Shown in pieces: positions 1 through 64,000 of a DNA stretch of 64,000 bases. Below the pieces are notes generated by a model. It was not told the origin of the DNA, ran no database searches, and saw only the letters and a list, made by a program, of their open reading frames with translations. A program made the translations under genes and the position numbers. Position 1 is the first letter of the stretch, and each line of letters opens with the position of its first letter. Source of the stretch: an uncultured Pelagibacteraceae bacterium (GTDB lineage: Bacteria > Pseudomonadota > Alphaproteobacteria > Pelagibacterales > Pelagibacteraceae). The stretch is from contig CACJDW010000005.1 of assembly GCA_902592275.1 (NCBI GenBank), forward strand, positions 1-64,000, written 5' to 3'.

Positions 1-758
1 TTTGGATTTCCCTTAGTTTTTAAATAATTAGCTGTGTATCCGTTTTTTGGTTTAGTGGTCATAAATCCATTTAATTTAAATCCAAATGGTACGTTTAATT
101 TTTTGATTTCTTCAAGATTGTGATCATAATTTTCAGGTGAAACACAAGACAACATAACGCCTAAAAGATTTCCATCAATAATACTTTTAATATCTGAAAT
201 TTTTTCACCACTAGGTAGCTTTGTGCCTTCTGAAATATGAATTCCTATTAAATAAGGTTTTTTGAATTCTTTAATTGCCTCAATACCACATTTAAACTCT
301 CTAATGCTGCTCCAAACATCAAAGTAATAAAAATCTACATATTCATTTAATAATCTAGCCTGTTCATTAAAGTCTTTAGTGATTTCAACCTCACTTCTTA
401 TATCCTCTTCATAAGTTAAACGTTGAGGTGGCAAACCTCCAGCAATCATTATATTTGGATATTCATTTTTCACTTTTAAAGCAATTTCTCCTGCTTTCTG
501 ATTAAGATATTCAAATTTATCTTCAATATTGTTTTCACTTAGTCTTTTTCTTCTTGTGGTAAAAGTTGTTGTAACAATTACTTCTGCCCCAGCTTTTACA
601 AAATCTTTGTGAGTACTCTCTACCAATTCATGATATTCAGAATTTAGTATCGCATTAGCACTCCATAAAGTTCCATTTGGCTTCATGCCTCGAGCCAAAA
701 GCTCTTGACCCATTCCACCATCCAATATTCTCGTCTCTTTAAAAAAATTAATATCCAT
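1..758 (-). CDS. bhmT: Homocysteine S-methyltransferase family protein (partial, C-terminus off window)
   Basis: The gene is not in the ORF track because it runs off the left edge; 252 N-terminal residues are visible. The motif DGGMGQELLARG at about residue 13 and the following VTTTF strand match the N-terminal barrel of the homocysteine S-methyltransferase family (MmuM/BhmT type), which makes methionine from homocysteine using a small methyl donor. The zinc-binding cysteines would lie in the missing C-terminal part, so the donor (betaine, S-methylmethionine or other) cannot be judged. The start ATG at 756-758 follows a GTGAGG ribosome binding site. Two SAM-type aptamers lie in its leader, which fits methionine-cycle control. 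The symbol bhmT rests on my recollection that SAR11 bhmT carries such a tandem. Confidence 0.82.
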   Translation of the reverse strand, partial: MDINFFKETRILDGGMGQELLARGMKPNGTLWSANAILNSEYHELVESTHKDFVKAGAEVIVTTTFTTRRKRLSENNIEDKFEYLNQKAGEIALKVKNEYPNIMIAGGLPPQRLTYEEDIRSEVEITKDFNEQARLLNEYVDFYYFDVWSSIREFKCGIEAIKEFKKPYLIGIHISEGTKLPSGEKISDIKSIIDGNLLGVMLSCVSPENYDHNLEEIKKLNVPFGFKLNGFMTTKPKNGYTANYLKTKGNP

Positions 759-763
759 TTTTT

Positions 764-823
764 CCTCACTTTTTTAGTGCTTTAGCTTTATGCTAGGTGC
801 ACAATACAGTTCAACTACCTTGC
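764..823 (-). promoter_or_regulatory. SAM-V-type riboswitch (proximal aptamer) overlapping the ribosome binding site
   Basis: Read on the minus strand, the leader has a short stem AGGT/ACCT, a loop with the core ACTGTATTGTGC, then CATAAAGCTAAAGCAC. UAUUG followed by AUAAAGCUAAA is the conserved core of the SAM-II/SAM-V pseudoknot fold. Loop GTGC (802-799) can pair with GCAC (780-777) to make the pseudoknot. The element ends at the Shine-Dalgarno GTGAGG, so control of translation is likely. Assignment to SAM-V rather than SAM-II is by position and by recollection of the SAR11 tandem. Confidence 0.68.
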
Positions 824-839
824 TTATTTGATTATTTTG

Positions 840-888
840 GGATTTCCATTTTAGCAGTTTATGCCCGCAATAGGATCAAATCGGCAAT
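840..888 (-). promoter_or_regulatory. SAM-II-type riboswitch (distal aptamer)
   Basis: On the minus strand the sequence reads TGCC, GATTTGATCCTATTGC, GGCA, then TAAACTGCTAAAATGGA. The stem is TGCC/GGCA and a pseudoknot can form between loop TCC (875-873) and GGA (847-845). The blocks GATTT...ATTGC and TAAA..GCTAAA match the SAM-II core as I know it from the Sargasso Sea metX aptamer. It lies about 80 bases upstream of the methyltransferase start and is followed by a second aptamer, so it may act on transcription rather than initiation. No clear terminator is visible just after it. Confidence 0.7.
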
Positions 889-920
889 TATCTTTTAATA
901 TATAAATGAATGTTTGTAAA

Positions 921-1511
921 CTATTTATCTGAAATAATTTTAACATTAAAAGAAAAAGATCTTCTTTCAGCATTAATATTAAATGGATATGCAGTATGCA
1001 TCAAATAGTTTGGAAAAATTATCAAGTCTCTTTCTTTAGGCACAATATTAAAAATACTTCTGCTTAAAAAACCCTTTTGTCCGTTTATAAAATCAATTGT
1101 GCCATTCGTCTTATCTTTTTTATTTTTTAAAAGTTTATTTCTAGTCATATTTTTTGGGACTTTTAAATAACCCACACCGGATATATCTCCATCATGATAA
1201 TGAATAGGGTTATATTCATCTTTAAATTGACTAACTACCCATAAATTTAATATTTTTATATTTTTAACTTTTTTAATTTTTTCATTTTTAAGAAAATCTT
1301 TGATATTTTTTTTTATTTCTCTCTCTAAATTCTTTTTTATAAAATTATTTGAAATTTTAATTTCTTTTTTAATTTGACTAGCTAGTTTAGAGCTATAATT
1401 GTTTTTTTTTGTTAAAACTTTATTATCAATCTCTTTATTCAAGATATTTAAAAATTTCTTTGAGATTTTTGTTTTTCCAATTGATGGACCAAAAGGCTTA
1501 AAATTTTTCAT
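921..1511 (-). CDS. Putative 2OG-Fe(II) oxygenase
   Basis: The 196-residue protein has a C-terminal half typical of small 2-oxoglutarate/Fe(II) dioxygenases of the 2OG-FeII_Oxy_5 type. HYHDGDISG gives an H-x-D iron pair near residue 105, IIFPNYLMHTAYPF gives the distal His, and ERRSFSFNVKI gives the Arg that would hold 2-oxoglutarate. The lysine-rich first 70 residues are not recognisable. The substrate is unknown. It stands alone, downstream of the methyltransferase leader and in the same direction as the TauE gene behind it. Confidence 0.72.
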   Translation of the reverse strand: MKNFKPFGPSIGKTKISKKFLNILNKEIDNKVLTKKNNYSSKLASQIKKEIKISNNFIKKNLEREIKKNIKDFLKNEKIKKVKNIKILNLWVVSQFKDEYNPIHYHDGDISGVGYLKVPKNMTRNKLLKNKKDKTNGTIDFINGQKGFLSRSIFNIVPKERDLIIFPNYLMHTAYPFNINAERRSFSFNVKIISDK

Positions 1512-1548
1512 AATACTTTAAATATATTAAAAACATATTTATTCAAGA

Positions 1549-2295
1549 TTAAGCAATAAGTTTAATCCCCATTCTTATTGCGACAAAAATTACAAGAAAA
1601 GAAGTTAGTAGAGCTAAAATTTTATTCGATAAAAATTTAATGTTTAATAAGCTACCAATTTGTCCTCCAATAAGTACCGATAAAAATAATGGCCAATAAG
1701 TAATAACTTGATCTAAAACCTGATCTTTTGTCAGCTGTCCAGCTATTCCAAAGATAGAATTGATTAATATAAATAAAGATGCACTGCTGGTGATATGCTT
1801 AGGGTATCCAGCTTTCATTAAAAATAGAAGAGGGCTTAAAAAAATTCCTCCACCAATTCCTACTATGCCTGACATAAAGCCAATTATCGATCCAAAAGAA
1901 ATTGAGATTAATCTTGGTATTTTATTAATTTTAATTTGCTCTTTATTAAAAGATTTACTTTCAATTAATAAAAAAATGCCTGCAACCATCAAAACACAAA
2001 ATAATAAAATCTCAAATAAACTTTTTTCAATTTTTATTGATCCTCCAATAAAGGCAAAAGGTATGGAGCCAATTAAATAAGGAATAAGTAAATTAAAGTT
2101 TATATTCTTAGATCTTATAAAATTAATAGAATTACCAGATACAACAATAATATTACACACAAGGGCTATAACGGGAAATATTGTGTAAGGTACACCCCAA
2201 ATTAAAAGTATTGCAAGATATGTTGAGCCTCCCCCAAATCCAACACTTGAGTATATTAAAGCAGTTACAAAAAAAAGAATTGATAATATAATCAT
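1549..2295 (-). CDS. TauE/SafE family membrane transporter
   Basis: This is a 248-residue polytopic membrane protein with about eight hydrophobic segments. The two half-repeats carry glycine-rich motifs (SSVGFGGGSTY near residue 16 and GIVGIGGGIFLSPL near residue 145) that mark the sulfite exporter TauE/SafE (DUF81) family. Members move sulfonates, sulfite or related organic anions across the inner membrane. Nothing nearby names the substrate. It is divergent from moaB with only 9 bases between the two starts, so both promoters must overlap the coding ends. Confidence 0.85.
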   Translation of the reverse strand: MIILSILFFVTALIYSSVGFGGGSTYLAILLIWGVPYTIFPVIALVCNIIVVSGNSINFIRSKNINFNLLIPYLIGSIPFAFIGGSIKIEKSLFEILLFCVLMVAGIFLLIESKSFNKEQIKINKIPRLISISFGSIIGFMSGIVGIGGGIFLSPLLFLMKAGYPKHITSSASLFILINSIFGIAGQLTKDQVLDQVITYWPLFLSVLIGGQIGSLLNIKFLSNKILALLTSFLVIFVAIRMGIKLIA

Positions 2296-2304
2296 TTTTA
2301 AATT

Positions 2305-2805
2305 ATGGATGTAAATATAGCTTTATTAACTGTAACAGATACAAGAACATTTGATAATGATAAATCGGGTGCAATCTTGGTTGAAAAAATTAAAGAAGCT
2401 AAACACCAATTAATTGATAGAAAAATTTGCAAAGATAATAAGGAAGACATTGTGAAAATTTTAAAAGAATGGACAAATCAAAAAAATATAGACGTCATAA
2501 TCACCACTGGAGGAACAGGTCTTACAGGTAGAGATATAACTCCTGAAGCGATTGATGAAATTGCAGACAAACATATACCTGGTTTTGGAGAGGTTTTTAG
2601 AACAATAAGTCTGAAAACAGTTGGAACATCATCAATACAATCTAGAGCTTGTGCAGCTTTATCTAACGGTAAATATATATTTGCATTACCAGGATCCTCC
2701 GGAGGTGTAACTGATGCGTGGGATGGAATATTAAAGCATCAACTAGATATTAATCACAAACCTTGTAATTTTGTTGAATTATTTCCTAGACTTAAGGAAA
2801 AATAA
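2305..2805 (+). CDS. moaB: Molybdenum cofactor biosynthesis protein MoaB
   Basis: The 166-residue protein shows the MoaB/MogA fold: LLTVTDTR at the N-terminus, the molybdopterin-binding TTGGTGLTGRDITPEA near residue 66, and ALPGSSGGV near the C-terminus. The family adenylates molybdopterin or supports that step before molybdenum insertion. Length is normal for MoaB. It is the first of several Moco genes in this part of the window. Its stop codon directly abuts the stop of the convergent DUF1244 gene. Confidence 0.9.
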   Translation: MDVNIALLTVTDTRTFDNDKSGAILVEKIKEAKHQLIDRKICKDNKEDIVKILKEWTNQKNIDVIITTGGTGLTGRDITPEAIDEIADKHIPGFGEVFRTISLKTVGTSSIQSRACAALSNGKYIFALPGSSGGVTDAWDGILKHQLDINHKPCNFVELFPRLKEK

Positions 2806-3051
2806 TTATTTTTGATATTTATCTTTCCATTCAGAGTAAGGCATTCCATAAACATGCTCTCTTGCATCAGGATCAGAAATTTCAATTCCTTTTTTCCCCG
2901 CCTCTTCTCTGTACCACTTAGAAAGACAGTTTCTACAAAAACCTGCAATGTTCATCAGATCTATATTTTGCACATCTTTTCTTTCTCTAAGATGAGATAT
3001 AAGCCTTTCGAATGCTGCAGACTGTAATTCTTTTTTTGTATTTTCGTCCAT
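2806..3051 (-). CDS. DUF1244 family protein
   Basis: An 81-residue soluble protein matching the DUF1244 family by AFERLISHLRER, the cysteine pair FCRNCLSKWY and the C-terminal YGMPYSEWK. The family is common in proteobacteria and small, with no settled function. The CxxC could bind a metal, but there is no further evidence in the sequence. It lies convergent to moaB and divergent from coxG with about 20 bases between starts. Confidence 0.85.
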   Translation of the reverse strand: MDENTKKELQSAAFERLISHLRERKDVQNIDLMNIAGFCRNCLSKWYREEAGKKGIEISDPDAREHVYGMPYSEWKDKYQK

Positions 3052-3072
3052 AATTTATTATATGTTTAATTT

Positions 3073-3639
3073 ATGAAATTAACAGGATCTTATGAAATTA
3101 ATTTGGAGAAACAAAAAGTTTGGGATGCTTTAAATGACCCAGAAATTCTAAAACAAGCAATCCCTGGGTGTGAAGAGTTTAATAAAAAATCTGACACTGA
3201 ATTTTCTGCAAAAGCTACAAATAAAATTGGACCTTTTAATGCTACATTTTCTGGTGACATTGAATTGAAAGATTTGAATCCTCCTAATAGTTATAAGATT
3301 TCAGGATCTGGAAATTCTTTAGTTGGTTTTGCTTCAGGAGAAGCTGAAGTTAAACTTGAAGATACAGACAAAGGAACAAATTTAATTTATTCCGTTGAAG
3401 CACAAGTAGGCGGTAAAATTGCACAGGTAGGCTCAAGACTAATTGATATGACAGCAAAAAAGATGGCAGATATTTTTTTTGGCAAATTTTCAGAATTGAT
3501 TTCTTCTGAAAAAGTTGAAGAAAAAGAAATTCCATTAACAACTGATTCAAAAACACCAGAAACAAAAATAAATTATGGTTATTTAACTGCTGCAGTAGTT
3601 CTTGGAATCTTCTTAATTTATTGGATATTTTTAAAATAA
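3073..3639 (+). CDS. coxG: CoxG-like SRPBCC protein
   Basis: Residues 1-145 form an SRPBCC/CoxG domain (NDPEILKQAIPGCEEF near the N-terminus is characteristic), and a single hydrophobic segment (LTAAVVLGIFLIYWIFL) ends the 188-residue protein. CoxG of carbon monoxide dehydrogenase clusters tethers the enzyme to the membrane and can carry quinone. The C-terminal anchor fits that role. It precedes coxS, L and M by 88 bases, and a separate promoter candidate lies in this gap. Confidence 0.86.
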   Translation: MKLTGSYEINLEKQKVWDALNDPEILKQAIPGCEEFNKKSDTEFSAKATNKIGPFNATFSGDIELKDLNPPNSYKISGSGNSLVGFASGEAEVKLEDTDKGTNLIYSVEAQVGGKIAQVGSRLIDMTAKKMADIFFGKFSELISSEKVEEKEIPLTTDSKTPETKINYGYLTAAVVLGIFLIYWIFLK

Positions 3640-3665
3640 AAATTCTAGTCCAAGTAGTGTTCAAT

Positions 3666-3693
3666 TTGACACTTGCCTTCGTATTCTCAAAAT
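3666..3693 (+). promoter_or_regulatory. Promoter candidate for the coxSLM operon
   Basis: A perfect TTGACA -35 box at 3666-3671 is followed after 16 bases by CAAAAT, a 4-of-6 match to the -10 box. A start point near 3700 would give a leader of about 28 bases ending in AAGGAGAG before coxS. This is a sequence match only. Confidence 0.4.
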
Positions 3694-3727
3694 GATTAAA
3701 TCGTTATATTATTTATAAGGAGAGATT

Positions 3728-4189
3728 ATGGGTAAAATTTCATTAGAAGTTAATGGAAGAAAAGTAGAAAAAGAAGCTCCTGATAACACTTTACTATCTA
3801 CATTTTTGAGAGAGCATTTGCAGCTAACAGGTACACATATCGGATGTGATACTAGCCAATGTGGAGCATGTGTAGTTCATGTTGATGGAAATTCTTTAAA
3901 AAGTTGTACGGCTTTAGCAGCTGATGTTAATGGATCAAAAGTTACAACAATTGAAGGTTTAGAAACAAATGGAAAAATGCATCCAATGCAGGAAGCGTTC
4001 AAAAAACTTCATGGCTTACAGTGTGGTTTTTGTACTCCAGGAATGGTTATGAGCGCAGTTGATCTTTTGCAAAAAAACAAAAAACCATCAGATACAGAAA
4101 TTAGAGATTGGTTAGAAGGAAATATTTGCAGATGTACAGGATATCAAAATATTGTTGCGGCAGTTAAAGAAGCAGCAACGAAAATGTAA
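3728..4189 (+). CDS. coxS: CoxS-like [2Fe-2S] small subunit of molybdenum hydroxylase
   Basis: The 153-residue protein has the N-terminal plant-type ferredoxin cluster ([16 protein letters not shown], residues about 38-53, plus a later Cys) and the C-terminal [2Fe-2S] helical domain (CGFCTPGMV and CRCTGYQ). This is the electron-transfer subunit of xanthine dehydrogenase/CO dehydrogenase-family enzymes. The ribosome binding site AAGGAGAG lies just upstream. coxL and coxM follow closely. Confidence 0.94.
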
Positions 4190-4209
4190 TTTTAAGGAGG
4201 AAAAAGAAA

Positions 4210-6588
4210 ATGGCAAGTTTAGTAGGTTCTAGAGTTGAAAGAAAAGAGGATAAAAGATTTTTAACTGGCAAAGGTAGATATACAGCAGATATTAATTTAG
4301 CAAATCAAACTTACGCAATTTTTGTTAGGTCTCCACATGCAAGAGCATCTATAAAAAAATTAAATATTGATAAAGCATTAAAATCATCAGGAGTAGTAAG
4401 CATACTTACTGGAAAAGAAATAGCAGATGATAAAATTGGAGGTTTGATAGCAGGTTGGGCAATTAGAAGTGAAGATGGTACAGAAATGAAATGTCCAGGA
4501 AACCCTCCACTAGCTAAAGATAATGTAAATTTTGTTGGAGACCCTGTTGCTGTTGTAATTGCTGAAAGTTTAACAGAAGCAAAAGAAGCTGCGGAAAAAG
4601 TTGAAGTTGATTACAAAGTATTAAAAGCAGTAACAAGTACTGCAGATGCAATGAATGGAGATACCATCCACGAAGGAATTGATAAAAATCTTTGTTTTGA
4701 CTGGCTATTAGGCGATAGACAAAAAGTTAAAGAAGCATTTGATAAGGCTGACAAAGTAATTTCTATCGATATCATTAATAATAGATTAATTCCAAACGCA
4801 ATGGAGCCAAGAGCATGTGTTGCTGATTACAATGCAGCATCTGAAGAGATTACTTTATATACAACAAGTCAAAATCCACATTTATCAAGATTGATAATGT
4901 CTGCTTTTGGAAATGTAGCTCCTGAACATAAGTTAAGAGTTGTGGCTCCAGATGTTGGTGGTGGTTTTGGTTCAAAAATTAATGTCTATAACGAAGATAT
5001 TGTTTGTAGCTGGGCAGCTAAAAAAATTAATAGAGCTATTAAGTGGGTTGCAGAAAGATCAGAATCTTTTTTAACTGATATTCATGGAAGAGATCATGTT
5101 ACTCATGCAGAATTAGCGGTTACTAAAGATGGAAAGTTTCTTGGTTTTAAAAATGAAACTATAGCAAACCTTGGAGCTTATGCTCGGGTATTTGGCACAG
5201 TGACACCAACTTATTTATTTGGACCTTGTGCAACTGGAGTTTATGAAATTCCAGCAGCTTATACAAACGTCAAAGCTGTATATACAAATACAGCTCCAGT
5301 AGATGCTTATAGAGGTGCAGGAAGACCAGAGGCTACATACACAATTGAGAGATTAGTTGAAAAAGCTTCTATGGAATTAGGGATAGATAAAACTGAACTT
5401 AGAATTAAAAATTTCCCTACAGCATTTCCTTTTAAACAGACATTAGTTCATACAGTAGATTCTGGAGATTATGTTGCTGGAATGGAAAAAGCTAAACAGA
5501 TGGCAGACTATAAAGGTTTTGAGGCAAGAAGAAGAGAGTCTGAAGCTAAAGGCAAGCTAAGAGGTATTGGTGTTACTTCTTATTTTGAAGCATGTGGTAT
5601 TGCCCCTTCTGCTGCAGTAATGTCCTTAGGATGTGGAGTTGGATTATGGGAGTCTGCAGAGGTTAGATTTAATCCAACTGGACAAGTTACTGTTTACACA
5701 GGTTCACATAGTCACGGACAAAGTCACCAAACAACTTTTGCTCAAATAGCAGCGGATGAGTTAGGTGTACCAATAGAAAATATAGACATTGTTCATGGAG
5801 ATACAGATAAAGGAACATTTGGAATGGGAACCTATGGTTCTAGATCTTTAGCTGTGGGCGGTATTGCTATTGTTAATGCTTGTAAAAAAATAGTTGAAAA
5901 AGGTAAAAGAGTTACAGCAAAAATGTTAGAGGCAAATCCTGAAGATGTTGAGTTTAAAGATGGTGAATTTATTGTTTCTAAGTCGAATAAAAAGAAAACA
6001 ATTGGAGAAGTAGCTTTTGCTTGTTATTTACCTGGTGTTAGAGATGAAATGAAATCTCCATTACCAGAAGGTGATGAGCCTGGTTTAAAAGAAACTTCTT
6101 TTTATGACCCTTCAAACTTTTCTTTTCCAGCAGGGACACATATTGCAGAAGTTGAGATAGATCCTGAAACAGGACATGTTAAGCTTGAAAAATATACAGC
6201 TTGTGATGACTTTGGAAGAATAATTAATCCAATGGTTGTAGAGGGACAAGTTCATGGAGGTCTTGCTCAAGGTATAGGTCAAGCATTGTATGAAAATGCA
6301 GAGTATGATGAGACTGGTCAGTTGATGACAGGGTCTTATATGGATTATACGATGCCACGTGCAGATAATTTTCCTGAGTTCAATATTGGTTATACTTGTA
6401 CACATGCAACCACAAATCCTTTAGGAGTTAAAGGTTGTGGAGAAGCTGGAGCTATAGCAGCACCACCAACAGTAATGAATGCTGTAATTGATGCTTTAGG
6501 TGGACAGGAAGTTACTATGCCAGCTACGGCTGAAAAAGTGTGGAAGGCTTGTAAAAATCTAAAAAAATCTAACTCAAAAGCAGCATAG
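4210..6588 (+). CDS. Form II CoxL-like molybdenum hydroxylase large subunit
   Basis: The 792-residue protein is a full-length catalytic subunit of the xanthine dehydrogenase/CO dehydrogenase family: N-terminal Ald_Xan_dh_C-like domain, then the Moco-binding domains with VGGGFGSK, and GVKGCGEAGAIAAPP carrying the catalytic Glu near the C-terminus. The active-site loop is AYRGAGR (residues 366-372). Bona fide form I CO dehydrogenase has AYxCSFR, so this is form II and CO need not be its substrate. The start follows a strong AAGGAGG site. Its cofactor is expected to be molybdopterin cytosine dinucleotide, matching the MocA-like gene downstream. Confidence 0.92.
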   Translation: MASLVGSRVERKEDKRFLTGKGRYTADINLANQTYAIFVRSPHARASIKKLNIDKALKSSGVVSILTGKEIADDKIGGLIAGWAIRSEDGTEMKCPGNPPLAKDNVNFVGDPVAVVIAESLTEAKEAAEKVEVDYKVLKAVTSTADAMNGDTIHEGIDKNLCFDWLLGDRQKVKEAFDKADKVISIDIINNRLIPNAMEPRACVADYNAASEEITLYTTSQNPHLSRLIMSAFGNVAPEHKLRVVAPDVGGGFGSKINVYNEDIVCSWAAKKINRAIKWVAERSESFLTDIHGRDHVTHAELAVTKDGKFLGFKNETIANLGAYARVFGTVTPTYLFGPCATGVYEIPAAYTNVKAVYTNTAPVDAYRGAGRPEATYTIERLVEKASMELGIDKTELRIKNFPTAFPFKQTLVHTVDSGDYVAGMEKAKQMADYKGFEARRRESEAKGKLRGIGVTSYFEACGIAPSAAVMSLGCGVGLWESAEVRFNPTGQVTVYTGSHSHGQSHQTTFAQIAADELGVPIENIDIVHGDTDKGTFGMGTYGSRSLAVGGIAIVNACKKIVEKGKRVTAKMLEANPEDVEFKDGEFIVSKSNKKKTIGEVAFACYLPGVRDEMKSPLPEGDEPGLKETSFYDPSNFSFPAGTHIAEVEIDPETGHVKLEKYTACDDFGRIINPMVVEGQVHGGLAQGIGQALYENAEYDETGQLMTGSYMDYTMPRADNFPEFNIGYTCTHATTNPLGVKGCGEAGAIAAPPTVMNAVIDALGGQEVTMPATAEKVWKACKNLKKSNSKAA

Positions 6589-6595
6589 GAGGTTT

Positions 6596-7381
6596 ATGAA
6601 AGATTTTAATTATCATTCAGCAAAAGATAGCAAAGAAGCATCTAAACTTGCTTCATCTAGTTCTGCCTTTTTAGCAGGAGGCATGACTACTATTCCTTCA
6701 ATGAAGTTAGGTTTAGCCACTTATAAAGATTTAATCGATATAAAAAATATTAAAAAATTAAGTGGAATAAAAGTAAGTGGTAAATCAGTTACAATAGGAG
6801 CTGCAACTAAACATGTTGAAGTTGCTAATTCTAAAGATGTTAAAAAAGCAATTCCGTCATTGTCTAGTTTGGCTGAAGGAATTGGTGATCCACAAGTAAG
6901 AAATAGAGGAACGATAGGCGGTTCAATTGCAAATAACGATCCATCAGCTGATTATCCATCTGCATGTATAGCTTTAAACGCTACAATACATACTAACGAA
7001 AGAAAAATTGAAGCGTCAAAGTTTTTTAAAGGAATGTTCGAGACAGCTTTAAAAAAGGGTGAGTTAATTGAAGCTGTAGAATTTCAGATACCAGAAAAAT
7101 CAAGCTATCAAAAACATCCTAATCCTGCGTCCAGGTATGCAGTTGTAGGTGTGTATGTCGCAAAACATAAAAGTGATGTAAATGTTGCTGTTACAGGTGC
7201 AAAATCATGTGTTTATAATGATAAAGAAATGGCAAAAGCACTTTCAGGCAATTTTTCTTCTTCATCAATAGATGGAATGGATCTTGATAGTTCTGATATG
7301 AACTCAGATATTCATGCTTCTGCAGAGTATAGAGCTAGTTTAGTTGTCACGCAGGCTAAAAAAGCCGTTGATGCTTGTTAG
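6596..7381 (+). CDS. coxM: CoxM-like FAD-binding medium subunit
   Basis: The 261-residue protein has the FAD_binding_5 signature AGGMTTIPSMKLGL near residue 28 and the second FAD contact RNRGTIGGSIANNDPSADYP near residue 102, followed by a CO_deh_flav_C-like domain. It would pass electrons from the iron-sulfur subunit to an acceptor. The gene starts 8 bases after coxL, with the site AGGAGG lying in that gap, so it is cotranscribed. Confidence 0.92.
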   Translation: MKDFNYHSAKDSKEASKLASSSSAFLAGGMTTIPSMKLGLATYKDLIDIKNIKKLSGIKVSGKSVTIGAATKHVEVANSKDVKKAIPSLSSLAEGIGDPQVRNRGTIGGSIANNDPSADYPSACIALNATIHTNERKIEASKFFKGMFETALKKGELIEAVEFQIPEKSSYQKHPNPASRYAVVGVYVAKHKSDVNVAVTGAKSCVYNDKEMAKALSGNFSSSSIDGMDLDSSDMNSDIHASAEYRASLVVTQAKKAVDAC

Positions 7382-7402
7382 TTAAAAACTATATTTTATC
7401 AG

Positions 7403-7732
7403 ATGAAAAATTCATTTGATGAGAAAATTTTAGACGAAGCTCAAGATTGGATCAAAGCTAATCAAAAAGTAGTTTTAGCAACAGTAATTCAAACCTGGGG
7501 ATCATCACCTAGACAAGTTGGCAGTAGAATGATTGTCAATGAAAAGGGAGATTTTTCGGGTTCTGTTTCTGGCGGATGTGTTGAGTCTGCAGTTGTAAGT
7601 GAGTGCCTATCATTAATTAAAGATAAAAAGCCTTGTAAAAAAATAGAATTTAAAGTTTCAAACGAGAGTGCGTGGGAAGTAGGACTCGCATGTGGTGGAG
7701 AAATTGCAGTATATATTGAGCAGATACACTAA
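7403..7732 (+). CDS. XdhC/CoxI N-terminal domain protein
   Basis: This 109-residue protein is just the XdhC_CoxI domain: VLATVIQTWGSSPRQVGSRM and GSVSGGCVESAVV are the conserved blocks. XdhC-type proteins bind molybdenum cofactor and insert it, after sulfuration, into Cox/Xdh enzymes. Most members are one chain with a C-terminal Rossmann domain; here that second half is the next gene, joined by a TAATG overlap. The split appears natural because each part starts and ends cleanly. Confidence 0.88.
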   Translation: MKNSFDEKILDEAQDWIKANQKVVLATVIQTWGSSPRQVGSRMIVNEKGDFSGSVSGGCVESAVVSECLSLIKDKKPCKKIEFKVSNESAWEVGLACGGEIAVYIEQIH

Positions 7733-8412
7733 TGAAACTTAAAACACTTGAAGAAATTTTAAAAAAAAAATCATCAAAAACTGAGTTTGCAATTCTTACA
7801 AATTTAGAAAACGGGAATAGTGAGATTTATATGCCTGGAACTTCTCCAGAAGGAGAGTTTTCAAAATACACAAACGAAATAGAAAAATTTTTTAAATCAA
7901 AAAAAAATGGAGTTATAGAAAATTCAGAGATTTTTGTTGAAACTTATATAAAACCAATAAAAGTAATTATTGTTGGTGCTGTACATATTGCGCAATACTT
8001 AGTTGATTTTGCAAAAAGTTTAAATTTTGAAATTAGTATCATAGACCCAAGAGGATATTTTGCATCTGAGCAAAGATTTCCTGATATTAAAGTTATTAAT
8101 AAGTGGCCAAAAGAGGCTTTTGAAGAAATTGAAACAAATTCAAATACAGCCTTAATAGCTTTAACACACGATCCAAAAATAGATGATCCTGCTTTACAAT
8201 TCGCTCTAAAGAATAAATTTTATTATATCGGAGCACTTGGTAGTAAAAAAACTCACGAAAACAGATGTCAAAGATTAAGTGAGGCTGGATTTACTAATGA
8301 TGAAATTAATTCAATTCATGGACCAATTGGAATTAAACTTGGAGGTAAATCTGCTCCAGAAATTGCTTTATCTATTATAGCTCAATTAGTTTCTGAAACT
8401 TATAAAAAGTGA
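7732..8412 (+). CDS. XdhC C-terminal (Rossmann) domain protein
   Basis: The 226-residue protein has about 75 N-terminal residues of weak similarity and then an XdhC_C Rossmann domain. Visible landmarks are VIIVGAVHIAQYL near residue 83, ALTHDPKIDDPAL, YIGALGSKKTHENR and GPIGIKLGGKSAPEIALSI. It should work with the preceding XdhC N-terminal protein in maturation of the Cox-type enzyme. The ATG overlaps the previous stop by one base (TAATG), which points to translational coupling. Its own stop overlaps the next start. Confidence 0.88.
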   Translation: MKLKTLEEILKKKSSKTEFAILTNLENGNSEIYMPGTSPEGEFSKYTNEIEKFFKSKKNGVIENSEIFVETYIKPIKVIIVGAVHIAQYLVDFAKSLNFEISIIDPRGYFASEQRFPDIKVINKWPKEAFEEIETNSNTALIALTHDPKIDDPALQFALKNKFYYIGALGSKKTHENRCQRLSEAGFTNDEINSIHGPIGIKLGGKSAPEIALSIIAQLVSETYKK

Positions 8413-8984
8413 TTAAAGTTATATTACTTGCCGCTGGTTTGTCCAAAAGAATGAAATCAGAAAATAAACTTATTAAGTTATATAAAAATAAACCTCTAAT
8501 TAATTATTCACTAAATGTATTAAAAAAAAGTAAAGTAAATAAAATTATTATAGTTCTTGGGCATCAACATAAAGAAGTAAGAAAAATAATTAAAAAAAAT
8601 AAAAAAATTATTTTTACCTATAACAAAAACTATAAAAAAGGAATGGCCTCTTCCATAAAAATGGGATTAAAAAAAGTATCTAAAAATGACAAGGGCTTTA
8701 TCGTAGCTCAGTCTGATATGCCATTTGTTAAACTATCAGATATTAATAAAATCTGCAGATCTATAAAAACTAAAAAATTCTTAGTTCACGCTTTAAAATA
8801 TAAAAATAGATTAGGTAATCCCATTGGTTTTGATATTTCTTTGATAAAAAAATTTAAAAATATTAAAGGTCAGTTTGGAGCAAAGTTTATGGTTAAAAGG
8901 CTTAAAAATAGAACAAATTTTATTAATATAAGTAGCCTTAAATCCTTTAAAGATTTCGATAAGGTTTCAGATTTTAGAAGCTGA
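8409..8984 (+). CDS. mocA: MocA-like molybdenum cofactor cytidylyltransferase
   Basis: The 191-residue protein is a MobA-like NTP transferase. It starts with VILLAAGLSKRM, the nucleotide-binding loop, and has the metal-binding QSDMPFV near residue 98. In this context it most likely adds CMP to molybdopterin, making the MCD cofactor used by Cox/Xdh enzymes. The start is GTG and overlaps the previous stop by four bases. The C-terminal coding end overlaps that of convergent msrQ by 18 bases. The protein is very lysine-rich, as are many AT-rich SAR11 genes. Confidence 0.82.
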   Translation: MIKVILLAAGLSKRMKSENKLIKLYKNKPLINYSLNVLKKSKVNKIIIVLGHQHKEVRKIIKKNKKIIFTYNKNYKKGMASSIKMGLKKVSKNDKGFIVAQSDMPFVKLSDINKICRSIKTKKFLVHALKYKNRLGNPIGFDISLIKKFKNIKGQFGAKFMVKRLKNRTNFINISSLKSFKDFDKVSDFRS

Positions 8985-9548
8985 TTTAGTAATTTTAACC
9001 CTAAAAAGTAAAAGAATTATTAAAAGTATTAAAAATATAAGTGGCTTAAAAAATATTGTTTTTGATAGCCAAATAAAATGAAGTACACCAAAAATTGCAA
9101 TTACATAAATTAATTTATGAATTTTTTTCCAATTTTGTTTCAAGAGTCTAACCATTTTTTGAGATGATGTTACAGCCAGAGGGATTAATAAAAGCCAAGC
9201 TGAAAAACCAATAAAAATAAACTTCTTTTTTAAAACATCATTTATCAATGGTTCAAAATCAAATCTGTAATCTAGACCAACGTAACTCAACATATGAACA
9301 GATGCATAAAAAAAGGCGAACAAACCAAGCATTCTTCTAAATTTGATCCATTCCAACGATTTGGTAATTTTCCTAAGTGGAGTCATTGAGAGAGTTAAAA
9401 AAATAAAAATTAATGTCCATTCACCAAAGTGATTAATAATTCTATCCACAGGCTCTGGTCCTAATTGATTAAAAACTATTTGATAAGTAATTAAGTAGAT
9501 TGGCCAAAGCGAGAGAAAAAAAACTATAATTTTAGAATAGCTTTTCAA
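8967..9548 (-). CDS. msrQ: MsrQ heme-binding membrane subunit
   Basis: The 193-residue membrane protein has about six hydrophobic helices and the ferric reductase-like landmarks of MsrQ/YedZ: LGPEPVDRIINHFGEW, SLTP-like SMTPLRKI, and histidines in the helices that would bind heme. MsrQ passes electrons from the quinone pool to MsrP for repair of oxidised methionine in the periplasm. It follows msrP by 6 bases in one operon. Confidence 0.9.
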   Translation of the reverse strand: MKSYSKIIVFFLSLWPIYLITYQIVFNQLGPEPVDRIINHFGEWTLIFIFLTLSMTPLRKITKSLEWIKFRRMLGLFAFFYASVHMLSYVGLDYRFDFEPLINDVLKKKFIFIGFSAWLLLIPLAVTSSQKMVRLLKQNWKKIHKLIYVIAIFGVLHFIWLSKTIFFKPLIFLILLIILLLFRVKITKSASKI

Positions 9549-9554
9549 TTTAGT

Positions 9555-10460
9555 TTAATAATTTTTTTTTAAATCCATACCGCTATAAAGACTTGCAACT
9601 TCATCTCCATAACCATTAAACATTAAGGTCTTTACTCTAGGCGCCCAAACACCTTCACCAATTATTCTTTCAGTTGCTTGAGACCATCTTGGATGATCAA
9701 CATTAGGATTAACATTTGAGTAAAACCCATACTCTCTAGGAGAAGCCCACATCCAGGACGAGGTAGGCATTTTTTCTACAAATTTAATTTTAACAATTGC
9801 TTTGGCACTTTTAAAACCGTACTTCCATGGAATAAATATTCTAAGTGGTGCTCCATTTTGATTTGGGAGTTTTTTACCATATAAACCTGTCACAACTGTT
9901 GTTAAAGGATGCATAGCTTCATCAATTCTTAAACCTTCTTTATACGGCCAATTCAAAACGGGATATCTTTGACCTTTCATCTGATCAGGATCGTATACAC
10001 TTTCAAATTCAACAAATTTTGCTTTATTAGTTGGTTTAACTTTTAATAACAATTCGCTTAAGGAAAAACCCATCCACGGAATTACCATTGACCAACCTTC
10101 AACACACCTTAAACGATATATTCTTTCCTCAGAAACAAACATCTCCGAGATTTCCTCCATTGATAATTTAATTGGTTTTTCAACTTCTCCTTCAATAGCT
10201 ATTTCCCAAGGGGTAGTTTTAAATATTTGAGAATTTCTATGAGGATCACTCTTTGATGTTCCAAACTCATAATAATTATTATAAGTCGTAATATCTTTAT
10301 AACTTGTTAATTTATCTCTCTCGCTTGCTAAAGATTTATTTACAAATAGTATAGTAGAAATAGCTAGTGAGCTTGCACCAAGACCTATAGATTTAATGAA
10401 AGATCTTCTTTTTTTATAAATACTTTCTGGTGTAATTTCTGAATTTTTAAATTTTATCAT
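9555..10460 (-). CDS. msrP: MsrP periplasmic methionine sulfoxide reductase catalytic subunit
   Basis: The 301-residue protein begins with a twin-arginine signal (KKRRSFIKSIGLGAS, about residues 16-30) and has the sulfite-oxidase-type molybdopterin domain. RLRCVEGWSMVIPW carries the Cys that ligates molybdenum, and PLRIFIPWKYGFKS is also typical. MsrP uses plain Mo-molybdopterin without nucleotide, exported by Tat, and reduces protein methionine sulfoxide. It sits between moaE and msrQ, so cofactor synthesis and enzyme are in one transcription unit. Confidence 0.93.
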   Translation of the reverse strand: MIKFKNSEITPESIYKKRRSFIKSIGLGASSLAISTILFVNKSLASERDKLTSYKDITTYNNYYEFGTSKSDPHRNSQIFKTTPWEIAIEGEVEKPIKLSMEEISEMFVSEERIYRLRCVEGWSMVIPWMGFSLSELLLKVKPTNKAKFVEFESVYDPDQMKGQRYPVLNWPYKEGLRIDEAMHPLTTVVTGLYGKKLPNQNGAPLRIFIPWKYGFKSAKAIVKIKFVEKMPTSSWMWASPREYGFYSNVNPNVDHPRWSQATERIIGEGVWAPRVKTLMFNGYGDEVASLYSGMDLKKNY

Positions 10461-10461
10461 T

Positions 10462-10908
10462 TTAATTGTTTAGAGATACTCCTTTCAACCACTCACTATC
10501 CTCATTTTGATAATGTTCTTTTTTCCAAATCGGAGATCTTTTTTTAATTTCCTCAATTATGTATCTAGATAAGACAAAAGCTTGATCTCTATGTTTGCAA
10601 GCTACACCAATAATAATGCTTTTTTCTTTTAAACCCACATATCCTTTAACATGTTCAATAAATACTGCTTTTTCTTTAATATTTAACTTGTTATCTGCTT
10701 CCTCATATATTTCTTCAAAACTTTTGATAACCATACTTTCTTTGGCATCATAAGTAATACCAGTAACTGTTTTATTTTCATTTAAATCTCTTACAGTTCC
10801 AACAAAATATATTACAGCTCCAAATTTAGATTGATTTAAAAAATTTTCTGCTTTTGTAATCTCAATCTTCTCATTTTTTGAAGTATCAATAATTTTGGTA
10901 TGTAGCAT
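10462..10908 (-). CDS. moaE: Molybdopterin synthase catalytic subunit MoaE
   Basis: The 148-residue protein shows the MoaE landmarks GAVIYFVGTVRD, YDAKESMV near residue 60 and HRDQAFVLSRYIIEEIKKRSPIWKKE with the catalytic Lys pair near the C-terminus. It joins sulfur from MoaD thiocarboxylate to precursor Z. The start abuts moaD (one-base overlap) and msrP follows after one base. Confidence 0.94.
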   Translation of the reverse strand: MLHTKIIDTSKNEKIEITKAENFLNQSKFGAVIYFVGTVRDLNENKTVTGITYDAKESMVIKSFEEIYEEADNKLNIKEKAVFIEHVKGYVGLKEKSIIIGVACKHRDQAFVLSRYIIEEIKKRSPIWKKEHYQNEDSEWLKGVSLNN

Positions 10909-11177
10909 TAACCGCCTCCTATAGGAGGTATAATGCTAAAGTTTTGTTTTTTAACTATTTTATAATTGTCTGAGACAATTTTATCATCAGACGAACAAAA
11001 AGCTGATGATTTTATAATTTTTTTGAAATTTTCATTCCCTTTAAATTTAATATCAATAAAATCTATCATTTGGTTTCTAAGATCTTTTATTGAGGAGTTT
11101 TCAATTAATTCAAAATCTAAATGTGATTTAGTACTAAATTCTCTAGCTGCGCCAAAAAGTTCAACTGATATTTTCAT
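10908..11177 (-). CDS. moaD: Molybdopterin synthase sulfur carrier MoaD
   Basis: An 89-residue ubiquitin-like protein ending in IPPIGGG. The terminal Gly-Gly is what MoeB-type enzymes adenylate and sulfurate. The length and the VELFGAAREF start are normal for MoaD. It lies between moaC and moaE with single-base overlaps on both sides, which suggests tight translational coupling. Confidence 0.92.
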   Translation of the reverse strand: MKISVELFGAAREFSTKSHLDFELIENSSIKDLRNQMIDFIDIKFKGNENFKKIIKSSAFCSSDDKIVSDNYKIVKKQNFSIIPPIGGG

Positions 11178-11722
11178 TAAAAAATATTTTCTAAAAAATC
11201 TGGGAGCCCATCAGGGTTTTTCCACAACCCACTTTTTCCACCTTCTTTAATTAATAATTTTACGTTATCAATTTTAAGATGTGGATTTACTATTTTACTT
11301 AAGTCATAAATTGTAATTAAGGCTGAGTTAACTCCCATTATAGCTTCCATCTCAACACCTGTTTTTGCAACTGCAGAAACGACACAAAAAACTTCTAATG
11401 AACTGTCTAATTCATTCATAATTATTTTTGTAGCAGTATGGTCAATTGGAAGTGGGTGACATAACGGAATAAGTTCACTTGTTTTTTTTACACCCAACAC
11501 AGCTGATACCTCGGCTAAAGTAATGGGGTCTCCTTTAGGCATCTTCTTATTTTTAATTAGATTAAAAACTTCTTTTCCAACATAAATTTTACCTGATGCT
11601 AGGGCTCTTCTAAAAGTTTCTTTTTTTGAAGAAACATCTACCATATTAAAAGAATTTTTCTGAAATATTTCTTTGGCCCAATCTTTAAGCTCTTCTTGAT
11701 TTATAATTTTTAATTTTGACAT
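11177..11722 (-). CDS. moaC: Cyclic pyranopterin monophosphate synthase MoaC
   Basis: The 181-residue protein has the MoaC motifs VDVSSKKETFRRALASG-like N-terminus, LIPLCHPLPIDH near residue 81, VAKTGVEMEAIMGV and KEGGKSG at the end. MoaC acts with MoaA to turn GTP into cyclic pyranopterin monophosphate. About 20 extra residues precede the usual start of the family, and the only clear start is the ATG that overlaps the moaA stop by one base. Confidence 0.93.
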   Translation of the reverse strand: MSKLKIINQEELKDWAKEIFQKNSFNMVDVSSKKETFRRALASGKIYVGKEVFNLIKNKKMPKGDPITLAEVSAVLGVKKTSELIPLCHPLPIDHTATKIIMNELDSSLEVFCVVSAVAKTGVEMEAIMGVNSALITIYDLSKIVNPHLKIDNVKLLIKEGGKSGLWKNPDGLPDFLENIF

Positions 11723-12714
11723 TAGCCACCTGTGGTAGATAAATTTTTAGTTAAACCAGTTTCACCAAGTTCCAAATGGTGAGATTCTTTTTTAAATTTC
11801 ATTTGACCCATTATAAGATCTTGTAATTCTTCAATTTGATCATCTTTTTGCAATAAATGTCTTATACTTATTCCAGTATTTCCAAACAGGCATAATCTCA
11901 AATCTCCTCTTGATGTAATTCTTAATCTATTACAACTTCTACAAAAATCTTTAGAGTAGGGTGCTATGATTCCAAATTTACCTTTATATTCTGGATTGAT
12001 ATAATTTAGTGACGGCCCCGCGTCCTTACCTAATGTTTGATAAATCCAATTATTTTTATTTAAGAATTCTTTGAAGATTTTTGAAGATACATGGTATTTT
12101 TTAAAATAATCTAGGTTATCACCTGTTTGCATTAACTCTATATATCGAAAATCTACTTTGTTCTGTTTTATAAATTCTCCCCAAGACTCAAAATCTTTGT
12201 CTGATGCATTTATTCCATTTAAAAGAACTGCATTAATCTTAATATTTTCAAAATTTAAATCTTGTAGGATATTAATTCCTTTTAAAATCTCTGGTAATCG
12301 ATCATGACCTGTAACATTTTTGAATGTATTTCTATCTAGACTATCAATGCTAATATTAATTCCGTTTAAGCCACTATCCGCTAACATCTTTGCTTTTTCA
12401 TCTAAATGATAACCATTTGTGGTAATTACAACTTTTTTTATTCCAGCTTCATTTTTTAAGATCTTGATTATATCAAAAAAATCTTTTCTTACCGTTGGTT
12501 CACCTCCAGTAAGTCTAATTTTGCATACACCCAATTTTGAAAAAACTTTTGCTAGACGTCTAATTTCTTCTAAGTGAAGAAATTTTCTGTTATCGCTCTT
12601 ATCAATTTGATAACCATTAGGCAAACAATACCCACACTTAAAATTACATACATCGGTAATCGAAAGTCTTATATATGGAAAAGTCCTACCAAAACTATCT
12701 CTTAACATTTTCAT
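11722..12714 (-). CDS. moaA: GTP 3',8-cyclase MoaA
   Basis: The 330-residue radical SAM enzyme has the N-terminal CNFKCGYC cluster (CxxxCxxC), the SAM-binding LTGGEPTVRKD, and a C-terminal cysteine set CRSCNRLRITSRGDLRLC for the second [4Fe-4S] cluster. It ends in the Gly-Gly tail (STTGG) that activates the cluster chemistry. It is the first gene of moaACDE-msrPQ. A long imperfect inverted repeat sits directly before its ATG. Confidence 0.96.
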   Translation of the reverse strand: MKMLRDSFGRTFPYIRLSITDVCNFKCGYCLPNGYQIDKSDNRKFLHLEEIRRLAKVFSKLGVCKIRLTGGEPTVRKDFFDIIKILKNEAGIKKVVITTNGYHLDEKAKMLADSGLNGINISIDSLDRNTFKNVTGHDRLPEILKGINILQDLNFENIKINAVLLNGINASDKDFESWGEFIKQNKVDFRYIELMQTGDNLDYFKKYHVSSKIFKEFLNKNNWIYQTLGKDAGPSLNYINPEYKGKFGIIAPYSKDFCRSCNRLRITSRGDLRLCLFGNTGISIRHLLQKDDQIEELQDLIMGQMKFKKESHHLELGETGLTKNLSTTGG

Positions 12715-12716
12715 TT

Positions 12717-12765
12717 AAGTTAAAACTATCATAATTAATAAAATTAATCATGATAGAATTAACTT
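12717..12765. repeat. Imperfect 49-bp inverted repeat before moaA
   Basis: Two 23-base arms (beginning AAGTTAAAACTATCAT and ending ATGATAGAATTAACTT) match as an inverted repeat at 20 of 23 positions around a 3-base centre. It fills most of the 63-base gap between the GYD gene stop and the moaA ATG. On the minus strand no clean U-run follows, so it is not an obvious intrinsic terminator. It could be a hairpin in the moaA leader, an mRNA processing site or a dyad operator. Confidence 0.6.
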
Positions 12766-12777
12766 AAAAATCTAGCT

Positions 12778-13104
12778 TTAACCTGCTGGTTTATAATTAG
12801 CCATAGCTTTTGATGCCATGCCAGCGGCTTTACCCATATCCATTTCTTCTAATATGGTAAAATTAGTTATAGCTCCAGAAGCTTCAACTGCTAGCTTAAC
12901 TGCTGCTGCTCCTTCAAATCCAATACTACCACTCACAACTCCTACAAAATCGTAAGCTCCTCTTGTGATCATAAAAGATTCCATTTTTCCTCCCACTGCT
13001 TCTGATAAAGCAGTGGCTGCTGCAGCTCTGTCTTGATCTGGATTTCCTATAAATCCTTTAAATGCTTGGGCTGTATAATTGCCCATTACTATAAATTTAG
13101 CCAT
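12778..13104 (-). CDS. GYD domain protein
   Basis: The 108-residue protein matches the GYD family (PF08734-type): KFIVMGNYTAQAFKGF at the start, RDAAATALSEAVGGK-like middle, RGAYDFVGVVSG carrying the G-x-Y-D core, and ITNFTILEEMDMG at the end. The family forms small ferredoxin-like domains with no settled function. A strong AGGAGGTAAC site precedes the ATG, suggesting high expression. It is in line with moaA but separated by the inverted repeat. Confidence 0.82.
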   Translation of the reverse strand: MAKFIVMGNYTAQAFKGFIGNPDQDRAAAATALSEAVGGKMESFMITRGAYDFVGVVSGSIGFEGAAAVKLAVEASGAITNFTILEEMDMGKAAGMASKAMANYKPAG

Positions 13105-13247
13105 AGTTACCTCCTTTAATGAAATTTAACATTATAAGAAAAAAAACATCAATGAGAAAATTACATATTTGTTATGCGAGGGTTAAGTGTATATGTTCAA
13201 TTAATGCTAGATTTATTAAATAATTATAGAAATTCTAATTTTATAAT

Positions 13248-14549
13248 ATGAATGTAAAAATCAATAATCAAAATAAATCTGAAATTGATAAGATAATACA
13301 ACTTTACAAACGAAAAAAATTTGATGATGCATTAATATTGTCTAACAAACTTTTAAAAACAGAAAAAAATGTGCCTTTTTTGTTTAACTTAAATGGGCTG
13401 ATAAATTTGAGTTTAGAAAATTGGGAAAATTCTGTTCAAGTATTTCAAAAAGCCATTGATTGTGATGATAAATTTGTTGAAGCATACAACAACATGGGAA
13501 TTGCTTACAGTCATTTGGGCAAAGAAGATAAAGCTATAGAAAATTATAATAAAGCAATAGAAATAAAAAAAGACTATTCAAATGCTTATAACAATTTAGC
13601 AACTCATTATGATGATTTAGGAAAGTATGATCAAGCAGTCAAAAATTATGTGAATGCCTTAAAATTTAATTCAGATCATTTACAAGCCCAAAATAATTTA
13701 ATTCACTTAATGAATTTTTTTAATCCTGAAAATGATGAAAACAATTCAATCATTAGAGCTAATCACGATATTAAAAATATTGATATTAAAATTTCTATAT
13801 TAAATAAAGTTTCAACAAGAGAATTGAATGATTATTTAATAAAGTGTAATCAAATATTAAAGAAAAACTTAAAAAATTTATCTTTTTTCGATACACAAAT
13901 TCACAGAAGAAATGGGTTCAACCTAAATTGTGATCGACATCATAAAGCATTTAACAAATTCAAAATAATACCAAAATATTGTTTTGGTTGTATCAAAGTT
14001 GAAATTAATTTAAAAACAGTGGTTCAATTATTGAAACTTTATTTTATATTTGATCAAATTAATTTCCCTAATGATAATATTAGAAAGTCATTCGTCGAGT
14101 TAAGACCGGGTATCCCAGGAACCTATAAAGGCCTTGTTTATTGTGAGTCAGTTGAAGAAGCACAAAAAATTATTGATATTTTAGAGCCCTATATGACTAA
14201 ATTAATTGAAAAGAATTTTAATTTATCAATAAAAAGAGGTTGTACTGAATTTGATATTGAATTTCCTGGATATAAAGATGTAAAAAATTTAAAAAATGTT
14301 TTGTATCAAGATGATTGGTTTCAAAGTGAAAAATTAATTGATGAAGAAATATTGAATGGAAGCAAAAAGGGGAAAAAGGTTTTTAATAGAAGTCTAAGAG
14401 GAGTCGGTTTGTCTGACTTATTAATCATTCATAATTGGCTAAATTACGCAAAGTTGATTAAAGATGAGAGTTACAAAAATATTACAAATGAAATATTTTT
14501 TTCAGAATATATTTTTCAAGCTGTAAAAAGGAGAGATGATCAAAATTAA
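13248..14549 (+). CDS. TPR protein with unrecognised C-terminal domain
   Basis: Residues about 15-150 are four tetratricopeptide repeats; WENSVQVFQKAIDCDDKFVEAYNNMG and DKAIENYNKAIEIKKDYSNAYNN-type units are clear in the track. The remaining 280 residues are not a family I recognise. They contain CDRHH (228-232) and CFGC (245-248), which could be a metal site, then a globular region with RPGIPGTYKGLVYC. It has no signal peptide. The ATG has no clear ribosome binding site. The following PhyH oxygenase starts 9 bases later, so the two are probably cotranscribed. Confidence 0.75.
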   Translation: MNVKINNQNKSEIDKIIQLYKRKKFDDALILSNKLLKTEKNVPFLFNLNGLINLSLENWENSVQVFQKAIDCDDKFVEAYNNMGIAYSHLGKEDKAIENYNKAIEIKKDYSNAYNNLATHYDDLGKYDQAVKNYVNALKFNSDHLQAQNNLIHLMNFFNPENDENNSIIRANHDIKNIDIKISILNKVSTRELNDYLIKCNQILKKNLKNLSFFDTQIHRRNGFNLNCDRHHKAFNKFKIIPKYCFGCIKVEINLKTVVQLLKLYFIFDQINFPNDNIRKSFVELRPGIPGTYKGLVYCESVEEAQKIIDILEPYMTKLIEKNFNLSIKRGCTEFDIEFPGYKDVKNLKNVLYQDDWFQSEKLIDEEILNGSKKGKKVFNRSLRGVGLSDLLIIHNWLNYAKLIKDESYKNITNEIFFSEYIFQAVKRRDDQN

Positions 14550-14558
14550 TTTTTTAAT

Positions 14559-15395
14559 ATGCCAAAAATACTTTCAGATTTCGAAATAAGTAGTTTTAGA
14601 GAACATGGCGCTGTTTTTCTTAAAAATAAATTTGATGTTAAGTGGATTAATAAACTTCACAAAGGAATAGAAAAAGATATTGCAAACCCCAGTCCTAGAT
14701 TTAAATCACATACGATAGAAAAAGGTGCACCTGCTTATTTAGAAGATTATTGGACATGGCATTTAGTTCCTGAATTTAAAGATTTTGTTTATAATTCTCC
14801 ATATGCAGAAATAGCTTCTGAATTAATGTCTGCTAAAAAAATAAATTTAGTTATGGATAATTGGTTTTTAAGAGAAGCAGGGTCAAAATCTTCAACACCA
14901 TTTCATCATGATATAAGTTATTTTGACATGGATGGTACAATGTGTGTTCTTTGGCTTCCACTCCAGCCAACCAAGAAAGATGAAGGAGTTGTTTGGGTCA
15001 AAGGATCACATTTATGGAATAAATTTTTTTTAAGAGTTTTATTCAAAGATGGACACAAAATTGAAGGAAATGAATGTGTTGTAAATGGAAAAAAATATGA
15101 GCTACCTCCAGATATATTAGGTAATAAAAAAAAATATGAATTTTTACAGTGGGATTGTGAAATTGGCGATGCTGTAATTTTCGACATGAGAACTCTTCAC
15201 GGAAGTTTAGGAGAAACAATTCCTGGAAAGACTTTAAGTCGTTATACTTTAAGAGTAGCTAAAGAAGGTTCAAAAATTAGTTATGATGGTGATTGGACTA
15301 GTTTTAATTATAGAAAAGCGATGCAAGAGGCAGGTTATAAAAATGGAGATCCTGTCGAAGGTGAAATGTTTCCTACACTTTTTGAAAAAATTTAG
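14559..15395 (+). CDS. Phytanoyl-CoA dioxygenase (PhyH) family protein
   Basis: The 278-residue protein has the PhyH fold of Fe(II)/2-oxoglutarate oxygenases. [12 protein letters not shown] near residue 111 gives the H-x-D pair, [16 protein letters not shown] near residue 207 gives the distal His, and SRYTLRVA the 2-oxoglutarate Arg. Family members hydroxylate small molecules such as phytanoyl-CoA or ectoine; no substrate can be assigned. Its stop overlaps the convergent ABC ATPase stop by four bases (TTAG). Confidence 0.83.
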
Positions 15396-16183
15396 CTATT
15401 AAGCCTGTTCATCTCTTCTAGTTCGACTTCTAGTTTATCTAGCTCTTCTCCACCCGCCATCATTCCTAAAAGTTCTTCTCTACTAATATCTTTTTTATTA
15501 AAAGTTCCTAAACTTTTACCTCTATTTAAGACAGTAAAGCTGTTTCCAACTGGATATGCATGATGAACGTTGTGGGTAATTAAAATTACAGCTAATCCTT
15601 GTGAAGCTGCTTTTACAACATATTTTAAAACCATTGATGCCTGATGAACTCCAAGTGCAGAAGTTGGTTCATCTAAAACTAAAACTTTTGCACCAAAATA
15701 TATAGCTCTTGATATTGCTAAACATTGTCTTTCACCTCCAGACATTGTTCCAACCGCTTGGGAAGGATCTCTGACATCAATTCCTATTTGACCCATTCTT
15801 TCCGCAGCAATTTGATTTGCTTTTTCAATATCAAAAGTTTTTAAAAAAGGAGGTCCTTTTAATGGTTCTCTTCCCATAAAAAAGTTTCTTGTTACACTCA
15901 TTAATGGAACTAAAGCTAAGTCTTGATAAACTGTTCCAATTCCCATGTCCAAAGCATCTTTTGGTGAGTCAAAAACAGTTTTTTTACCTTCTATTACTAT
16001 TTCACCTTCATCAGGTTTATGAACACCAGCTAAAGTTTTAATCAATGTAGATTTTCCAGCACCGTTATCTCCAAGTAAGCACATAATCTCACCTTTTTTT
16101 AATTTCATAGTGACATCTTTAAGAGCAATTACTTTTCCAAAAAATTTACTAATGTTATTAAATTCTATTAAGTTTTCTGACAT
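15392..16183 (-). CDS. CUT2-family sugar ABC transporter ATP-binding protein
   Basis: The 263-residue protein is a single nucleotide-binding domain: Walker [11 protein letters not shown]-loop VYQDLALVP, signature SGGERQ, Walker [17 protein letters not shown]2 ATPases are usually double-domain (RbsA type) of about 500 residues; single-domain forms of the FrcA type are also known. It follows its permease by one-base overlap. The adjoining inositol genes make a polyol such as inositol a reasonable substrate guess. Confidence 0.9.
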
Positions 16184-17310
16184 TATTTACTCTCAGTTAC
16201 TCTTTTTCTTATGTAATTATTAAACACAACGGCAATTAACATCATTGCTCCTAAAAACACTTTAAACCAATCGGTATCAACGTCTGTATAAAATATACCC
16301 ATTGAAACAGTTCCAAATATTAATGCTCCAAAAGCTGCACCAATTGCGGAGCCATACCCACCAGTTAGCAAGCAACCCCCAACAACTGCTGCCGCAATTG
16401 CCTCTAATTCTTTTAAATTTCCTCTCATAGTATCTGCAGAGCCAGCATCTAAAACTTGAATAGTCGCAAAAATTGTAGCTGCAACCGCAGTTCCTATAAA
16501 CAAACTTATTTTCACTCTTCCAACAGGCACACCAACATTTGTTGCACCGTTTTTGTCTCCTCCTGATGCAAAAATCCAGTTTCCATATCTAGTCTTCATT
16601 AATATCCATGTTGCAAAAAGGGTAGCTGCAATAAACCATATTACTGAAGGAGGAATACCAGTAGCTAATGGGGTTCCATCAGTTCTTAATGCAATTAAAT
16701 TCATTGAACCCAACCAAGTAAACAACCATTTGAAAGTATCAGTTGCAAACATCCACGCGATTGGATCATTCTCAATTAAAACTCTTAAGCCTGGAACTTG
16801 AGTTCTTCCTGTAATTAATCTTGTAATTGCTAATGTTGCCCCTCTTAAAATAAACAACATTGCTAGAGTTACTATAAAAGATGGAAGTCCAGTTCTAACA
16901 ACAAGGATACCATTAAAATAACCAACTAGTACTGCCATAGCAAAAGCAAAAATAATACTTATCCATAAAGGCCAACCCCAATAAATTGCAGGTATTGCTA
17001 TACAAATTCCCGCAAAACCAATCATTGATCCAATTGATAAATCAAATTCACCACCAATCATTAGCATTGCTGCTGCGATTGCAATTATTCCTAAGTTTGC
17101 AGAAACATCTAAAAAGTTAAGAGTTCCATATGCACTGAACATTCCAGTGTCACCTGCAACTATTCCAAAAAATATGAATACTAAAATTGCACCACCAACA
17201 GCACCTAATTCAGGTCTATTCAAAAGCAATCTTAGTTTTGATACTTCTTTAAGTCTTTCGTCTTGTCCTGAAGTTTTTTTTGATGCGATACTTTTAGCTT
17301 TATCTGACAT
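16183..17310 (-). CDS. CUT2-family sugar ABC transporter permease
   Basis: The 375-residue membrane protein has about ten hydrophobic segments and the BPD_transp_2 landmarks [35 protein letters not shown] and [20 protein letters not shown] typical of RbsC/FrcC-type permeases. It is larger than RbsC (about 320) because of insertions after residue 170. It is separated from the upstream binding-protein gene by an intrinsic terminator hairpin, so it is likely transcribed by readthrough. Confidence 0.92.
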
Positions 17311-17324
17311 TAATTTGAATTTTT

Positions 17325-17366
17325 TTTAGAAAAAAGGCCTAACTAAAAGTTAGCTAGGCCTTTTAA
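17325..17366 (-). terminator. Intrinsic terminator after the CUT2 binding-protein gene
   Basis: On the minus strand AAAAGGCCTA...GTTAGGCCTTTTTT forms a GC-rich stem with a U-run, 9 bases after the binding-protein stop and just before the permease. It probably acts as a partial terminator that keeps binding-protein mRNA more abundant than the permease and ATPase parts. Confidence 0.82.
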
Positions 17367-17374
17367 AGTATTTT

Positions 17375-18298
17375 TTATCTGTAACCTTGAGCTGCCCACT
17401 TAATTACTTTAGCAGCATTATCAGGAGTTACGAAACCAGGACCAGTCATAACTACTCCAGCTGGCATAGTTCCATATCTCATGTACTGACCAAAAATTGC
17501 TATTGGTAAGTAACCTTGTAGGTATTGTTGTTGGTCAATTAAAAACTCTACTTTGCCTGCAGCAGCAGCTTTTAACATTCCTGGTGACATATCAAATGTA
17601 CCAAGTCTAACTTTACCAACTTTTCCAGCAGACTCTAAAGCTTTAAGGGCAGCTTCACCTGCAAGACCAGCACCTAAAGTTAGGATAGTGTCATATCCAC
17701 CACCTAATTTAGCAGCAACAGCTTTTTGAATTTCTGTTGGGTCATTAGAAGTTCCTAAGATGTCAACTGATCCACCAAAACCTTTTTTGAATCCAGCACA
17801 TCTTCTGTCTAGCGCAACGTTTCCAACTTCGTGGTTAACACATAGTGCTTTTTTACCACCAGCAGCTTTCATTTTTTGTCCGCCACCTACACCAGCTTCA
17901 AACTCAGTTTGTCCAACGTGAGCACTGATACCTAGTGATGCAAAGTCATCTGAACCAGAGTTCATTGAAATTACTGGGATACCAGCAGCGATAGCAGCTT
18001 TAACAGATTTCCCTAAAGCAGCAGCATCTGGAAGAGTAATCACAATACCTTTTGGTTTTTGTGAAACTGCGTTGTCAATTAATTTAGCCATTTCAACCAT
18101 GTCGAAAGTAGCGGGTGCAGTGTACTTGCAAGATATTCCCATATCTGCACATCCTTTATCTACACCATTCTTAGCAACAGACCAAAACGGGTCGTTAGCT
18201 TGTCCGTGAGATACAACGATCACATCTACTGCTAAAGCAGACACTGAAAGCATAACCCAAGCAACAAAAGCTAATAATGATTTGTATAATGTTTTCAT
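17375..18298 (-). CDS. CUT2-family sugar/inositol ABC transporter substrate-binding protein
   Basis: The 307-residue protein has a signal peptide (KSLLAFVAWVMLSVSALA, cleavage near residue 22) and a Peripla_BP_4 fold of the ribose/fructose type: VIVVSHGQANDPFWSVAKNG, KGIVITLPDAAALG, VISMNSGSDDF. It collects substrate in the periplasm for the following permease and ATPase. The neighbouring iolG- and iolE-like genes suggest inositol or a related polyol, but the binding residues cannot be read by eye. Confidence 0.9.
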   Translation of the reverse strand: MKTLYKSLLAFVAWVMLSVSALAVDVIVVSHGQANDPFWSVAKNGVDKGCADMGISCKYTAPATFDMVEMAKLIDNAVSQKPKGIVITLPDAAALGKSVKAAIAAGIPVISMNSGSDDFASLGISAHVGQTEFEAGVGGGQKMKAAGGKKALCVNHEVGNVALDRRCAGFKKGFGGSVDILGTSNDPTEIQKAVAAKLGGGYDTILTLGAGLAGEAALKALESAGKVGKVRLGTFDMSPGMLKAAAAGKVEFLIDQQQYLQGYLPIAIFGQYMRYGTMPAGVVMTGPGFVTPDNAAKVIKWAAQGYR

Positions 18299-18319
18299 TA
18301 TTTTCCCTCTCGTTTAAAT

Positions 18320-18333
18320 AAAAGTTAACTTTT
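18320..18333. promoter_or_regulatory. 14-bp palindrome upstream of the CUT2 binding-protein gene
   Basis: AAAAGTTAACTTTT is a perfect palindrome 22-35 bases upstream of the ATG. A second GTTAAC lies at about 18345. The inner AGTTAACT recurs at 48850 in the leader of another sugar-binding-protein gene. It could be an operator or part of a translation leader. Confidence 0.35.
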
Positions 18334-18445
18334 AATGCGCAAACGTTAACATAAAAAAAACCAAGTTGTAAAGACGACAACTTTAAAATGTATAACTTTT
18401 ATATATAGTTTATAATTGTTTTAGATTTTCTATTATTAGTTGTAT

Positions 18446-19447
18446 CTAAAATTTTATTTTAATTTGTTTTCTTTGTTTCAAAGAATTCGATGCAGCATTT
18501 GCTAAGATAAGAGCTCTTTTTCCATCCTCAAAACTAGATATGGGTTTATTTTTCTTTAATGTGTATCTTGCAAGTTCATCAAGCTGAAGCCTGTAAGCAT
18601 CAACATATCTATCAATAAAAAAATTAAGCAGAGGTTTTTTTTGAGAAGTATTGTTTTTGGAATATATTTCGGTCTCGTTTTCTTTTTTATTTCCAGAAAT
18701 CAACATGCCTTTAGATCCAAACAATTCCACTCTTTGATCATAACCAAAACTACAATGTCTCGAATTGGTGATAATACATTGTACACCTTTTTTAGATCTT
18801 AAAATACATGAGGCAAGCTCATAATCTTTTATTTTATTAAATTTTTTGTCAGAAATATTACTTCCTGTTGAAAAAATGGAGTCTACTTCATCTTTTTCCA
18901 AATAAAATCTAACTAAATCAAAGTCATGTATCATCATGTCTTTAAATATACCTCCAGAAACTTTTAAATAGTCTAAAGGAGGAGGGGCAGGATCTCTACT
19001 AGTAATTATAATTTTTTCTAGCTGTCCTATTTTTCCTTTTTGAAGCTCTTTTTTTAACGAACTATGACCCGGGTCATATCTTCTATTAAATCCCAATTGT
19101 ATTTTTGGATTAAGTTTTTTAATTTTTCTTAGGCATTTATTAACTTTTTCAATATTTAAATCTAAAGGTTTTTCACAGAAAATCACTTTTTTATATTTAG
19201 CACCTTCCTCAATTAATTTGATATGCGTTGGTGTACTTGATGCAATAAATATTAGATCTATATTTTTATCTTTGAAAGCAATTTTAGGATTGTTAATAGA
19301 TATTGAGTTAAATTTTTTCGATATTTTTTGATTAAGTTTTGTATTGATATCAAAAGTATATTTTAAGTTAAAACTTTTATGAGAAAATAAATTTTCAGCA
19401 TGCATTTGACCAATTCTTCCAAGACCAATTAAAGCAACGTTAATCAT
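18446..19447 (-). CDS. iolG: IolG-like inositol 2-dehydrogenase (Gfo/Idh/MocA family)
   Basis: The 333-residue protein has the Rossmann start VALIGLGRIGQMHAENL, the family motif FCEKPLDLN near residue 95 and GGIFKDMMIHDFDLVRF near residue 165, where Asp and His form the active site. This set is characteristic of myo-inositol 2-dehydrogenase, which oxidises inositol to scyllo-inosose with NAD. Its start overlaps the previous gene's stop by four bases. The link to inositol is supported by iolE nearby. Confidence 0.82.
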   Translation of the reverse strand: MINVALIGLGRIGQMHAENLFSHKSFNLKYTFDINTKLNQKISKKFNSISINNPKIAFKDKNIDLIFIASSTPTHIKLIEEGAKYKKVIFCEKPLDLNIEKVNKCLRKIKKLNPKIQLGFNRRYDPGHSSLKKELQKGKIGQLEKIIITSRDPAPPPLDYLKVSGGIFKDMMIHDFDLVRFYLEKDEVDSIFSTGSNISDKKFNKIKDYELASCILRSKKGVQCIITNSRHCSFGYDQRVELFGSKGMLISGNKKENETEIYSKNNTSQKKPLLNFFIDRYVDAYRLQLDELARYTLKKNKPISSFEDGKRALILANAASNSLKQRKQIKIKF

Positions 19448-20571
19448 AGCTTAACCCATTTTTTTGATTTGCTAGATTTTTTACATGCATTAATAAATTT
19501 AGCAGTTTCATATCCATCATCTTCATTAGGATAAAAAATTCTTTTTTTTGATTTTAATGATTCAGCAAACTCTCTATAAATATTAGAAAAAGCATCTAAA
19601 TAACCTTCAGGATGTCCAAATTTTATTCTAGAAAATTTTTTTGAAAAACTTGCGTCATGAAATCCCCTTTCTAATATTCTAACAGCTCCCTTTGATGGAT
19701 TAAATTTTAAATAAGTTGGATCATTTTGTACCCATTCTAAACTTCCTTTAGATCCAAAAATTCTTATTCTTAAACCATAAACCCCACCTCTTGCAGTACA
19801 ATTTGTCCAAAACATTCCTTTTGCACCATTATCAAATTCAATTAATACTTTAGCGTTGTTATCCATTTTAACTGTCTTTGATACTTGACTAATATCAGCA
19901 AAAACTTTTTTTGTTTTCAATCCAGACATATAACTTGCAAGATGACAAGCATGAGACCCAAGCTCATTTAAAACCGTAGAGACGCCTACAATTTTTTTAT
20001 CAAGTTTCCAACGAAACATTTTTCTAGAGTTTTTTTTATTTATTATTTTTCCTTCACTCCAGTCTTGAACATACTCAAAATTAATATCTTCTACTTTTCC
20101 AATTTTTCCTTTTTCAATTAATACTTTGGCTTCTCGAACCATTGGGTAAGCCGAATAATTATGTGTTAGAGCATATTTAATTTTTTTATTTTTTTTTATT
20201 TTATTAAATAAACTTTTGGCTTGTTTAAGATCAGCTGCAAAAGGTTTGTCAGAAATAATATGAATGTTTTTATCGATAAACTTTTCAGCAATAATTTGAT
20301 GACTTCCTGGTGGTGTCATTATTGATACAACATCAATTTTATCTTTTCGAAGACTTTCTTTGTTGGCCATCGTTAAATAATTTGAATAACATCTATCTGC
20401 AGTAACACCGATGCTCTTTCCAAACGAAGTTGATTGTTTTGAATTTCTTGAAAAAACTCCAGCTACAATTTCATATTTGTCATCAAACCTAGATGAAATT
20501 CTGTGCACGTGACCAATCCAAGAATTAGGTCCACCTCCAATGATACCTAGTTTTAATTTTTTAGATTTCAT
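19444..20571 (-). CDS. Gfo/Idh/MocA family oxidoreductase (inositol/sugar dehydrogenase-like)
   Basis: The 375-residue protein has GIIGGGPNSWIGHVHR at the start, ISDKPFA for the nicotinamide site and a C-terminal substrate domain with NELGSHACHLASY. It is clearly a paralogue of the 31326-32477 protein, sharing HVHR/GVHR, DVVSI.TP, DKP.A, ALTHNY..YPMVR and GHPEGYL. Such proteins often oxidise scyllo- or chiro-inositol or sugar derivatives. It is cotranscribed with the iolG-like gene and divergent from iolE with 30 bases between. Confidence 0.82.
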   Translation of the reverse strand: MKSKKLKLGIIGGGPNSWIGHVHRISSRFDDKYEIVAGVFSRNSKQSTSFGKSIGVTADRCYSNYLTMANKESLRKDKIDVVSIMTPPGSHQIIAEKFIDKNIHIISDKPFAADLKQAKSLFNKIKKNKKIKYALTHNYSAYPMVREAKVLIEKGKIGKVEDINFEYVQDWSEGKIINKKNSRKMFRWKLDKKIVGVSTVLNELGSHACHLASYMSGLKTKKVFADISQVSKTVKMDNNAKVLIEFDNGAKGMFWTNCTARGGVYGLRIRIFGSKGSLEWVQNDPTYLKFNPSKGAVRILERGFHDASFSKKFSRIKFGHPEGYLDAFSNIYREFAESLKSKKRIFYPNEDDGYETAKFINACKKSSKSKKWVKL

Positions 20572-20601
20572 TTTTAAAACTTATATATATAAGACTTATT
20601 T

Positions 20602-21504
20602 ATGTCAGTAAAATTAGGAATAGCACCGATTGCATGGAGTAATGATGACATGCCAGAACTAGGAGGTGATACTTCTTTAGAACAATGCTTGTCTGAAGCA
20701 AGTCAGGCAGGTTTTATTGGAATTGAGTCTGGAGGAAAATTTCCCAAAACATCCGAAGAGTTAATTCCTAAATTAAAAGAGTTTAATTTAAATCTTTGCT
20801 CAGGTTGGTATGGAGCAAATTTAAGAAAAAATAGCATTACAGAGGAAAAAAATTTAATTCAAGATCAGCTAAAATTATTTAAAGATTGCAACTCACCTTG
20901 TATGGTTTTTGCTGAGGTTTCAGGTTCAATTCAAGGAGATCCAAACAGAAGACTTTCTACAAGACCAAAAATGGATCTTGATGAAGCTAAAAAATACTAT
21001 TCAAAAATTTCTGAAATGGGAAAATATTTAGAAGATGAAGGAATGCCTCTTGCTTACCATCATCACATGGGAACTGTTATAGAAACTGAGGAAGATACCA
21101 TAAGATTGTTAGAAAATACCGATGATAGTGTTAAACTTACTTTAGATACTGGCCATATGTTATTTGCTCAGGGTAATTCTCTAAAAATTTTAAAAGATTT
21201 CAGTGAAAGACTTATTCATATGCACTGCAAAGATATTAGAAAAGATGTTTTAGAAAAATCTTTGAAGGAAGATTTAAGTTTTAGAGGAGCATTTTTAGAA
21301 GGTGCTTTTACAGTGCCTGGAGATGGTTGTATTGATTACAAACCATTATTTGATGTATTAAAAGAAAAAAAATATTCAGGCTGGTTGGTAGTTGAAGCTG
21401 AGCAAGATCCAGCAAAAGCCAATCCTTTTGAATATGCAAAGATTGGTTATAAATATTTAACTCAAACCTTAAATAGTAGCAATATAGAGATATATAAAAA
21501 TTGA
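20602..21504 (+). CDS. iolE: Inosose dehydratase IolE
   Basis: The 300-residue TIM-barrel protein has the IolE-type start LGIAPIAWSNDDMPELGG and metal-site blocks YHHHMGT, TLDTGHMLFA, MHCKDIR and VEAEQDP. IolE dehydrates scyllo-inosose to the trihydroxycyclohexanedione that IolD hydrolyses. It faces away from the two dehydrogenase genes. Its stop abuts the next convergent gene without a gap. Confidence 0.92.
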   Translation: MSVKLGIAPIAWSNDDMPELGGDTSLEQCLSEASQAGFIGIESGGKFPKTSEELIPKLKEFNLNLCSGWYGANLRKNSITEEKNLIQDQLKLFKDCNSPCMVFAEVSGSIQGDPNRRLSTRPKMDLDEAKKYYSKISEMGKYLEDEGMPLAYHHHMGTVIETEEDTIRLLENTDDSVKLTLDTGHMLFAQGNSLKILKDFSERLIHMHCKDIRKDVLEKSLKEDLSFRGAFLEGAFTVPGDGCIDYKPLFDVLKEKKYSGWLVVEAEQDPAKANPFEYAKIGYKYLTQTLNSSNIEIYKN

Positions 21505-22005
21505 TTATCTATAAATAGAAGTAAGTTCGTTGTTTCCTGCTGCAACACAAGGAGATTTGAAACAAGTACCAACAATCCATTCAGAACCAGGATCAGGTAA
21601 AAAATTTGAGGACATAACAAAGATCACTCCCATTTCAACTGCTTGACCAGCTTTACCTTCAGCTTTTATTCTTGGATCTGGATCAGTTTTTACTTTTGAG
21701 TCATCAGAAAATGGATTTTCTATTTTTAGATTTTCATTGATATAATTGACAACTTTATCAGCTATCCATTCACCATTACATGGATCACCCCAAACAGTGA
21801 ATTTACCTTCATCGTTGTTTCCACATTTATTAATTTCATCATTAATTAGATCAACGACTTTATTGTGATTTTCTTTTACTAAATTTGCTTTAGCTTCAAC
21901 TGCTGGCCTTGTACTTGCTGTCCAAATTAACATTCCAACTACAAAAATTGCTGATGCAGATACTAAAAACTCTAAAAAACCAAAATTCTTGAAATTAATT
22001 TTCAT
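21505..22005 (-). CDS. Hypothetical membrane-anchored protein
   Basis: I do not recognise this 166-residue protein. Residues about 9-30 (FLEFLVSASAIFVVGMLIWTA) are a single hydrophobic segment followed by a probable periplasmic domain with two cysteine pairs (CGNNDE...DPCNG and GTCFKSPC) that could form disulfides. The N-terminus resembles a type IV prepilin, with Gly before Phe, but the Glu is at +3 and not +5, so I do not call it a pilin. It follows the hydroxyacid dehydrogenase directly with no gap. Confidence 0.6.
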   Translation of the reverse strand: MKINFKNFGFLEFLVSASAIFVVGMLIWTASTRPAVEAKANLVKENHNKVVDLINDEINKCGNNDEGKFTVWGDPCNGEWIADKVVNYINENLKIENPFSDDSKVKTDPDPRIKAEGKAGQAVEMGVIFVMSSNFLPDPGSEWIVGTCFKSPCVAAGNNELTSIYR

Positions 22006-22971
22006 TTATAATTTTACAGTCTTTGATTTTTCCAACTTTTTATCAAAAAAATCAATAATATTTTGAATAGTTTCTTTTCCCATTCTTGTCATGCATTCCT
22101 CAGTGAATGCAGCAGTGTGTGGGCTCAAAAACACTTTATTATTTTTAAGCAAAGGATTGTTTGGATCAGGTGGCTCAATTTCAAAAACATCTAAACCAGC
22201 TCCAAGAATTAAATTTTCATTTAAAGCTTTATCTAGATCAATTTCATTTATAACTCCACCTCTTGCAGCATTAATTATAATGCAATTTTTTTTCATATTT
22301 TTTAGTAAATCATAATTGATAATATTTTTAGTTTTTTCATTAAGTGGCACATGAAGAGATATTGCGTCCATGTCTTTTGAGGTTTCCTCTAAATTATCGA
22401 CTTTTATACCGCCATGCTTTTCAATCATTTCTTTAGATACAAATGGATCATAAACAAAAACTTTCATTTCAAATCCATGACATCTTTTTATCAAAGCTTG
22501 TCCAATACGACCAAACCCAGCAATCAATATATTTTTATTCCACAATTCAACTGTTTTGGGCAATTTATTTCGATCATTGAATTTGCCGCTTTTAACAGTT
22601 TCATCATACATATTTCCTTTTTTAGAAATATTTAGCAGCATAAACATCACATGTTCAGCTACTGCTACTGCATTTGCAGTTGCTGTAATCGCAAGAGTGA
22701 TATTATTTTTTTTAGTACTCTCTAAGTCTATATTGTCATAACCAACACCATGTCTTGAAATAATTTTTAATTTAGTTGAACCTTCTATAACTTCACCAGT
22801 AAGTTTTGCAGTCCTGATAGAAATACCATCACAATCCTTTATCTTGGATTTTAAAAATTCATTATCTGTATTTTCTACTATTTCAAATTCATAATCAGAA
22901 TTATCTTCTAATAATTTTATTCCCGCAGTGTGAATAGGCTGAATAATTAAAATTTTTTTTTTACTACTCAT
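22006..22971 (-). CDS. D-2-hydroxyacid dehydrogenase (phosphoglycerate dehydrogenase-like)
   Basis: The 321-residue protein has the D-isomer-specific 2-hydroxyacid dehydrogenase fold. Residues near 75 read SRHGVGYDNID, the NAD loop is GFGRIGQALIKR, and the catalytic set is NAARGGVINE (Arg), the Glu in VFEIEPP and the His in LSPHTAA. The length fits a reductase of hydroxypyruvate, glyoxylate or a sugar acid rather than the long SerA. It lies in a catabolic region, so a role with sugar-derived acids is likely but unproven. Confidence 0.87.
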   Translation of the reverse strand: MSSKKKILIIQPIHTAGIKLLEDNSDYEFEIVENTDNEFLKSKIKDCDGISIRTAKLTGEVIEGSTKLKIISRHGVGYDNIDLESTKKNNITLAITATANAVAVAEHVMFMLLNISKKGNMYDETVKSGKFNDRNKLPKTVELWNKNILIAGFGRIGQALIKRCHGFEMKVFVYDPFVSKEMIEKHGGIKVDNLEETSKDMDAISLHVPLNEKTKNIINYDLLKNMKKNCIIINAARGGVINEIDLDKALNENLILGAGLDVFEIEPPDPNNPLLKNNKVFLSPHTAAFTEECMTRMGKETIQNIIDFFDKKLEKSKTVKL

Positions 22972-23012
22972 AGTTAAGTTTTAATAAGGACTTTCTAATA
23001 CGAAAATTAATT

Positions 23013-23037
23013 AAAAATGTAAATTACTTTTTACATG
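23013..23037 (-). terminator. Weak AT-rich hairpin at the DhaK stop codon
   Basis: On the minus strand ATGTAAA and TTTACAT flank six bases and are followed by TTTTT. The left arm contains the DhaK TAA stop codon. It may be a weak terminator that overlaps the coding end. Confidence 0.4.
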
Positions 23038-24023
23038 CCCCATCGCATAGCTGCAGTATGTACAGGTGCATCCCAATTTTTTAAAATTTCTTCATCACAT
23101 TTTAGGAGTGTTATAGATGCTCCTTGCATTTCAAGTGATGTACAATAATTACCAACTAAACTTCTTGTGATTTCAATACCTTTAGATTTTAAAATTTCAC
23201 AAGCATCATCGTATACTAAATATAATTCAGTAAGAGGAGTTCCGCCCATACCATTTACAAATAGAAGAGTCTTTTCATTTTTTTGTGGTTTTAAATCATC
23301 AAGTATAGCTTCCAACATATTATTGACTATTGTTTTTGATGTTTGAATTTTTTCTCTCTTTCTTCCAGGTTCACCGTGTATACCTACTCCAAATTCCATT
23401 TCATCATTTCCAATATCAAAAGTTGGTTTTCCTGCAGCAGGAACTGTGCAACTAGTAAAAGCAACACCCATAGTTCCTGAGTTTTTATTTACTTTTTCAC
23501 CAAGTTTTTTACATTCTTCTAAAGAACCTCCATTCTCAGCAAGCGATCCAACAATCTTTTCGACCAAAACTGTTGCAGCCACACCTCTTCTACCAGTTGT
23601 GAACGTAGAGTCTTCAACAGCGACATCGTCATTAGTAATGATGCTATCATTTTTACCTGAGTACATTTCTGCACCCATTTGAAAATTCATAATATCTCCA
23701 GAATAATTTTTAACTATGAACAAAACACCAGCTCCACTATCCACATGTTCAGCAGCAGCTTGCATTTGATCTGGAGTGGGTGCAGAAAAAACAAAACCTG
23801 GACATGCTGCATCTAGCATTCCATGACCAACAAAACCACCGTGCATCGGTTCATGTCCACTTCCTCCACCTGAAATTAAAGATACTTTTCCTTCTTTAGT
23901 TTTTGTCTTTCTAGAAATGAAGTTTGGCTCAAAATTTACTTTAATTATATCGCTATGCGCTTTACCAAATCCATTAAGACTTTCTTTTAAAAAATCATCA
24001 ACATTATTTATAAATTTTTTCAT
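23031..24023 (-). CDS. dhaK: Dihydroxyacetone kinase subunit DhaK-like
   Basis: The 330-residue protein has the DhaK motifs LISGGGSGHEPMHGGFVGHGML, ACPGFVFSAPTPDQM and GVGIHGEPGRKRE; the His of GIHGE is the residue that covalently holds the ketose. It binds dihydroxyacetone or a related triose/tetrulose for phosphorylation by DhaL. It is last in an operon with a CUT1 ABC transporter, so the kinase probably acts on the imported polyol after oxidation. No DhaM (PTS) gene is seen. Confidence 0.92.
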   Translation of the reverse strand: MKKFINNVDDFLKESLNGFGKAHSDIIKVNFEPNFISRKTKTKEGKVSLISGGGSGHEPMHGGFVGHGMLDAACPGFVFSAPTPDQMQAAAEHVDSGAGVLFIVKNYSGDIMNFQMGAEMYSGKNDSIITNDDVAVEDSTFTTGRRGVAATVLVEKIVGSLAENGGSLEECKKLGEKVNKNSGTMGVAFTSCTVPAAGKPTFDIGNDEMEFGVGIHGEPGRKREKIQTSKTIVNNMLEAILDDLKPQKNEKTLLFVNGMGGTPLTELYLVYDDACEILKSKGIEITRSLVGNYCTSLEMQGASITLLKCDEEILKNWDAPVHTAAMRWGM

Positions 24024-24031
24024 ATTTCCTC

Positions 24032-24661
24032 CTATTTATTAATTAGTGATTTGCATATTGTATCGATTATAAGTTGTGAAGAACGAGCTCCTGGATCTAT
24101 ATGACCTTTGGCACGTTCTCCTAAAAATGAAGCTCTACCTTTGGTAGCAAGCATGTCTTTTGTTGCTAACATTCTATCTTCAGCAATTTTTGTTATCTCA
24201 CTTAACCCTTCTTTCATATCCGTATTACCACTTTTTAATTCATTAAGTTTTTCTGATACTGGAATTAAAACATCCATCATTGTTTTTTCTCCAACATCTG
24301 CTTTTCCTCTTTCCTTCATTGCATTAATTCCCGTAATAACCATTTCACATGCTTTTTTAAAATCTATATCTTTATCTAGATCTGGTGTTTTAGCCATAGA
24401 CATAAAGAAAGTTCCAAACAAAGCTCCAGAAGAGCCACCAATACCTGACAAGACTTTCATAGCAATCATATTTAAACCTTTTTGTAAGGGTAGGTTTTTA
24501 ATATCATCTTCAAGCTCAACTACTAACTTAAGACCTCTTTGCACATTAAATATATGATCCCCATCTCCAATATTTTGATCTAGTGCTTCAATTTCTGCTG
24601 CATTTTGATCAATAACTATTTGAATATTTTTTGCTTGAGAAATTAAAAAATTAACGCTCAT
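24032..24661 (-). CDS. dhaL: Dihydroxyacetone kinase ADP/ATP-binding subunit DhaL-like
   Basis: Motifs are NIGDGDHIFN (Mg-ADP aspartates), GIGGSSGALFGTFF, DVGEKTMMDVLIP and GRASFLGERAKGHIDPGARSS, which cover the nucleotide-binding helical barrel of DhaL. I chose the ATG at 24661 (MSVNFLIS, 210 residues). The track start at 24685 adds ten residues before this and overlaps the ABC gene more deeply. Even so the start lies 11 bases inside the upstream ATPase gene, showing operon coupling. Confidence 0.9.
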   Translation of the reverse strand: MSVNFLISQAKNIQIVIDQNAAEIEALDQNIGDGDHIFNVQRGLKLVVELEDDIKNLPLQKGLNMIAMKVLSGIGGSSGALFGTFFMSMAKTPDLDKDIDFKKACEMVITGINAMKERGKADVGEKTMMDVLIPVSEKLNELKSGNTDMKEGLSEITKIAEDRMLATKDMLATKGRASFLGERAKGHIDPGARSSQLIIDTICKSLINK

Positions 24662-25661
24662 GTATCCTTTGGTCTCCGTTATCAAATTTTAAAACTTTAT
24701 TCGTATTAATGTCAAAATTAATTTTTTCATTAATTGATGACTTATAGCTACCCTGAATTGAAGCTAATATTTCATTGTCTTGAAAATTAATAGCTACCAC
24801 GGTCTCTGAACCTAAATTTTCTATAGAGATAACCTTTCCTTCGTATGGTCCATCACCTAACTCTATATTTTCTGGTCTAAGTCCAATTTTTGGTATGTTG
24901 TTATCTAGTTTAAATAAAGAACCAGGTAAAATATTTATTTTTGGTGAACCCAATCTTTGGGATACATAAATTGAATTTGGATTTTCATAAATTTCTTCAG
25001 GAGTTCCAATTTGAACAATTTTGCCTTCTTTTAAAACTCCAATTTTATCTGCCAATGTTGTTGCTTCAGCCTGATCATGTGTAACATACAATATAGTAGC
25101 ATTTAGATTTAATTGAATATTTTTTAATTCAACTCTTAGAGTTTCTCTTAGTTTAGCATCTAATGAGGAAAGTGGCTCATCCATTAAATAAATATTTGGT
25201 TCACGAACTAGAGCTCTACCAATAGCTACCCTTTGCATTTCTCCACCAGAAAGTTCAGTTGCTTTATTTTTTAATTTGTTTGTAATTTTGAGCATTTCAG
25301 CAATTTTCTCTACTTTATTTTTTATTTCTTCATCAGGAAGTTTTCTCATTGGAGACCTCAAAGGAAAAGCAAGATTTTCATAAACAGTATAATGAGGATA
25401 AAGAGAGTATTGTTGAAAAACAAAAGACACATCTCTTGAAGCAGGTTGATCATGAGTTATATTTTCATCATTGAATAATACATCGCCAGAATCAATTTTT
25501 TCTAAACCAGCTATACATCTAAGTGTTGTAGTTTTTCCGGCACCAGATGGACCCAGTAATACAAAAAATTGACCATCTTCAATTGTAAGATTTATATCCT
25601 CCAAAGCTTTAATTTTTTTATTATAAGTTTTAAATAATTTTTTTAATTCTACTTTTGCCAT
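24651..25661 (-). CDS. CUT1-family ABC transporter ATP-binding protein (second)
   Basis: The 336-residue MalK/UgpC-type ATPase has Walker A GPSGAGKTT, Q-loop FQQYSLYPH, signature LSGGEMQR, Walker B YLMDEPLSSLDA and H-loop VTHDQ, then a TOBE regulatory domain with IGLRPENIELG. It is the second of two such ATPases in this operon, joined to the first by a one-base overlap. A heterodimer of the two is the simplest reading. Confidence 0.93.
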   Translation of the reverse strand: MAKVELKKLFKTYNKKIKALEDINLTIEDGQFFVLLGPSGAGKTTTLRCIAGLEKIDSGDVLFNDENITHDQPASRDVSFVFQQYSLYPHYTVYENLAFPLRSPMRKLPDEEIKNKVEKIAEMLKITNKLKNKATELSGGEMQRVAIGRALVREPNIYLMDEPLSSLDAKLRETLRVELKNIQLNLNATILYVTHDQAEATTLADKIGVLKEGKIVQIGTPEEIYENPNSIYVSQRLGSPKINILPGSLFKLDNNIPKIGLRPENIELGDGPYEGKVISIENLGSETVVAINFQDNEILASIQGSYKSSINEKINFDINTNKVLKFDNGDQRIHER

Positions 25662-26743
25662 TATTTTATAAACTCACTATTTAAAGATTTGTCCGTCTGA
25701 CCGTCAAAAATAATAATGTTATTATTTAAAGGTTTAACCTGCACATTTTCATTCAATTTAACGTTAATAGAAATATCTGTTTTAACTTTAATTTCACCCA
25801 AACTTGTTTTAACTGTAATTATTTTTCTTGATCCTAAATACTCTACTCCAAAAACTGAACCTTTTAGACCTTCATTATTGTTTAGAGTTAAATTTTCTGG
25901 ACGAATACCAAAGAAATTTTTACTTCCTTTTGATTCCTCAAGCTGTTTGGGAATATCAAATTTAGCTCCTTCTATATTTACAAATGATTGATCTTTAGAA
26001 ATTCCCTCATTAACTTCAAAAAAGTTCATACCTGGAGATCCTATAAATGAGGCCACAAATTTAGTTTTAGGTTTATTGTAAATAATATTAGGCTCATCAG
26101 CTTGTAATATTTCACCACCATCCATAACTGCAATTCGGTCAGCTAATGACATTGCTTCTAACTGATCATGAGTTACATAAACTGTAGTTGCTCCAATATC
26201 TAAATGTAGTTTTTTTAATTCTAGACACATTAATTCTCTAAATTCAGCATCTAAAGTTCCCAATGGCTCGTCCATCAAAAATGCTTTTGGTCTTCTAACT
26301 AGTGCTCTACCTAAAGCTACCCGCTGTCTATCACCTCCCGAAAGAGAGGAAATGTTAGAATTTAAAATGTGATCAATTCTTAAAAGTTTTGCTGCTTCTT
26401 CAACTCGATTTTTGATATCACTTTTTTTATAACCCTGCATTTTTAGAGGAAATGATAAGTTGCTTCTTACATTCATGTGTGGATAGAGGGCAAATAATTG
26501 AAAAACAAAAGCTATATCTCTTTCTGATGCTCTTAACATTCCTACTTCTTCATCTCCAAGATATATCTCACCAGATGTAGGTAATTCTAATCCTGCAATC
26601 ATTCGAAGTGTTGTAGTCTTTCCACAACCAGATGGTCCAAGTAAAACAAAGAACTCTTTATCATTAATCGTTAAATTAGAATTTTTAACTGCAGTAAAAT
26701 CGCCAAATGATTTTTGTAAATTTACTATTTTAATTTGAGACAT
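25661..26743 (-). CDS. CUT1-family ABC transporter ATP-binding protein (first)
   Basis: The 360-residue MalK/UgpC-type ATPase has Walker A GPSGCGKTT, Q-loop FQLFALYPH, signature LSGGDRQR, Walker B FLMDEPLGTLDA and H-loop VTHDQLEAMS, then a TOBE domain (FGIRPENLTL). The signature has D instead of the commoner Q or E. It comes right after the 63-residue membrane protein gene. Two non-identical ATPases in one CUT1 operon resemble the rhizobial glycerol (glpSTPQ) arrangement. Confidence 0.93.
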   Translation of the reverse strand: MSQIKIVNLQKSFGDFTAVKNSNLTINDKEFFVLLGPSGCGKTTTLRMIAGLELPTSGEIYLGDEEVGMLRASERDIAFVFQLFALYPHMNVRSNLSFPLKMQGYKKSDIKNRVEEAAKLLRIDHILNSNISSLSGGDRQRVALGRALVRRPKAFLMDEPLGTLDAEFRELMCLELKKLHLDIGATTVYVTHDQLEAMSLADRIAVMDGGEILQADEPNIIYNKPKTKFVASFIGSPGMNFFEVNEGISKDQSFVNIEGAKFDIPKQLEESKGSKNFFGIRPENLTLNNNEGLKGSVFGVEYLGSRKIITVKTSLGEIKVKTDISINVKLNENVQVKPLNNNIIIFDGQTDKSLNSEFIK

Positions 26744-26744
26744 A

Positions 26745-26936
26745 TTAATCCGGAAAGTGGCTTGTGATTATGAAACCTATAGTTCCTACTAAAATTACAA
26801 TAAAAGAGTAAGTAAACATCCACATTGCAAACGGTTGTAACAACATGAAAACTCCAATTAAAATTAGTATCGTCGATAAGTTTTCCCAGTAAACTCTTCT
26901 AAATATTTTTCGCATTAATGACTTTTCTTCTTGCAT
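26745..26936 (-). CDS. Small two-helix membrane protein of the CUT1 operon
   Basis: The track ORF starts inside the permease gene; the ATG at 26934-26936 overlaps the permease TAA by one base (TAATG) and gives a 63-residue protein. It has a charged N-terminus (QEEKSLMRKIFRR) and two hydrophobic stretches (TILILIGVFMLLQPFAMWMF and SFIVILVGTIGFIITS). I do not recognise a family. Its fixed place between the permeases and the ATPases suggests an accessory subunit of this transporter, as small proteins are in rhizobial glycerol transporter operons. Confidence 0.7.
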   Translation of the reverse strand: MQEEKSLMRKIFRRVYWENLSTILILIGVFMLLQPFAMWMFTYSFIVILVGTIGFIITSHFPD

Positions 26937-27880
26937 TATTTTCTTACTGCTCCAAAGGTAATACCTCTTAAAAGATGTTTTCTTAAAATTATTGTAAAAA
27001 TCATTACCGGTAATAGAAATAAAGTTGTTCCTGCCCCAATTGCTGGCCAATCAAGACCACCTTCACCAATGATTGTAGGGATAAATGGTGGAGCTGTTTG
27101 TGCATTGAATTGAGTTAGTAAAACAGCAAAAGCGTATTCATTCCATGAAAAAATCATACAAAAGATTGCAGTTGCGGCTATACCAGTCATTGCTTGCGGA
27201 AGAACAACTTTAAAGAAAGCTTGAAGTCTAGAATATCCATCGATCATAGCTGCTTCTTCATATTCTTTAGGAATTTCATCCATAAATCCTTTTAATAACC
27301 ATACTGCTAAACTTAAGTTTACAACGGTATACAATATGATCATTCCAAGGTGAGTATCCCCAAGACCTAATTTTCTGTACATAATAAATATAGGAACTGC
27401 CACTGCTATAGGGGGAAACATCCTGGTCGAAAGAATAAAAAATAACAAATCATCTTTTAAAGGAACCCTAAACCTTGAAAACGCATATGCAGCCAATGCT
27501 CCTAAAAATACAGATGCAAAAGTTGAACCAAATCCAATTATCATAGAATTTGAGTATCTACCTAAAAATTTAGATGGTCCTGTTATAACCATCTCTCTGC
27601 TTCTAACTAGTTCCTCATACCAATTTTCTGGGGGAGGTAGTGAATCAAGATATTCTTGTGATTGTCTTGACCTATTAGTAAATAAGTTAACATATCCCTC
27701 TAGTGATGGTTCAAACAAAACTTCGGGTGGATACGAAATAGCACTATCAACGTTTTTGAAACTTGTCATCACCATCCAAGATATTGGTATCAAAGTAATT
27801 ACAGCGTATACTATGATAATAGCAGCAGCCATTTTTTTTGAAAAAGACGAAGGTTCCAAATATGATCTAGAAGTATCCAT
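26936..27880 (-). CDS. CUT1-family ABC transporter permease (MalG type)
   Basis: The 314-residue protein has six or so membrane helices and the EAA loop YEEAAMIDGYSRLQAFFKVVLPQAMTG that contacts the ATPase. The N-terminus begins after about 15 cytosolic residues, and a long periplasmic insert (about residues 45-90) contains YPPEVLFEP and NWYEELV. It pairs with the MalF-type permease directly upstream (one-base overlap). Polyol or glycerol-like substrates are possible given dhaKL downstream. Confidence 0.93.
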   Translation of the reverse strand: MDTSRSYLEPSSFSKKMAAAIIIVYAVITLIPISWMVMTSFKNVDSAISYPPEVLFEPSLEGYVNLFTNRSRQSQEYLDSLPPPENWYEELVRSREMVITGPSKFLGRYSNSMIIGFGSTFASVFLGALAAYAFSRFRVPLKDDLLFFILSTRMFPPIAVAVPIFIMYRKLGLGDTHLGMIILYTVVNLSLAVWLLKGFMDEIPKEYEEAAMIDGYSRLQAFFKVVLPQAMTGIAATAIFCMIFSWNEYAFAVLLTQFNAQTAPPFIPTIIGEGGLDWPAIGAGTTLFLLPVMIFTIILRKHLLRGITFGAVRK

Positions 27881-28779
27881 CAGCGTTCCTTTATTTTATT
27901 CATTACTTTTACGTAGACATTTCCGAAACCAAATATGGTAACAAAAAGAATAACAGCAAATGCTGAGCTGTAACCTGTTTTCCATTTTTCAAACGCTTCT
28001 CTTTTCAAGTTAATTGAAGCAAGCTCTGTTGCAGAGCCAGGACCACCAGAGGTTAGCTCAACAACCATGTCAAACATTTTGAAATTCTCAATCCCTCTAA
28101 AAAGCAGAGCTAATAATAAAAATGGCAAAACGGAAGGCAAGGTAATATATATAAATTGCTGCCATTTACTTGCTCTATCAACCTCTGCAGCTTCATATAA
28201 ATAATTTGGAACAGATCTTAGACCTGCTAAGCAAATTAACATTGTAAAAGGTGTCCACATCCATGTATCAACAATAACAATAGCCCAAGGAGCAAGCGTA
28301 CTTGAACCAATCATGTCAAAGCTTCCTAAATCATAGAAAAAATTAACCACGTAATTAAATAGACCTACTTGAGGATTATAAAGATAAGTCCAAAATACTC
28401 CTACTACTGCAGGTGATAACATCATAGGTAAAACAATTAATGTGGTTAATAGTTCATTACCTTTAAATTTCCTATTAAGAAGTAAAGCTAAACCTAAACC
28501 TATGATTGCTTGGAGCAATAAAGTCCAAAACATAAAGCTTGCTGTAACTTGCATTTTTTCCCATATCGCTTCTTTATTAAGAACTTTAATATAATTTTTT
28601 AAACCAACAAATTGAGGTTCTCTTCCAATTTTATTTGCGTAAAAATTTGTAAAAGACATTTTGATTGCATAAACCAATGGATAAATATTTATAGCCAGTA
28701 GCAGAAGTACAGTTGGTCCAATAAAAAGCCAACCTACAGCTTTATCAGAAAGTCCCTTGAATTTTTTTTTAACGCTCAT
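27880..28779 (-). CDS. CUT1-family ABC transporter permease (MalF type)
   Basis: The 299-residue protein has six hydrophobic helices and the EAA loop NYLYEAAEVDRASKWQQFIYITLPSVLP. NIYPLVYAIKMSFTNF in the first helix region is typical of MalF/UgpA-type permeases. It is the first membrane gene after the binding protein and follows a terminator hairpin, so it is likely expressed by readthrough. Confidence 0.93.
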   Translation of the reverse strand: MSVKKKFKGLSDKAVGWLFIGPTVLLLLAINIYPLVYAIKMSFTNFYANKIGREPQFVGLKNYIKVLNKEAIWEKMQVTASFMFWTLLLQAIIGLGLALLLNRKFKGNELLTTLIVLPMMLSPAVVGVFWTYLYNPQVGLFNYVVNFFYDLGSFDMIGSSTLAPWAIVIVDTWMWTPFTMLICLAGLRSVPNYLYEAAEVDRASKWQQFIYITLPSVLPFLLLALLFRGIENFKMFDMVVELTSGGPGSATELASINLKREAFEKWKTGYSSAFAVILFVTIFGFGNVYVKVMNKIKER

Positions 28780-28789
28780 ATGAATTTTT

Positions 28790-28825
28790 TAATAAAAAAA
28801 GGGGAGGTTTAACCCCCCCTAATTT
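28790..28825 (-). terminator. Intrinsic terminator after the CUT1 binding-protein gene
   Basis: On the minus strand AGGGGGGGTT pairs with AACCTCCCCT (one G-U pair) and is followed by TTTTTTT. This is unusually G-rich for this genome. It lies between the binding-protein stop (28846) and the permease start (28779). Confidence 0.82.
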
Positions 28826-28845
28826 TAATTTCTTAACTATTAATG

Positions 28846-30150
28846 TTAAAGTTTTCCGTCTGCTTCGAACACTTCAACCCACTCTTCGATAATTTTATCT
28901 AGAGCTTCTTTAGCAGTCCCTTTACCATTAACAACATAGTCATGAATTGCTTCTTGCATAGGAAGCATTAACTCTACGAAAGTTGGTTCTTGCCAAAAAT
29001 CTTTGACAATTCCCATTGAATCCAAGAATCCTTGTGCATAAACAGTAGATGTTGGAAATGAAGGTGAATTCAAAACATCGTTATGACATGAGTATCCACC
29101 TAGATCCCACCATTTTTGTTGCACATCTGGTCTTGCAAACCATTTAATGTATTCAAGAGCAAGATCTTGTTTGTCTGAGTATTTTACAACAGATATCCCT
29201 TGTCCACCTAATGTTGCAGCTGCAACATTTTGTTTTGGATTTGCAAAGAAACCACTGACTCTTCCATCACTATCTTCTTTAGATACACCCGGCCAGAAAG
29301 CATACCAGTTCATTTGGAATGCAACTTGTCCTGATTTGTAAGCATCTAAGTTTGCAACCATGTAAGCATCAGAGTGTCCTGGAGGTGCGCAGTCTTCATA
29401 TAACTTTCTGTAAAACTCAACTGCTTCTACAGCTTGTGGTGAATTGAAATATCCTTCCATGTCGTATGGTTTGTTAGGATTTTCATATTCCATACCCCAC
29501 GCATACATAGCAGCTGTAACACCCATTGTTATACCTTCTGATCCACGCTCTGTGTTAATTGCAGCCCCATATCTTTTTTGACCATCAATTTCTCTTCCTT
29601 GGAAGAAAGTACACATATCGTATAATTGATTCCAGTTTGCAGGAACCCCTAGATCATAACCGTGTTTCTTTTTGAACTCAGATTTAAGTTCTGGTCTATC
29701 AAACCAGTCTTTTCTGTAAGCCCAAGCTAATGCATCTCCCATAGCAGGTAATGCATAATAGTTTTCACTACCTTTAGGCCAAGTTGAATATGCGTAAACA
29801 GTAGCTGGTGAGAAATCGCTCATTGAAATTCCCTCTTTATCAAAGAAATCATTCAACTTAACGTAATGCCCGTATACTGCTCCAGCACCAATCCACTGTG
29901 AGTCACCTATTAAAAGGTCAAATGTTTTACCTTTGTTGTTAAGTTCATTTAACATACGGTCGGCAAAATTTGGCCAAGGCACAAACTCAAAATTAACTTC
30001 TATTCCAGTTTCTGCTGTAAATTCTTTAGTTAATTCTTGCAAAGCATTAGCAGGGTCCCAAGCGGCCCATCCTAAAGTGATTGATTTAGCGTTTGAATTT
30101 ACAGAGAAAGAAAATAGAGAAACAAACAATAAAATCATTATTTTTTTCAT
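28846..30150 (-). CDS. CUT1-family ABC transporter substrate-binding protein
   Basis: The 434-residue protein has a signal peptide (KKIMILLFVSLFSFSVNSNA) and the family 1 extracellular solute-binding fold: EFTAETGIEVNFEFVPWPNFADRML, DLLIGDSQWIGAGA, GIPxW-like ALPAMGDALAWAYRKDWF. It feeds the MalF/MalG permeases encoded downstream. The substrate cannot be read directly; dhaKL at the operon end points to a polyol or triose/tetrose precursor. Confidence 0.92.
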   Translation of the reverse strand: MKKIMILLFVSLFSFSVNSNAKSITLGWAAWDPANALQELTKEFTAETGIEVNFEFVPWPNFADRMLNELNNKGKTFDLLIGDSQWIGAGAVYGHYVKLNDFFDKEGISMSDFSPATVYAYSTWPKGSENYYALPAMGDALAWAYRKDWFDRPELKSEFKKKHGYDLGVPANWNQLYDMCTFFQGREIDGQKRYGAAINTERGSEGITMGVTAAMYAWGMEYENPNKPYDMEGYFNSPQAVEAVEFYRKLYEDCAPPGHSDAYMVANLDAYKSGQVAFQMNWYAFWPGVSKEDSDGRVSGFFANPKQNVAAATLGGQGISVVKYSDKQDLALEYIKWFARPDVQQKWWDLGGYSCHNDVLNSPSFPTSTVYAQGFLDSMGIVKDFWQEPTFVELMLPMQEAIHDYVVNGKGTAKEALDKIIEEWVEVFEADGKL

Positions 30151-30270
30151 TATATATCTCCTCTTAGGTTTAATTATTCTAATTATAATCTATCCAAAAT
30201 GTTTTGTGCCTGCTAGTATTTTTTTTATATAAAATAAAATTGTTAAAAAATTTAAAAAGAGAGGAAGATT

Positions 30271-31326
30271 ATGAACAATATTAAAGGTCCTGCAATTTTC
30301 CTAGCACAATTTGTAGGTGAAGATGCACCGTTTAATTCTTTAGAAAACATTTGTAAGTGGGCATCTTCTTTAGGTTATAAAGGTGTACAAATTCCAAGTT
30401 GGGATAGTAGATTAATAGATTTAAAGAAAGCTTCAGAAAGCAAAGATTATTGTGATGAAATCAAAGGCATAACAAAAAAACATAATCTCGAGATCACCGA
30501 ACTATCAACACATCTTCAAGGACAATTGGTTGCAGTACATCCAGCATACGATACTGCATTTGATGGATTTGCCGCACCTGAAGTTAGAGGAAATCCAAAA
30601 GCAAGACAAGAGTGGGCAGTAAATCAATTGATGATGGCAGCTAAGGCCTCAAAAAATCTTGGACTAGATAGGCATGTTACTTTTTCTGGAGCACTAGCTT
30701 GGCCTTATGTTTATCCTTGGCCACAAAGACCTGAAGGACTAATTGAAAACGCATTTAATGAACTTTCTAATCGATGGAAACCAATTCTTAATCAATTCGA
30801 TCAAAATGGAGTTGATCTTTGTTATGAGATACACCCAGGTGAGGATCTTCACGATGGTATCACATTTGAAATGTTTTTAGAAAAAGTTGGTAATCATAAA
30901 AGATGTAATATGCTTTATGATCCTAGTCATTATGTTTTACAGAATTTAGATTACTTGGCTCATATAGATATTTATCATGAAAAAATAAAAATGTTTCATG
31001 TTAAAGATGCAGAGTTAAATCCTACTGGAAAACAAGGAGTGTATGGTGGTTTCCAATCTTGGGTTAACAGAGCAGGTCGATTTAGATCTCTTGGTGATGG
31101 TCAGGTAGATTTTAAATCAATCTTTTCAAAGTTCACGACTTATGGTTATGATGGTTGGGCAGTTCTAGAATGGGAGTGTTGTCTTAAACACCCAGAAGAT
31201 GGAGCAAGAGAAGGAGCTGAATTTATCAAAAATCACATTATCAACACCACAGAAAAAGCATTTGATGACTTCGCAGGCAGTGGTGCTGATATTGAATCCA
31301 ATAAAAAAATGCTAGGTATAAATTAG
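30271..31326 (+). CDS. Sugar phosphate isomerase/epimerase family TIM-barrel protein
   Basis: The 351-residue protein belongs to the AP-endonuclease-2-like TIM-barrel family. Metal-site blocks are CYEIHPGEDLHDG (Glu, His), MLYDPSHYV (Asp, His), MFHVKDAE and VLEWECCL near the C-terminus. Members isomerise or epimerise free sugars or inosose-like compounds. A GAGAGGAAG site precedes the ATG. It overlaps the following Gfo/Idh gene, which suggests sequential steps: oxidation to a keto-sugar, then isomerisation. Confidence 0.87.
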   Translation: MNNIKGPAIFLAQFVGEDAPFNSLENICKWASSLGYKGVQIPSWDSRLIDLKKASESKDYCDEIKGITKKHNLEITELSTHLQGQLVAVHPAYDTAFDGFAAPEVRGNPKARQEWAVNQLMMAAKASKNLGLDRHVTFSGALAWPYVYPWPQRPEGLIENAFNELSNRWKPILNQFDQNGVDLCYEIHPGEDLHDGITFEMFLEKVGNHKRCNMLYDPSHYVLQNLDYLAHIDIYHEKIKMFHVKDAELNPTGKQGVYGGFQSWVNRAGRFRSLGDGQVDFKSIFSKFTTYGYDGWAVLEWECCLKHPEDGAREGAEFIKNHIINTTEKAFDDFAGSGADIESNKKMLGIN

Positions 31327-32477
31327 TGCAAAGAAAAATCCGTATTGGAATGGTCGGTGGAGGAGAAGGCGCTTTTATTGGGGGTGTTCACAGAATAGCC
31401 TTAAGACTTGATGGTCATTACGAATTAGTAGCAGGATGTTTTTCATCTAATTTTGATAACTCAAAAGAAACTGGGAGAAAACTTGGATTGTCAAAAGAAC
31501 GTATCTATGAGACTTATCAAGAAATGGCAGAAAAAGAGTCTGCACTTTCAGATGGGATAGATGTTGTTTCTATCGTAACTCCTAATCACCTGCATGTGCC
31601 AGTAGCAAAAATTTTTGCAGAAAAAGGCATTCACATTATTTGTGATAAGCCTCTTGCTTTTTCAAGTGAAGAGGCAAATTCTCTTAAAGATATCATAGAA
31701 AATAAAAAGATAATTTTTGCCTTAACACATAATTATACTGGATATCCAATGGTAAGACATGCAAGATCTATGGTTAAAGAGGGTGATCTTGGAAAAATAA
31801 GAGTTATACAAGCAGAATACCCTCAAGATTGGTTAACTACAAAAGCTGAGGATACTGGTTTAAAACAAGCTGAGTGGAGAACTGATCCTAAAAGATCTGG
31901 AGGAGGTGGTTGCATAGGAGATATTGGAACTCATGCATTTAATCTTATTAGATTTATAACTGAGTTAGAATTGGATGAGCTATCAGCTGACATTCATACT
32001 TTTGTGAAGGGTCGAAAACTAGATGATAATGCACAAATCATGCTTAGATTTAAAGGCGGTGCAAAAGGTGCAATATGGTCTAGTCAAGTTGCAGTTGGTA
32101 ATGAAAATAATCTTAAAATTAGAGTGTATGGTGAAAATGGTGGTTTAGAGTGGAAACAAGAAGATCCGAATTATTTGTATTATACAAAATTTGGAAAACC
32201 TACTGAAAAAATAACAAGAGGTAGTGGCAGTGCTAATAAAGAAGCAAACGATGTTACAAGAATTCCACCAGGTCATCCTGAGGGATATTTGGAAGGTTTT
32301 GCAAATATTTATACCGATGTTTCTAAAAGATTAAATGCTCAAATAAACAATGAAAAATATAACGAGCTAGATGACTGTTACCCAACTATTTACGATGGTG
32401 TTGAAGGTATGAAGTTTATAGAGACTGTTATAAATTCAAGTAAAAATAACAGCAAATGGATTCAGTTTAATCATTAA
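31326..32477 (+). CDS. Gfo/Idh/MocA family oxidoreductase
   Basis: The 383-residue protein starts with GTG overlapping the previous TAG by one base. It has GMVGGGEGAFIGGVHR for dinucleotide binding, ICDKPLAFS, and IGDIGTHAFNL for the active site. It is a paralogue of the 19444-20571 product by several shared blocks (ALTHNYTGYPMVRHA, PPGHPEGYLEGF). The likely substrate is a sugar or inositol isomer. The stop shares TTAA with the convergent PhyH gene. Confidence 0.87.
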   Translation: MQRKIRIGMVGGGEGAFIGGVHRIALRLDGHYELVAGCFSSNFDNSKETGRKLGLSKERIYETYQEMAEKESALSDGIDVVSIVTPNHLHVPVAKIFAEKGIHIICDKPLAFSSEEANSLKDIIENKKIIFALTHNYTGYPMVRHARSMVKEGDLGKIRVIQAEYPQDWLTTKAEDTGLKQAEWRTDPKRSGGGGCIGDIGTHAFNLIRFITELELDELSADIHTFVKGRKLDDNAQIMLRFKGGAKGAIWSSQVAVGNENNLKIRVYGENGGLEWKQEDPNYLYYTKFGKPTEKITRGSGSANKEANDVTRIPPGHPEGYLEGFANIYTDVSKRLNAQINNEKYNELDDCYPTIYDGVEGMKFIETVINSSKNNSKWIQFNH

Positions 32478-33463
32478 AATTGAATTAATTTAGATAAGTC
32501 TCTTTTATTTGTTTTGAATGTGGGTAATGGATATTTAAAAGCATATTTTCTTGGAATACATTTTTCTTTTGCTTTTTCCCAAAGGGCTAACCATTGTTTA
32601 AAATTCTGAATTTTAAGATTTTTTTTATTTTTGCTTCTTACATAAAAATTTGGTAGCGGATCTCTTCCAGATGGTTGTCCAGCAACGTTATATCTAAGGT
32701 CTGCACTTATTCTAAAATCATTTGATCTGTTAGGCAAAGAACAATGAATTGAATGTTTGTGTAAAAGAATTACATCCCCAACATCAGCCTCTAAGTGAAT
32801 GTGTTCCATTTTATCTAGTAATTTGCTGTCCTTAATTTCGACTTGTCCTCTATAACCAGCAATATGATTTAACAATCCCATTTTATTAATTTTCTTAACC
32901 GTAATCATGCATCCATTTTTTTTAGTTGTTTTTGTAAAAGGTATCCACACTGTAACCATGTCAGTTAATTTTTGTCCTTTTGAATTCAGGACAGCTGCAT
33001 CTTGATGCCAAGGTGTTCTTCCGCTTAAACCATCTAAAATTGACCCTTTTGGTAATTTTTTTTCAGGTTGTTTAATTCTAGTATTTTGCACTGGATTAGA
33101 CATAATTTCTTTACCCAAAATTTTTTCAACAACATCTAAAATATTTTTATTAGTAATTAAATTCCATAAAGACTGAGTAGCAAAATAATCACTATCTTTC
33201 TTAACGTGATCTCTTGGCAATCTAGTATTAAAATATTGATCTAAATCATCAATTTTTAATTTTGATACATAAGAATATTTTTTTTTAAAATCTAAATTGA
33301 TAACTTTTTTTATATCCCTTTTTTTTGCATATTTTTGGATTAAACAATCCATTACAAATTCCATGTCATTAAGGATTGGCTTTAAATCCCTTTGAAAATT
33401 AAGAACATTTTTTACTTTTAAATATCCTTGATTAAGTAATTTTTTTTGAAGATTATTTGCCAT
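32474..33463 (-). CDS. Phytanoyl-CoA dioxygenase (PhyH) family protein
   Basis: The 329-residue protein is a PhyH-type Fe(II)/2-oxoglutarate oxygenase: TPWHQDAAVLNSKG gives H-x-D, VILLHKHSIHCSLPNRS gives the distal His, and DFRISADLRYN the 2-oxoglutarate Arg. The N-terminal 90 residues are lysine-rich. It is about 50 residues longer than the 14559 PhyH protein. It stands behind a second 2OG oxygenase in the same direction, and the two may act on related compounds. Confidence 0.82.
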   Translation of the reverse strand: MANNLQKKLLNQGYLKVKNVLNFQRDLKPILNDMEFVMDCLIQKYAKKRDIKKVINLDFKKKYSYVSKLKIDDLDQYFNTRLPRDHVKKDSDYFATQSLWNLITNKNILDVVEKILGKEIMSNPVQNTRIKQPEKKLPKGSILDGLSGRTPWHQDAAVLNSKGQKLTDMVTVWIPFTKTTKKNGCMITVKKINKMGLLNHIAGYRGQVEIKDSKLLDKMEHIHLEADVGDVILLHKHSIHCSLPNRSNDFRISADLRYNVAGQPSGRDPLPNFYVRSKNKKNLKIQNFKQWLALWEKAKEKCIPRKYAFKYPLPTFKTNKRDLSKLIQF

Positions 33464-33494
33464 TAATAGAGTTTAGTAGAATTTTTTGATAACA

Positions 33495-34364
33495 TCAATT
33501 CCTAGGAGCAGTTGTTAAATAATTTGCATCATGAAAAGAAGTTAACATTTTTTTCTTCGTACTGATGATGTGTGGATAGTAAGCTGTTCCTTTATAATTC
33601 CAAATAACCGGTTTATTGAGTGCATAACTTCCATAAATAAAAAATCTTTTTGGACAGTTTTTTTCTATAAAACGCTTAACTCCATGATAAGAATTTGGTG
33701 TTGATTGAAAAAATACCACAGTTCCTTTCTTTGGTGTGAAAGCTTTGACCACTTCCAATTCAATCATCTTTGGAAATCTTCTGAAACTTTTTCTTAAATT
33801 TTTCTTTGATTTTTTTCTATAAATCGTAAGTGATCCTCCATTTTTTTTTGGAATATCTGTCAGGTAAATTAAGAAATTGTATAATCTTGTGATGTCATCT
33901 CTATGAGGACGTAATCTGTATCCTCCTTTAGAAACTGAAAAATCAATATCTAAATTAACTTTTGGGTTAGTGTAATTATTTCCTAACAATTTTTTTAATT
34001 CGCTTGAATTTAGTTTCTTTTTAACAGTAAATTTTTTTTGATTAAATATTTTTGGTTTGTGAGTGTTTGTCCAAGATCCATCTTTAAAATTTTTAGAAAA
34101 AAGAGCTTCAATTTTTTTATAAAATGTTTTGCTATTAAAAAGTTTAAATAGTTTTGCAGAATTATTTGAAGATTTAATATAGTTTTTAAAATTTTTTGAG
34201 CCTTTGTTAATTCTGCTTCGACCACCCATAATCATGTCGTCAAAGGCTTTAGATTTACTAATCTCGTCAATTAATAAATTACAAGTATTTTTCTCAACAA
34301 CTTTATCTCCAACCAATACAGGAAAATTACTTTTGATTTTTTTTAATCGATTGATTTTAAGCAT
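33495..34364 (-). CDS. 2OG-Fe(II) oxygenase (prolyl-4-hydroxylase-like)
   Basis: The C-terminal half has the 2OG-FeII_Oxy_3-like core GGYRLRPHRDDITRLYNFLIYLTD (H-x-D) and TVVFFQSTPNSYHGVKRF for the distal His, followed by a Arg in KRFFIYGS. The N-terminal 100 residues are unassigned. I chose the ATG at 34364, which overlaps the upstream TGA by one base (TGATG), giving 289 residues; the track start is an in-frame TTG one codon earlier. Confidence 0.76.
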   Translation of the reverse strand: MLKINRLKKIKSNFPVLVGDKVVEKNTCNLLIDEISKSKAFDDMIMGGRSRINKGSKNFKNYIKSSNNSAKLFKLFNSKTFYKKIEALFSKNFKDGSWTNTHKPKIFNQKKFTVKKKLNSSELKKLLGNNYTNPKVNLDIDFSVSKGGYRLRPHRDDITRLYNFLIYLTDIPKKNGGSLTIYRKKSKKNLRKSFRRFPKMIELEVVKAFTPKKGTVVFFQSTPNSYHGVKRFIEKNCPKRFFIYGSYALNKPVIWNYKGTAYYPHIISTKKKMLTSFHDANYLTTAPRN

Positions 34365-35308
34365 CAACTATACATACCTTCTTTAACCTTAATCATTTTA
34401 TACATCAGGTCATTTAAAGGTGTTTTTACTCCATGTTTTTTTCCTATTTTAGAAACTGCTCCACTAATAAAATCAATTTCAGTTTTTCTTTTGTACTGAA
34501 CATCAAAAGCCATTGAAGATTTGTTAGTTTGCATAGAATCTACAATTTTATTGAACATAAATAGACATTCATCTTCAGAAACATTAACTCCATCAGCAAG
34601 TGCCACTTCTCTTGTCTCTAAAATGATTTCTTTACCAAGTCCTCTTGAAACATCATTAGCCTTATTATTTACGTAAAGATCAGTGTGATGTAGATCAAAT
34701 ATAGCTGAAAGAGGACCTATTGCTGTTAGAGCAAAAAGCTTCATCCATTTTCTTTTTTTTACATCTTCAGCTGCAATCATTTCAAGATTATGTGCAGTAA
34801 AAGTATCAGCTATTTCCGTAATTCTCTCTGTTATTCCTCCTTCATATTCGCCAATCCATGAAGGTAATGCGCCATGGTTCATTATATGACCTGGTCCTAA
34901 AATATTTGAAGCTTGTGTTGTTGTTCCACCGATTACCTTTTCATTTCCAACAATACTTTGAATTATTGCTTCATGACCAATTCCATTTTGAAATGACATG
35001 AAGACTGTATTTTCACCAATAATATTTTTAATGCTATTTAAAGCTGGTTCTAATGCAGTTGCTTTACACATAACAATCACTGCATCCATTTTATCTAACG
35101 ATGATGGATCTGAAGTAGCATTAACTTTAATTATACGATCTCCTCCATGACCATCCATTTTTAAACCATCTTTATTAATTGTATCAACATGTTCTTTCCA
35201 AACATCAATTAAAGTTACATTTAAACCTTTTTCAGCTAGCAACCCTCCAAACAGACATCCCATTGCACCTGCACCTAATACTCCTACTTTTAAATCTTTA
35301 TTTATCAT
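34364..35308 (-). CDS. Ketopantoate reductase-like dehydrogenase (PanE/ApbA family)
   Basis: The 314-residue protein has the N-terminal NADP loop VGVLGAGAMGCLFGGLLAEKG, the MCKATALEPAL strand, QNGIGHE and the C-terminal helical domain with a KKRKWMKLF lysine and SSMAFDVQYKRKTEIDFISG. These are PanE/ApbA family marks; the true family includes many non-pantoate enzymes. It is divergent from the DUF1907 gene. Its neighbour with a PanB-like domain is 1.5 kb away. Confidence 0.85.
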   Translation of the reverse strand: MINKDLKVGVLGAGAMGCLFGGLLAEKGLNVTLIDVWKEHVDTINKDGLKMDGHGGDRIIKVNATSDPSSLDKMDAVIVMCKATALEPALNSIKNIIGENTVFMSFQNGIGHEAIIQSIVGNEKVIGGTTTQASNILGPGHIMNHGALPSWIGEYEGGITERITEIADTFTAHNLEMIAAEDVKKRKWMKLFALTAIGPLSAIFDLHHTDLYVNNKANDVSRGLGKEIILETREVALADGVNVSEDECLFMFNKIVDSMQTNKSSMAFDVQYKRKTEIDFISGAVSKIGKKHGVKTPLNDLMYKMIKVKEGMYS

Positions 35309-35395
35309 CGTTACCTTTTTAAAATTATTTATGTATAGAAATTATATATATTATCTATAGACAATATGCAAAATAAATTATAGCTTATTAACATC

Positions 35396-36373
35396 ATGCA
35401 ATTAAAAATAGAAAAAGGAACTTTTACAAATCATTCACTTGAAGATATAGCGAGTGCATTAAAAAAAGGACTTTCAGAAAATTTTAAAAATGTTGAAGTA
35501 GAAGTTGTTGATTGTCCAAATCTTCGTGAATGGGATTGTCCATCTGAAGGAATAAGCGGTAACCAAAAAATCATAGACGTTGGTGGAGAGCCTTACATGC
35601 ATGATCCTAATTTTATTGGTGCAGAATTTGATTACGAAGAAATTTCAAAAATGATCGGATCAGAAAAATCTTATGCTTTAGGCGCAGGATCTGGTGCAAT
35701 GTCGTGTTTGGATGGTCACTGTGGTGAATTAGTAATTAATGAAAATTTAATTACTGATGAGTCTAGATCTATAATTGCAAGAGTAAGTCCTGATAAAAAA
35801 TGTATTGTTGAAAAATATAGTGCAAGAAAACATGGTGGACTTGGAAACATTTATTATACTGATGGTAAACAAGGAAAAGTAATTAAAATAAAAATCAGAG
35901 GAAGATCAGGAGATCAAGGTTCATTGCCACAAGCAATGAGGTCTTCTTTATCAAAAAATTTAAAAATTAAAGATAATGAACATTTGTCTCTTGCTGGCGT
36001 ATTTAGAGTGTTAAATGGAAAAATAAGATCGCATGTGCAACCTGATTATAAAGATATTAAACACGAGTATTACGATCCTAAACAAATGAAGTGCGTAAAA
36101 GATTTTCTTCAATTTTATGAACCTGTTGGACCAAAATTACAATGTTATACTGTTCTTTGGACTGGTGATCCTACTGGAGGAGAATTAAATCTAAGAGAGT
36201 CCGGCGAACATACTCACTTTCATTCTTACGAACATGACAGAGATGCTGGGCATTATCATTTTGACGTAACACCTGAAGAAATAGAATATGAAGGTTATTT
36301 TAACACTGCTACAGAAGTACATAGAGTAAATAACATTTATAAAGAGCTACTAAGTAAAAATAGTATTGAATAG
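35396..36373 (+). CDS. DUF1907/C11orf54-like zinc-dependent ester hydrolase family protein
   Basis: The 325-residue protein aligns by eye with the vertebrate C11orf54 protein (DUF1907). Shared features are VEVVDCPNL near residue 34, DVGGEPYM, LGAGSGAMS, ARVSPDKKCIVEKYS, and HTHFHSYEHDRDAGHYHFD at residue 272, where three His of the human protein bind zinc. The human protein has weak ester hydrolase activity and a debated role. It is followed by a MarR-like regulator and a PanB-like gene, so it is probably metabolic. Confidence 0.88.
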   Translation: MQLKIEKGTFTNHSLEDIASALKKGLSENFKNVEVEVVDCPNLREWDCPSEGISGNQKIIDVGGEPYMHDPNFIGAEFDYEEISKMIGSEKSYALGAGSGAMSCLDGHCGELVINENLITDESRSIIARVSPDKKCIVEKYSARKHGGLGNIYYTDGKQGKVIKIKIRGRSGDQGSLPQAMRSSLSKNLKIKDNEHLSLAGVFRVLNGKIRSHVQPDYKDIKHEYYDPKQMKCVKDFLQFYEPVGPKLQCYTVLWTGDPTGGELNLRESGEHTHFHSYEHDRDAGHYHFDVTPEEIEYEGYFNTATEVHRVNNIYKELLSKNSIE

Positions 36374-36401
36374 AAAACTCAATGAGTTTAAATTTATTTA
36401 A

Positions 36402-36818
36402 ATGAAAAGACAGTTCAAGTATCCTAAGCACTTTGAAGAACAAAAAAAAATACCAAAACTTACTCAAAAAAGAATTCAATTAGCAGAAATCTCACTTGGA
36501 GATTTTGAAGGAAGGTTAGCCAATGAATTATTGAATTGGTTCTCCTTAACTCCACAACATTGGATAATGTTGCATATGGTTATGCTTGCTTATTACAAAA
36601 ATAAATCAATTACTAAAAATCAATTACTTAAAGTGATCGAGAAATCATATTTAACCTCAAATGTTTATATCGATACTGCAATTAAAAAAGGATATTTTAG
36701 AATTATAAGAAATGAGCGAGATAAAAGATCTATATTTATATTACCTTCAGTAATTACCATTAAAACCTTTGAGGAATTTATTGATAGGAGAGATATTCTT
36801 TATAAAGGTGTTAAATAA
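36402..36818 (+). CDS. MarR-like winged-helix regulator
   Basis: The 138-residue protein has a MarR-type winged helix: a helix with WFSLTPQHWIMLHMVMLAYY, recognition region SITKNQLLKVIEKSYLTSNVYIDTAIKKGYF, and a wing with IIRNERDKRSIFILPS. It resembles single-domain regulators such as the PhenH/MarR group but I do not name one. It overlaps the next gene by one base. The likely operator lies in the short divergent gap upstream of the DUF1907 gene (35309-35395). Confidence 0.72.
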   Translation: MKRQFKYPKHFEEQKKIPKLTQKRIQLAEISLGDFEGRLANELLNWFSLTPQHWIMLHMVMLAYYKNKSITKNQLLKVIEKSYLTSNVYIDTAIKKGYFRIIRNERDKRSIFILPSVITIKTFEEFIDRRDILYKGVK

Positions 36819-37633
36819 TGAAGAATATCTATACTTGGGCTGCTAAACCGGCAAAACGAACTTTGACTGTTGGGGATTTAATAGCAGCAAAAGGAAAAAG
36901 AAAATTTACACAAGTTACAGCGAATAGTGTTGAAGAAGCTGAGGCAGCTGAAAAGGCAGGATTTGATATGATTATATCAAATGCAAAAAATGTAATTCCT
37001 GTAAGAGAAGGTTCAAAAAATTTATTTTTAACAGCTGCTTTAGTTTTAAATGAGTTTGTAACTGCAGAGGATGTTATGCATGGAGCTTTTAAAGCATTGG
37101 AGAATGGTGCGGATGCAGTTATGACCCCAAGAAGTATGGATATAGTTGAAATGCTGGCTAAAGAAGATATTCCAGTAATGGGGCATTTAGGTTTAGTTCC
37201 AAGAAAATCTACTTGGATTGGTGGCTTAAGAGCTGTGGGTAAAACTGCTAATGAAGCGTACGAACTTTTTCAAAAATTTAAAAGATTAGAAGATGCAGGT
37301 GCCTTTTCGGCTGAGTGTGAAGTAATACCTGAAAATGTAATGGGTGAAATTTCAAAGCGTACAGATATAGTTACTGTTTCATTAGGTTCAGGTAAAAACG
37401 CTGATGTAATGTATTTATTTATGGAAGATATCTGTGGCGATACAGAAAATCCCCCAAGACATTCAAAAGCGTATGGAAATTTATTGAAACTTAGAAATGA
37501 AATAAAACTAGAAAGAATAAAAGCTCTTAAGGCTTTTAAAAAAGATTCAATGAATGGAAAATTTCCAGGAAAGAAAGAATCTTCAAATTTAGAAAAAAAA
37601 CAATTTGAGGAATTTATAAAACAACTAGATTAA
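36818..37633 (+). CDS. Divergent PanB-like ketopantoate hydroxymethyltransferase family protein
   Basis: The 271-residue protein has the PanB barrel layout: VTANSVEEAEAAEKAGFDMI near residue 33, GHLGLVP at 122-128, SAECEVIP with the catalytic Glu near residue 166, and a C-terminal helix. Compared with E. coli PanB the metal Asp of GDSLG is replaced by N-A-K (SNAKN at 54-58), the metal Asp of LLLADLPF is an Ala in LTAALVL, and the Lys of VKIEGG is not in place. So it probably does not make ketopantoate with Mg in the usual way. It sits in a catabolic cluster. Confidence 0.78.
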   Translation: MKNIYTWAAKPAKRTLTVGDLIAAKGKRKFTQVTANSVEEAEAAEKAGFDMIISNAKNVIPVREGSKNLFLTAALVLNEFVTAEDVMHGAFKALENGADAVMTPRSMDIVEMLAKEDIPVMGHLGLVPRKSTWIGGLRAVGKTANEAYELFQKFKRLEDAGAFSAECEVIPENVMGEISKRTDIVTVSLGSGKNADVMYLFMEDICGDTENPPRHSKAYGNLLKLRNEIKLERIKALKAFKKDSMNGKFPGKKESSNLEKKQFEEFIKQLD

Positions 37634-38421
37634 TAAGCTTTAGACTCTTCTTTTTTTGAAGAACCTTTCATTTTTTCTACCACTGCTTTAGCGCCTGCAC
37701 TTAATGCTCTTTGATCAGCTCCAATAGTTACAAAGTTAAAACCTTTATCTATCATTTTTTGTGCATACTCAGGTGTACCATTATGAATTCCTGCAAAAAT
37801 ATTGTTTTTTTTTGCGTGTTCTAATATTCTTAGTATTTCCGAATAAGCTTTTGTGTTTTCCGCTCTATCAAAGCCAGGTTCTTCTCCTATTGCTAAACTT
37901 AAATCAGCTGGCCCAATATATATTCCATCTACTCCAGGAGTTGACATAATCTCATCTAATTTTTCTAAAGACTCTTTTGTTTCGATCATAGCTAATTTTA
38001 GCATTTCGTTATTTGCATGTTTTGCATAATCTGAACCTCCATAGATTAATCCTCTAACGGGACCAAAACTTCTATAACCATGAGGAGGATACATACAAGC
38101 TTGAACAAATCTTTCTGCTTCTTGTTTATTACTTACCATTGGACATATAATTCCATAACAACCCGCATCTAGAATTTTCATTATTTGACCGGGCTCATTC
38201 CAGTTTACTCTAGCCAAAGGAGTTACATCTGTTGTTGAAATTGTTTGAAGCATTGGGAGTGCATTAGTGTAATCAACTAAGCCATGTTGCATATCTATTG
38301 TTAGAGAATCCCAACCTTGATGAGCCATTACTTCAGCTGAAACAGTACTAGGTATTTGAAGCCAACCATTAATAACAGGTTTCCCTGCTTTCATCATTTC
38401 TTTAACTTTATTTTTTCTCAT
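37630..38421 (-). CDS. HpcH/HpaI family aldolase
   Basis: The 263-residue protein is a class II pyruvate aldolase of the HpcH/HpaI type: NGWLQIPSTVSAEVMAHQGWD, TIDMQHGLVDY, GIICPMVSN, YRSFGPVRG and DGIYIGPADLSLAIG with metal-binding residues. Members cleave 2-keto-3-deoxy sugar acids such as rhamnonate or heptenedioate to pyruvate and an aldehyde. The aldehyde dehydrogenase two bases upstream in the same direction could oxidise that aldehyde. Confidence 0.9.
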   Translation of the reverse strand: MRKNKVKEMMKAGKPVINGWLQIPSTVSAEVMAHQGWDSLTIDMQHGLVDYTNALPMLQTISTTDVTPLARVNWNEPGQIMKILDAGCYGIICPMVSNKQEAERFVQACMYPPHGYRSFGPVRGLIYGGSDYAKHANNEMLKLAMIETKESLEKLDEIMSTPGVDGIYIGPADLSLAIGEEPGFDRAENTKAYSEILRILEHAKKNNIFAGIHNGTPEYAQKMIDKGFNFVTIGADQRALSAGAKAVVEKMKGSSKKEESKAY

Positions 38422-38423
38422 TT

Positions 38424-39866
38424 TTAGATTTTTAACCCCATGTGAGTATATTTCACATTTAGATAATCTTTGATTGCACCTGAACCACCTTCACGACCAT
38501 AACCAGTTTGTTTTATTCCTCCAAAAGGTGCTTCAGCAATAGCAACGACACCGGTATTAACTGCAACACATCCAGATTCTAATTTTTCAGATCCAATATG
38601 AGCTTTATCCATAGAATTTGTATAAAGGTAACTACATAATCCTAAGTCATTATCATTTGCTCTTTCAATTACTTCATCAAAAGTTTTAAAAGTTAAAATT
38701 GGAACTAGTGGACCAAAAGGTTCTTCTTTCATGATTGTAAAATTATCTTTTACATCATCAAATACAGTTGGTTCATAATAATAACCTTTATTAAAACCTG
38801 AAGGTCTTTGTCCACCCATCAATACTTTAGCTCCTTCTTTTTTAGTTGTTTCAACTAGTTTTTCTATTTCTTCCAATCTTTTAGCGGTAGTTAAAGGTCC
38901 CAAATCAACACCCTCATCCATACCGTTACCAATTTTTAATTTTTTTGCTCTTTCCATAAAAGCATTAACGAATTCATCTTTTCTATTTTCTTGGATATAA
39001 AATCTATTCGGTGAAATACAGACTTGTCCATTATTTCTGAATTTACCTGTTATTGCTATATCAGCTACTTTGTTCATATCTACATCTTCACATACAATAA
39101 AAGGTGAGTGTCCACTAAGCTCCATTGTAACTCTTTGAACTTTATCAGCTGCTTTTTTTAAAATAATTTTACCTACTCTAGTAGATCCAGTAACTGAAAC
39201 TTTTTTAATTATATCAGACTCCATTAATTCATTTGATATTTCAGCAGGATCACCTGACAAAAGACTAACCACACCATCTGGTACTCCAGCTTCTTTACAA
39301 ATGTTTACTAATTCCATTACAGCACCAGGAGTAATTACGTCTGGCTTACAAATTACAGAGCACCCTGCAGCTAAAGCTGTAGAAATTTTTCTAGATGCTA
39401 AAACTATTGGGAAATTCCAAGGAACTAAGGCTGCAACAACTCCAACTGGCTGATAATAAACATGAACTCTTGTATCTGGAAATCTACTTTGTTGAGTTTG
39501 ACCATAAATTCTTTTTGTTTCTTCGGCATTCCACTCAAAAATATCGGCTCCACCACCAACTTCACCAACTGCTTCTGCAAGAGGTTTTCCAACTTCAAGA
39601 GTTAACCATTTTGCAATAACATCTTTTTTTTCTCTCATCATGTCTGCAATTTTTCTAAGCACATATGCTCTTTGCCATGGTGCAGTGTTTTTCCAAATCT
39701 CCAATCCTTTTTCTGCTGACTTTAATGCTTTTTGCACTTCAATAGATGAAGCTTTCGATGCTTTTCCAATTACCTCTTCAGTTGCAGGGTTGATTACATC
39801 ATAAGTTTCTTTTTTTTCAGCTTGTTGCCATTTACCTTCAATGAATTGTCCAAATTTTTCGTACAT
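38424..39866 (-). CDS. NAD(P)-dependent aldehyde dehydrogenase (succinate-semialdehyde type)
   Basis: The 480-residue protein is a full-length aldehyde dehydrogenase: VAALVPWNFPI, GSTRVGKIILKKAA for cofactor binding, VTMELSGHSPFIV with the general-base Glu, and NNGQVCISPNRFY with the catalytic Cys. Length and FGGIKQTGYGREGG near the end fit the GabD/lactaldehyde/glycolaldehyde group. Its partner aldolase gene follows immediately. It is divergent from iolD across 92 AT-rich bases. Confidence 0.93.
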   Translation of the reverse strand: MYEKFGQFIEGKWQQAEKKETYDVINPATEEVIGKASKASSIEVQKALKSAEKGLEIWKNTAPWQRAYVLRKIADMMREKKDVIAKWLTLEVGKPLAEAVGEVGGGADIFEWNAEETKRIYGQTQQSRFPDTRVHVYYQPVGVVAALVPWNFPIVLASRKISTALAAGCSVICKPDVITPGAVMELVNICKEAGVPDGVVSLLSGDPAEISNELMESDIIKKVSVTGSTRVGKIILKKAADKVQRVTMELSGHSPFIVCEDVDMNKVADIAITGKFRNNGQVCISPNRFYIQENRKDEFVNAFMERAKKLKIGNGMDEGVDLGPLTTAKRLEEIEKLVETTKKEGAKVLMGGQRPSGFNKGYYYEPTVFDDVKDNFTIMKEEPFGPLVPILTFKTFDEVIERANDNDLGLCSYLYTNSMDKAHIGSEKLESGCVAVNTGVVAIAEAPFGGIKQTGYGREGGSGAIKDYLNVKYTHMGLKI

Positions 39867-39958
39867 AGAATTTATTTTTAAGTTTACTTAATTAGGTTTT
39901 TTAATTTATAAATAGAATTATATATAAACACTATACATATTAAAAGATAAACATATTT

Positions 39959-41803
39959 ATGAAGAAAATTACCCTCACTTGTGCTCATGCAATTGTAAAA
40001 TATTTAATTGCTCAAAAAATATTAATTAATGGTAAAAAAGAACCATTATTTCCAGGTGTCTTTGGAATTTTTGGACATGGAAATGTAGCTTGTTTAGGTC
40101 AAGCTCTAGAAGAAAATCAAAAAGAGCTTCCAACTTACAGAGGGCATCATGAGCAAAATATGGCTCTTACTGGAATTGGTTATGCAAGAGCAAAAAGAAG
40201 ACAACAAATATTTGTAGCAACATCCTCAGTTGGACCTGGGGCAACAAATATGGTTACAGCTGCTGCAGTTGCTATGAGTAACAGGTTGCCAATTTTATTT
40301 TTACCTGGAGACACTTATGCAAATAGAATGCCAGATCCAGTATTGCAACAAGTTGAGCATTTTAATAATCCTGGTATTACAGCCAATGATGCGTTTAAAC
40401 CTGTAACAAGATATTTTGATCGAATAACTAGACCAGAACAAATTATTCAATCATTTCCAGCGGCAGTTCAAACTATGTTAGATCCCGCAGATTGTGGCCC
40501 TGCATGTATTGCTTTAAGTCAAGATATACAAGGTCAAACTTTTGATTATCCTGAAGAATTTTTTAATGAAAAAGTTCACGCGATTAGAAGACCAAGACCA
40601 GATGAATTTCAAATTAAAGAGGCAGCAGAAAAAATTAAGTCATCTAAAAATCCAATTATAATTTCTGGTGGTGGAGTATTTTACTCAGATGCAATGGATG
40701 AGTTAAGTCAGTTTGCAATTAAACACAACATACCAGTAACCCAAACTGTAATGGGATATTCTACAATGAAAAGAGATCATTCTCATTTTGCAGGCCAGAT
40801 TGGCGGTTTAGGTGGAAAAAATACAAATACATTAGCAAAAGAAACAGATTTAGCAATTGCGGTTGGAACTAAACTTGCAGATTTTACAACTGGATCATGG
40901 GCAAATTTTGAAAACAAAAATTTTAAACTAGTTTCAATAAATGTATCAAGATTTGATGCTAACAAACATTTAGCGCAAGCGGTCATTGGAGATGCTAAAG
41001 TTTCATTAACAGAACTTTCACAAGCGTTAGGAAGTTGGAAAGCTGGAGATGAATGGAATAAAAAATCCCAAACTGAGCTCAAATCATGGAATGAACATAT
41101 AGATAAAGAGAGTGCGCCAACAAATCAAGAAGTTCCAAGTTATGTTCAGGTAATTGGCGCGATTTATAGAAACTCTGATCCAACAGATATTGCTGTTACT
41201 GCAGCAGGAGGTTTAGTTGGTGAAGTTGTTCAAGTTTGGAGACCTAGAGAATTAAATACTCATGAAACAGAGTGGGGTTTTAGTTGTATGAGTTATGAAA
41301 TTTCTGGAGCGCTTGGAATAAAAATGGCTAATCCTGATAAAGAAGTAATTTCTTTTGTAGGAGATGGTTCTTATCTTCTAAATAATACAGATATTTATTC
41401 ATCAGTTATTACAAAAAACAAATTGATAATTATAGTTTGTGATAATGGTGGGTTTGCAGTTATCAATCGACTTCAATTATTTAAAGGTGGTAAAGAATAT
41501 AACAACTTATTAAAGAGCTCTAATACTCCTGGACTAGTTGATGTTGATTTTGCAAAACATGCAGAAAGTATGGGAGCTAAATCTGAACATGTTAATTCAA
41601 TTTCAGATCTTGAGGCTGCATTTAAGAGAGCAAAAGCATCCGATGTAACATACGTTATTTCAATTAAAACTCATGCTTATAAATGGGTTGAGGGATCAGC
41701 TTTTTGGGATAGCCCTACACTAGAAATTCCGACAACTAAAGAGAATGAAGAAGCTTTAAAACTTTATAAAGAAGGAAAAGGCAAACAAAGACAAGGTGTA
41801 TAA
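39959..41803 (+). CDS. iolD: 3D-(3,5/4)-trihydroxycyclohexane-1,2-dione hydrolase IolD
   Basis: The 614-residue ThDP enzyme has the pyrimidine-binding GIFGHGNVACLGQALEE region with TYRGHHEQNMA (Glu), central domain FISGGG-like IIISGGGVFYSDA, and the ThDP loop FVGDGSYLLNN...CDNGG. The closest family is IolD, which opens the ring in inositol catabolism after IolE. Length is normal. It is followed by a Gfo/Idh gene after 6 bases, presumably cotranscribed. Confidence 0.93.
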   Translation: MKKITLTCAHAIVKYLIAQKILINGKKEPLFPGVFGIFGHGNVACLGQALEENQKELPTYRGHHEQNMALTGIGYARAKRRQQIFVATSSVGPGATNMVTAAAVAMSNRLPILFLPGDTYANRMPDPVLQQVEHFNNPGITANDAFKPVTRYFDRITRPEQIIQSFPAAVQTMLDPADCGPACIALSQDIQGQTFDYPEEFFNEKVHAIRRPRPDEFQIKEAAEKIKSSKNPIIISGGGVFYSDAMDELSQFAIKHNIPVTQTVMGYSTMKRDHSHFAGQIGGLGGKNTNTLAKETDLAIAVGTKLADFTTGSWANFENKNFKLVSINVSRFDANKHLAQAVIGDAKVSLTELSQALGSWKAGDEWNKKSQTELKSWNEHIDKESAPTNQEVPSYVQVIGAIYRNSDPTDIAVTAAGGLVGEVVQVWRPRELNTHETEWGFSCMSYEISGALGIKMANPDKEVISFVGDGSYLLNNTDIYSSVITKNKLIIIVCDNGGFAVINRLQLFKGGKEYNNLLKSSNTPGLVDVDFAKHAESMGAKSEHVNSISDLEAAFKRAKASDVTYVISIKTHAYKWVEGSAFWDSPTLEIPTTKENEEALKLYKEGKGKQRQGV

Positions 41804-41809
41804 ACCTTT

Positions 41810-42967
41810 ATGAACAAAATTTTTAAAGTCGGTCTTATTGGCTGTGGTCATATTTCAGAAACTTATTTTAGAGCTCAAGAATATTTTAATAATATTAGAA
41901 TAGTTAAGTGTGCAGATATAAATATGGAAGCAGCTAAAAAGTGTGCAATTCATTATAATATTGAAGCTTTAACAGTAGAAGAACTTTTAAAAGACAAAGA
42001 AATTGAAATAATTCTAAATCTGACGATCCCGGGAGCACATTACGAAGTTTCTAAAATGGCTCTAGAAAATGGAAAACATTCATATGCTGAAAAACCAATG
42101 GCAGTAAATTTTGAGGATGGAAAAAAATTACTTGAACTAGCTAAAGAAAAAAAACTTTATATAGGAAATGCTCCAGATACATTTTTAGGTGGAGGAATTC
42201 AAAAAACTAGAGAGTTAATTGATAATGGTGTAATTGGTGATATTAAATTAGGAAATGCTATATTTGCATTTCCAGGAGTTCAATCCTACCACCCAAATCC
42301 AGAAAGTTGGTTTGCAGAAAACGAAGGAGGACCTGTTATTGATATGGGTCCATACTATTTGACTGCATTAGTAAATTTAATTGGACCAGCAAAACAAGTG
42401 CAAGGAAGATGTACAAAAGTTTTTGAAGAAAGAGAAATCGGAATTGGTCCTAAAAAAGGTAAAAAATTTAAAGTTGAAACACCAACAACATACTTAGCAA
42501 CGATTCAATTTGAAAATGATTGTATCATCCAAATTACCTTATCATTTGATGTAGTGGCCCATCAAAGAAATCACATTGAGCTTTATGGAAATAAAGGATC
42601 AATAATTGTTCCAGATCCAAATATGTTTGGTGGATCTGCTTTTGTTTCAGTTACAGCGGGCGGTAACTGGGGCGAACACAAAACTGACATGATGCCTTTA
42701 GGAAAAATAAATATTAAAAGCCAAAGTTCTAGAGCCAATGAGTCTCCAACAAATGCAAATTATAGAGGAGCAGGCCTTTCAGAAATGGCTTATGCCATTG
42801 AAAATAAACTAGAGCATAGATGTAATGGAGAATTATCGCTGCATGTATTAGATATTATAGACTCTACAATGAGAGCTTCACAAACTGGAGTTCCTCAAGA
42901 AATAAAAACAACTTGCAAAAAACCAAAACCTTTTACACTTGAAGAAATTAAAAAAATATTAAATTAA
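41810..42967 (+). CDS. Gfo/Idh/MocA family oxidoreductase
   Basis: The 385-residue protein has the Rossmann start KVGLIGCGHISETYF, AEKPMAVN near residue 92 and GGPVIDMGPYYLTALVNLIGP for the active site. It has the C-terminal sheet domain of the family. It may oxidise an inositol isomer or sugar related to IolD function, but the exact substrate is unknown. It is the third-but-one of five family members in this window and does not closely resemble the 19444/31326 pair. Confidence 0.87.
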   Translation: MNKIFKVGLIGCGHISETYFRAQEYFNNIRIVKCADINMEAAKKCAIHYNIEALTVEELLKDKEIEIILNLTIPGAHYEVSKMALENGKHSYAEKPMAVNFEDGKKLLELAKEKKLYIGNAPDTFLGGGIQKTRELIDNGVIGDIKLGNAIFAFPGVQSYHPNPESWFAENEGGPVIDMGPYYLTALVNLIGPAKQVQGRCTKVFEEREIGIGPKKGKKFKVETPTTYLATIQFENDCIIQITLSFDVVAHQRNHIELYGNKGSIIVPDPNMFGGSAFVSVTAGGNWGEHKTDMMPLGKINIKSQSSRANESPTNANYRGAGLSEMAYAIENKLEHRCNGELSLHVLDIIDSTMRASQTGVPQEIKTTCKKPKPFTLEEIKKILN

Positions 42968-42983
42968 AAATAATTATTAAATT

Positions 42984-43988
42984 TTAATTTATTGATTTGT
43001 TTTTATTCTCAGCCATTGATAATGCGATCTTAAATGAATTTAAAATTGGAGCTAAATTTGCCTCATTTTTTCCTGCAATAGCAAATGCAGAACCATGAGC
43101 TGTAGTAGTTACTGGTACAGTTAATCCACCTTGTACTGTTACTCCTCTATCAAAACCAAATGCTTTAAGACCAGATTGAAGCGCATCATGATACATGCCT
43201 ACCATACAATCATGATTTTTATTCTTATATGCCACTACGAATGATGTATCACAAGGCAAAGGACCATCAACGTTGTAACCAAGTTTTTTTGCTTCCTCTA
43301 TTGCAGGTATAATTTCATCTTTTTCTTCTGTACCAAACTCTGCATGTGGATTAAGTGCCTGAATAGCAATTCGAGGTTTTTTTACACCATTTAACTTCAT
43401 TACTTCATTAATTAATTTTATCGGCTTCATTATATTTTCTTTTGTAATATGTTGGGCAACTTCTTTTATTGGAATATGCGAAGTTACTCTTGCTGTCCAA
43501 AAATTATCTATAACATTAAACTCACAACAGAAACTATTTACTTCAAGTTTTTCTGCCATTAGTTGCAATTCATCAGAGTGTTTATTTCCTCCAAGTTTTA
43601 AACTTGTTTTGTTCATTGGCGCAAAATTAATAGCGTCTATTTTTTTTTCTTTAGCAAGGGTTAAAGCTAAATCTAAAGCTTCCAATACACTCTCACCTGA
43701 CTCTTTTGATGGTTCAGCCAATTTATATTTATGATTTTTTCCTTTAGAAATATCTAATAGAAATCTATTTGCTTTATTGAAATCAATTTCATCAAAATTT
43801 TCAACAACATCTATATTATGTGAAATTCCTGTAATACTATTTCCACTTTCAAATACTTGCTTTTCACCAATGATGACGATGTTTGCTTTTTTAGTCATTT
43901 CATCATTTAAAAGTTTTGAAATTAATTCTGGACCGATGCCTGCAGGATCACCTAGCAGTAAAGCAATGTTAGATTTATTTTGAGCCAT
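42984..43988 (-). CDS. PdxA family dehydrogenase (4-hydroxythreonine-4-phosphate dehydrogenase-like)
   Basis: The 334-residue protein opens with LLLGDPAGIGPELI, the PdxA signature, and has NFAPMNKTSLKLGG, TSHIPIKEVAQHI and GMYHDALQSGLKAFGFDRGVTVQGGL, including the metal His. PdxA acts in vitamin B6 synthesis; many relatives (PdxA2) instead oxidise 4-phospho-D-erythronate or -threonate. The gene is divergent from the TctC transporter gene, which favours the catabolic type, but the sequence alone does not decide. Confidence 0.85.
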   Translation of the reverse strand: MAQNKSNIALLLGDPAGIGPELISKLLNDEMTKKANIVIIGEKQVFESGNSITGISHNIDVVENFDEIDFNKANRFLLDISKGKNHKYKLAEPSKESGESVLEALDLALTLAKEKKIDAINFAPMNKTSLKLGGNKHSDELQLMAEKLEVNSFCCEFNVIDNFWTARVTSHIPIKEVAQHITKENIMKPIKLINEVMKLNGVKKPRIAIQALNPHAEFGTEEKDEIIPAIEEAKKLGYNVDGPLPCDTSFVVAYKNKNHDCMVGMYHDALQSGLKAFGFDRGVTVQGGLTVPVTTTAHGSAFAIAGKNEANLAPILNSFKIALSMAENKNKSIN

Positions 43989-44057
43989 TTTTTTCTTTAC
44001 GTCTTGTATCAGATTATGTTTAAATTATTAAATATAAATTAACTAAAGAGGGAAATA

Positions 44058-45032
44058 ATGAAAAAAAGCTTTAAACTATTTTTAGCAGCTGCTTTCCTAG
44101 TAACTGAATTTTTTGTTGTAGCTCTTCCATTAATGATCACATCAGCTAAAGCTGACGGTCATCCAATACAAGCAATTACTCACGCTGGTTTTGGTGGTGG
44201 AACTGACGTTACTACTAGAATGATGTTATTAAGAGCAAGAAGAGTTCTTAAGCAGGATATGCAATTAGTAAATAAAAAAGGTGGTGGTGGAGCAGCATCT
44301 ATGGATTACATGATGTCTTTACCAGCTGATGGAAACCATACTTTAACTTGGACAACAGGTCATGCTGTATCTATGGCTTTAGGTAAAACTAAAGTTAAGT
44401 TAAGCGACATGCAACCACTTGCTAGAGGAACTGATGATCCTCAATTATTTGTTGTTAATTGTAAAAACGATATCAAAGATGCTAAAAAATTCATTAGCAC
44501 ACAAAAATCAAAATCGCTAAAATATGGAACTACTCATACTGGTGGTATTGACGATGTTAGTGCAATCGCATTTACAAAAAAAGGCGGATTAAAAGATCCA
44601 ACTATCGTTGCTTACAAAGGTGTTGCACCAATTAAAACTAACCTTATCAAAGGAGATATTGATGTAGGTGTTTTAAACTTAGGTGAAGCATTAACTGAAA
44701 TTAATGAAGGTAAACTTTGTGTATCAGTTGTATTAGCAAACAATAGAATGGCTAAAATTGGAGACTCTCCAACAGCAAAAGAATTAGGTATACCTGTTTC
44801 TTTATCAACTGTTAGAGGTTTCGTAACTAAAAAAGGTGCTCCAGCAGATAGAGTAAAACAATTAGAAGCTGGAATGATGAAAGCTATGAGCCATAACTAC
44901 TACAAAAATTTCTTAACAGAAATTGGACTTGATGAAACAAGTGTTGTTGGTGCAGATGAATGGGGTAAGCAAATGGAAGAAATGCTTGCTGAAATGACTG
45001 CGCAGCTTAAAGCTTTAGGTTACATTAACTAA
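44058..45032 (+). CDS. tctC: Tripartite tricarboxylate transporter substrate-binding protein (TctC)
   Basis: The 324-residue protein has a signal peptide ending near ITSAKA-DG and the TctC fold: AGFGGGTDVTTRMMLLRARR near residue 44, NKKGGGGAASMDYM, ALKTNLIKGDIDVG-like region. It gives the periplasmic part of a TctCBA secondary transporter for carboxylates. GAGGGAAATA precedes the ATG. A terminator hairpin lies just after its stop, inside the next gene. Confidence 0.88.
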   Translation: MKKSFKLFLAAAFLVTEFFVVALPLMITSAKADGHPIQAITHAGFGGGTDVTTRMMLLRARRVLKQDMQLVNKKGGGGAASMDYMMSLPADGNHTLTWTTGHAVSMALGKTKVKLSDMQPLARGTDDPQLFVVNCKNDIKDAKKFISTQKSKSLKYGTTHTGGIDDVSAIAFTKKGGLKDPTIVAYKGVAPIKTNLIKGDIDVGVLNLGEALTEINEGKLCVSVVLANNRMAKIGDSPTAKELGIPVSLSTVRGFVTKKGAPADRVKQLEAGMMKAMSHNYYKNFLTEIGLDETSVVGADEWGKQMEEMLAEMTAQLKALGYIN

Positions 45033-45055
45033 TCTAATTAAAAGTACATTTGAAT

Positions 45056-45562
45056 ATGAAAAATGTACAAAAATCAAAAAGGGCAAACAAAAGTTTGCCC
45101 TTTTTTTTTAAAGATGAATTTAAGGTTTCATTTGTAATTATTTTTATATCGTTAATTTTATTATTCACCACTTTTACTTTTGATGTTGTTCCTCCAATTT
45201 TAAATAGAGGAATTCAACCAGCAACATTTCCAAAAGCATTATTAATTTTGATAATTGCTATGACATTAATTATTTATTATTTAGCAACTAAAAATCCTTG
45301 GAAAATTGAAAAAAAATTACCAAAATCATTTTTCTTAACACTGTTTAGTTTTATTTTATTTGTAATAGTTTCTAAAACTTTAGATTTCTTTTTAGCCATA
45401 TCAGCATTATCAATTTTTGTTTCTTATTGTTGGGGAGAAAAAAGATTATTTTATTTATTATTAGTTGGGATTATTTTTCCAATTATTGTTTTTATATTTT
45501 TTGAAACGATTTTGGGTTTAAGATTTCCTCCAGGAATAATTACTAACATTTACTATAGCTAA
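45056..45562 (+). CDS. tctB: Tripartite tricarboxylate transporter small subunit (TctB)
   Basis: The protein has four hydrophobic segments (VIIFISLILLFTTFTF, ALLILIIAMTLIIYYLA, FFLTLFSFILFVIV, LLLVGIIFPIIVFIFF), as in TctB. I chose the ATG at 45056 (168 residues); the track start is a TTG two codons upstream. A strong terminator hairpin falls in codons about 8-17, so the first 20 residues (KSKRANKSLPFFFKDE) come from terminator sequence. No internal ATG lies before the first membrane segment. A start from a non-ATG codon farther on cannot be excluded. Confidence 0.8.
   Translation: MKNVQKSKRANKSLPFFFKDEFKVSFVIIFISLILLFTTFTFDVVPPILNRGIQPATFPKALLILIIAMTLIIYYLATKNPWKIEKKLPKSFFLTLFSFILFVIVSKTLDFFLAISALSIFVSYCWGEKRLFYLLLVGIIFPIIVFIFFETILGLRFPPGIITNIYYS
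45076..45109 (+). terminator. Intrinsic terminator hairpin inside the start of tctB
   Basis: GGGCAAAC (45081-45088), AAAA loop and GTTTGCCC (45093-45100) form a perfect 8-bp stem, preceded by five A and followed by nine T. The bases also encode residues near 8-18 of the tctB frame. It is a textbook intrinsic terminator for tctC, with readthrough needed for tctBA. Confidence 0.88.
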
Positions 45563-47044
45563 ATGGATAATTTATTATTAATGTTGGCACCACTTTTCAG
45601 TTCTAAACTGTTATTAGTTTTATTTTTTGGAACATTATTTGGTTTGATATTAGGTGTATTGCCTGGGTTAGGACCAACAACAGGTGGAGCATTGATCTTA
45701 CCTTTTACAATGACTCTAGATCCATTATCTGCAATTGTTTTGTTAACTTCTATTTATTGTGCAGGAACCTATGGTGGTGCAATAACAGCTGTACTTATAA
45801 ATACCCCTGGAACACCAGCGGCGGCAGCCACTTGTTTAGATGGCTATCCTTTAGCACAAAAAGGCGAAGCTGGAAGAGCTTTAGGTATGGCAACAGTCTC
45901 AAGTACTGTTGGAGGTATTTTTAGTGTCGTTATATTAGTTTTTTTTGCTCCTATATTAGCACAACTTGCTTATGAGTTTGGTCAGCCAGAATATTTTGCA
46001 TTAGCAATATTTGGTTTAACAATGTTGGCTTCAATAGGTGAGGGTAGCCCAATTAAAAATTTAATCGCAGGTGCATTTGGAATATTGATTTCAACAGTTG
46101 GGAAAGATTTTATGACTTCAATTGATCGTTTTACTTTTGGAATAAATGAATTAACTGAAGGAATAGGTTTTATACCGGTAGTAGTTGGGCTCTTCGCAAT
46201 GAGTGAGATGCTTACTCAATCAACATTAATCAATCAAGTTTTTAACAGGATTGCCTTAAAAGCAATTAAGTTACCAAGCAAAGATGATTATAAGAAAACT
46301 TGGAAAACAATATTACGATCAAGTGGAATTGGATCTTTTATAGGAGTATTACCAGCAGAAGGTGGAACAGTTGCCTCTTTGATTGGCTATTCTGAAGCAA
46401 AAAGATTTTCAAAAAAACCAGAAGAATTTGGTAAAGGATCAATAGAAGGTATTGCCGGAGCAGAAGCGGCAAATAACGCAGCAACAGGTGGCGCGATGGT
46501 TCCAACTTTAGCGCTAGGTATTCCTGGTAGCGCAACAACAGCAGTTATACTTACGGGATTGATTATTCATGGTGTTAGACCTGGACCAGATTTGTTTAGA
46601 GAGCAGCCAGATTTCTTATATGGAATTTTTGGTGCCATGCTAATAGCTAATATCCTTTTTTTTATTTTTGGATTTTTTGGAGCAAAAATATTTGCAAGAA
46701 TTACTTTAGTACCCAACAAGATCTTATGGCCAATGATATTCGCAGTTTCAGTATGTGGAACTTATTCTTTAAATCAATCTATAATAGATGTTTGGATAAT
46801 GTTGTTTTTTGGAGTGCTAGGTTTCTTTATGAGAAGGTATGGCTTTTCAGTAGTACCAGTTATTATTGGATTAATTTTGGGTGAGTTAGTTGAGGGAACT
46901 TTAAGACAATCTCTAGTTATATTCGATGGTAATTGGCTGATGTTTTTCACAAGACCAATTGCTTTGACATTCTTTATTTTGTCTTTAATTGCTTTGGCTT
47001 TTCCTTTAATAAGATCGAGGAAAATAAAAAAAAATAATGATTAA
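45563..47044 (+). CDS. tctA: Tripartite tricarboxylate transporter large permease subunit (TctA)
   Basis: The 493-residue membrane protein has about 11-12 hydrophobic segments and the TctA motif GLILGVLPGLGPTTGGALILP near residue 27 and TYGGAITAVLINTPGTPAAAATCLDGYPLA near residue 70. IGSFIGVLPAEGGTVAS and LALGIPGSATTAVILTGL are the second-half repeats. It moves a carboxylate across the inner membrane using a cation gradient. It follows tctB with no gap and overlaps the SDR gene by 8 bases. Confidence 0.93.
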   Translation: MDNLLLMLAPLFSSKLLLVLFFGTLFGLILGVLPGLGPTTGGALILPFTMTLDPLSAIVLLTSIYCAGTYGGAITAVLINTPGTPAAAATCLDGYPLAQKGEAGRALGMATVSSTVGGIFSVVILVFFAPILAQLAYEFGQPEYFALAIFGLTMLASIGEGSPIKNLIAGAFGILISTVGKDFMTSIDRFTFGINELTEGIGFIPVVVGLFAMSEMLTQSTLINQVFNRIALKAIKLPSKDDYKKTWKTILRSSGIGSFIGVLPAEGGTVASLIGYSEAKRFSKKPEEFGKGSIEGIAGAEAANNAATGGAMVPTLALGIPGSATTAVILTGLIIHGVRPGPDLFREQPDFLYGIFGAMLIANILFFIFGFFGAKIFARITLVPNKILWPMIFAVSVCGTYSLNQSIIDVWIMLFFGVLGFFMRRYGFSVVPVIIGLILGELVEGTLRQSLVIFDGNWLMFFTRPIALTFFILSLIALAFPLIRSRKIKKNND

Positions 47045-47786
47045 GTACGATTTAAATGATCGAGTGGCAGTTGTTACTGGCGGAGCCCAGGGTTTTGGTT
47101 TAGCAATAACTGAGAGATTTATTGAAGCAGGAGCAAAAGTTATAATTTGGGATATTGATGAGAACGCTGCTAAAGAAGCGATTCATAAAGTTAAATCAGA
47201 AAACCTAAGTCATCAGGTCGTAGACGTAACTAATTTTGAAATAGTAAATAAAAATTTAGATGAAGTAGAGAAAAAATACGGAAAAATAGATATTTTTGTC
47301 AATAACGCAGGTATTGCAGGTATGAATACTACTGTCGCTGAATATCCATTAGATGAATGGAAAAAAGTAATGAACTTAAATTTAAATTCAGTTTTCTATT
47401 GTTGTAAAGCAGTTGTTCCATTCATGTTAAAAAATGACTACGGGAGAATAGTAAACATTGCATCTATTGCAGGAAAAGAGGGCAATCCTAATGCGAGCGC
47501 ATATAGCACTTCTAAGGCTGGCGTTATCGGTTTAACAAAATCTCTAGGTAAAGAACTTGCCCAAAAAAATATAGCTGTAAATTGCGTAACTCCAGCAGCA
47601 GCTAAAACAAGAATTTTTGATCAAATGACTGAAGAACATATAAATTATATGTTATCAAAAATTCCAAGAAACAAATTTGCAAAAGTTGAAGAATTAGCTT
47701 CATTAGTAACTTGGTTAGCTAGTGAAGAAAATTCATTCTCAACAGCTGCAGTTTTTGATTTAAGTGGTGGAAGAGCTACATATTAG
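47037..47786 (+). CDS. Short-chain dehydrogenase/reductase (FabG-like)
   Basis: The 249-residue classical SDR has TGGAQGFG for cofactor binding, NNAGIAG, the catalytic Ser in NIASIAG, and YSTSKAG with Tyr and Lys. The N-terminal DERF-like IIWDIDE suggests NAD preference through the Asp after the second strand. It overlaps tctA by 8 bases and precedes a ROK kinase, so it probably oxidises the imported polyhydroxy acid or a sugar derived from it. Confidence 0.9.
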   Translation: MIKYDLNDRVAVVTGGAQGFGLAITERFIEAGAKVIIWDIDENAAKEAIHKVKSENLSHQVVDVTNFEIVNKNLDEVEKKYGKIDIFVNNAGIAGMNTTVAEYPLDEWKKVMNLNLNSVFYCCKAVVPFMLKNDYGRIVNIASIAGKEGNPNASAYSTSKAGVIGLTKSLGKELAQKNIAVNCVTPAAAKTRIFDQMTEEHINYMLSKIPRNKFAKVEELASLVTWLASEENSFSTAAVFDLSGGRATY

Positions 47787-47788
47787 TT

Positions 47789-48691
47789 ATGCAAGTAGGT
47801 ATTGATGTAGGAGCAACTAAAATTGAGAGTGTTGTACTCGAAGAGAATGGGAACGAAAAACACAGATCAAGAATATCGTGTCCTAAGGAGTATACTCAAA
47901 TTATAACTGCTATAAGAGATATTCACAGAAAATTAGAACAAGAGTTTAAACAAGAACTTCCAATTGGTGTTTGTCATCCAGGAGTTCATTCTCCTCAAAC
48001 AGGATTAGTAAAAAATGCTCCCAATATTACATGGTTAGAAAAAAAACCATTTCAAAGCGATCTTCGTAAAGCTCTTGGAAAAGAAGTGTTTTGTGAAAAT
48101 GATGCAAATTGTTTTGCTTTATCTGAAGCAATAGACGGAGCTGGTACACATTATAAAATCGTTTATGGAATTATATTAGGCTCAGGAGTTGGAGGTGGCT
48201 TAGTAATAGACAAAAAAATTATTACTGGCTCTAATGGAGTAGCAGGGGAATGGGGACATAACCAAATTCCATATTTTGCAGCTAAGAAAGAAAATTTTGA
48301 CTCAAGTAATGCTAGAGAAGCAGAGATTGAAAGTTTTTTATCTGGTTTAAGTTTAGCAAAAAGATTTAAGAAACTTTATGGAAAAAATTTAAAAACAAAT
48401 GAAATTTTCGAATTAAATAGAAAACATGATTTAGATGCTGAAAGATTTATAGATGATTTTAAAGTCAATTTAGCAATGTCTCTTTCAAGCATCATAAATA
48501 TTTTAGATCCTGATGCTTTTATATTTGGAGGAGGTGTTTCAAACGAAATTGATTTTTTACATGAAATAGATTCATTGGTTAGAAAATTTGTCATTGGAAG
48601 AGAATATGAAGGTGTTTTTTTAAAACCTAGATACGGAGATGCTAGTGGAGTTAGAGGTGCTGCTAGATTAGGAAGAAGCGCGACATATTAG
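47789..48691 (+). CDS. ROK family sugar kinase
   Basis: The 300-residue protein has the ASKHA phosphate loop VGIDVGATKIESVVLEE, adenosine motif GIILGSGVGGGLVI, catalytic-region NDANCFALSE, and GEWGHNQIP. The zinc-binding cysteine motif (CxCGxxGC) of most ROK kinases is absent: after GHNQIP the sequence is AAKKENFDSSNAREAEIESFLSG. It likely phosphorylates a hexose such as glucose, fructose or N-acetyl-hexosamine. It starts two bases after the SDR stop. Confidence 0.88.
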   Translation: MQVGIDVGATKIESVVLEENGNEKHRSRISCPKEYTQIITAIRDIHRKLEQEFKQELPIGVCHPGVHSPQTGLVKNAPNITWLEKKPFQSDLRKALGKEVFCENDANCFALSEAIDGAGTHYKIVYGIILGSGVGGGLVIDKKIITGSNGVAGEWGHNQIPYFAAKKENFDSSNAREAEIESFLSGLSLAKRFKKLYGKNLKTNEIFELNRKHDLDAERFIDDFKVNLAMSLSSIINILDPDAFIFGGGVSNEIDFLHEIDSLVRKFVIGREYEGVFLKPRYGDASGVRGAARLGRSATY

Positions 48692-48882
48692 AACTTCAAC
48701 TAAAAGTAGAATCAAAAAAAAAAATTTTTTTTATAATTAAAAAAAACATTACTAAATAAGAAAAAAAATCAATATCAACTCTTAGTTGAATAACATTTTT
48801 TTAGTTATCAATTGAGAATTATTCTACTTATAGTTTCGTTTTAAAAAATAGTTAACTAAATAAAAAAAGAGGAAGAGAAGAT
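48692..48882 (+). promoter_or_regulatory. AT-rich leader region upstream of the second CUT1 operon with competing inverted repeats
   Basis: This 191-base gap has no gene. It contains an 11-A/8-T run at 48714-48732. TTCAACTAAAAGTAGAAT (48694-48711) can pair in its first half with CTCTTAGTTGAA (48779-48790) and in its second half with ATTCTACTTATAGT (48820-48833), so the pairings compete. AGTTAACT lies at 48850-48857. The binding-protein ATG follows after an AGAGGAAGAG site. It may hold a promoter and a structured leader; none is proven. Confidence 0.45.
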
Positions 48883-50139
48883 ATGAAAAAACTAATGATC
48901 GCTTTAATTACTTTAGCGTTCACATCTACTTCATCAATTGCAGGACCTAAGATTGAGGTTTTGCACTGGTGGACGTCTGGTGGTGAAGCTGCTGCACTTA
49001 AAGTTTTAAAAGATGATTTCGCTGCAAACGGTGGTGAATGGATGGACATGCCTGTAACAGGTGGTGGTGGAGACGCTGCTAACGTTGCATTAAAAGCAAG
49101 AATAGTTGCTGGAGATCCTCCATCTGCATCTCAAATTAAAGGACCTACAATTCAAGAGTATGACCAAGAAGGTGTTGTAGCTCCATATAACATTGATGAA
49201 GTTGCTAAAGCAGAAGGTTGGGACAATTTATTAGACCCAATGATTGCAGCAATTCACAAGTGTGAAAATAATAGCGGACCTTATTGTGCTGCTCCAGTAA
49301 ACATTCACAGAATTGACTGGATGTGGGCAAACAAAGCTGTATTTGATGCAAACGGTATTTCAGTTCCAACTACTTGGGATGAGTTAAATGCTGCTGCTGA
49401 AAAATTACAAGCTGCTGGTATCATTCCATTTGCACATGGTGGTCAGGCTTGGCAAGATGCTACAGTATTTGAAGCAGTTGCTATGGGTATTGGAGGAAAT
49501 AACTATTACAAAAATTGTTATGTAGATCTTAAAGAAAGCTGTTTAAGAAGTGAAACAACAGTTAAAGTTTTTGATCAAATGAGAAAACTACAAGGGTTTA
49601 CTGACGAAGGTAGTCCAGGAAGAGACTGGAACGTTGCTACTGGTATGGTTATTGAAGGAAAAGCTGGTTTCCAAATTATGGGTGACTGGGCAAAAGGTGA
49701 ATTTACAGCTGCAGGAAAAGTTCCAGGTGTAGATTACTACTGTGCTGCCACTCCTTCAAACAATGGATACTTATATAACGTAGATAGTTTTATCTTTTAC
49801 AAATCTAGCGATCCAGATAAACAAGCTGGCCAAAAGTTATTAGCTAAGCTTATGATGGGTAAAAACTTTCAAAAAGTTTTCAACCTATACAAAGGTTCTA
49901 TCCCGGCGCGTTTAGACGTATCAATGGATGAATTTGACAAGTGCGCAAAAACATCTAATGCTGATATTAAAACTGCAGGTGCAAGCGGTGGATTAGTTCC
50001 AAGTTTTGCTCACGGTATGGCCCAAGGTAATACTATGAAAGCTGCCCTACAAGATATCATTACAGAGCACTTTAACTCTGATATGTCATCTGTAGATGCT
50101 GCTAACGCTTTAGCTGACTCAGTTTTAGCTAATATGTAG
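48883..50139 (+). CDS. CUT1-family sugar ABC transporter substrate-binding protein
   Basis: The 418-residue protein has a signal peptide (KKLMIALITLAFTSTSSIAG) and the family 1 solute-binding fold: EVLHWWTSGGEAAALKVLKDDF, NIHRIDWMWANKAVFDANGI, FAHGGQAWQDATVFEAVAMG and GKAGFQIMGDWAKGEF. It resembles the glucose/mannose-type (GtsA-like) proteins of proteobacteria, in line with the aldose epimerase gene downstream. Four cysteines sit in the mature part. Confidence 0.92.
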   Translation: MKKLMIALITLAFTSTSSIAGPKIEVLHWWTSGGEAAALKVLKDDFAANGGEWMDMPVTGGGGDAANVALKARIVAGDPPSASQIKGPTIQEYDQEGVVAPYNIDEVAKAEGWDNLLDPMIAAIHKCENNSGPYCAAPVNIHRIDWMWANKAVFDANGISVPTTWDELNAAAEKLQAAGIIPFAHGGQAWQDATVFEAVAMGIGGNNYYKNCYVDLKESCLRSETTVKVFDQMRKLQGFTDEGSPGRDWNVATGMVIEGKAGFQIMGDWAKGEFTAAGKVPGVDYYCAATPSNNGYLYNVDSFIFYKSSDPDKQAGQKLLAKLMMGKNFQKVFNLYKGSIPARLDVSMDEFDKCAKTSNADIKTAGASGGLVPSFAHGMAQGNTMKAALQDIITEHFNSDMSSVDAANALADSVLANM

Positions 50140-50151
50140 TACATAAAAATT

Positions 50152-50186
50152 AAAAGGCCACTTTTGATAAAGTGGCCTTTTTTTTT
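50152..50186 (+). terminator. Intrinsic terminator after the second CUT1 binding-protein gene
   Basis: AAAAGGCCACTTT...AAAGTGGCCTTTT forms an approximately 11-bp stem with a short loop and a run of T after it. It lies 12 bases after the binding-protein stop and 26 bases before the permease start. It is expected to end most transcripts after the binding-protein gene. Confidence 0.88.
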
Positions 50187-50212
50187 AAATCTAAAAATAA
50201 AAAATATTTATA

Positions 50213-51088
50213 ATGCTCAAGTGGTTAGAAAAAAATTTACCTAAAATTGTAATGGCTCCTGCTGTCGGGTTAATAGGTTGGTTTGTATATGGCTTTGTAC
50301 TTTGGACTTTATATATATCTTTTACTAATTCTAAAATTCTACCAAAGTATGAACTTTGGGGATTTGGGCAATATGAAAAACTATGGGCATCAAGAAAATG
50401 GCTAATTGCAGTAGATAATTTGCTAATTTTTACAGCACTATTTTTAATCTTCTGTGTTGTTATAGGAATAATTCTTGCAATTTTTTTAGATCAAAAAATC
50501 AGAGCAGAGGGTTTGCTAAGAACGATTTATTTATATCCAATGGCGCTATCTTTTATCGTGACAGGAACTGCTTGGAAATGGATATTAAATCCAACTTTAG
50601 GAATCCAAAAAATGTTCAGAGACTGGGGTTTCGAAAACTTCACCTTTGATTGGTTGGTAGATAGAGAGATGGCCATTTATACCATTGTTATTGCAGGTGT
50701 TTGGCAATCTGCAGGGTTTGTGATGGCGCTATTTTTAGCTGGATTAAGGTCAGTAGAAGATGAAATTGTTAAGGCAGCAAAAATAGATGGCGCAAGTTTA
50801 TTTACAGTTTACTGGAAAATTTTACTTCCAATGATGAGACCTGTATTTTTTACAAGTTTTGTAATTTTAGTTCATATATCTATTAAAAGTTATGATCTTA
50901 TCGTAGCACTAACACAAGGTGGTCCAGGTATATCAACGACTATGCCTGCTTTATATATGACCCAAACTGCATTCCATAAAAGCCAAGTTGGTTTATCTGC
51001 TGCGAGTGCGATGATGATGTTTATGGCTGTTGCAGCTGTAATTATACCATATTTATATTCAGAGTTAAGGAGAGAAAATGCAAGATAG
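50213..51088 (+). CDS. CUT1-family sugar ABC transporter permease (MalF type)
   Basis: The 291-residue protein has six hydrophobic segments and the EAA loop EDEIVKAAKIDGASLFTVYWKILLPMMRP. ILNPTLGIQKMFRDWG precedes it as in glucose-type GtsB permeases. It is the first membrane gene of this operon, starting after the terminator hairpin. It overlaps the second permease by 11 bases. Confidence 0.93.
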   Translation: MLKWLEKNLPKIVMAPAVGLIGWFVYGFVLWTLYISFTNSKILPKYELWGFGQYEKLWASRKWLIAVDNLLIFTALFLIFCVVIGIILAIFLDQKIRAEGLLRTIYLYPMALSFIVTGTAWKWILNPTLGIQKMFRDWGFENFTFDWLVDREMAIYTIVIAGVWQSAGFVMALFLAGLRSVEDEIVKAAKIDGASLFTVYWKILLPMMRPVFFTSFVILVHISIKSYDLIVALTQGGPGISTTMPALYMTQTAFHKSQVGLSAASAMMMFMAVAAVIIPYLYSELRRENAR

Positions 51089-51983
51089 TTTGAAATCTTC
51101 TTCTTATCAGCAGTTAGAACAGAAATCTAAATATACAAATATGTTTTTGAGATGGTTTTTGTATTTTATTTTAATTCTTTTTGCTTCTTATTTTATTTTT
51201 CCACTTTACGTAATGGTTGTTACTTCGTTAAAAACAATGGAAGAGATACGTCAAGGAACACTTTTAAGTTGGCCAAGCGGATTAAATCTTGAATCTTGGG
51301 CTGTAGCGTGGGGTGGTCGAGGATATGGAGCTGGTGATACTTTTTTAAGACCATATTTTTGGAATTCAATCAAGATGGTTGTACCAGCAGTATTTTTTTC
51401 AACATTCATTGGAGCGATGACAGGGTATGTTTTAACTAAATGGAGATTTAAAGGAGATCAGTGGGTTTTCCTTTTTTTATTATTTGGATGTTTCATACCT
51501 TTTCAAGCAATATTGTTACCAATGGCTAGAACTCTTGGAGTGTTAGGAGTTTCAAATTCTGTTGTTGGGTTAGTATTAGTACATACAGTTTACGGAATTC
51601 CTTTTACCACATTATTTTTTAGAAATTATTATGTTTCTGTACCAACAGAATTAGTTAAAGCTGCTAGGATAGATGGAGCTGGGTTTTTTAAAATATTTTT
51701 TAAAATCTTACTACCAATATCTGCACCGATTATTGTTGTAACAGTAATTTGGCAATTTACACAAATTTGGAATGATTTTTTATTTGGATCAACCTTCTCA
51801 TTTGGAGAAGCAGCACCTATACAAGTAGCATTAAATAATATGGTTTTATCAAGTACAAGCGTGAAAGAATATAACGTTGATATGGCGTCAGCTATTATAG
51901 CGGGTATTCCAACACTTATTGTTTATGTATTAGCAGGTAAATATTTTATTAGAGGATTAACTTCAGGAGCAGTGAAAGGATAA
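51078..51983 (+). CDS. CUT1-family sugar ABC transporter permease (MalG type)
   Basis: The 301-residue protein has about six hydrophobic segments, with the EAA loop PTELVKAARIDGAGFFKIFFKILLPISAP and IWQFTQIWNDFLFG after it. GAMTGYVLTKWRFKG precedes it. It is partner of the preceding permease. The ATG lies within the end of that gene and shares its ribosomes. The ATPase gene starts 2 bases after its stop. Confidence 0.93.
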   Translation: MQDSLKSSSYQQLEQKSKYTNMFLRWFLYFILILFASYFIFPLYVMVVTSLKTMEEIRQGTLLSWPSGLNLESWAVAWGGRGYGAGDTFLRPYFWNSIKMVVPAVFFSTFIGAMTGYVLTKWRFKGDQWVFLFLLFGCFIPFQAILLPMARTLGVLGVSNSVVGLVLVHTVYGIPFTTLFFRNYYVSVPTELVKAARIDGAGFFKIFFKILLPISAPIIVVTVIWQFTQIWNDFLFGSTFSFGEAAPIQVALNNMVLSSTSVKEYNVDMASAIIAGIPTLIVYVLAGKYFIRGLTSGAVKG

Positions 51984-51985
51984 GA

Positions 51986-53080
51986 ATGAAAACGTTAAAA
52001 ATTGAAGAACTATCAAAAAACTTTGGATCGACTGAGGTTTTAAGAAAAATTAATCTAGAGATAGATGAGGGTAATTTTTTGGTTCTATTAGGACCATCTG
52101 GTTGTGGAAAATCAACATTACTCAATATCATTGCTGGTTTAGAGACAATTAATGAAGGAAATGTTTTTATTGATGATTACAATGTAAGTAAAGTTGAGCC
52201 AAAAGATCGTAATATTGCAATGGTTTTCCAATCTTATGCTTTATATCCATCAATGAATGTTAGAGAAAACATGATTTTTGGTCTTAAACAGGCGAAAACA
52301 TCTAAGGAAAAAATAGAGGAACAACTTGAAAAAGTTTCTAAATTTTTACAAGTTGATCAATTATTAGAGAGAAAACCTTCACAATTATCAGGTGGTCAAA
52401 GACAACGTGTAGCAATTGGTAGAGCTCTTGTTAGGGAGCCAAGAATATTTTTATTTGACGAACCTTTATCTAACCTGGATGCAAAGTTAAGAGTTGAGAT
52501 GAGAAGAGAGATCAAAAAACTTCACCAACAATTAAAAACAACAGTTGTATACGTAACTCATGATCAAACTGAAGCGATGAGTTTAGGGACAAGAATTGCA
52601 ATTATGAATCATGGTGTTATCCAACAAAATGATACACCTGAAAATATTTACAATAAACCAAGCAATACTTTTGTAGCTGACTTTATTGGATCACCATCCA
52701 TGAATTTAATTAAAGGAAGTTTAAAAGAAAGCTCAGGTGGAATATCTTTTTCAGTAAGTGGTTCTAACGTTGAAATTCCAATTAAAGATTATGAATTCAT
52801 AGATAAATCTAATTTAAATAATAAAGAAGTTTTCTTTGGTATAAGACCAGAGCATATTTACTTTAAAAAATCCAATGAAAGTGATTTTGAAATTAATTTA
52901 AGAGCGGATTTAAGTGAGTATATCGGCCACGAGCAGATAATGACATTTGATTATGCTAATCAAGAAATCTTAGCTAAATTTCCTTCAACAATTAAAATTG
53001 AATTAGCAAAAGAAACAAAATTATATTTTGATTTAACTCAAACATCATTATTTGATGCTCAAACTGAGGAGAGAATATAA
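51986..53080 (+). CDS. CUT1-family sugar ABC transporter ATP-binding protein (UgpC/MalK-like)
   Basis: The 364-residue protein has Walker A GPSGCGKST, Q-loop FQSYALYPSMNV, signature LSGGQRQR, Walker B FLFDEPLSNLDA and H-loop VTHDQTEAMS, then a TOBE domain (FFGIRPEHIYF). It is a single ATPase that would act as a homodimer here, unlike the two-ATPase CUT1 operon in the 24.6-30 kb region. The SDR gene follows after two bases. Confidence 0.94.
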   Translation: MKTLKIEELSKNFGSTEVLRKINLEIDEGNFLVLLGPSGCGKSTLLNIIAGLETINEGNVFIDDYNVSKVEPKDRNIAMVFQSYALYPSMNVRENMIFGLKQAKTSKEKIEEQLEKVSKFLQVDQLLERKPSQLSGGQRQRVAIGRALVREPRIFLFDEPLSNLDAKLRVEMRREIKKLHQQLKTTVVYVTHDQTEAMSLGTRIAIMNHGVIQQNDTPENIYNKPSNTFVADFIGSPSMNLIKGSLKESSGGISFSVSGSNVEIPIKDYEFIDKSNLNNKEVFFGIRPEHIYFKKSNESDFEINLRADLSEYIGHEQIMTFDYANQEILAKFPSTIKIELAKETKLYFDLTQTSLFDAQTEERI

Positions 53081-53082
53081 AA

Positions 53083-53844
53083 ATGAAAGTTAAATATTCT
53101 GATTTAAAAAATAAAAGAGTGTTTATTACTGGTGGTGGTTCAGGCATTGGAGCTTCAATAGTCGAACATTTTTGTGAGCAAGGAAGTGAAGTTTATTTTG
53201 TAGATATTGATCTAAAAGAAACAAAAAAACTTTTAAATAAAATTAAAAAAAATAAATTTAGAACCCCAACATTCATTGAATGTAATTTGTTAGATATTAA
53301 TAAATTAGAAAAAACAATTAAAAATATTATTGCAAAAAAAGGTCCAATACATGCTTTAATTAATAATGCAGCCAATGATGATAGACACACAACAGATCAG
53401 GTGGATGAAAAATATTGGGAAAATAGAATGGCAATCAACTTAAAACATTATTTTTTTGCAGCTAAAGCTGTCGTTAAATCTATGAAAAAAATGAAAGCTG
53501 GTTCGATTGTTAATTTAAGTTCAGTTTCTTGGATGCTAGGTGAAGGTGATAAAGTTGTTTATGAAACCGCAAAATCTGCAGTAGTAGGTTTAACTAGATC
53601 TTTTGCACAAGAGTATGGGAAATATAATATCAGAACCAATTCAGTAGTTCCTGGATCTATAGCTACTGAAAGACAAATAAAACATTGGTTAACACCAAAG
53701 TACAAAAAGTTAATTTTGGACAGTCAGGCTTTAAAAAGACAATTAAAACCTAATGATGTTGCTCAAATGGTAATGTTTTTAGCATCAGATCAATCATCTG
53801 GATGTACAAAACAAAGCTTTATTGTTGATGGTGGTATAACTTGA
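53083..53844 (+). CDS. Short-chain dehydrogenase/reductase
   Basis: The 253-residue classical SDR has TGGGSGIGASIVEHF, Asp after the second strand (YFVDID, favouring NAD), NNAAND, the Ser of VNLSSVSW and YETAKSA. It ends with a GGIT-type tail. It stands between the ATPase and the aldose epimerase genes and may oxidise the imported aldose, as in galactose- or glucose-type dehydrogenases. Confidence 0.9.
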   Translation: MKVKYSDLKNKRVFITGGGSGIGASIVEHFCEQGSEVYFVDIDLKETKKLLNKIKKNKFRTPTFIECNLLDINKLEKTIKNIIAKKGPIHALINNAANDDRHTTDQVDEKYWENRMAINLKHYFFAAKAVVKSMKKMKAGSIVNLSSVSWMLGEGDKVVYETAKSAVVGLTRSFAQEYGKYNIRTNSVVPGSIATERQIKHWLTPKYKKLILDSQALKRQLKPNDVAQMVMFLASDQSSGCTKQSFIVDGGIT

Positions 53845-53849
53845 TCTAG

Positions 53850-54818
53850 GTGAAAGTTAAAAGTTCTACAATTCAAAATAAATTTCTACGAGTTCAAACT
53901 CTTAATTATGGTGCCAGTCTTTTTGAAGTTTATCACAAGAAAAAGAAAATAAATTTAATTTTAAACTTAGGATCAAAACAAAACTATCGATATAAACATC
54001 CAAGTGTTGGATCTACTTGTGGAAGATATGCAGGTAGAATTTCCAATGCAAAATTTAAGATAGGTAATAAAAAATATAATTTAAATGCAAATGAGGGAAA
54101 AAATATACTGCATGGTGGCAAAGTTGGTTTCTCAATTCTCCCATGGAAAAAATTAAATCAAACAAAAGATAAAGTAGTATATCAACTTCATTCAGCAAAT
54201 GACGATCAAGGCTTTCCGGGAGATCTTGTTGTCAATTGTACTTATCAATTAATAAATAAATATCTATTTATAAAATATGAATATAAATCCAATAAAAGCA
54301 CTCATGTTAATTTAACTAATCATAGTTATTGGAACTTAGAAAAAAATAAAAAAAATATGATTTATAGTCATGAATTAAAATTGAACTCATATAAATATCT
54401 TCAAATAAATAAAAATTTAATTCCAACAGGTAGATTTAAAAATGTAAATAAATCTATTTACGATTTTTCGAATTTTGAAAACATTAGAAAAAAATTAGAT
54501 TATTTTAAAAATAAAAAGCTTAATATTAAATTTAAAGGTTTTGATAACACTTTTATTGTAAAGAAAAATATTAGAAATTATGTTGGAACTTTAAAAAATA
54601 ATAATACCAATATTCAAGTTGATTTTTTTTCAAATTTACCTGGTGTTCAACTTTATTCAGCACAAAATCTAAATTACAAAAAAAAATTATTTCCTTATCA
54701 AGGCATTTGTTTAGAAACACAATATTTTCCTGATACTCCTAATAAAAAAAATTTTCCTAGCACTTTAATTAAACCTAATAAAAGGTATACATGCTTTACA
54801 AAAATTAAAATTAATTAA
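53850..54818 (+). CDS. galM: Aldose 1-epimerase (galactose mutarotase family)
   Basis: The 322-residue protein has GalM landmarks: VGSTCGRYAGRISNAKF, NLTNHSYWNLE with the catalytic His, the distal GFDNTF, and CLETQYFPDTPN with the catalytic Glu. It interconverts alpha and beta anomers of an aldose. The start is GTG at 53850, 5 bases after the previous stop. It implies that the transporter in this operon brings in an aldose such as glucose or galactose. Lysine and asparagine content is very high. Confidence 0.88.
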   Translation: MKVKSSTIQNKFLRVQTLNYGASLFEVYHKKKKINLILNLGSKQNYRYKHPSVGSTCGRYAGRISNAKFKIGNKKYNLNANEGKNILHGGKVGFSILPWKKLNQTKDKVVYQLHSANDDQGFPGDLVVNCTYQLINKYLFIKYEYKSNKSTHVNLTNHSYWNLEKNKKNMIYSHELKLNSYKYLQINKNLIPTGRFKNVNKSIYDFSNFENIRKKLDYFKNKKLNIKFKGFDNTFIVKKNIRNYVGTLKNNNTNIQVDFFSNLPGVQLYSAQNLNYKKKLFPYQGICLETQYFPDTPNKKNFPSTLIKPNKRYTCFTKIKIN

Positions 54819-54821
54819 TTT

Positions 54822-55859
54822 ATGAGTAAAAAAATTAATATCTCTATAGTTGGAACAGGATTAATGGGTTTACAACATATTAAAGCTATTAAAAAATCAA
54901 AGAAAGCAAATCTTCATTCAATAGTAGACATTAATAATAACGCTAAAAATTTATCAAAAAAATATAAAATCCCATTATATTCTAATGTATCAGAGCTTTT
55001 AAATTCAAAAAAACTTGATGCTGTTATAGTTGCTACCCCAAATCAATTACATGAAAAACATACTGTAAGTTTTTTAAAAAATAAAATACCTGTTCTGTTA
55101 GAAAAACCTATTTCAGATAATATTCATTCTGCAAAAAAAATAATAAGCAGTTCTAATAAGAATAAAACTCCATTACTAATTGGATATCATCGTAGACACA
55201 ATTCAATAGTCTCAAAGGTAAAAGATGTTATTAACAAAGGTAAATTGGGTAACATCGTTTCTGCAAACGTTTTATGCTGGTTATACAAACATAAAGCTTA
55301 TTACAAAGAAAAATGGAGAGTTAGTAAAGGTGGTGGGCCTTTAGGCATCAATTTAGTGCACGATATTGATATGATTTGTTATTTGTTAGGTTCAATAAAA
55401 TATGTTCAAGCATTTACAACTAATAAAACTAGAAAATTTCAAGTAGAGGATACAGCTACAATAAGCTTGATCTTTAATTCAGGAGCGCTTTGTACGCTTA
55501 ATTTGTCAGATACAATTGTTGCACCGTGGAGTTATGAATTAACTGCTGGAGAAAATCCTGCATACCCAATTACCAACCAATCTGCTTACATGATTGGAGG
55601 TACCAAAGGTTCTTTACAGTTTCCCAATCTTAAATATTGGTTTTATAGAAAAGAAAGAAGTTGGTGGAATAAAATTTTTGTTAATGAAGATAAAAACAAA
55701 AAAGATGACAATACATTAGTAAATCAAATTGATCATTTTGCTGATGTTGTCGCAAAAAAAGCTAAACCAAAAGTTAATGGAAATGATGGTTTAATCTCTC
55801 TTAAAATTTTTGCCGCTATAACTAAAAGTGCAAAAACTGGAAAAAAAATTAAAATTTAA
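54822..55859 (+). CDS. Gfo/Idh/MocA family oxidoreductase
   Basis: The 345-residue protein has ISIVGTGLMGLQHIKAI, the LLEKPISDNI motif near residue 92, RVSKGGGPLGINLVHDIDMICYLLG with active-site Asp/His, and the C-terminal sheet domain. It is the fifth family member in this window. As the last gene of the CUT1-SDR-galM operon it may oxidise a sugar or sugar lactone. Its stop shares TTAA with the convergent dehydrogenase. Confidence 0.87.
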   Translation: MSKKINISIVGTGLMGLQHIKAIKKSKKANLHSIVDINNNAKNLSKKYKIPLYSNVSELLNSKKLDAVIVATPNQLHEKHTVSFLKNKIPVLLEKPISDNIHSAKKIISSSNKNKTPLLIGYHRRHNSIVSKVKDVINKGKLGNIVSANVLCWLYKHKAYYKEKWRVSKGGGPLGINLVHDIDMICYLLGSIKYVQAFTTNKTRKFQVEDTATISLIFNSGALCTLNLSDTIVAPWSYELTAGENPAYPITNQSAYMIGGTKGSLQFPNLKYWFYRKERSWWNKIFVNEDKNKKDDNTLVNQIDHFADVVAKKAKPKVNGNDGLISLKIFAAITKSAKTGKKIKI

Positions 55860-56920
55860 AGATTAGCTAAAATCGAATTAGAAGATTTAACAGTATCAGC
55901 ATCACCTCCTAAATCTTTAGTTCTGTTACTTTTATCACTTAAAGATTTTTCAATTGCTTCAACTATAGAATTAGATGCTTCTTTTTCTCCTAAATAATCT
56001 AGCATCATTGCTCCAGACCAAATTTGTCCTACAGGGTTAGCAATTCCTTTTCCTGCAATATCAGGGGCAGAACCGTGAACTGGTTCAAATAAAGATGGAA
56101 ATTTATTTTCTGGATTAATATTTCCAGAAGGAGCAATTCCAATTGTTCCTGTGCAAGCAGGCCCTAAATCTGAAAGAATATCTCCAAATAAATTCGATGC
56201 TACTACAACATCAAACCATTCAGGATTGAGTACAAATCTAGCAACTAAAATATCAATATGAAATTGATCTGTTTCAATTTCAGGATAGTTTTTTTTCATT
56301 TCATTAAATCGTTCATCCCAAAAAGGCATAGTAATTGAAATTCCATTTGATTTTGTTGCATTTGTTAATTTTTTTCTTTTTCGTTGTTTAGCTAATTCAA
56401 AGGCAAATTTTTGAACTCTGTCTATTCCATGTGCCGACATGATAGTTTCTTGAATTGCAATTTCTCTATCGGTATTTTTATACATTCTTCCGCCTACAGT
56501 AGAATATTCTCCCTCTGTATTTTCTCTAACAATCAACATATCAATATCACCAGGTTTTTTATTGGCTAGAGGAGGATTAATACCTGGGAAAAGTTTTACG
56601 GGTCTAAGATTTATGTATTGATCAAATTCTCTTCTAAACTGAAGCAAGGATCCCCATAAAGAAATATGATCTGGTACTCTATCTGGCATACCGACTGCTC
56701 CAAAAAATATAGCATCATGTTTTCCTAATTTTTCTTTCCAATCATCGGGTAGCATTTTTCCATGTTTCTCGTAATAATCACAGGAAGCAAAATCATATTC
56801 TGTAAAATTTATTTTAAATTGATGTTTTAAAGCAACGTCTTTTAAAACTTTTAAGCCTTCAGGTAATACCTCTTTACCAATCCCGTCACCAGCTATTGAA
56901 GCAATGTTATATTCTTTCAT
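55856..56920 (-). CDS. Tartrate dehydrogenase/D-malate dehydrogenase family protein
   Basis: The protein belongs to the isocitrate/isopropylmalate dehydrogenase superfamily. GDGIGKEV near the start, VRENTEGEYSTVGGRMY, NLFGDILSDLGPA and HGSAPDIAGKGIANPVG are the usual blocks. The REFDQYINLRPVKLFPGI segment and length match tartrate/D-malate decarboxylating dehydrogenases (TtuC/DmlA) better than LeuB. I chose the ATG at 56920 (MKEYNIAS); the track start adds seven residues. It may supply pyruvate or oxaloglycolate from hydroxyacids. Confidence 0.86.
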   Translation of the reverse strand: MKEYNIASIAGDGIGKEVLPEGLKVLKDVALKHQFKINFTEYDFASCDYYEKHGKMLPDDWKEKLGKHDAIFFGAVGMPDRVPDHISLWGSLLQFRREFDQYINLRPVKLFPGINPPLANKKPGDIDMLIVRENTEGEYSTVGGRMYKNTDREIAIQETIMSAHGIDRVQKFAFELAKQRKRKKLTNATKSNGISITMPFWDERFNEMKKNYPEIETDQFHIDILVARFVLNPEWFDVVVASNLFGDILSDLGPACTGTIGIAPSGNINPENKFPSLFEPVHGSAPDIAGKGIANPVGQIWSGAMMLDYLGEKEASNSIVEAIEKSLSDKSNRTKDLGGDADTVKSSNSILANL

Positions 56921-57024
56921 TAGTTGATTTTTATACTGCAAAATATCAATAAATTACATTGTTAAATTAATATTAAATTTTAAACCTTCATTGTTTTGAC
57001 ATATTTTTTTTGCTAACTTTGCTT

Positions 57025-57534
57025 ATGAAAAAAATAATCCTACTTGCTTTATTTAGTTTATTATTTTTCACAAATTCAAATGCTGCATGTGACGATCCTT
57101 TAACAGAAGGTGTTGATTATTCTAATTGTAGATTTTCAGACTCACAAGATTTACAAGGAAGTTATCTTCCAAATTCAAATCTTTCTTTTGCAAGTTTTAT
57201 TCAAGTAAACTTTGATAAAAGTATAATGATGACTTCAAATCTATCGTTTGGAACTTTTCCAGAGTCTACTTTTGTTAGAGCCAACCTTTATGAATCTGTT
57301 TCTATTGGCGCAAATTTTGAAAAAACTAATTTTACTGGCGCTAACTTAACTAGAGTTGATTTTATGGGAGCAACCTTAATCGAAGCAAATTTTCAAAACT
57401 CTAATTTAATGGAGGCTAACTTTACCTCTTCTAACATCACCAATGCTAATTTTGATGGAGCTAATTTGACTGGAGCAACGTGGACCAATGGTCAAACTTG
57501 TGGTCCAGAATCTATTGGTACTTGTAAACAATAA
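57025..57534 (+). CDS. Secreted pentapeptide-repeat protein
   Basis: The mature protein is a pentapeptide-repeat helix: units such as NFEKTNFTGANLTRVDFMGATLIEAN follow the A(D/N)LxX pattern across residues about 30-150. A signal peptide KKIILLALFSLLFFTNSNA precedes it, and cysteines near both ends (CDDPL, CRF, TCGPESIGTCKQ) could be disulfides in the periplasm. I chose the ATG at 57025 because the signal peptide begins there. The function of such proteins is unknown. A TTGACA lies at 56996 but without a good -10 box. Confidence 0.8.
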   Translation: MKKIILLALFSLLFFTNSNAACDDPLTEGVDYSNCRFSDSQDLQGSYLPNSNLSFASFIQVNFDKSIMMTSNLSFGTFPESTFVRANLYESVSIGANFEKTNFTGANLTRVDFMGATLIEANFQNSNLMEANFTSSNITNANFDGANLTGATWTNGQTCGPESIGTCKQ

Positions 57535-57537
57535 TTA

Positions 57538-57831
57538 ATGAATACTTCAGTAAATACTGATGATGTTATCTTTAATTTTTTTAAACAAATTTGTGATGAA
57601 AAAGATGATCAAAAATGTGTTGAGCTTGGAAACGAATGGATAAAGGCAATGGAAACTAATTTGTCTGAAATGGAAAAAAACCTAAACGGTGCTGATTATA
57701 TTAAGCATAAAGATGATATTCAAAGTAACAGAAATCATCTTGATAGCCTGAAGAACAAAACATCATCTGAGTGGAGAGCGTACGCAACTCAATGCATGAT
57801 TGAAATAATGAATCATAAGAGTCAAAAATAA
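57538..57831 (+). CDS. Small hypothetical protein
   Basis: I do not recognise this 97-residue acidic, soluble protein. It has predicted helices, DKKCVELGNEWIKAMETNL-type pattern, and a Cys-Met near the C-terminus (YATQCMIEIMN). It lacks a signal peptide. It starts 3 bases after the pentapeptide-repeat gene without a clear ribosome binding site and so is probably translated by coupling. It might be a partner of that protein. Confidence 0.65.
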   Translation: MNTSVNTDDVIFNFFKQICDEKDDQKCVELGNEWIKAMETNLSEMEKNLNGADYIKHKDDIQSNRNHLDSLKNKTSSEWRAYATQCMIEIMNHKSQK

Positions 57832-57890
57832 TTTTAGAAATAAATTTTAAATCACTAGCTATATCTATTAATATAATATAAAGACTATAA

Positions 57891-57953
57891 GAAGGGGTGT
57901 CTTAACAGACTGAGATCATACCCTAAGAACCTGTCCGGTAATTCAGAAAGGGA
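57891..57953 (+). promoter_or_regulatory. TPP (thi-box) riboswitch
   Basis: The leader reads GGGGTGTC, then GACTGAGATCATACCC, then GAACCTG, GGTAAT and AAAGGGATAAAATG. CUGAGAU...ACCC and GAACCUG...GGAUAAU-like blocks are the conserved core of the thiamin pyrophosphate aptamer. The 3' GAAAGGGA also serves as the ribosome binding site region 5 to 10 bases before the ATG, so TPP binding would block translation. Confidence 0.9.
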
Positions 57954-57957
57954 TAAA

Positions 57958-59397
57958 ATGGATAAAACATATTTTTTAACTCAATCAACATCATTAATAT
58001 TAGTAATTGCAATTAGTTTAATATTTGCTTTTTTAGGAATTCTTCATTCTAAAAAATTTACAGGAATTAATAATTATTTAACTGCAAATAGAAACATCGG
58101 TTTATTTTCACTTACCACAAGTCTTGTAGCATCAGCTTTAGGTGCTTGGATTTTATTTGGTCCAGTTGCAGCCGCAACCTGGGGCGGGGTAGGTGCTGTT
58201 ATTGGTTATGCATTAGGCACAGCTTTTCCAATGATTTTCTTAATTTATTTTGGAAAAAAAATTAGACATGAATTTCCAAAAGGATCTTCTTTAGTTGAGT
58301 TTATGAGAAAGAAATTTGGCAAAAGTCTATTTAAGTTAATTTTGTTAATGACGATCTTTTACATGTTCATTTTTCTTTGTGCAGAAGTAACGGCAGTTGC
58401 TGTATTAATTAATTATATATCTGGAACAGAATTGTGGATTACAGCATTAATAGTCTTGGTAGCTACCTTAAGCTACACCCTTTATGGTGGATTAAGAGCG
58501 TCAATATTTACTGATAATATTCAAATGATTGTAATAGGTGTTTTATTATTTATTTTGATTTCAATTATTGGTTCATCTTCAGGAAATAATTTTTCTTTTT
58601 CTTTAATTAATGAGAAAAACCCTCAACTAATAAGTTCAAATTATATTCCAGGATATACTGCTGGATTAACTTTCTTTATAGCAGTTGCAGCAACAAATTT
58701 ATTTCATCAAGGAAACTGGCAAAGAGTGTATGCAGCAAAAGATTATCAAACATTAAAAACAAGTTTGATAATTTCTTTCTTTATTATTATTCCAATAGTT
58801 TTTTTAATGGGTTTTATTGGAATGGTTTCATTTTCAATGGATCCATCTGTTAGACCTGATTTAGGTTTTTTTAGTTTATTATTAAAAGATCAAACTGAAA
58901 TTTTATCCTTATTGATTATTATTCTTGGTCTTGCATTAACAGTTTCTACTGTTGATACTTTGGTTAATGCTATTTCTAGTTTATTTGTAGTTGATGGCAA
59001 AGCAACTTTTAATTTAGATAAAAAAACTGATTACTTAAAAATATCTAAATATTTCATTTTAATCTTATCCGTAATTGCATTTGGTGTTGCTTCAAAAGGA
59101 TTTGATATTTTATATTTATTCTTACTTGCAGATTTATTTTGTTGTGCGTTTGTAGTGACTGTTTTTTATAGCTTCTATAATAAAGTTGATGAAAAAACCG
59201 CTTATGTTTCAATTATAATTGGTTTAGTTGCTGGATTTTTAATGTTTCCATTTCCAGATTTTTCTAAAAGTTTATTAGTGGGAGTATTTTTGTCTAAAGA
59301 CCTGTTTTCACCATTTATAGCTCAATCTTTATTATTTTTATCTTTTTTGATTGCAACATTCTTGCCTGCAATAATCTTAAAAACTAAATTTAAATAG
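57958..59397 (+). CDS. thiV: Sodium:solute symporter for thiamin or its pyrimidine precursor (ThiV-type)
   Basis: The 479-residue protein is a sodium:solute symporter with about 13 hydrophobic segments. Landmarks are the SSS family motif LVASALGAWILFGP, ATNLFHQGNWQRVYAAKD and GLALTVSTVDTLVNAISS. The TPP riboswitch in front shows it serves thiamin metabolism. In SAR11 a riboswitch-controlled SSS transporter called ThiV is known and proposed to import the thiamin pyrimidine precursor (HMP); I base the symbol on that. Confidence 0.88.
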   Translation: MDKTYFLTQSTSLILVIAISLIFAFLGILHSKKFTGINNYLTANRNIGLFSLTTSLVASALGAWILFGPVAAATWGGVGAVIGYALGTAFPMIFLIYFGKKIRHEFPKGSSLVEFMRKKFGKSLFKLILLMTIFYMFIFLCAEVTAVAVLINYISGTELWITALIVLVATLSYTLYGGLRASIFTDNIQMIVIGVLLFILISIIGSSSGNNFSFSLINEKNPQLISSNYIPGYTAGLTFFIAVAATNLFHQGNWQRVYAAKDYQTLKTSLIISFFIIIPIVFLMGFIGMVSFSMDPSVRPDLGFFSLLLKDQTEILSLLIIILGLALTVSTVDTLVNAISSLFVVDGKATFNLDKKTDYLKISKYFILILSVIAFGVASKGFDILYLFLLADLFCCAFVVTVFYSFYNKVDEKTAYVSIIIGLVAGFLMFPFPDFSKSLLVGVFLSKDLFSPFIAQSLLFLSFLIATFLPAIILKTKFK

Positions 59398-59758
59398 AGG
59401 ATTTTAAAGCATCATAAATAAGTTCTTTAGTGGTCTCACCAATGCTTCTGTAAACTTCTTTATTATCTTTAAAAATTAAAAGTGTTGTTTGATATTGAAC
59501 GTTAAAAAATTGAGCAATTTCTTTATTTGTTACATCAAAAGCAAAGTACTCCATATTATCAAAATCATTTTTTGCTTTTTCAAGAACTTTCATTTGGCTA
59601 GCACAAGAAGTACAATATTTAATCCAAGAACTAACCACCACAACTTTTCCTTCTGATAGAGCTTTATCAAACAACTCTTTACTATAAGTGGTTTCTTTTC
59701 CAATTGCCTTAGTGCTAAATGCTAATACAAAACAGATAAATACTAAAAATTTTTTCAT
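59390..59758 (-). CDS. Periplasmic thioredoxin-like protein
   Basis: The 122-residue protein has a signal peptide (KKFLVFICFVLAFSTKAIG) and a thioredoxin fold. SSWIKYCTSCASQMKVLEK holds a CTSC active site, FAFDVTNKEIAQFFNVQYQTTLLIFKDNKE gives the cis-Pro region (here QTT rather than the usual TP). The TS dipeptide between the cysteines suggests a redox role like the DsbD C-terminal domain or a cytochrome maturation reductant. Its end overlaps that of thiV by 8 bases. Confidence 0.78.
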   Translation of the reverse strand: MKKFLVFICFVLAFSTKAIGKETTYSKELFDKALSEGKVVVVSSWIKYCTSCASQMKVLEKAKNDFDNMEYFAFDVTNKEIAQFFNVQYQTTLLIFKDNKEVYRSIGETTKELIYDALKSSI

Positions 59759-59815
59759 TAAACCAAAATTAAGGTAAATTTTAATTTATTGTAATACTAT
59801 AAATTGTCTCTATAT

Positions 59816-60763
59816 ATGCCTAACCACATGTCAAACGAGCAAATAAGCATAAATAACCTGTCAAAAGTGTACGATAATGGTTTTGAGGCATTAAAAAAAA
59901 TAAACCTAAATATTAAGAAGGGTGAAATTTTTGCAATGCTTGGACCAAATGGTGCAGGAAAAACTACACTTATAAGTATTATCTGTGGGATAGTAAGACC
60001 ATCTTCTGGGAAAGTTACAGTAGATGAATTTGATATTATTGATGATTATAGAGAAACAAGATCTAGAATTGGATTAGTTCCTCAAGAGTTAACTTTAGAG
60101 CAATTTGAAACTGTATTTAATAACGTTTCATATTCTAGAGGTTTGTACGGGAAAAAACCTGACCCTAAACATATTGAGAAAGTTTTAAAAGATCTAAGTC
60201 TATGGGATAAAAAAGATTTAAGGCTTAGACAATTATCTGGGGGAATGAAAAGAAGAGTTTTGATTGCAAAAGCATTATCTCATGAACCAACCATTTTATT
60301 TTTAGATGAACCAACTGCTGGAGTAGATGTTGAGTTAAGGCAAGACATGTGGAAAGTTGTTGAGAGTCTAAGAAAAACTGGTGTTACAATAATTTTAACA
60401 ACACACTACATAGAGGAAGCCGAAGCTATTGCAGATAGAGTAGGGGTAATCAATCAAGGAGAAATTATAGTGGTTGATGAAACAAAAGAATTATTAAAGA
60501 AAATGGGCCACAAGAAACTCACTGTGGACTTACAAGAAGAAGTTAAAGAATTACCAAGTAGTTTAGAAAAATATAATCTTGAAATTGGTAAAGATAAAAT
60601 GTCAATAGATTATACTTATAATGTTCAAGCAAAACAAACAGGGATAACAAATTTACTTCAAGATTTAAAAGATGCAGGTTTAAAATTAAAAGATTTAAAA
60701 ACGGAACAAAGCACATTAGAAAAAATATTTGTCAGTTTAGTAAAGGAAAATAATGAAATTTAA
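59816..60763 (+). CDS. ABC-2 transporter ATP-binding protein
   Basis: The protein is an ABC ATPase of the ABC-2/export class: Walker [25 protein letters not shown]-loop, LSGGMKRR signature, [12 protein letters not shown] Walker B and [12 protein letters not shown]-terminal extension of about 80 residues ends the chain. The track starts at a TTG (59804); I chose the ATG at 59816, though ATG at 59828 (MSNEQIS) is equally plausible. It overlaps the permease by 11 bases. Confidence 0.9.
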
Positions 60764-61520
60764 TTATTATGCTTTTAAAGCAATTTATCTACATGAGATG
60801 GATAGATTTAAACGGACATTGATGCAATCTTTGTTATCGCCAGTTTTATCTACCTCTTTATATTTTATTGTTTTTGGATCAGTAATTGGAGGCTATGTAG
60901 AAAATATTGATGGGATTAGTTATGGATCATACATTGTTCCAGGTTTATTGATGCTTACTCTTTTAACTCAATCAATCAGTAACACATCCTTTGGTATATT
61001 TTTTCCTAAATTTAATGGAACTATTTATGAAATCTTGGCAGCTCCCATATCAACTTTAGAAATTGTTCTTGCTTTTGTTGGTGCTGGTGCAACAAAAACT
61101 TTAATTGTAGGTTTTGTAATTTTTATAACGGCAACATTTTTTGTAGAGGTAGATGTAAAATATCCTTTATTAATGATATTTTTATTAGTTTTAGTTGCTT
61201 TTACTTTTGCCTTGTTTGGTTTTTTAATCGGATTGATGAGTTCTAACTTTGAGCAAATGTCAATTATACCAACACTAGTTATTACTCCGATGGTATTTTT
61301 AGGTGGAAGTTTATATTCTTTAGATATGCTGCCAGAATTTTGGCAGATGGTTACATATTTTAATCCAGTAGTTTATTTAATAAATGGATTAAGATTTTCA
61401 TTTTATGGAGTATCAGATTTTAATATTTGGGTTAGCATCATTTCTATGGTTGCTTTTTTATTAGGATGCATCACGATTGTTACTATTTTACTTAAAAAAG
61501 GCTACAATATTAAGTCTTAA
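60753..61520 (+). CDS. ABC-2 type transporter permease
   Basis: The 255-residue protein has six hydrophobic segments and the ABC-2 membrane signature: [44 protein letters not shown], and [22 protein letters not shown]. It resembles the NodJ/YadH family permeases that export drugs or glycolipids. The role is unknown. It overlaps the ATPase and is followed by the terminator of the convergent aceA. Confidence 0.9.
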
Positions 61521-61530
61521 TCACACAATT

Positions 61531-61555
61531 AAAAAAATAGCCCCGTTAAGGGCTA
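61531..61555 (-). terminator. Intrinsic terminator for aceA
   Basis: TAGCCC and GGGCTA (61538-61543 and 61550-61555) form a stem around CGTTAA. On the minus strand it is followed by seven T (61537-61531) and lies 29 bases after the aceA stop. No T run lies on the plus strand side, so the ABC-2 gene does not use it well. Confidence 0.82.
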
Positions 61556-61583
61556 CTAAAAAAATGGAGAGGGAAGTTTTTTT

Positions 61584-62858
61584 TTAAAACTGTTCTGACT
61601 CTGTAGATCCAGCCATTGCTGTAGTTGAGCTTTGACCGCTACTGATAGTATTTGATACTGCATCAAAATAAGATGTACCAACTTCTCTTTGGTGTTTAAC
61701 ACTAGTATAACCATCTTTTTCTCGAGCAAATTCTTGTTGTTGAATTCTAGAGTATGCAGCCATACCTTCTTTTCTGTATTTTTCAGCAAGTTCAAAGATT
61801 GCAATATTTTGAGTATGAAAACCAGCAAGAGTAATAAATTGAAATTTATAACCCATTTTTGCAATTTCTTGTTGGAATGAAGCAATTTCATCATCGCTTA
61901 GATGTTTTTTCCAATTAAAAGAAGGTGAACAATTATAAGCTAAAAGTTTTCCAGGAAATTTTTCATGTATTGCATCAGCAAACTTTTTAGCTTCTGCTAA
62001 ATTAGGCGTTGCTGTTTCACACCAAATTAAATCAGCATAAGGTGCATAAGCTAAACCTCTAGAGATAGCCTGTTCAATTCCATCTTTCACATAATGAAAA
62101 CCTTCAGGAGATCTTTCACCAGTTAAAAATGGTTTATCATTTTCATCAAAATCATTCGTAATTAGTTTTGCAGCATTCGCATCAGTTCTAGCTAAAATAA
62201 TTAATGGAACCTCTGCAATATCAGCAGCTAATCTTGCAGCTTTAAGATTTTTTACCATTGTTCCTGTTGGAACTAAAACTTTACCACCCATGTGACCACA
62301 TTTTTTTTCACTAGCTAGTTGATCTTCAAAGTGTACACCTGCAGTACCTGCTCTTATAAATTTTTTAGTTAATTCAAACACATTTAATGGACCACCAAAT
62401 CCAGCTTCTCCATCAGCAATAATAGGCAACATGTAATCTGTTCTATCTTCTTTTTTCATATCACCGTCTTGCATTTCCATATGTTGAATTTGATCAGCTC
62501 TGATTAAAGAATTATTCATAGACTCAACTAATTTTGGTGCACTGTCATAAGGATATAGAGATTGATCTGGGTACATTTCACCAGCTGTATTAGCATCAGC
62601 AGCAACTTGCCATCCGCTTAAATAAATTGCTTTTAAACCAGCTTTTGCATGCTGAACTGCTTGATTACCTGACAAAGAGCCGAGCGTGTTCACGTATGGC
62701 TCAGAATTTAATAATTTCCAAAGTTTTTGAGATTGGTTTTTACACAAAGAATATTCAATTTTAATTGAGCCTCTTAATCTTTCAACTTCCTCATCAGTGT
62801 AGTCTCTTTTTATTCCAGCAAATCTTTTTAAGTCGTATGAGATTTTTTCTGCACTCAT
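61584..62858 (-). CDS. aceA: Isocitrate lyase
   Basis: The 424-residue protein is a full-length isocitrate lyase. [15 protein letters not shown] carries the catalytic Cys, [19 protein letters not shown] binds metal, and [11 protein letters not shown] and YNCSPSFNW line the site. It splits isocitrate to glyoxylate and succinate in the glyoxylate shunt. Length is normal for the family. It is preceded by a 53-residue ORF in the same direction, then a regulator that is divergent, and is followed by a clear terminator. Confidence 0.96.
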
Positions 62859-62909
62859 TTTTTAGTTTCCTTTGTATTTTAATTTAGAAAATTGAGTAAG
62901 GAGAATGAA

Positions 62910-63071
62910 TTAGTTGCTATCGTCTAAGGCTTTGATTAGCTCACTCATTCCACTTGAACCCCAATCACAATGATCATCTCTCATATAGATTCCTCTACTG
63001 TTGTGCTGATCTAAGTCCTCTTTTTTGATGATTTGAGCTTCATTTTCTGTGTTTTTTAAATTTTTATCCAT
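62910..63071 (-). CDS. Untracked 53-residue ORF upstream of aceA
   Basis: This ORF is too short for the track (ATG at 63069-63071, TAA at 62910-62912, 53 residues). The protein is soluble and acidic with a charged N-terminus (NLKNTENEAQIIKKEDLDQH), a DDHCDWGSSGM block and a helical LIKALDD end. I do not recognise it. It lies 51 bases upstream of aceA in the same direction and on the divergent side of the regulator, so it is probably in the aceA mRNA. Confidence 0.58.
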   Translation of the reverse strand: MDKNLKNTENEAQIIKKEDLDQHNSRGIYMRDDHCDWGSSGMSELIKALDDSN

Positions 63072-63083
63072 GTAAATTATATA

Positions 63084-63176
63084 TTTTACAGAATTTACAA
63101 AATCTATAAAAAACGTTAAAAAGCTTTGTAAATAGGGAAAAAAAATTGTAAAAATAAATTTACAAAATTTACAAAT
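63084..63176. promoter_or_regulatory. Repeated TTTACAA/TTGTAAA motifs in the divergent aceA/regulator gap
   Basis: TTTACA (63085), TTTACAA (63094), TTTGTAAA (63125), TTGTAAA (63146), TTTACAA (63159) and TTTACAA (63168) recur in under 100 bases. TTGTAAA and TTTACAA at 63146-63165 form an inverted repeat with a 6-base gap. They are candidates for binding of the neighbouring XRE regulator and lie between the two divergent starts. Confidence 0.6.
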
Positions 63177-63183
63177 AGTAAAT

Positions 63184-64000
63184 ATGAGTCAAATAGATTT
63201 AAAAATAGGCCCAAAAATCAAGTCTTTTAGAAGACAGCTCGGTCTTCAAGCAAATAAATTAGCAGAAGATTTAAACATTTCTCCAAGTTATTTGAATCTT
63301 ATTGAAAATGGAAAAAGAAAAATTGACGGTGATCTACTATTAAACTTATGTGAAAGATTAAATATTCAGTTATCAGATCTTACTTCAAAAACAGATATTA
63401 ATCTTCAAAATAATATTTCTGAAATTTTAGATGATAGTTTATTCGAAGATTTAGATATTTTAGGACCTGAAGTAAAAGATTTAGTTAGTACTAATCCAAA
63501 AATTGGAAAAGCAATTGTAAGACTTGGAGATATTTTAAAGAAAAAAGATCACGAACTAATTAATAAAATTGAAAAAATTTCTGGGAAAATTGTTGATAAT
63601 AGAAAAAATTCTTTTCCAGGAGAAGTTATTTCAGACTTTTTACAAGATAATAAAAATTATTTTCCTAAATTAGAAGAATTTGCAAATAAAGTATTTGATA
63701 AAATTCAAAAAAATAATCGTACAAGATACATTGCTTTGTGTGAATATTTGTATTCAGAATATTCTATTACTGTAAAAGATGTTATTCCTGATGAAAGCAA
63801 ACCATTTTCAAAAATTTATAATAAAAATAAAAAAGAGTTATTGCTTAGTGATTACAGTTCACTAGAAACAAAAAAATTACATGCAGCTGCACAAATAGCA
63901 CAAGAAGGTGCAAATAAAGAAATTGATGACTATCTTTCAAAATTTAGTTTTCCATCTGAGGAGTCAAAAAAGTTAACTAAAGTTGCTTTACTAAATTATT
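63184..64000 (+). CDS. RamB/ScfR-like XRE transcriptional regulator (partial)
   Basis: The first 272 residues are visible. Residues about 8-60 are an XRE helix-turn-helix: IKSFRRQLGLQANKLAEDLNISPSYLNLIENGKRKI. The rest includes helical parts with LHAAAQIAQEGANKEID, similar to the regulators of acetate and short-chain fatty acid metabolism (RamB, ScfR) that have XRE plus IrrE-like and DUF2083 domains. RamB controls isocitrate lyase in corynebacteria. Being divergent from aceA, it is a strong candidate regulator of it. The right edge of the window cuts the gene. Confidence 0.8.
   Translation, partial: MSQIDLKIGPKIKSFRRQLGLQANKLAEDLNISPSYLNLIENGKRKIDGDLLLNLCERLNIQLSDLTSKTDINLQNNISEILDDSLFEDLDILGPEVKDLVSTNPKIGKAIVRLGDILKKKDHELINKIEKISGKIVDNRKNSFPGEVISDFLQDNKNYFPKLEEFANKVFDKIQKNNRTRYIALCEYLYSEYSITVKDVIPDESKPFSKIYNKNKKELLLSDYSSLETKKLHAAAQIAQEGANKEIDDYLSKFSFPSEESKKLTKVALLNY

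Follow-up and report, generated by a model that had tools for sequence, protein, structure and literature searches.

What controls the homocysteine methyltransferase gene that runs off the end of this SAR11 contig, and what might its leader do with two apparent aptamers for the same ligand? The window, meaning the whole 64,000-nucleotide stretch of DNA analyzed here, carries the gene and its leader on the minus strand. The original prediction placed two SAM aptamer cores in this leader, a SAM-II-type element followed by SAM-V, and both cores are indeed present at that place in the sequence. The downstream product is a homocysteine S-methyltransferase (PF02574, 1.5e-37 by Pfam), as had been proposed, and its ORF is cut by the contig end. 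The letters AGTGAGG before the start codon are retained in most related leaders. The gene start and the proximal element have the following features.

756 to 758, minus strand: ATG start codon of the homocysteine S-methyltransferase ORF (758-3)
764 to 767, minus strand: Shine-Dalgarno GAGG, 5 nt 5' of the AUG in the sequence
766 to 829, minus strand: SAM-V riboswitch aptamer (RF01826, by cmscan)
806-802, 786-781, 780-777 and 769-767, minus strand: proximal core letters UAUUG, GCUAAA, GCAC and GUG, in that order, read from the sequence
817 to 820, minus strand: 5' strand AGGU of SAM-V P1, with partner ACCU at 798-795, read from the sequence
799 to 802, minus strand: 5' strand GUGC of SAM-V P2, with partner GCAC at 780-777, from the Rfam structure
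808 to 810, minus strand: P2a strand ACU, with partner AGU at 770-768 adjoining the Shine-Dalgarno GAGG (767-764), from the minimum free energy (MFE) structure of the window RNA
767 to 779, minus strand: alternative hairpin of CACU (779-776) with AGUG (770-767)

The SAM-V aptamer scores 75.9 bits against a cut-off of 41, and is the only above-threshold RNA match when the whole 64 kb is searched with the Rfam library. In relatives, P1 occurs in GGC/GCC as well as GGU/ACC forms. P2 is GUGC/GCAC in 154 of the 181 pooled relatives described below, and 16 others have the compensated pairing GUAC/GUAC. The position of P2a beside the Shine-Dalgarno sequence corresponds to the mechanism proposed for the SAM-bound form of SAM-V (PMC6061858). 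The score, the compensated P1 and P2 stems and the placement of P2a clearly mark the proximal element as a full member of SAM-V, which is predicted to bind SAM.

The GCAC strand of P2 was also expected to have a second possible partner beside the ribosome binding site, and the folding calculations bear this out. In the ensemble for the window RNA, P2 has a probability of 0.53 versus 0.36 for the CACU/AGUG hairpin. The CAC/GUG pairing is still possible in approximately 48 of 52 homocysteine methyltransferase leaders, one of which has a two-sided change to UACU/AGUA. Thus, the hairpin is conserved and is predicted to be nearly isoenergetic with P2. It is a reasonable candidate for the SAM-free form, which would leave most of the GAGG open.

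The distal element comprises a compact pseudoknot, termed here mini-SAM-II, and is followed by a linker that leads to SAM-V.

840 to 887, minus strand: mini-SAM-II, a compact SAM-II-type aptamer, also described by our own model R1
872-868, 861-858 and 855-850, minus strand: distal core letters UAUUG, UAAA and GCUAAA, in that order, read from the sequence
862 to 886, minus strand: mini-SAM-II P1, UGCC (886-883) with GGCA (865-862), which has two-sided changes in two pairs
845 to 875, minus strand: mini-SAM-II pseudoknot P2/P2a, UUGC (870-867) with GC (855-854) and AA (852-851), and UCC (875-873) with GGA (847-845), paired in the alignment
820 to 832, minus strand: linker AUCAAAU (832-826) and GCAA (823-820), the complement of the mini-SAM-II arm UUGC (887-884) and AUUUGAU (881-875), a helix in the MFE structure
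893 to 921, minus strand: probable promoter, with TTTACA (-35 like), 17 nt and TAAAAG (-10 like)
921 to 1511, minus strand: upstream neighbor, a putative 2OG-Fe(II) oxygenase (PF13759)
1549 to 2295, minus strand: neighbor further upstream, a TauE/SafE exporter

A search with covariance models had been named as the check on both aptamers, and the outcome is divided: SAM-V is recovered easily, but the distal element scores just 15.3 bits with RF01726 (SAM-II; cut-off 44; aligned at 891-841) and 12.9 bits with RF00521 (SAM_alpha; cut-off 36). These matches appear only when the 152-base region is scanned alone, with E-values of 1.1 and 0.84 over 4227 families, or roughly 2-3e-4 for one family named beforehand. 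The element is no chance match, since 160 of 399 genomes of the genus retain it in the corresponding position 5' of SAM-V. The failure to reach the cut-offs does not discriminate, because the published SAM-II of bhmT in HTCC1062 (L337) is also missed, with no Rfam SAM-II match listed at E-values up to 2. Two other bhmT SAM-II elements (L031 and L033) score only 21-23 bits against the cut-off of 36, so the Rfam threshold is an unfair test for SAR11 SAM-II RNAs. The Rfam library appears to be blind to SAR11 SAM-II.

The letters that the distal element shares with SAM-II (GAUUU, UAUUGC and GCUAAA) are invariant in 36 distinct aligned sequences, which contain 23 invariant columns. Structure cells are 95.7% paired, versus 21-62% on sliding the register. 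P1 has four pairs, two of which show two-sided changes (eight such cells), and its inner three pairs are 100% paired across 181 copies. P2 and P2a are 98-100% paired, and show little covariation because both helices are nearly invariant. This conservation points to a shortened SAM-II-type aptamer and a putative SAM binder.

To determine how widely this arrangement occurs, 111 distinct SAM-V leaders were collected in three ways: 150 related genomes were searched for SAM-V, the leader itself served as a DNA query, and named genomes were scanned for a SAM-V pattern. Nearly every named relative that carries such a leader belongs to the Pelagibacteraceae, which identifies the window's genome as a draft SAR11 genome. 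Among leaders thus picked by SAM-V criteria, the compact element is found in 22 of 22 methyltransferase and 64 of 70 metY leaders. The six metY exceptions are two whose compact element differs from the search pattern by one substitution (L087 and L111), one cut by a contig end (L180), one without an upstream element (L041), and two with a full-size SAM-II (L106 and L136). None of the 14 bhmT leaders has the compact element; in each, a terminator or U-run comes after a longer SAM-II. Besides the matches in the genus given above, model R1 has matches in 131 of 397 genomes of the order, representing 6 of 13 genera. Pooling yielded 181 distinct compact tandems, nearly all before metY or homocysteine methyltransferase genes.

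The linker from GCUAAA to UUGAAC is 28-38 nt in all 181 copies, and in the window the aptamers lie approximately 20 nt apart. No intrinsic terminator was found between the aptamers in the window, and T-runs of six or more occur in only 6 of the 181 linkers. A terminator-free compact tandem therefore appears, from these alignments, to be the usual state of SAR11 metY and mmuM leaders. The same is evident in HTCC1062 (our genome G462 is taken to be this strain), in which the compact element is directly 5' of SAM-V in both the metY and mmuM leaders. The R1 matches at 732857-732907 (minus strand) and 1005760-1005810 (plus strand) fall within the intergenic regions of mmuM (732778-732938) and metY (1005679-1005890) given in Table 1 of PMC2704228, which assigned only SAM-V to these regions in 2009.

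Across methyltransferase (52) and metY (123) leaders, the promoter-like hexamers are kept at a fixed distance, although a strict consensus promoter scan gave no match at this leader. From these conserved hexamers, it is probable that transcription starts within a few bases of mini-SAM-II P1.

Other arrangements of these elements also were observed. One methyltransferase leader (L298, G046:C1:13708-15307) keeps the compact aptamer but has lost SAM-V, and thus represents a natural deletion. In two leaders from other genera of the family (L338 and L340), the compact SAM-II-type element occurs alone before a metX-like ORF, and is followed by an AAAUCG/CGAUUU hairpin that adjoins the start codon; these are candidates for a translational SAM-II. 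In one leader from another genus (L339), metY is preceded by a compact element, then a strong terminator and then SAM-V, an arrangement that is possibly an evolutionary intermediate. The window's own genome has a SAM-II-like match of 32.9 bits, below the cut-off, before a probable metX start (L076, G000:C3:38895-38954).

Above-threshold SAM-V matches also occur in viral contigs of IMG/VR: L210 at 5572-5637 (plus strand), L218 at 4452-4517 (plus strand) and L224 at 4387-4451 (minus strand). They precede a small ORF whose N-terminus is signal-like (MNKIVKIICGLYFIIFF...), next to a permuted tmRNA. The L224 contig carries a glutamine riboswitch too, and the ORFs of L210 look phage-like by eye. Viral matches to the compact-element pattern were rejected as chance, apparently within coding sequence.

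The linker holds a further feature. In the ligand-free MFE structure of the window, the 5' arm of mini-SAM-II pairs with the linker (probability 0.60-0.66; duplex -9.8 kcal/mol), and the complementary stretch of the linker runs up to SAM-V P1. This arm-linker helix and the aptamer are mutually exclusive, because the arm includes both P1 and the opening letters of the ligand loop. All such folding calculations are nested and ligand-free, and ignore pseudoknots. The linker of metY leaders varies throughout, apart from UCGGUA just before SAM-V P1 (positions -11 to -6; 1.5-1.9 bits), and AUCGGUA is complementary to UGCCGAU in the 5' arm of the upstream aptamer. This motif is absent from the bhmT leaders, which have a different upstream SAM-II, and therefore it is not a requirement of SAM-V.

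Gene labels for the pairing counts over 181 copies were set by the Shine-Dalgarno pattern, which misplaces a few methyltransferase leaders among those of metY; class-specific claims rest on protein-based labels where possible. In the metY-type copies so labeled, arm-linker cells are 90.6% paired at the true register, versus 4.0-48.7% at slides of 1-3. Pairing at slide +4 is 79.7%, because the arm can also pair with the GGC strand of SAM-V P1, and a second register is possible. The mean metY duplex is -10.5 kcal/mol, versus -3.9 for random 20-mers of the window, and the mean arm-linker probability in nested ensembles is 0.88 for metY and 0.42 for methyltransferase leaders. Dinucleotide shuffles of the linker separate poorly (median p 0.10-0.16), but this null is uninformative because shuffles tend to rebuild UCGGU; genome 20-mers and register slides were used in its place.

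The methyltransferase group, which includes the window, is only 47% paired at the metY register. Its members use other registers, some of them weak, with linker solutions such as AUCAAAU-AA-GCAA (window), AUUGGUA, and AUUAGU with arm GCUGAU (L053). Twelve methyltransferase clusters give a combined p of 5e-6 (with one counted as p = 1), and are individually weak. A two-sided change is seen in L053, which has GCUGAU with AUUAGU where its sisters have GCCGAU with AUUGGU, and both L113 and the mmuM leader of HTCC1062 have UACCGAU with AUUGGUA. Because the aptamer requires it, the arm hardly varies in sequence, and arm-linker covariation therefore rests on few events. Masking the upstream aptamer gives a small, inconsistent change in the predicted accessibility of the Shine-Dalgarno sequence. 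The MFE of the full leader is ordinary (z-score -0.62), a measure that says little for pseudoknots. With these qualifications, the predicted complementarity of linker and arm is a new feature beside the compact tandem itself.

These observations suggest, tentatively and with a chance that we place slightly below even, a compact double SAM riboswitch, with both aptamers acting on one gene without a terminator and an arm swap modulating SAM-V. In such a switch, SAM-V would bind SAM and form P2a alongside the Shine-Dalgarno sequence, and the homocysteine methyltransferase would cease to be translated. The upstream shortened SAM-II aptamer would be located at the mRNA 5' terminus or close to it. 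Its 5' arm (UUGCCGAUUUGAU) might, in the absence of SAM, pair with the linker, whose complement ends at SAM-V P1; once SAM is present, the arm would return to the SAM-II pseudoknot and free the linker. Since the arm has two exclusive partners, one of them SAM-dependent, the upstream aptamer should modulate SAM-V, and the response of coupled aptamers could be steeper or wider than that of SAM-V by itself. The two aptamer sequences and their conservation, the lack of a terminator, and the arm-linker complement with its end point are observed; SAM binding by the upstream element and an arm swap inside the cell are inferred. The swap could affect SAM-V in either direction, and we prefer the one by which repression and SAM-V folding are favored. 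A broader proposal is somewhat less probable: that the strand swap couples two aptamer classes into a cooperative terminator-free switch that is standard for SAR11 metY and mmuM genes and was overlooked in the model strain.

Alternately, the two aptamers might be uncoupled SAM switches, the upstream one acting on mRNA level through Rho-dependent termination, RNase access to the 5' end or pausing, and SAM-V acting on translation, so that the arm-linker helix is merely the ligand-free fold of the upstream aptamer. This is unlikely. In HTCC1062 under sulfur limitation, mmuM mRNA rises 6.1-fold and metY mRNA 7.1-fold (PMC5069961, Table 1), a change not directly accounted for if SAM-V acts on translation only, and the promoter pattern places the start of the mRNA at the upstream aptamer. 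However, reduced translation alone can lower mRNA, the window has no intrinsic terminator, long T-runs are rare in the linkers, and most linker complements end at SAM-V P1, which would be unneeded without coupling.

A less probable explanation, and one that we consider distinctly unlikely, is that SAM-V is the sole working switch and the upstream element is a remnant of an old SAM-II kept by a promoter or 5'-end role. The upstream element does score under the Rfam cut-offs, and the SAM-II domain of the bhmT tandem gave no SAM response in the full-length RNA (PMC11508383), so the upstream aptamer of the window could be silent too. However, a remnant would decay, whereas the core is invariant in aligned copies and P1 changes are compensated; the element also is kept where SAM-V is lost and used alone in other genera.

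The upstream aptamer could instead bind a different metabolite, such as SAH or methionine, and confer two-input logic. Tandem aptamers for different ligands are known in other systems (PMC9481103), and the compact P1 and L3 are unlike those of SAM-II, but the GAUUU, UAUUGC and GCUAAA letters are unchanged from SAM-II, which makes this reading very improbable. That the window tandem is simply the published bhmT-type form is the least credible reading, because, although the order and the SAM-binding cores are the same and that form is present in the same genus (L031, L033 and others) and in HTCC1062 (L337), the window lacks a terminator, its linker class is 28-38 nt in every copy, and the longer P1 and the CUAAAGCG/CGCUUUAG complement of the bhmT form are both missing.

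SAR11 bacteria rank with the most numerous cells of the sea and lack the ability to reduce sulfate. Given this abundance and lack of sulfate reduction, the gating of methionine synthesis matters for ocean sulfur. The metY and mmuM leaders have hitherto been treated as single translational SAM-V switches, and the second aptamer is a candidate for the 6- to 7-fold rise in metY and mmuM mRNA under sulfur limitation (PMC5069961). The leaders also offer a natural system in which two aptamers for the same ligand use one shared strand. Moreover, SAR11 members, a published one among them, escape the current Rfam SAM-II models.

The original SAM-V paper, by Poiata et al. in 2009, reportedly described a tandem. 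The compact tandem of the HTCC1062 metY and mmuM leaders is not annotated in PMC2704228 or PMC5069961, and an earlier mention in Poiata et al. is possible. The published SAR11 tandem consists of SAM-II, a terminator and SAM-V before bhmT (PMC9481103, PMC5069961, PMC11508383); SAM-II always preceded a terminator in the original 120 tandem examples (PMC9481103), and PMC5069961 assigns SAM-II to bhmT and metX only. The view that the tandem is already known in SAR11 thus holds for the bhmT form, but not for the form found here, which has no terminator, a shortened SAM-II, other genes and a switching helix. The window tandem is real, but distinct from the published one.

The window tandem and that of Pelagibacter ubique bhmT are alike in their order, SAM-binding cores, association with a methionine gene, and placement of SAM-V at the ribosome site. 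The bhmT tandem has a terminator between its aptamers and a longer SAM-II P1, neither of which is present in the window; the window type is distinguished by a spacing of approximately 20 nt, the shortened SAM-II, the arm-linker helix, and its metY and mmuM-type genes. Compared with SAM-V RNAs of metY and mmuM (RF01826; structure in PMC6061858), the proximal element is a full, above-threshold member. SAM-V at metY and mmuM was reported as single (PMC2704228, Table 1), whereas a second aptamer is found upstream in both. With SAM-II (RF00521 and RF01726), the distal element has in common the GAUUU...UUGC...GCUAAA core, an H-type pseudoknot and a CC/GG P2a, but it differs in its four-pair P1, shortened L3 and sub-threshold score. 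It also probably lies near the mRNA 5' end, and its 5' arm, rather than its 3' strand, complements downstream sequence.
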